15,502 nt of DNA. Origin: Candidatus Omnitrophota bacterium. GTDB taxonomy: Bacteria > Omnitrophota > Gorgyraeia > Duberdicusellales > 4484-171. The position numbers and the translations under genes are program-made. Position 1 is the stretch's first letter, and every line of letters begins with the position of its first letter. Positions 1-15,502 of the stretch are shown here, one piece after another. The DNA lies in NCBI GenBank assembly GCA_023227945.1, contig JALOCC010000048.1, forward strand, positions 1 through 15,502, written 5' to 3'. The notes beneath the pieces are model-generated. The model saw only the letters and a list, made by a program, of their open reading frames with translations. It searched no databases and had not been told where the DNA came from.

Positions 1-234
1 TGGCGAAGCAGAACACCATTCTTCTTCGCCCTTTGCTGACTTGAACCGCTGGTAGGGCTTCGAAGGAATAGTTCCTGCGAAGCCAGACCCGCAGTTAAAT
101 GTGCTACTGGCGAAGCAGAACACCATTCTTCTTCGCCCTTTGCTGACTTGAACCGCTGGTAGGGCTTCGAAGGAATAGTTCCTGCGAAGCCAGACCCGCA
201 GTTAAATGTGCTACTGGCGAAGCAGAACACCATT
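1..234. repeat. 107-bp tandem repeat, 2.2 copies, with two hairpins per unit
   Basis: Copies run 1-107 and 108-214 and look identical. A third copy breaks off after 20 bp (215-234). Each unit holds two imperfect hairpins. The first pairs GGCGAAG (2-8) with CTTCGCC (24-30) and continues inward as GAA/TTC around a CACCA loop. The second pairs GGCTTCG (56-62) with CGAAGCC (78-84) and continues as AGGAA/TTCCT around a TAG loop. All forward frames close quickly and the 107-bp period is not a multiple of three, so it is not a protein repeat. The array touches the window edge and may extend further left. No family recognised. Confidence 0.93.
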
Positions 235-332
235 GCCTTAGCAACATTTAGTCTCGCCTACAACCAATCCTCGTTATTTTTTATGCAAATTATTAAAAGT
301 TTATTTTTCTAATGAAACTACACGGAAAACTC

Positions 333-361
333 TTGAAAGAATTTAAGAAAAGAGTTAAAAT
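333..361 (+). promoter_or_regulatory. Candidate sigma70 promoter for the small secreted protein gene
   Basis: TTGAAA (333-338) and TAAAAT (356-361) are separated by 17 bp. The expected start near 368 would leave a leader of about 75 nt that contains the 383-419 hairpin. The surroundings are AT-rich, so a chance match is possible. Confidence 0.4.
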
Positions 362-382
362 CAAATTCGTAGACGCTTCGCC

Positions 383-419
383 ATAACTTGTGTTCACCCT
401 TTGAGCTGCTACAAGTTAT
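383..419 (+). promoter_or_regulatory. Leader hairpin upstream of the small secreted protein gene
   Basis: A perfect 9-bp inverted repeat, ATAACTTGT (383-391) and ACAAGTTAT (411-419), encloses a 19-nt loop. It ends 12 bp before the Shine-Dalgarno sequence of the next gene. No T-run follows, so it does not look like an intrinsic terminator. Operator or mRNA structure are both possible. Confidence 0.45.
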
Positions 420-442
420 CTACTTATTGAAGGAGGATAGGG

Positions 443-685
443 ATGAAGAAAATTTTTATAGCTGTAATACTATCGGTATTTTTAGTATTTAATTTGTATG
501 CTGTCGATATCGATATTCCGCAGGTACTTAAAGATCTGGGATTTAAAAGCGAAGATTTGGTCGATTATAATACAGAGGACAACGAAGAATATTTTACATT
601 AGCAAATTGGCAGACAGAAGATCCTGCTGATACTGTAACTTTCGTATTAGTTGATGGTGAAATTATAGATTGGATAAGCAGGTAA
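443..685 (+). CDS. Small secreted acidic protein of unknown function
   Basis: An 80-residue protein with no family I recognise. Residues 1-20 look like a Sec signal peptide: Met-Lys-Lys, a hydrophobic core (about residues 4-16) and an LYA site, with cleavage likely after Ala20. The roughly 60-residue mature part is rich in Asp and Glu (for example SEDLVDYNTEDNEEYF) and has no cysteine, so disulfides are not expected. A strong Shine-Dalgarno (AGGAGG, 431-436) supports ATG 443. It lies upstream of trxA in the same direction, but trxA has its own candidate promoter. Its reality is supported by the signal peptide and ribosome site rather than by homology. Confidence 0.72.
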   Translation: MKKIFIAVILSVFLVFNLYAVDIDIPQVLKDLGFKSEDLVDYNTEDNEEYFTLANWQTEDPADTVTFVLVDGEIIDWISR

Positions 686-745
686 AGTTAAGAAACCAAA
701 TATAAAAAATCGAGCATCAATAATTGTAAATTCCGGTCTTTTCTC

Positions 746-773
746 TTGACCCGGAGAAAAAAATTCATATAAT
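746..773 (+). promoter_or_regulatory. Sigma70-type promoter for trxA
   Basis: TTGACC (746-751) and TATAAT (768-773) are separated by 16 bp. Transcription would begin near 780, giving a leader of roughly 38 nt that ends in the AAAGGAG (807-813) ribosome site of trxA. Confidence 0.65.
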
Positions 774-817
774 ATAAACGCAACACAAAATAAAATTTAT
801 AAAAAGAAAGGAGTATT

Positions 818-1135
818 ATGGAAGTAAAACTAACTAGTCATAACTTCGACAAAGAAGTCATTAAATCTAATGTCGCTGTGCTTGTTGATTTTTGGGCGCC
901 ATGGTGCGGCCCATGCCAGATGATTGCTCCTTTCATTGAAGAAGTTGCAAAAGAATATCACGGAAAAATAAAAATATGCAAGTTAAATGTCGATGAAGCC
1001 TCAGATGTTGCTACGTCATTTACGGTGATGAGCATACCAACTTTGCTTCTTTTTAAAGATGGCAAAGTTATGTCCAAAAAGGTCGGTACGCTAAACAAGA
1101 GAGAGCTAGAAAAATTTATTCAACCGTATATTTAG
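818..1135 (+). CDS. trxA: Thioredoxin
   Basis: A cytoplasmic protein-disulfide reductase that passes electrons from thioredoxin reductase to target proteins. The 105-residue length is normal for a single-domain thioredoxin. The active site reads WCGPC, with the redox cysteines at 30 and 33. The buried acid Asp24 precedes it in VDFWAPWC, and the cis-proline loop IPT (Pro74) and the FKDGK turn follow. Other cysteine: Cys54. ATG 818 is supported by AAAGGAG four bases upstream and by alignment with the usual N-terminus. It has a candidate promoter of its own. No thioredoxin reductase gene is visible nearby. Confidence is high because all family hallmarks are present. Confidence 0.98.
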   Translation: MEVKLTSHNFDKEVIKSNVAVLVDFWAPWCGPCQMIAPFIEEVAKEYHGKIKICKLNVDEASDVATSFTVMSIPTLLLFKDGKVMSKKVGTLNKRELEKFIQPYI

Positions 1136-1201
1136 CTCCGATGCACCGGTTTAGCATACCGAAGGCAAGAGGTTATTGTCAGTAAATTTTCTAAAAAATC
1201 A

Positions 1202-1229
1202 TTGATATTATAATATATTAACGTATAAT
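1202..1229 (+). promoter_or_regulatory. Candidate sigma70 promoter
   Basis: TTGATA (1202-1207) and TATAAT (1224-1229) are separated by 16 bp. The predicted start near 1236 leaves almost no leader before AGGAGGTGA (1237-1245), so the site may drive a very short 5' UTR. It could also be an AT-rich coincidence. Confidence 0.45.
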
Positions 1230-1248
1230 TACTTTTAGGAGGTGAGTT

Positions 1249-1635
1249 ATGCGTTCTAGAGGTTTTTTAGTTATTTTCCTTATTTCTGTTTTTCTTTTTT
1301 CATCCGGTACTTATGTGTTTGCTGGAAATGTATCTCCTGCTAAAAGGGGACTTGAGGGGCAGTTAACTCAGGCAAGAAAAGATTTTACATTAAAACGTGA
1401 TAAATTGCATGACCAGATTAGGGTGATGCGGATTGCTTGGCATAACGAAAGAGCCGCCCTCTATGCTCAAGCCAAGCAGAGTCCTAAGGATAAAACCATC
1501 AAAGCAGCATTAAATGAAGGCGCCAAAAAGTATTTCGCCGACAGAAAAGACGTCTATAATCAGCTTGTAGAATTACGTAAGAACTGGCTTAATGCTAGAA
1601 AAGATTTAGGCCGTAAAATAAAACAAGCAAAGTAA
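1249..1635 (+). CDS. Secreted basic helical protein, unknown function
   Basis: A 128-residue protein with a signal peptide at residues 1-25 (Arg-rich start, hydrophobic core, VFA just before the likely cleavage site). The mature part of about 103 residues is rich in Lys, Arg, Ala and Gln, with few helix breakers, and reads as long amphipathic or coiled-coil helices (for example QLVELRKNWLNARKDLGRKI). This general look resembles small periplasmic helical proteins such as CpxP/Spy-type chaperones, but I see no LTxxQ motif, so no family is assigned. ATG 1249 has an excellent Shine-Dalgarno, AGGAGGTGA (1237-1245). The next gene starts 71 bp downstream in the same direction, so the two may be co-transcribed. 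Confidence 0.75.
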   Translation: MRSRGFLVIFLISVFLFSSGTYVFAGNVSPAKRGLEGQLTQARKDFTLKRDKLHDQIRVMRIAWHNERAALYAQAKQSPKDKTIKAALNEGAKKYFADRKDVYNQLVELRKNWLNARKDLGRKIKQAK

Positions 1636-1643
1636 AATACCTT

Positions 1644-1686
1644 AACGGATTAGGCTTATGGTTATGTATTCCATAAGTTTTCCGTT
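1644..1686 (+). promoter_or_regulatory. Two-part hairpin just upstream of the membrane protein gene
   Basis: An inner stem CTTATGG (1655-1661) / CCATAAG (1671-1677) is enclosed by an outer stem AACGGA (1644-1649) / TCCGTT (1681-1686), with an asymmetric internal loop between them. No poly-T tail follows. It sits between two co-directional genes and ends about 8 bp before the AAAGGAGGTG ribosome site. It could modulate translation, processing or mRNA decay. Confidence 0.5.
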
Positions 1687-1706
1687 TGCTGAAAAAGGAG
1701 GTGTGC

Positions 1707-2396
1707 ATGGATTTACAGATAGTATATCTAGAACCGGCTAAAGTGATACTTGCGAAAATAAGCAGTATTTTTGTAAGCCTTGCCGCGGTTGTGCTAGTTC
1801 TTCTTGTAGGCTGGATTATCGCAAAAATCGTCAAAAGCATACTTGCGAAGGCGCTCAAGGCAATAAAAGTAGATGAACTTGCAGAAAAGATTAATTTGAA
1901 TAATCTTCTGCTTAAGGGCGGTATCAACATAGCTGCTTCAGAGTTGATAGCCATGATAGGTTATTGGATTATTATATTTGTCGCTCTTTTTGTAGCTGCT
2001 GATGCGGCAGGATTGAAACAGGCAGCAAGTTTGTTGGATAAAGTTATTTTATACGTACCTAATATTGTCGCAGCGATATTTGTTTTACTTCTTGGAATGT
2101 TTGCCGCAACGATTCTAAGCAGTGTGGTTAAAACTGCTTCAGCAAATGCCGGAGTAGAACAAGGCTCGCTTTTTGGAAGAATAGTGCAGATTACGATAAT
2201 AGCTTTTGCCGTTGCTATTGCCCTTGAACAGCTTAAGATTGCTACTTTAACAATTCATTCAACCGTAAGCATAATCATAGCGGTAATTCTTGGTTCTTTG
2301 GGTCTAGGCATCGCACTTGCATTTGGCTTGGGCTGTAAGGATTTGGTCGCCAAATACGTTGAAGATTTTATCGATAAAGTAAAAAGTAAAAAATAA
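1707..2396 (+). CDS. MscS-like multi-pass membrane protein (conserved TM-helix family)
   Basis: A probable inner-membrane protein of 229 residues. Hydrophobic segments lie at about 19-42, 76-98, 113-140, 158-175 and 186-208. The last, glycine-rich helix ends in ALAFGLGCKDLVAKYVEDF, which resembles the pore helix and following FGLGG(K/R)D turn of MscS-related proteins and of the conserved TM-helix family. The beta domain and cytoplasmic cage that follow the pore helix in true MscS are absent, since the protein stops soon after that helix, so channel activity is an inference. I start at ATG 1707 because AAAGGAGGTG (1694-1703) sits just before it. A TTG seven codons upstream (1686) would place the ribosome site inside the gene. 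A strong terminator follows 20 bp after the stop. Confidence 0.85.
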   Translation: MDLQIVYLEPAKVILAKISSIFVSLAAVVLVLLVGWIIAKIVKSILAKALKAIKVDELAEKINLNNLLLKGGINIAASELIAMIGYWIIIFVALFVAADAAGLKQAASLLDKVILYVPNIVAAIFVLLLGMFAATILSSVVKTASANAGVEQGSLFGRIVQITIIAFAVAIALEQLKIATLTIHSTVSIIIAVILGSLGLGIALAFGLGCKDLVAKYVEDFIDKVKSKK

Positions 2397-2416
2397 CTAT
2401 CTCAAGAAAGCTAACA

Positions 2417-2472
2417 GACCCCAGCGCAATTAGGGGCTTAATGGTGCTTAATTGCGCTGGGGTCGTTTTTTT
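2417..2472 (+). terminator. Strong intrinsic terminator
   Basis: A perfect 16-bp GC-rich stem, 2417-2432 (GACCCCAGCGCAATTA) with 2449-2464, has a 16-nt loop and is followed by seven Ts (2466-2472). It lies 20 bp after the membrane protein stop codon and separates the trxA block from the tRNA/ribosomal block. Confidence 0.95.
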
Positions 2473-2521
2473 AAAAATATATATATATTTTTCTTGACAA
2501 ATATATCTTTTATAATATAAT
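2473..2521 (+). promoter_or_regulatory. Consensus sigma70 promoter with AT-rich UP-like element, for the tRNA/ribosomal cluster
   Basis: Perfect -35 TTGACA (2494-2499) and perfect -10 TATAAT (2516-2521), spaced by 16 bp. Directly upstream lies a 20-bp perfect AT palindrome (2473-2492: five A, alternating TA, five T), placed and composed like an UP element. The start would be near 2528. It is the best promoter in the window and probably drives tRNA-Thr and the downstream cluster. Confidence 0.88.
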
Positions 2522-2533
2522 CTTAAAATCTTG

Positions 2534-2581
2534 TGCCGAGACGATTCTTCGGCAAAATTCCCTTAATAAACCTAAGGGAAT
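2534..2581 (+). promoter_or_regulatory. Two leader hairpins immediately before tRNA-Thr
   Basis: Stem 1 pairs TGCCGA (2534-2539) with TCGGCA (2549-2554). Stem 2 is a perfect 9-bp stem, ATTCCCTTA (2557-2565) with TAAGGGAAT (2573-2581), whose last base directly abuts tRNA base 1 at 2582. The second stem may stack on the acceptor stem and affect RNase P or endonuclease processing of the 5' leader. Confidence 0.6.
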
Positions 2582-2654
2582 GCCCATGTAGCTCAGTTGG
2601 TAGAGCGTATCCTTGGTAAGGATAAGGTCACCGGTTCGATTCCGGTCGTGGGCT
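2582..2654 (+). tRNA. tRNA-Thr (anticodon GGT)
   Basis: The cloverleaf folds fully. The acceptor GCCCATG pairs with CGTGGGC (one G-T pair). The D-arm is GCTCAGTTGGTAGAGC, the anticodon stem TATCC/GGATA has loop TTGGTAA, and the T-arm is ACCGG-TTCGATT-CCGGT. Anticodon GGT reads ACC and ACT threonine codons. The discriminator base is T and CCA is not encoded, so CCA must be added after transcription. In many bacteria this tRNA directly precedes tuf; here rpmG follows 86 bp later. Confidence 0.97.
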
Positions 2655-2700
2655 AAGCGAACAATCAAATAAATAATTTAACTACAAAGTAGAACGGGGA

Positions 2701-2725
2701 TTTTTTAATCTTTTTTACCTTTTTT
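2701..2725 (+). promoter_or_regulatory. Three phased T6 tracts before rpmG
   Basis: Runs of six T occur at 2701-2706, 2711-2716 and 2720-2725, spaced 10 and 9 bp. As DNA this spacing can produce intrinsic curvature. As RNA it gives a U-rich leader 15 nt before the rpmG start, which lacks a Shine-Dalgarno. No GC-rich stem precedes it, so I do not call a terminator. Confidence 0.45.
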
Positions 2726-2740
2726 AGCCTGTAAACTGCT

Positions 2741-2893
2741 ATGAGAGAACTAATCGCCCTGGAATGTACAAGTTGCAAGCGCAACAATTATTACATCACT
2801 AAAAACAAAAGAAAACACCCAGAGAAACTTAACATAAGTAAGTTTTGCCGTTTTTGTCGCAAGCATACGGAACACAAAGAGACAAAAGCTTAG
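2741..2893 (+). CDS. rpmG: 50S ribosomal protein L33 (zinc-ribbon form)
   Basis: A 50-residue protein of the large ribosomal subunit, near the E site. It begins [12 protein letters not shown], and the L33 signature continues with [17 protein letters not shown] and [11 protein letters not shown]. Cysteines 9, 12, 36 and 39 form two CxxC pairs, so this is the zinc-binding C+ paralogue rather than the cysteine-free form. ATG 2741 is the only workable start because an in-frame TAA lies at 2732-2734. No Shine-Dalgarno is visible; the leader is U-rich instead. It sits between tRNA-Thr and tRNA-Trp, a context seen in many bacteria where rpmG precedes secE-nusG. Confidence 0.95.
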
Positions 2894-2894
2894 A

Positions 2895-2932
2895 CGCGAA
2901 TATTCGCGAATCTAACGCGAATATTCGCGAAT
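2895..2932 (-). repeat. Phased heptamer array A (CGCGAAT x4)
   Basis: Four identical copies of CGCGAAT start at 2895, 2905, 2916 and 2926 (spacing 10, 11, 10), beginning one base after the rpmG stop. The unit is a 21-bp tandem repeat. Each pair also forms a perfect 14-bp palindrome, CGCGAATATTCGCG (2895-2908, 2916-2929). Confidence 0.9.
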
Positions 2933-2989
2933 CGTAAAATTGTTTTCATCTAGTTCATTGAGATTTGAGATTAATTTATGATGCTCCAA

Positions 2990-3027
2990 ATTCGCGAAAA
3001 TTAGCGTTTGATTTGCGTGAATTCGCG
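2990..3027 (+). repeat. Phased heptamer array B (ATTCGCG-like x4)
   Basis: Words ATTCGCG, ATTAGCG, ATTTGCG and ATTCGCG start at 2990, 3000, 3011 and 3021, again spaced 10, 11, 10. The orientation is opposite to array A, so the two form an inverted pair 57 bp apart. The array ends five bases before tRNA-Trp. Confidence 0.82.
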
Positions 3028-3032
3028 TTTAA

Positions 3033-3106
3033 AGGCGAGTAGCTCAATTGGCTAGAGCATCGGTCTCCAAAACCGGGGGTTGCAGGTTCAACTCCTGCCT
3101 CGCCTG
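3033..3106 (+). tRNA. tRNA-Trp (anticodon CCA)
   Basis: The acceptor AGGCGAG pairs perfectly with CTCGCCT. The D-arm is GCTCAATTGGCTAGAGC, the anticodon stem TCGGT/ACCGG has loop CTCCAAA (anticodon CCA), and the T-arm is GCAGG-TTCAACT-CCTGC. The discriminator is G, as expected for bacterial tRNA-Trp. The 3' CCA is not encoded. Its last 18 bases are repeated 125 bp downstream. Placement before secE-nusG is a widespread bacterial arrangement. Confidence 0.97.
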
Positions 3107-3338
3107 CTTTAAGCTAGCCTGAAAGCTAAGCTTGCAGAAGAGGATGAGGTGGCAGTTTGGTGTCAAACGTTGGATGTGTTTGAAGAAGCTTCGACTTCGT
3201 CGAAGAACACATACAACTCCTGCCTCGCCTGCTTTAAGCTAGCCTGAAAGCTAAGCTTGCAGAAGAGGATGAGGTGGCAGTTTGGTGTCAAACGTTGGAT
3301 GTGTTTGAAGAAGTTTTGATTTTACCGAAGAGCATATG
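3089..3338. repeat. 125-bp direct repeat that includes the tRNA-Trp 3' end
   Basis: Copy 1 is 3089-3213 and copy 2 is 3214-3338. The first 100 bp match exactly (3089-3188 and 3214-3313); the last 25 bp diverge. Each copy starts with 18 bp of the tRNA T-arm and acceptor 3' strand. Copy 1 ends in a hairpin, CTTCGAC (3189-3195) / GTCGAAG (3199-3205), flanked by TGTGTT/AACACA. Copy 2 has lost this pairing through mutation. Confidence 0.93.
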
Positions 3339-3456
3339 CAGTTATAAGCGTATACCCGCTTAAGACTATCCGCTAACGGTAGAAACAATTCCTTGTTTGA
3401 TCAAATAGGAGAGATCGCCCCATTTGTGACGATAAAAAGCCCCATTTTTAAAAAAT
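3107..3456. other. 350-bp gene-free spacer between tRNA-Trp and secE
   Basis: It holds the direct repeat above and, after it, about 120 bp with a small hairpin TAAGCG (3345-3350) / CGCTTA (3357-3362). I see no ORF with a ribosome site, no second tRNA, no convincing terminator and no good promoter. It is the longest non-coding gap in the ribosomal block. Confidence 0.6.
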
Positions 3457-3654
3457 ATGTTTAGTAAGTTTAAAAAAATTCCTCAATTTTTTAGAGAAAT
3501 AAGAGAAGAGCTTAAAAAAGTAAATTGGTCCAGTAAAGCTGAATTAAAAGGTGCTGTGATTGTGGTAATTTGCGTGCTTGCGTTTCTTACTATATATATA
3601 GCACTCCTGGATTTAGGCTTATCTAAATTAATGCATTCGTTATTACAAGGATGA
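3457..3654 (+). CDS. secE: Preprotein translocase subunit SecE
   Basis: The small subunit that clamps the SecY channel in the inner membrane. It has 65 residues and the short single-helix form: an amphipathic N-terminal part (FFREIREELKKVNW), then one membrane segment at about residues 31-52. The usual signature KKVxWP is present except that serine replaces the proline after Trp24 (VNWSSKAEL). ATG 3457 has no clear Shine-Dalgarno; an AT-rich stretch precedes it. The stop TGA (3652-3654) overlaps the start of nusG, so translation is probably coupled. The secE-nusG pair is a strong contextual confirmation. Confidence 0.95.
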   Translation: MFSKFKKIPQFFREIREELKKVNWSSKAELKGAVIVVICVLAFLTIYIALLDLGLSKLMHSLLQG

Positions 3655-4178
3655 TGCGCTGGTATATATTACATACTTTAAGTGGTGCCGAAGAAAAGGC
3701 CAAGATAAATCTGGAAGCGAGGATTAAGGCTCATAAATACGAGTCTTTAATCGCTAATGTTATTATTCCAAAAGAACAGGTTACCGAAGTAAAGCTCGGC
3801 AAGAAAAAAATTCTGGAAAGAAAATTTTTCCCCGGGTATATTTTGGTAGAAATGGAAATGAATGACGATACCTGGCTTTTTGTAAAAAACACGCCAGGCA
3901 TTACTACTTTTATCGGGCCGAGGCGCAAGCCTAGCCCCATACCACAAGAAGAAGTTGATAAAATTTTAGCCAAAGCTAAGGAAAGTAAAGAAAAACCTGC
4001 CCCAAAGGTTACTTTTGAGAAAGGCGAAAGTATAAGAGTAATCGAAGGAGCTTTTCTTAATTTTAACGGTGTGGTTGAAGAGATTCAGCAGGATAAAGGT
4101 AAAATAAAGGTAAATGTTTCGATTTTCGGAAGAACTACTCCGGTTGAACTTGAATTTTGGCAGGTAGAGAAGATATAG
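3651..4178 (+). CDS. nusG: Transcription elongation/antitermination factor NusG
   Basis: NusG binds the RNA polymerase clamp through its N-terminal domain and S10 or Rho through its C-terminal KOW domain. The protein is 175 residues. The NGN domain starts RWYILHTLSGAEEKAK and includes the KKKILERKFFPGYILVEM and NTPGITTFIGP segments. A charged linker (about 108-121) leads to the KOW domain (FEKGESIRVIEGAFLNFNGVVEEI, ending VELEFWQVEKI). Two adjacent ATGs (3651, 3654) compete. The first overlaps the secE stop as ATGA; the second is better spaced from AAGG (3647-3650). They differ by one residue. The rplK gene follows after a 108-bp spacer filled with repeats. Confidence 0.97.
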   Translation: MMRWYILHTLSGAEEKAKINLEARIKAHKYESLIANVIIPKEQVTEVKLGKKKILERKFFPGYILVEMEMNDDTWLFVKNTPGITTFIGPRRKPSPIPQEEVDKILAKAKESKEKPAPKVTFEKGESIRVIEGAFLNFNGVVEEIQQDKGKIKVNVSIFGRTTPVELEFWQVEKI

Positions 4179-4180
4179 AC

Positions 4181-4224
4181 CGCAGATGATCACAGACGGG
4201 AAGAAGACGCAGATGATCACAGAT
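4181..4224 (-). repeat. Phased heptamer array C (CRCAGAT x4)
   Basis: Words CGCAGAT (4181), CACAGAC (4191), CGCAGAT (4208) and CACAGAT (4218) begin two bases after the nusG stop. Spacing is 10 within each pair and 17 between pairs. Together with array D it can fold into a hairpin. Confidence 0.85.
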
Positions 4225-4230
4225 GATTTT

Positions 4231-4269
4231 ATCTGCGATCATCTGTTTTTCAATCTGCGATCATTTGTG
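4231..4269 (+). repeat. Phased heptamer array D (ATCTGYG x4), hairpin with array C
   Basis: Words ATCTGCG (4231), ATCTGTT (4241), ATCTGCG (4253) and ATTTGTG (4263) are spaced 10, 12, 10. The stretch 4210-4224 pairs with 4231-4245 (14 of 15 bases) around the loop GATTTT. The array ends two bases before the rplK ribosome site AAGGAG (4271-4276). Confidence 0.85.
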
Positions 4270-4286
4270 TAAGGAGCGAAGCGACT

Positions 4287-4721
4287 ATGGCGAAGAAAAA
4301 GAAAAAACCAGTAAACCAAATAAAATTACAAATTTCTGCAGGAGCAGCTAATCCAGCGCCTCCGGTAGGCCCTGCTTTAGGCCAGCACGGTTTAAACATA
4401 ATGCAATTCTGCAAGGCTTTTAACGAAGCCACAAAAACCAAAGAAGGTATAATTCTACCTGTAGTCATAAATGTTTACGAAGACAAATCTTTCGATTTTA
4501 TTATTAAAACTCCCCCTGCTTCCGTACTTCTTAAGCGTGCTGCTAATTTGGCAAAAGCTAGCGGCCAGGTAGGTAAGGAAATCATTGGCGAAGTTACCAA
4601 GCAGCAGGTATTAGAAATAGCCAAAGAAAAATTAGCAGATTTAAATACCAACGACTTGAACCAGGCAGTTAAGATTATTGCCGGTACTGCCAGGAGTTGC
4701 GGCATAAAAGTAAAAGAATAA
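4287..4721 (+). CDS. rplK: 50S ribosomal protein L11
   Basis: L11 forms the stalk base with 23S rRNA and works with EF-G, EF-Tu and the stringent factor. The 144 residues are close to the usual 141, with three extra lysines at the start. The N-terminal domain carries the proline-rich helix [17 protein letters not shown], where thiostrepton-type antibiotics bind. The C-terminal rRNA-binding domain includes [12 protein letters not shown] and ends in [16 protein letters not shown] 4287 follows AAGGAG (4271-4276) at ten bases. In many bacteria L1 represses rplK-rplA by binding the leader; here the leader is an inverted pair of heptamer arrays. Confidence 0.98.
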
Positions 4722-4759
4722 GAGAGAATATATTATCTAGGTAACTAAAAAGGCATAAC

Positions 4760-5443
4760 ATGAAAAAGAAAAGTAAAAGATATCAAGAGGCAGCGAAGTT
4801 GGTCGATAAGGCTAAAGTGTATTCAATAGAAGAGGCTGTTAGTATTTTGAAGAATATGCCTCATGCAAAATATGATGAAACATTAGAAGTAAGCTGCCAG
4901 GTAGGAATTGACCCAAAGCAGACAGACCAAGCTGTGAGAGGCTCGGTAGTACTTCCTCACGGAACAGGGAAGCAGGTAAAAGTTATTGTATTCTGTGAAC
5001 CGGAAAAAGAAGCAGAAGCAAAAGAGGCAGGCGCAGATTTTATAGGTTCACAGGAGTTGGCGGATAAAATCAATAAAGAAGGATGGTTTGAGTTCGATTG
5101 CTGTATATCTACCCCATCTATGATGAAGGTTGTAAGCAAACTGGGAAAGGTTCTTGGGCCGCGCGGGCTTATGCCTTCACCAAAAACAGGCACGGTTACC
5201 GATAATGTTTCTTATGCGATAAAAGAAGCAAAAAGAGGAAAAATAGATTTCCGTATGGATAAAGCATCGTGTATCCATGTAGGCCTTGGTAAGATTTCTT
5301 TTTCAAAGGAACAATTAGCAGAAAATGTGCATGCATTTATGGATGCGTTAAATAGCGCGAGGCCAGCTTCAATTAAAGGGGAATTCATAAAATCACTATC
5401 TCTATCAACTACCATCAGCCCTTCAGTGAGGTTAAACGCATGA
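4760..5443 (+). CDS. rplA: 50S ribosomal protein L1
   Basis: L1 forms the mobile stalk near the E site and often represses its own operon. At 227 residues it is near the family length. Domain I is split around an inserted domain II. The signature reads LGKVLGPRGLMPSPKTGTVTDNV, with Ser where Asn is usual (MPNPKTGTV). RGKIDFRMDKASCIHVGLGKISF and the C-terminal helix ENVHAFMDAL follow. The start at 4760 has a modest AAAGG site (4749-4753). The gene ends in an ATGA overlap with rplJ (5440-5443), so the next gene is probably translated by coupling. Confidence 0.98.
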   Translation: MKKKSKRYQEAAKLVDKAKVYSIEEAVSILKNMPHAKYDETLEVSCQVGIDPKQTDQAVRGSVVLPHGTGKQVKVIVFCEPEKEAEAKEAGADFIGSQELADKINKEGWFEFDCCISTPSMMKVVSKLGKVLGPRGLMPSPKTGTVTDNVSYAIKEAKRGKIDFRMDKASCIHVGLGKISFSKEQLAENVHAFMDALNSARPASIKGEFIKSLSLSTTISPSVRLNA

Positions 5444-5976
5444 AACATATAGGTACAATAGTAAGAGAAAAAATCGTTGACGAGATAAAAGAAAGCGTGC
5501 AGCAATCCGAAGGCTGTTTTTTTGTTAATTTTAATAAAGTAAAAGCCCGATCTATAAGCCAATTAAGAAATAATCTAAGGACAACAAAGGCTAAAGTTTA
5601 TGTAGCAAAGAATTCTTTGTTTTCTAAAGCATTCGATACGAATCGTGACAATGTAGCTAATTTTATAAACGGAGAAACTGCTGTTATCTTCGTTTACGAT
5701 AAAGATATAGTTAGAGCAGCTAAAGCGTTAGTTGATTTTGCAAAAGAAAATGAAATCATTCGAGTAAAAGGCGGCCTGCTTAAGGATAAAGCGGTAAGTG
5801 CCCAGGATTTAAATTCTTTGGCAAAATTGCCGCCCAAGGAAGTGCTTTTAGGCATGGCTGTAAGCGGCCTCGCATCTCCCATTACTGGTTTTGTTTCTAC
5901 ATTAAATCAGGTTATATTAAAATTTGTATGGGTAGTTGAGGAAATAAAAAAGAATAAAGAAACCAATAAGAAGTAG
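5440..5976 (+). CDS. rplJ: 50S ribosomal protein L10
   Basis: L10 (P0) anchors the L7/L12 dimers to the ribosomal stalk. It is 178 residues, slightly longer than the E. coli protein (165). The N-terminal rRNA-binding part includes VREKIVDEIKESVQQSEGCFFVNF, KARSISQLRNNLR and KVYVAKNSLF. VKGGLLKDKAVSAQDLNSLAKLP and the LASPITGFVSTLNQV segment lead into the C-terminal helix where L7/L12 dimers bind. The start overlaps rplA by 4 bp and has GAGG (5428-5431) inside rplA, so there is no separate L10 leader. The lysine-rich end (KKNKETNKK) is next to the rplL ribosome site. Confidence 0.97.
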   Translation: MKHIGTIVREKIVDEIKESVQQSEGCFFVNFNKVKARSISQLRNNLRTTKAKVYVAKNSLFSKAFDTNRDNVANFINGETAVIFVYDKDIVRAAKALVDFAKENEIIRVKGGLLKDKAVSAQDLNSLAKLPPKEVLLGMAVSGLASPITGFVSTLNQVILKFVWVVEEIKKNKETNKK

Positions 5977-5985
5977 GAGGTTAAT

Positions 5986-6363
5986 ATGGCTAAGGTAGAG
6001 GATGTTTTAAAGATGGTAGAGGAGATGACAGTGCTGGAGCTTTCCGAGTTGGTAAAGGCGTGTGAAGAAAAGTTCGGCGTAAAAGCAAGTGCGCCTATGA
6101 TGGCTGCAATGCCTGGAGTAGCAGCGGCTGCCGCCGAAGAAAAAGAAGAAAAAACAACCTTCACTGTTGTGCTTAGCGGTACCGGCGCAAATAAAATAGC
6201 TGTCATTAAAGAAATACGAGCAATTACCGAACTTGGCCTTAAAGAGGCAAAAGAGCTTGTAGATTCTGCTCCAAAAACAGTTAAGGAAAATATCACTAAA
6301 GAAGAAGCAGAAGAAATTAAAAAGAAACTGGAAGCCGCAGGCGCAACCGTAGAATTAAAGTAA
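5986..6363 (+). CDS. rplL: 50S ribosomal protein L7/L12
   Basis: The multi-copy stalk protein that recruits and activates translational GTPases. It has 125 residues in the standard order: a dimerisation domain ([29 protein letters not shown]), a flexible Ala-rich hinge (about 34-54, including [14 protein letters not shown]), and a C-terminal domain with [34 protein letters not shown]. The start has a strong AGGAGG (5975-5980) that overlaps the rplJ stop; the two genes are 9 bp apart. A strong ribosome site fits the higher synthesis needed for a protein present in four to six copies per ribosome. Confidence 0.98.
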
Positions 6364-6379
6364 ATTAAGCATAAATAGC

Positions 6380-6426
6380 CACGAATTTATTCGTGTAAAT
6401 TCGTTTCAAATTCGTGGGAATTCGTG
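6380..6426 (+). repeat. Phased heptamer array E (ATTCGTG x4)
   Basis: Words ATTCGTG (6389), ATTCGTT (6399), ATTCGTG (6410) and ATTCGTG (6420) are spaced 10, 11, 10, preceded by one inverted copy CACGAAT (6380-6386). The array fills the rplL-rpoB gap and ends five bases before AAGGAGGG of rpoB. In E. coli this gap holds an attenuator and an RNase III site; neither is evident here. Confidence 0.88.
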
Positions 6427-6445
6427 TATCAAGGAGGGTATTAGC

Positions 6446-9400
6446 TTGAAAGGAATAAAAGAATTATCTTTTGCTAAAACCAAAAAGAATTACCCGATGC
6501 CTCATTTTCTTGAGCATCAAACTAATTCCTTTAAAGAGTTTTTGCAAATGAACATTCTCCCGGAAAAAAGGAAAAAAGTAGGTTTACAGGAAATACTTGA
6601 AGAGGTATTTCCTATGGAAAGTCCGGATAAGCAATACCGCCTGGACTTTGTTTCTTACAGTCTTTCTCGCCCACGCTATAGCGTTGAAGAATGTAAAAAA
6701 CGTGCGCAAACTTACGCCGCACCTTTAAGGGTAAGGCTGCGCCTCACCAGCCCGGCAGCAGAAGTTAAAGAGCAGGAAATTTATTTAGGCGATGTCCCCC
6801 TGATGACAGAAACCGCCTCGTTTATAATTAATGGTGACGAAAGGGCAATAGTAAGCCAGTTGCAGCGTTCTCCCGGCGTATTTTTTGAAGAAGAGCTTCA
6901 TCCAATGGGCAAGCGTATGTATTTTGCCCGCATCATACCCTATAGAGGTTATTGGATAGAGTTTAGGACGGATATAAATGATACTATCACAGTAATTATC
7001 GACCGCCGCAAAACTTTTCCTGCCACGCAGATTTTAAGAATAATGGGCCTTTCCAATAACGAGGATATTTATAAAAATTTTTCCGATAAACCATACCCCG
7101 AAGTTGTAAATACAGTAAAAAAAGATTCTACAATCAGCACAGAAGAAGCATACCTTGATTTTTACAAAAAGATGCGTCCGACTGAGCCTATTACCTTGGA
7201 AGCGGCAAAAGAAGTTTTTAAAAGAATGTTTCTTGACCCGCGTAGATATGATTTAGGTAAGGTAGGCAGGTATCTTTTGAACAAAAAACTGGGAATGGAT
7301 ATTCCTTTGAGTAAAAGAGTAATAGATTTAGAAACACTGGTTGAGATTATCAAAAATCTTCTTAAGGTAAAAGCGGGTGCGCGGCCTACTGATGACATAG
7401 ATCATCTTGCAAACAGGCGTATAAAATTAATAGGAGAACTCCTGCAGCACCAAATAAGGGTTGGTTTACTTCGGGTAGAAAGGACTTTCCTTGATAGGTA
7501 TCCGCTTATTGCTTCAAGTGATTTTTCAATTCAACATCTTATAAATTCAAGAGCATTTTCTGCCCAAATACAGGATTTTTTTGCACGTTCGCCGCTTTCG
7601 CAATTCATGGATCAAACTAATCCGCTTGCAGAAATTACTCATAAGAGAAGGTTGTCTGCAATGGGTCCTGGTGGGCTTTCCCGTGAACGTGCAGGGTTTG
7701 AGGTAAGAGATGTCCATCCAACGCATTACGGAAAAATTTGTCCGATTGAAACTCCGGAAGGTGCCAATATAGGCTTACTTTCGTCGCTTACTACCTACGT
7801 CAGGATAAATCCGCTGGGATTTCTTACAACTGCTTACAGAAAGGTTGAAAAAGGTGTTGTGTTGGATAAGGTTGAATATTTAGCGGGAGATGAGGATGAA
7901 AATCGTTTAATCGCCCAGGTGTCACATAATTTAGATGAAGACGGAAAGATAAAAGATAAAGAAATTTATTCGCGATATAAAGGAAAATTTCCTAAGGTAA
8001 AACCTCATGATGTTGAATATATGGATATTTCTCCGCAGCAGATAGTTTCTGTGTCTGCGGTTTTAATACCATTCCTGGAACATGACGATGCAAACAGGGC
8101 TTTGATGGGTTCAAACATGCAAAGACAAGCTGTGCCTCTTCTTTTTCCAGAAGAGCCGCTCGTTTCAACGGGCGCTGAACGCAAAGTTGCGCGTGACAGC
8201 GGCGTGGTTGTTATGAATAAGGAAGAAGGCACGGTTGATGAAGTAGATGCACACCATATAAAAATAGGCAATTTCGTCTATAAGCTTAAAAAATTCGAAC
8301 GCTCAAATGCAGATACTTGCGTAAATCAACGGCCCTTAGTTGTAAGGGGAGAAAAAGCTAAGGTTGGCGAAACTATTGCTGACGGTATGGGAACCAGGCA
8401 TGGCGAACTTGCTTTGGGCAGAAATTTGCTGGTTGCTTTTATGCCATGGAGAGGTTACAACTTTGAAGATGCAATTATAATAAACGAACGGCTGTTAAAA
8501 GATGATGTGCTAACTTCCGTTCATGTTGAAAAATTTGAAGTTGAAGCGCGGGAAACGCGCCTTGGGAATGAAGAAGTGACCAGGGATATTCCTAATGTAA
8601 GCGAAGAGGTATTGAAGAATCTTGATGAAAATGGCGTAGTGCGCCTTGGCGCAGAAGTTATGCCGGATGATATTTTAGTAGGACGTGTTACTCCTAAAAC
8701 AGAAAAAGAGCTTTCTCCGGAAGAAAGGCTCTTACGCGCTATATTCGGAGAGAAAGCTGCAGACGTTAAGGATACGTCTCTCAGGGTTCCACCCGGAGTT
8801 TACGGCGTAGTTATCAATGTTGAAGTATTTCAGAGAAAAGACAGGGGCCGCCGTTCCAAAAAAGAAAAAACAGAGGAATTAAAAAGAATCCGTGAGATAG
8901 AGAAATATTACGAAGAAGAAAAAGAACTACTTTCCCGGGAAAAGATGAGGCGGCTAAGCGCTATACTCGGTAAAAGCGAAGGAAGAATAGATTCTGACGA
9001 TATAGACGCAAGCGAAGAAGCAAAAGCCATGGTAAATATTTATGATGAGCGTTTGCAAGAGCTAGCCATGGAAAGGGAACTTGAAAGCGCAAAGATAAAG
9101 AAGGGCGATGAACTTCCTACTGGTGTATTAAAAAGAGTTGTCGTGTTTGTAGCGATGAAGAGAAAGGTTTCTGCCGGAGATAAGCTTTCCGGCCGGCACG
9201 GCAACAAGGGTGTTATCTCAAAAATATTGCCGGAAGAAGACATGCCGTTTCTTGAGGATGGTACGTCTGTTGATTTGATTTTAAATCCCCTGGGTGTTCC
9301 TTCCAGAATGAATGTCGGACAGCTCTTAGAAATGCATCTTGGCTGGGCAGCTAAAAAGCTTGGCATAAAAGTAATTACGCCTGTCTTTGAAGGGGCAAGA

Positions 9401-9865
9401 GAAGAAGATACCAAGAATTTACTAAGGCAGGCAGGAATTCCTGAGGATGGAAAAGTAACCATTTATGACGGCCACACCGGAAAAGCTTTTGCTAATAAAA
9501 TAAGTGTCGGCTGCATGTTTATTATGAAACTTGTACACATGGTTGATGATAAAATCCACGCGCGCGCAATAGGGCCATACTCTTTGATTACTCAGCAGCC
9601 GCTCGGAGGAAAAGCGCAGTTCGGCGGCCAGCGTTTTGGAGAAATGGAAGTCTGGGCGCTTGAAGCCTACGGCGCGGCATTTACCCTTCAGGAAATGCTT
9701 ACGGTAAAAAGTGACGATGTGGAAGGAAGGACGAGAATTTATGAGGCAATAGTAAGAGGAGAGCAGAAATTTCAGCCTTCAGTCCCTGAGTCGTTTAATG
9801 TTTTAGTCAAAGAGCTACAAGGATTGTGTCTGGATATAAGGCCAGAAAAGGAGTCTCATAAATGA
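6446..9865 (+). CDS. rpoB: DNA-directed RNA polymerase subunit beta
   Basis: The beta subunit forms one side of the polymerase active-site cleft. At 1139 residues it is of the compact type without the large E. coli insertions. The rifampicin region reads [26 protein letters not shown] at about 385-410. The contact residues matching E. coli Q513, D516, H526, R529 and S531 are all present (Q386, D389, H399, R402, S404), while position 533 is Met406. Active-site lysines K913 and K921 lie in [13 protein letters not shown]. The C-terminus has [19 protein letters not shown]. The start is TTG 6446, supported by AGGAGGG (6432-6438) and by the conserved N-terminus; the next ATG would remove 17 residues. 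It overlaps rpoC by 4 bp. Confidence 0.98.
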
Positions 9866-12800
9866 TTGAAGATAGTACATTCTTTGATCAAATAACTATT
9901 CGACTTGCATCTAACCAGATAATCAGAAGCTGGTCTTCAGGAGAAGTGAAAAAGGCCGAAACCCTTAATTACCGCACCCTAAAGCCGGAAAAAGACGGGC
10001 TTTTTTGCGAAAAAATTTTCGGGCCTGCCAAAGATTGGGAGTGCCACTGCGGAAAGCTTAAAGGCATAAAATTTAAAGGCACAAAATGCGACCGTTGCGG
10101 GGTTGAGGTATTGCATTCATCAGTACGCAGGCAGCGCATGGGCCATATTGACCTGGCAGCTCCGGTAACGCACATCTGGTTTTTTAAGATTATACCTTCG
10201 CGCATAGGCTCAATGCTTGACCTCTCCGCAAAGGAACTTGAAAAAGTAATTTACTACGAGGAATACATTGTTATAGACCCGGGCAGCACCACACTCAAGA
10301 AGATGCAGCTTCTTAACGAAGAAGAATATCAGAAAGCTTTACAGGAATTCGGCCAAAATTTTACCGTAAAAATAGGAGCCGAAGCAATAAGAGAGTTATT
10401 AAAGGAATTGGATTTAGATAAACTCAGTAAAAGTACTCGCCGTGAGATAGAAAACGCAAAAAGTGCCTTGAATAAACGTTTGTTGAAAAGGCTTAAAATA
10501 ATGGAAGATTTTCGCCGTTCAGGCAACAAGCCTGAGTGGATGGTTTTAGAATCCGTTCCGGTTATACCGCCTGATTTACGCCCCTTAGTCCCTCTTGAGG
10601 GCGGAAGATTCGCCTCTTCGGATTTAAACGACCTTTACCGGCGCGTGATTAACAGAAATAACCGTCTTAAGAAATTAATTTCTCTAGGTGCTCCTGACAT
10701 AATCATAAAAAATGAAAAGCGAATGCTTCAGGAAGCAGTTGACGCTCTCATAGAAAACGGCAGGCATGGAAGGCCGGTTACAGGGCCGCAGAACAGGCCA
10801 TTAAAAAGCCTTTCGGATATGCTTAAGGGCAAACAAGGCCGTTTCAGGCAAAACCTTCTTGGCAAGCGAGTAGATTATTCAGGCCGCAGCGTAATCGTAG
10901 TAGGGCCTGATTTAAAACTTCATCAATGCGGAATACCTAAGCAGATGGCTCTTGAGCTTTTTGAGCCTTTTATAATAAAGAAATTAAGAGAAAGAGGTTT
11001 TGTTCATACTATTAAGGGGGCGCGCAGGATGGTTGAAAGAGCGCGTGTTGAGGTGTGGGATATACTCGAAGAAGTAATAGACGGCCATCCGGTATTGCTT
11101 AACCGTGCTCCAACGCTTCATCGTTTAAGCGTCCAGGCTTTTTATCCCATGCTTGTAGAAGGCAAGGCAATAAAATTACATCCGCTTGTTTGTGCTGCTT
11201 TTAACGCAGATTTTGACGGAGACCAGATGGCAGTACACGTTCCTTTGTCAATTGAAGCACAGGCAGAAGCAAGGCTTGCCATGCTTTCGGTAAATAATAT
11301 TTTTTCACCTGCAGACGGCAGGCCGGTTATTACTCCAACACAGGATACAATCATTGGAAGCCGCTATCTTACTTTGGATAAAGATAAAGGGATAGGAGAA
11401 GGAACGGTATTTTCTTGTGCTGATGAGGCAATAACTGCTTATCAGGATGAAGAAGTTGAGCTGCATGCAAAGATTAAGATACGCATAGAAGAACAGGGCC
11501 AGAAAAAAATCGTAGAGACAACAATAGGAAGAATAATCTTTAACCAAGTTTTGCCGAAAGGCTTTAGGTTTGTGAATGAGCCTCTCAGCAAAAAGAGCGT
11601 TTCGGAAATCATCAGCGAATGCTACAAAATATTTGGCCATGGTGCAGCGGTTGAGTTGCTGGATAAAATAAAAGATTTGGGTTTTGAATACGCTACTTAC
11701 GGCGGAATAAGCATTTCTATCGAGGACCTGCAGACGCCTCCTCAGAAAACCGAGTGCATTAACGAAGCGAATGAAGACGTTGCAAAAGTTGAAGATCAAT
11801 ACAAAAAAGGCGTCATTACGGAAAGAGAACGCCACAATAAAATCATCGATATCTGGACTAGAACAAATGACCACGTATCAGACCTTGTGTTTAAGAGCAT
11901 GGACAAATTTAATCCTATATTTATGATGGCAGATAGCGGTGCCCGTGGTTCGCGTGTTCAGATAAGGCAGCTGGCCGGAATGCGTGGCCTTATGGCAAAG
12001 CCATCCGGAGAAATTATTGAAACGCCGATTATTTCAAATTTTAGGGAAGGTTTAACTGTTCTTGAATATTTTATTTCAACTCACGGCGCAAGAAAAGGTT
12101 TGGCTGATACGGCATTAAAGACAGCTGACGCCGGTTATTTAACCCGGCGGCTTGTTGATGTTGCCCAGGAAGTTATAATCATCGAGGAAGATTGCGGCAC
12201 CGTAAACGGTATAACAGTTTCGGAAATTGTAGAAGGTGACGAAGTTGTTGTTCCTTTAAAGGAGAGAATAGTAGGCCGCGTTGCACTTGACAGCATCGTA
12301 GATGTGGTTAGCGATGAAGCAATCGTTAAAGCTGGAGAAGAAATTACCGAAGAAAAAGCAGATAAGATAGAACGCCTGGGCTTAGAGAAGATTCGTATAA
12401 GAAGCGTTCTTACTTGTGAGTCCGAAAGAGGAGCTTGTATTAAGTGTTACGGAAGGAATTTAGCATCAGGCAAGCTTATCGAAATAGGTGAGGCAGTTGG
12501 CGTAATTGCAGCTCAGTCAATAGGTGAACCTGGAACACAGCTTACAATGAGAACGTTTCATATCGGTGGAACTGCTTCGCGTGTTGCCGAACGTGCATTC
12601 ATTAAGGCAAAAGAAAAAGGCACGGTAAAATACCACGGTTTAAAGGTGGTAGTTAAAGGCAAAAATTTTATAGTACTTAATAGAAACGGTATGGTAAGTG
12701 TAAATGATGAGCGCGGTATAGAATTGCAAAGAAATCCCGTACCTCAGGGTTCATTGGTTCTTGTAGAGGATGGTGTTGCGGTTGAAAAAGACAAAATTTT

Positions 12801-13839
12801 CGTCAGATGGGACCCATATTCATCGCCGATTTTGACTGAAGTCAAAGGAAAAGTAAAATACGAAGATCTTATAGATAAGATAACTATACAGGAAGAAATG
12901 AATGTTGCAACGGGCAGAAAAGAGAGAGTTGTCGTTGAGTTTAAAGGGGAATACCACCCTCAGCTTTTGATTATGTCTGATGACGACAAAAAGGAAGTTT
13001 CGGGAATTTATCCGCTTCCTTCCGGTGCACACATAATGGTTGGCGAAGGTGATACAGTTGAGGCGGGAGACGTTATCGCCAAGACTCCAAGGTTGGTTGC
13101 TAAAACAAGGGATATTACCGGAGGCCTTCCCCGTGTTGCCGAACTTTTCGAAGCGCGCAGGCCAAAGAACCCGGCAATAATTAGCGAAATCGACGGCTTT
13201 GTGGAATTTAAAGAAGAAAAGGGCGAGCGAAAAATAATCGTACGCAGTCCAACCGGAATGAAAAGGGACTATTCAATTCCTCTTGGCAGTCATCCAATAG
13301 TTTATAGAGGCGACCAGGTTTCCGCCGGGCAACAGTTAACTGAAGGGCCTACGGTTTTGCAGGATATTTTAAGGGTTTGCGGAGATAAAGTATTGCAGGA
13401 ATATTTAGTTAATCAGATTCAGGAAGTTTATAGGTTGCAAGGTGTTAGAATAAACGATAAACACATTGAGGTTGTAATCAGGGAAATGCTTAAAAAAGTA
13501 AGGATAGTTGAATCCGGAGACACTGAATTTTTACCCGGCGAAGCTATTGATAAATGGGATTTTCGTAATGAGAACGAAAGAGTAGTTAAGAAAGGAGGAA
13601 AACCCGCAACAGCCTCACCTTTACTTTTAGGAATTACAAAAGCATCTCTCAGCACAAAGAGCTTTATTTCTGCGGCAAGCTTTCAGGAAACAACACGAGT
13701 CCTGACAGATGCTGCCACATCCGGTAAGGTCGATGATTTGCAGGGTTTAAAGGAAAATGTAATCGTAGGCCATCTTATCCCTGCGGGAACAGGTTTAAAG
13801 ATGTATAGAGAAATTGAGGTGGAAAAATGCCAACAATAA
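9862..13839 (+). CDS. rpoC: DNA-directed RNA polymerase subunit beta'
   Basis: The beta' subunit carries the catalytic magnesium site. It is 1325 residues. The N-terminal zinc site is C61, C63, C76 and C79. The [36 protein letters not shown] segment is followed by the catalytic loop [12 protein letters not shown], with D450, D452 and D454 binding magnesium. The second zinc site is C778, C852, C859 and C862. The bridge helix and trigger loop region ([38 protein letters not shown]) has no large insertion. It ends with the conserved [19 protein letters not shown] and [13 protein letters not shown] 9862 follows AAAAGGAG (9846-9853) and overlaps the rpoB stop as ATGA. Its last codons overlap rpsL by 13 bp. 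Confidence 0.98.
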
Positions 13840-14201
13840 CACAATTATTAAGAAAACCGCGTATACCTAAAAAAAGAAGAAGTAAGTCACCTGCCCTTCA
13901 ACAGGCTCCGCAGAGAAGAGGGGTTTGCATACAAGTAAGGACGATGACTCCCAAAAAACCCAACTCAGCTTTACGTAAAATTGCAAGGGTTAGGCTTACC
14001 AATAGTAATGAAGTAACAGCTTACATTCCTGGTGAGGGCCATAACCTGCAGGAACATTCCATAGTTTTAGTAAGAGGCGGCAGGGTAAAAGATCTTCCCG
14101 GTGTAAGATACCACATAGTAAGAGGCACGCTTGATTGTCAGGGAGTTGCTAATAGAAAGCGTTCGCGTTCAAAATACGGAGCAAAGAGGCCGAAGCAGTA
14201 A
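13827..14201 (+). CDS. rpsL: 30S ribosomal protein S12
   Basis: S12 sits at the decoding centre and controls translational accuracy. It has 124 residues. The signature [19 protein letters not shown] carries the lysine that matches E. coli K42, so no streptomycin-resistance change is seen. The second accuracy loop, [22 protein letters not shown], includes the aspartate that is methylthiolated in many bacteria. The start ATG 13827 lies inside the end of rpoC (13-bp overlap) and has GAGGTGG (13816-13822) four bases upstream. This fuses the rpoBC and str clusters with no room for a promoter or terminator between them. A 73-bp spacer with heptamer repeats precedes rpsG. Confidence 0.98.
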
Positions 14202-14225
14202 TAAAAATGCAATATAGAAGCAGAT

Positions 14226-14254
14226 ATCCGCGTCAATATCCGCGGTAATCCGCG
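14226..14254 (+). repeat. Heptamer array F (ATCCGCG x3)
   Basis: Three identical ATCCGCG words start at 14226, 14238 and 14248 (spacing 12, 10) in the rpsL-rpsG gap, ending eight bases before AAGGAGAGG of rpsG. It is shorter and less regular than the other arrays. Confidence 0.75.
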
Positions 14255-14274
14255 TCTATAAATAAGGAGAGGAA

Positions 14275-14742
14275 ATGAGAAGAAGAAAAGCGCCTAAAAG
14301 ACAAATTCAGGTTGATCCAAAATATAAGTCAACCGTCGTTGGCCAGCTTATTAATATAATAATGCAGGATGGTAAAAAAACCAAGGCGCAGGGTATGGTT
14401 TATGGAGCGTTGGATTTAATCGGCGAAAAAATGAAAGAGGATTCCCTGAAAGTATTTTTCGCGGCACTAGAAAATGCCCGCCCACGCTTAGAAGTGCGCC
14501 CGAGGCGAATTGGCGGAGCAACATACCAGGTTCCTATGGAAGTCACTCAAGAACGTGGAATTTCTACAGCTCTACGTTGGCTACGTGATTGCGCCCGCAG
14601 CAAAAAAGGCAGATCAATGGAAAATAAAATAGCCGATGAAGTTCTTTCTGCCTTCAAGAATGAAGGTTCGGTAATCAAGAAGAAAGAAGATATGCACAAG
14701 ATGGCAGAAGCTAACAAGGCATTTGCTCATTTTAAATGGTAA
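14275..14742 (+). CDS. rpsG: 30S ribosomal protein S7
   Basis: S7 nucleates assembly of the 30S head and lies near the E site; in E. coli it represses the str operon. It has 155 residues, typical of the family. The N-terminus [19 protein letters not shown] is basic and binds 16S rRNA. The signature [25 protein letters not shown] is followed by [34 protein letters not shown] and the C-terminal [18 protein letters not shown] 14275 is preceded by AAGGAGAGG (14263-14271). The rpsL-rpsG gap is 73 bp and contains heptamer repeats where the E. coli S7 operator would lie. fusA follows after another 73 bp. Confidence 0.98.
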
Positions 14743-14744
14743 AT

Positions 14745-14782
14745 CACAGATGATCACAGATACAAAACAGATGATCGCAGAT
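14745..14782 (-). repeat. Phased heptamer array G (CACAGAT-like x4)
   Basis: Words CACAGAT (14745), CACAGAT (14755), AACAGAT (14766) and CGCAGAT (14776) are spaced 10, 11, 10, beginning two bases after the rpsG stop. It shares its word with arrays C and D. It also contains two in-frame ATGs upstream of fusA. Confidence 0.88.
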
Positions 14783-14815
14783 AAAGGCTTTATTAAGAAT
14801 TCAGGTAAGAAGGAT

Positions 14816-15502
14816 ATGAAAGAGAATTTAAGTACAATCAGAAATATTGGAATAGTGGCGCATATTGATGCCGGCAAGACTACAACTACCGAACGGATTC
14901 TCTTTTACGCCGGAAAGATTTATAAAATCGGTGAGGTTGACGAAGGAACAACTACAACCGACTGGATGGTACAGGAACGTGAGCGCGGAATTACCATAAC
15001 CAGTGCGGCTACCTATTGCAACTGGAATAATTACCATATAAATATTATTGATACTCCCGGCCATATTGATTTTACGGTCGAAGTTGAGCGTTCACTTAAA
15101 GTGTTGGATGGGGTTGTAGTTATTTTTTGCGGGGTTGGCGGAGTTGAACCTCAGAGTGAAACTGTATGGCACCAGGCTGATAAATATCATGTCGCAAGAA
15201 TTGCCTTTATAAACAAATTAGACAGAAGCGGCGCAGATTTTTTTAGCGTACTTTCCGAGATGGATTCGAAATTAGCCACCTTAAACGTTCCTGTACAGCT
15301 TCCGATATATGACAGCGATGAATTTGCGGGAGTGATTGATTTGATAAAAAATAAAGCGGCATATTTCGAAGGAGCCTCCGGAGAAAAAGTAGCCTACAAA
15401 GAGATTCCGGAAGATTATAAAGTTTCAGCTGCTAAATATAGAGATAACCTTATAGAAAAACTGGCAGAGCTGGATGATGAGTTTATGCAAAAGGTAATTT
15501 CC
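14816..15502 (+). CDS. fusA: Elongation factor G (partial, 3' end outside window)
   Basis: EF-G is the GTPase that drives translocation on the ribosome. Only the first 229 codons, about one third of the usual length near 690, lie in the window. The G domain is clear: P-loop [13 protein letters not shown] (15-27), switch I region with [33 protein letters not shown] and [10 protein letters not shown]. The base-specificity motif is NKLD, where NKMD is commoner. [15 protein letters not shown] is typical of EF-G rather than EF-Tu or LepA. I choose ATG 14816 (after AAGAAGG) because it places nine residues before [11 protein letters not shown], as usual. In-frame ATGs at 14750 and 14771 would add a tail encoded by repeat array G. 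Confidence 0.96.

Follow-up and report, generated by a model that had tools for sequence, protein, structure and literature searches.

Why do the spacers of a bacterial ribosomal protein and RNA polymerase operon carry short words of DNA repeated at about one helical turn? The window considered here, a stretch of 15,502 nucleotides from a Candidatus Omnitrophota bacterium, holds several arrays of such words. A sequence-only reading of the same DNA had proposed that they could be a protein-binding array on one face of the DNA, a spreading mini-repeat, or an RNA element.

Phased word arrays in the operon spacers

The arrays lie in five gaps: rpmG-tRNA-Trp, nusG-rplK, rplL-rpoB, rpsL-rpsG and rpsG-fusA (gene names were assigned by reading, and most were borne out by tblastn order).

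2895..2932, minus strand: array A, four ATTCGCG words spaced 10-11-10; left arm of an inverted pair, 1 nt past the rpmG stop codon
2990..3027, plus strand: array B, ATTCGCG, ATTAGCG, ATTTGCG, ATTCGCG; right arm, 5 nt short of tRNA-Trp
2895..3027, no strand: gene-less element A/B, arms outward with 57 bp between them
4181..4224, minus strand: array C, ATCTGCG/ATCTGTG words at 4181, 4208 and 4218; left arm, 2 nt past the nusG stop codon
4231..4269, plus strand: array D, words at 4231, 4253 and 4263 (ATCTGCG twice, ATTTGTG); right arm, ending before rplK
6380..6426, no single strand: array E in the rplL-rpoB gap, a minus-strand word at 6380, then four plus-strand words at 6389-6426 spaced 10-11-10, ATTCGTG (the second ATTCGTT)
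14226..14254, plus strand: array F, three ATCCGCG words at 14226, 14238 and 14248 (spacing 12, 10) between rpsL and rpsG; solo
14745..14782, minus strand: array G, ATCTGCG, ATCTGTT, ATCTGTG, ATCTGTG; solo, 2 nt past the rpsG stop codon

The array layout was scored as word-3-word-4-word-3-word with the word AT[CT][CT]G[CT]G, at a threshold of at least 24 of 28 word positions. Exactly four matches are present in the window, at 2895 (-), 2990 (+), 6389 (+) and 14745 (-), with A fitting at 28/28 and B, E and G at 27/28 each. The four-word 10-11-10 arrays of the sequence-only reading are thus confirmed where it had placed them, as the only ones of their kind in the window; C, D and F are present as further arrays, and its count of seven arrays in five gaps stands. 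No match to the layout occurs in 30 dinucleotide shuffles of the window at thresholds 24 and 25, and word-3-word pairs number 8 compared to a shuffle mean of 0.02 and a maximum of 1 (200 shuffles). The excess over shuffled sequence on which the earlier claim depended is therefore found in the window, and a chance origin of the arrays is rejected because the shuffle counts are close to zero.

The words fit ATYYGYG overall, as had been proposed, except that the second word of E and G is without its last G, a weakness shared by 4 of the 6 arrays in an alignment. Array A is readable on the plus strand too (ATTCGCG at 2902 and 2923). As described earlier, no array overlaps the listed genes when these are read from the start codon; D, E and G fall within stop-to-stop frames, upstream of the start codons. 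An Rfam scan of the window gave two hits at or above the gathering score, both tRNAs, with no described element and no rRNA match, and a described Rfam element is accordingly rejected as the identity of the arrays.

A(-)/B(+) and C(-)/D(+) form inverted pairs whose words read outward, and E, F and G are single arms only. The inverted pairing had been overlooked in the sequence-only reading. In a relative (L002), ATTCGTG arrays occupy the A/B site, after rpmG and before tRNA-Trp. In the closest relative (L001), the nusG-rplK and rpsL-rpsG spacers are both much shorter and hold no array, so that C/D and F are absent.

GxxExxY genes between outward arrays

The architecture of A/B and C/D is also found around GxxExxY (TIGR04256/PF13366) genes, where a gene-bearing element consists of an outward word array, an ORF of roughly 120-150 codons and another outward word array. 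The words of the window contain the [CT]G[CT]G core typical of GxxExxY-type arrays, and the two pairs face outward as there, with spaces between the arms (57 bp in A/B, 6 bp in C/D) that leave no room for a GxxExxY gene.

The loci fetched for comparison were the best matches and not all matches, 77 in number (20, 27 and 30), from which 17 partial or interrupted ones were dropped (L089, L093, L094, L097-L100, L115-L119, L123-L125, L127 and L143) to leave 60; one intermediate analysis still included L093. Word sharing between left and right flanks lies above threshold in 45 of the 60 GxxExxY loci vs 4 of 160 control ORFs. The left and right flanks of one gene have 11.47 six-mers in common, compared to 3.75 when a left flank is set against a right flank from another genome, 4.29 for flanks of separate elements in a single genome, 4.65 for flanks taken in the same orientation and 2.90 around the 160 control ORFs; none of 2000 permutations reached 11.47, and a six-mer common to both flanks is absent in 2 of the 60 elements. 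Replication on 29 unused Planctomycetota loci placed 22 above threshold, with 12.03 vs 3.81 six-mers. The association of word arrays with GxxExxY genes is well supported.

Of 149 genomes sampled from a Planctomycetota phylum, 70 contain GxxExxY, as do 20 of 145 from Omnitrophota. GxxExxY is present in 10 of 23 genomes with window-type arrays vs 10 of 122 others (p = 1e-4). The remaining 13 array-bearing genomes, including G022 with 22 array matches, show no GxxExxY, none was found in the genome of the closest relative (G001, completeness not given), and window-type arrays are not seen in 10 of the 20 GxxExxY genomes. Seven plasmid records carry a GxxExxY relative, and among the four inspected, CTCTGTG-type words lie on either side of the gene in Bacteroides finegoldii and Bernardetia, while Gemmatirosa and Treponema show words only weakly. 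No clean empty site was found among the loci compared: in a related Phocaeicola record a different gene occupies the place between the same neighbours. A search for a phage match found none.

Words, proteins and the enclosed gene family

Word class changes 13 times on the GxxExxY protein tree vs at least 25 times in 300 shuffles, with 15 of the 58 elements not assignable to a class. This pattern extends across phyla, and one clade, whose words are of the CTCTG class, has members in Omnitrophota, Elusimicrobia, Planctomycetota and Opitutales. Protein similarity also tracks word similarity (Mantel 0.224, 0/500), a correlation that would also arise from mere joint inheritance. Both analyses used 58 elements, L082 and L104 (in-frame stops) being left out of the 60.

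In 35 aligned GxxExxY proteins, E32, D71 and E81-x-K83 are invariant, and a structure model (pLDDT 83.9) matches PD-(D/E)XK nucleases in both fold and D...ExK motif. A fold search of the models returned no single closest family, and two of the five models are of low confidence (52.8 and 52.3). GxxExxY is named in PMC8934634 and PMC12085832, and PF13366 in PMC9756366; searches of open PMC papers brought up no account of these arrays or of what flanks GxxExxY or PF13366 genes.

Genes of the S23 (four-helix-bundle) family have the same flanking architecture with a different word style. Words common to both flanks contain the [CT]G[CT]G core in 41 of 58 GxxExxY elements vs 1 of 25 S23 elements (Fisher 6e-9) and, in the 8 genomes yielding both families, in 11 of 13 vs 0 of 12. 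The S23 set comprised 26 of 30 loci (L169, L172, L185 and L186 dropped), 25 of them with long enough flanks, and its words do not clearly track S23 similarity (Mantel 0.086, 60/500, N=23).

These comparisons bear on the possibility that the arrays are binding sites kept by the host in operon spacers, for a nucleoid, transcription or translation factor, and that GxxExxY and S23 genes are passengers settling between them. Such sites would suit the spacers of an essential operon, where A, C and G begin 1-2 nt past the upstream stop codon (E 16 nt, F 24 nt), and would explain both the different ORF families within similar arrays and the array-rich G022 genome without GxxExxY. However, word style depends on the enclosed ORF family even within the same genomes, word class tracks the GxxExxY tree across phyla, and the closest relative is without C/D and F, and we regard host-kept sites as unlikely.

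Gene-less arrays in other genomes

Gene-less copies occur at many loci in some genomes, and arm pairs up to 40 bp apart number 39 in other genomes, every one outward. Agreement between arms was measured in pairs within this distance that had at least 23 of 28 word positions per arm, limits that place the window's own pairs outside the test. Among 18 distinct pairs, a set that includes one MITE twice (L228, L229), variable word positions agree between arms at 0.80 (expected 0.50) and linkers at 0.38 (expected 0.38); a harder collapse to 9 pairs, which removes the duplicate, gives 0.74 (expected 0.51) and 0.38 (expected 0.36). Word agreement is independent of word rank (0.79-0.80) and is 0.48 between elements. 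Agreement between arms that is confined to the words and does not extend to the linkers points to something that reads words. Of the sequence-only suggestions, the best fit is a reader whose specificity varies, with GxxExxY as candidate; simple copying as a means of local homogenisation is disfavoured, since the linkers between words are not homogenised.

The strict 38-bp layout yields 5 arms in 684 kb of sampled stretches, 4 of them outside ORFs of at least 100 aa (89% of the stretches); by genome these are 5 in 451 kb with GxxExxY vs 0 in 233 kb without, which are small numbers. Loose-word regex counts in the same stretches were noisy. Several words occur among the gene-less arrays of a single genome in G022, G003 and G159, and only in G141 do such arrays clearly match the word of the resident GxxExxY gene.

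An RNA element, in which the arms pair in the transcript as hairpins like 23S rRNA intervening sequences and are processed by RNase III or another factor, would account for part of the data. Compared to shuffles, A/B (z -4.6) and C/D (z -8.25) fold well and E less so (z -3.3), the linkers of C/D are complementary as well as its words, and S23 genes, known from intervening sequences, share the architecture. As a common principle, an RNA stem is disfavoured, as is a copied palindrome, by linkers that match only at chance in the pooled pairs and by words that match regardless of rank; moreover, arm mismatches have no G-U bias (13 against 22), F and G lack a partner arm, and G gives no fold (z -0.96). 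Element ORFs do follow operon direction where both neighbours agree (GxxExxY 31:3 and S23 22:0 in the first sets; 8:2 in the Planctomycetota set vs a background of 15:6), but this says little because ordinary genes in sampled Omnitrophota stretches are also mostly co-directional (388:35; short genes 106:22). Hairpins are thus an improbable identity for the arrays as a whole.

MITEs are short, inverted, gene-less and dispersed, as are these arrays, which might then be ordinary MITEs or transposon ends moved by an unrelated transposase. Indeed, 13 of the 20 fetched G141 loci are near-identical and MITE-like, with outer inverted repeats beginning TTAGTTATCACTGAAAAA (by eye), and this family with its own terminal repeats implies that arrays of this kind can also be spread by another transposase. 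The remaining 7 loci from G141, like the loci from G022 and G003, have words in common but not linkers, loops or outer repeats, and outside that one G141 family the arms of gene-less pairs are not sequence-identical inverted repeats, their linkers agreeing only at chance level. We give this explanation, too, little credence. Mutation only, with slippage and palindrome correction homogenising words locally without a reader, would produce words that are uniform within and divergent between elements, but copying would homogenise linkers too, and linker agreement in the pooled pairs is no better than chance, which makes this explanation very improbable.

Comparison with known repeat systems

RAYT enzymes are HUH tyrosine transposases, whereas the family here is PD-(D/E)XK (PF13366/TIGR04256). 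In other respects the arrays resemble REPIN-RAYT systems (REP sequences with TnpA-REP; PMC3116915, PMC8266576) in having a gene between inverted repeats, many intergenic gene-less inverted pairs, and a repeat type tied to protein type. However, REPs are 20-40-bp palindromes that mostly carry a GTAG or CGTC tag at one end (PMC3733652), and the present arrays are separate phased short words with free linkers that are unmatched between the arms of pooled pairs.

The TAACTGA repeats of Beggiatoaceae, as given in parts of PMC4679880, are likewise intergenic direct heptamers, also lie before ribosomal protein genes, and are patchy across distant phyla with their reader unknown. They differ in that a single invariant word is repeated, apparently head to tail with no linkers between copies, with one inverted set among 170, and those parts of the paper report no small flanked gene. 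The 23S rRNA intervening sequence described in PMC4990558 is also small and selfish, a 428-nt element with a single ORF, and the S23 family has array architecture elsewhere in these genomes, but that sequence sits within rRNA and is excised by RNase III, whereas the window has no rRNA match and its words are of GxxExxY, not S23, style.

A candidate reader and its implications

On balance, the arrays of the window are probably gene-less REPIN-like forms (A/B, C/D) and single arms (E, F, G) of a GxxExxY element family, a judgement that includes a working mechanism. A GxxExxY-family protein would bind one word per helical turn along one DNA face, and two outward arms would give a symmetric assembly of the protein. 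Its PD-(D/E)XK active site may cut or nick at or near the array, and through such cutting the element could be copied, moved or maintained in trans together with its gene-less partners, as RAYTs are thought to serve REPINs. We infer each of the three steps, namely that GxxExxY reads the words, cuts there and moves the arrays. Two of the original suggestions, a protein-binding array on one DNA face and a spreading mini-repeat, are hence favoured in combination, as arm words agree while linkers do not and gene-less copies occur at many loci; the third, the RNA element, may apply to A/B and C/D, which fold well, but the solo arrays and the unpaired linkers of the pooled pairs speak against it as the common principle.

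A broader proposal is tentative and rather doubtful. The arrays may belong to a large and so far undescribed class of bacterial elements coded by words, in which GxxExxY and, separately, S23 genes each lie between outward arrays of a lineage-specific word. The protein would read its own word as a phased multimer, cutting would change all words together so that word and protein co-evolve, and gene-less arrays would be read in trans.

With this reading, GxxExxY proteins, a family (TIGR04256) that NCBIfam names only by its motif, gain a first testable role, and an intergenic repeat type for which no name was found would be explained. Protein clade set against DNA word would form a natural table for working out recognition. 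One architecture in two unrelated small gene families, each with a word style of its own, suggests a general rule in how such elements are built.

Phased word arrays in the window

The arrays are virtually certain to be real. The four whose 7-bp words (ATYYGYG) start 10, 11 and 10 bp apart were recovered where the sequence-only reading had placed them, with no others in the window and none in 30 dinucleotide shuffles, and word-3-word pairs number eight against a shuffle mean of 0.02.

2895–2932, array A: 10-11-10; left arm of pair A/B, words on minus strand
2990–3027, array B: 10-11-10; right arm of pair A/B, words on plus strand
Arrays C and D: 10-bp spacing within pairs of words; pair C/D, left-arm words on minus strand, right-arm words on plus strand
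6389–6426, array E: 10-11-10; a single minus-strand word ahead of plus-strand words
Array F: three words; single arm
14745–14782, array G: 10-11-10; single arm

Listing the strand of each word reveals that A/B and C/D read outwards, an inverted pairing that the earlier reading had missed. Arrays A, C and G start 1–2 nt past a stop codon and array B ends 5 nt upstream of tRNA-Trp. The solo arrays E, F and G may be decayed or have a different use.

Other repeats were noticed by eye. Downstream of tRNA-Trp (about 3089–3330) lies a repeat with a second copy of the tRNA 3′ end (CTCCTGCCTCGCCTGC); in the rpmG–secE spacer of L004, a locus from another genome, the repeats also contain a piece resembling the tRNA end (CAACTCCTGCCTCG), and the unit otherwise differs. 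At window positions 1–240, a unit of ~107 bp that contains short inverted words (TTCGCC/GGCGAA) is repeated in tandem, and a small ORF downstream of it (443–685) has a signal-peptide-like start.

Orthologous spacers in relatives

The window comes from an Omnitrophota-like genome: among the best 17 loci by L1 protein, 15 are titled Candidatus Omnitrophota, L002 being titled 'bacterium' and L009 Candidatus Susulua. The closest relative, L001, is 88% identical to the window in L1 (L002, 81%), 100% in rpmG and 93% in nusG. Its nusG–rplK and rpsL–rpsG spacers lack arrays in the 31 and 25 nt inspected (counting last codon, stop and start); about 21 bp separate the genes at the first spacer (window, 108 bp) and about 12 bp at the second (window, 73 bp). 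ATCTGYG arrays occur in nusG–rplK of L003, L004 and L007, and such differences in presence across orthologous spacers indicate that arrays come and go, by gain or loss. Words were also compared between orthologous spacers, as had been suggested from the sequence: in L002, ATTCGTG arrays occupy the site of the window's ATTCGCG arrays, so the whole word set of a given site may differ between relatives.

By eye, the L001 rplL–rpoB spacer and spacers of L009, L010 and L013 contain further phased inverted arrays of other words (GTAGGTT in L001, CTCATAG in L009, TAGCGTA, TTTCGGA) without a [CT]G[CT]G core.

Arrays flanking GxxExxY genes

Genes of the GxxExxY family (TIGR04256/PF13366; PD-(D/E)XK nucleases) were found in 9 of the 20 genomes holding the first loci, in 16 of 33 holding other loci, in 20 of 145 sampled Omnitrophota genomes (17 above the curated cut-off) and in 70 of 149 sampled Planctomycetota genomes, the two phyla being named from the titles of L003 and L056. 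Most lie between outward arrays with a single word version per element, including CTCTGTG, ATCCGTG, ATTCGTG, TTCCGCG, ATCTGCG, TTCAGTG, ATCNNTGTAATC and others. Bacteroides finegoldii is a named carrier, its gene having radA and the gene of an FAD-dependent protein as neighbours and CTCTGTG-type words on either side. In the flanks of 32 elements, repeat distances show main peaks at 9, 10 and 21 bp and a smaller one at 12, which makes the exact 10-11-10 spacing one version of a looser rule. Many of the metagenome proteins have ISxNQRKSVAE-like C-terminal tails (alignment A1, by eye) that may come from translation of the word array on the right.

In outward orientation, the left and right flanks of 60 GxxExxY elements share a mean of 11.47 six-mers. 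The mean falls to 4.65 when both flanks are read in the same orientation; pairing flanks of different elements gives 4.29 within a genome and 3.75 between genomes, and 160 control ORFs from ribosomal loci give 2.90. At least eight are shared in 45/60 elements vs 4/160 controls. An independent set of 29 unseen Planctomycetota loci gave 12.03 (own) and 3.81 (cross), with at least eight in 22/29, and same-orientation sharing there also rises to 7.90, which makes the inversion less clear-cut in Planctomycetota. The window arrays very probably have the same architecture as these elements.

Words follow the protein lineage. Across 1628 between-genome pairs, protein and word similarity are correlated (Mantel 0.224; 0 of 500 permutations as high). 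In a 58-protein tree, word class, typed by hand after viewing the flanks, changes 13 times for the 43 with an assignable class, while 300 label shuffles preserving class frequencies averaged 28.1 changes and never fell below 25. One clade of 15, with 12 CTCTG and three unassigned elements, spans Omnitrophota, Elusimicrobia, Planctomycetota and Opitutales. Word and gene thus move together as one unit, which is a precondition of recognition but no proof of it.

S23 genes and word style

S23 four-helix-bundle genes (TIGR02436) occur in 19 of 20 genomes and have the same architecture (own 12.16 vs cross 3.76 six-mers; at least eight in 19/25), and their loci (L158–L187) carry matching inverted arrays in a style of their own, e.g., AGCTTAT, CCTTTA and TGTGAC. 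Shared words contain a [CT]G[CT]G core in 41/58 GxxExxY but 1/25 S23 elements (Fisher 6e-9). In eight genomes yielding both families the figures are 11/13 and 0/12 (p = 2e-5), hence genome composition does not account for the contrast. It is mainly because their words have the GxxExxY-kind core that the window arrays are filed with this family and not with S23. In the spacer upstream of what we take, from its N-terminus, to be miaA, one genome has a GxxExxY element and three others have S23 elements (L092, L163, L168, L182), with differing words.

Gene-less elements

A sequence-only model built from six gene-less arrays matched 23 of the 145 Omnitrophota genomes, with at least 38 matches in the top genome, these counts being lower bounds given stricter filters and 46 candidates scored per genome. 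Minus-then-plus pairs are common among the matches. GxxExxY occurs in 10/23 array-bearing vs 10/122 other genomes (p = 1e-4, relatedness ignored); none was found in G022 despite at least 22 matches. In another genome, G141, 13 of 20 fetched loci resemble one MITE containing an arm pair; these copies (L228–L239, L244) are near-identical, with terminal repeats beginning TTAGTTATCACTGAAAAA and an ATTCGTG arm pair inside.

In 60 fetched loci and five others, arms separated by no more than 40 bp form 39 pairs, every one outward and none inward. In 18 pairs kept as different, variable word positions agree at 0.80 (expected 0.50) and linkers, the bases between words, at 0.38 (expected 0.38); a harder collapse ignoring orientation left nine pairs, with 0.74 (0.51) and 0.38 (0.36). 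Word agreement is independent of rank (0.79–0.80), and words of different elements agree at 0.48. The uniformity of words, read earlier as local homogenisation or a reader of varying specificity, thus favours the second: a shared word version with unshared linkers is the trace expected of a word-reading protein, and not of a copied arm or a base-paired stem. No G-U bias was found in C/T mismatches (13 vs 22). Against a word reader stands the window pair C/D, whose linkers are complementary as well and which folds strongly.

Proposed mechanism

We lean slightly towards GxxExxY as the word reader; as mover of the arrays it is a more tentative candidate. Protomers would bind words on one helix face and two outward arms would form a symmetric complex. 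Cleavage near this complex would prompt copying or repair and so hold element and word together, and arms without a gene would be served in trans. The arrays are no member of the REPIN-RAYT systems (REP pairs with a TnpA-REP transposase), as both enzyme and repeat differ, but the logic of working proposed for them is alike.
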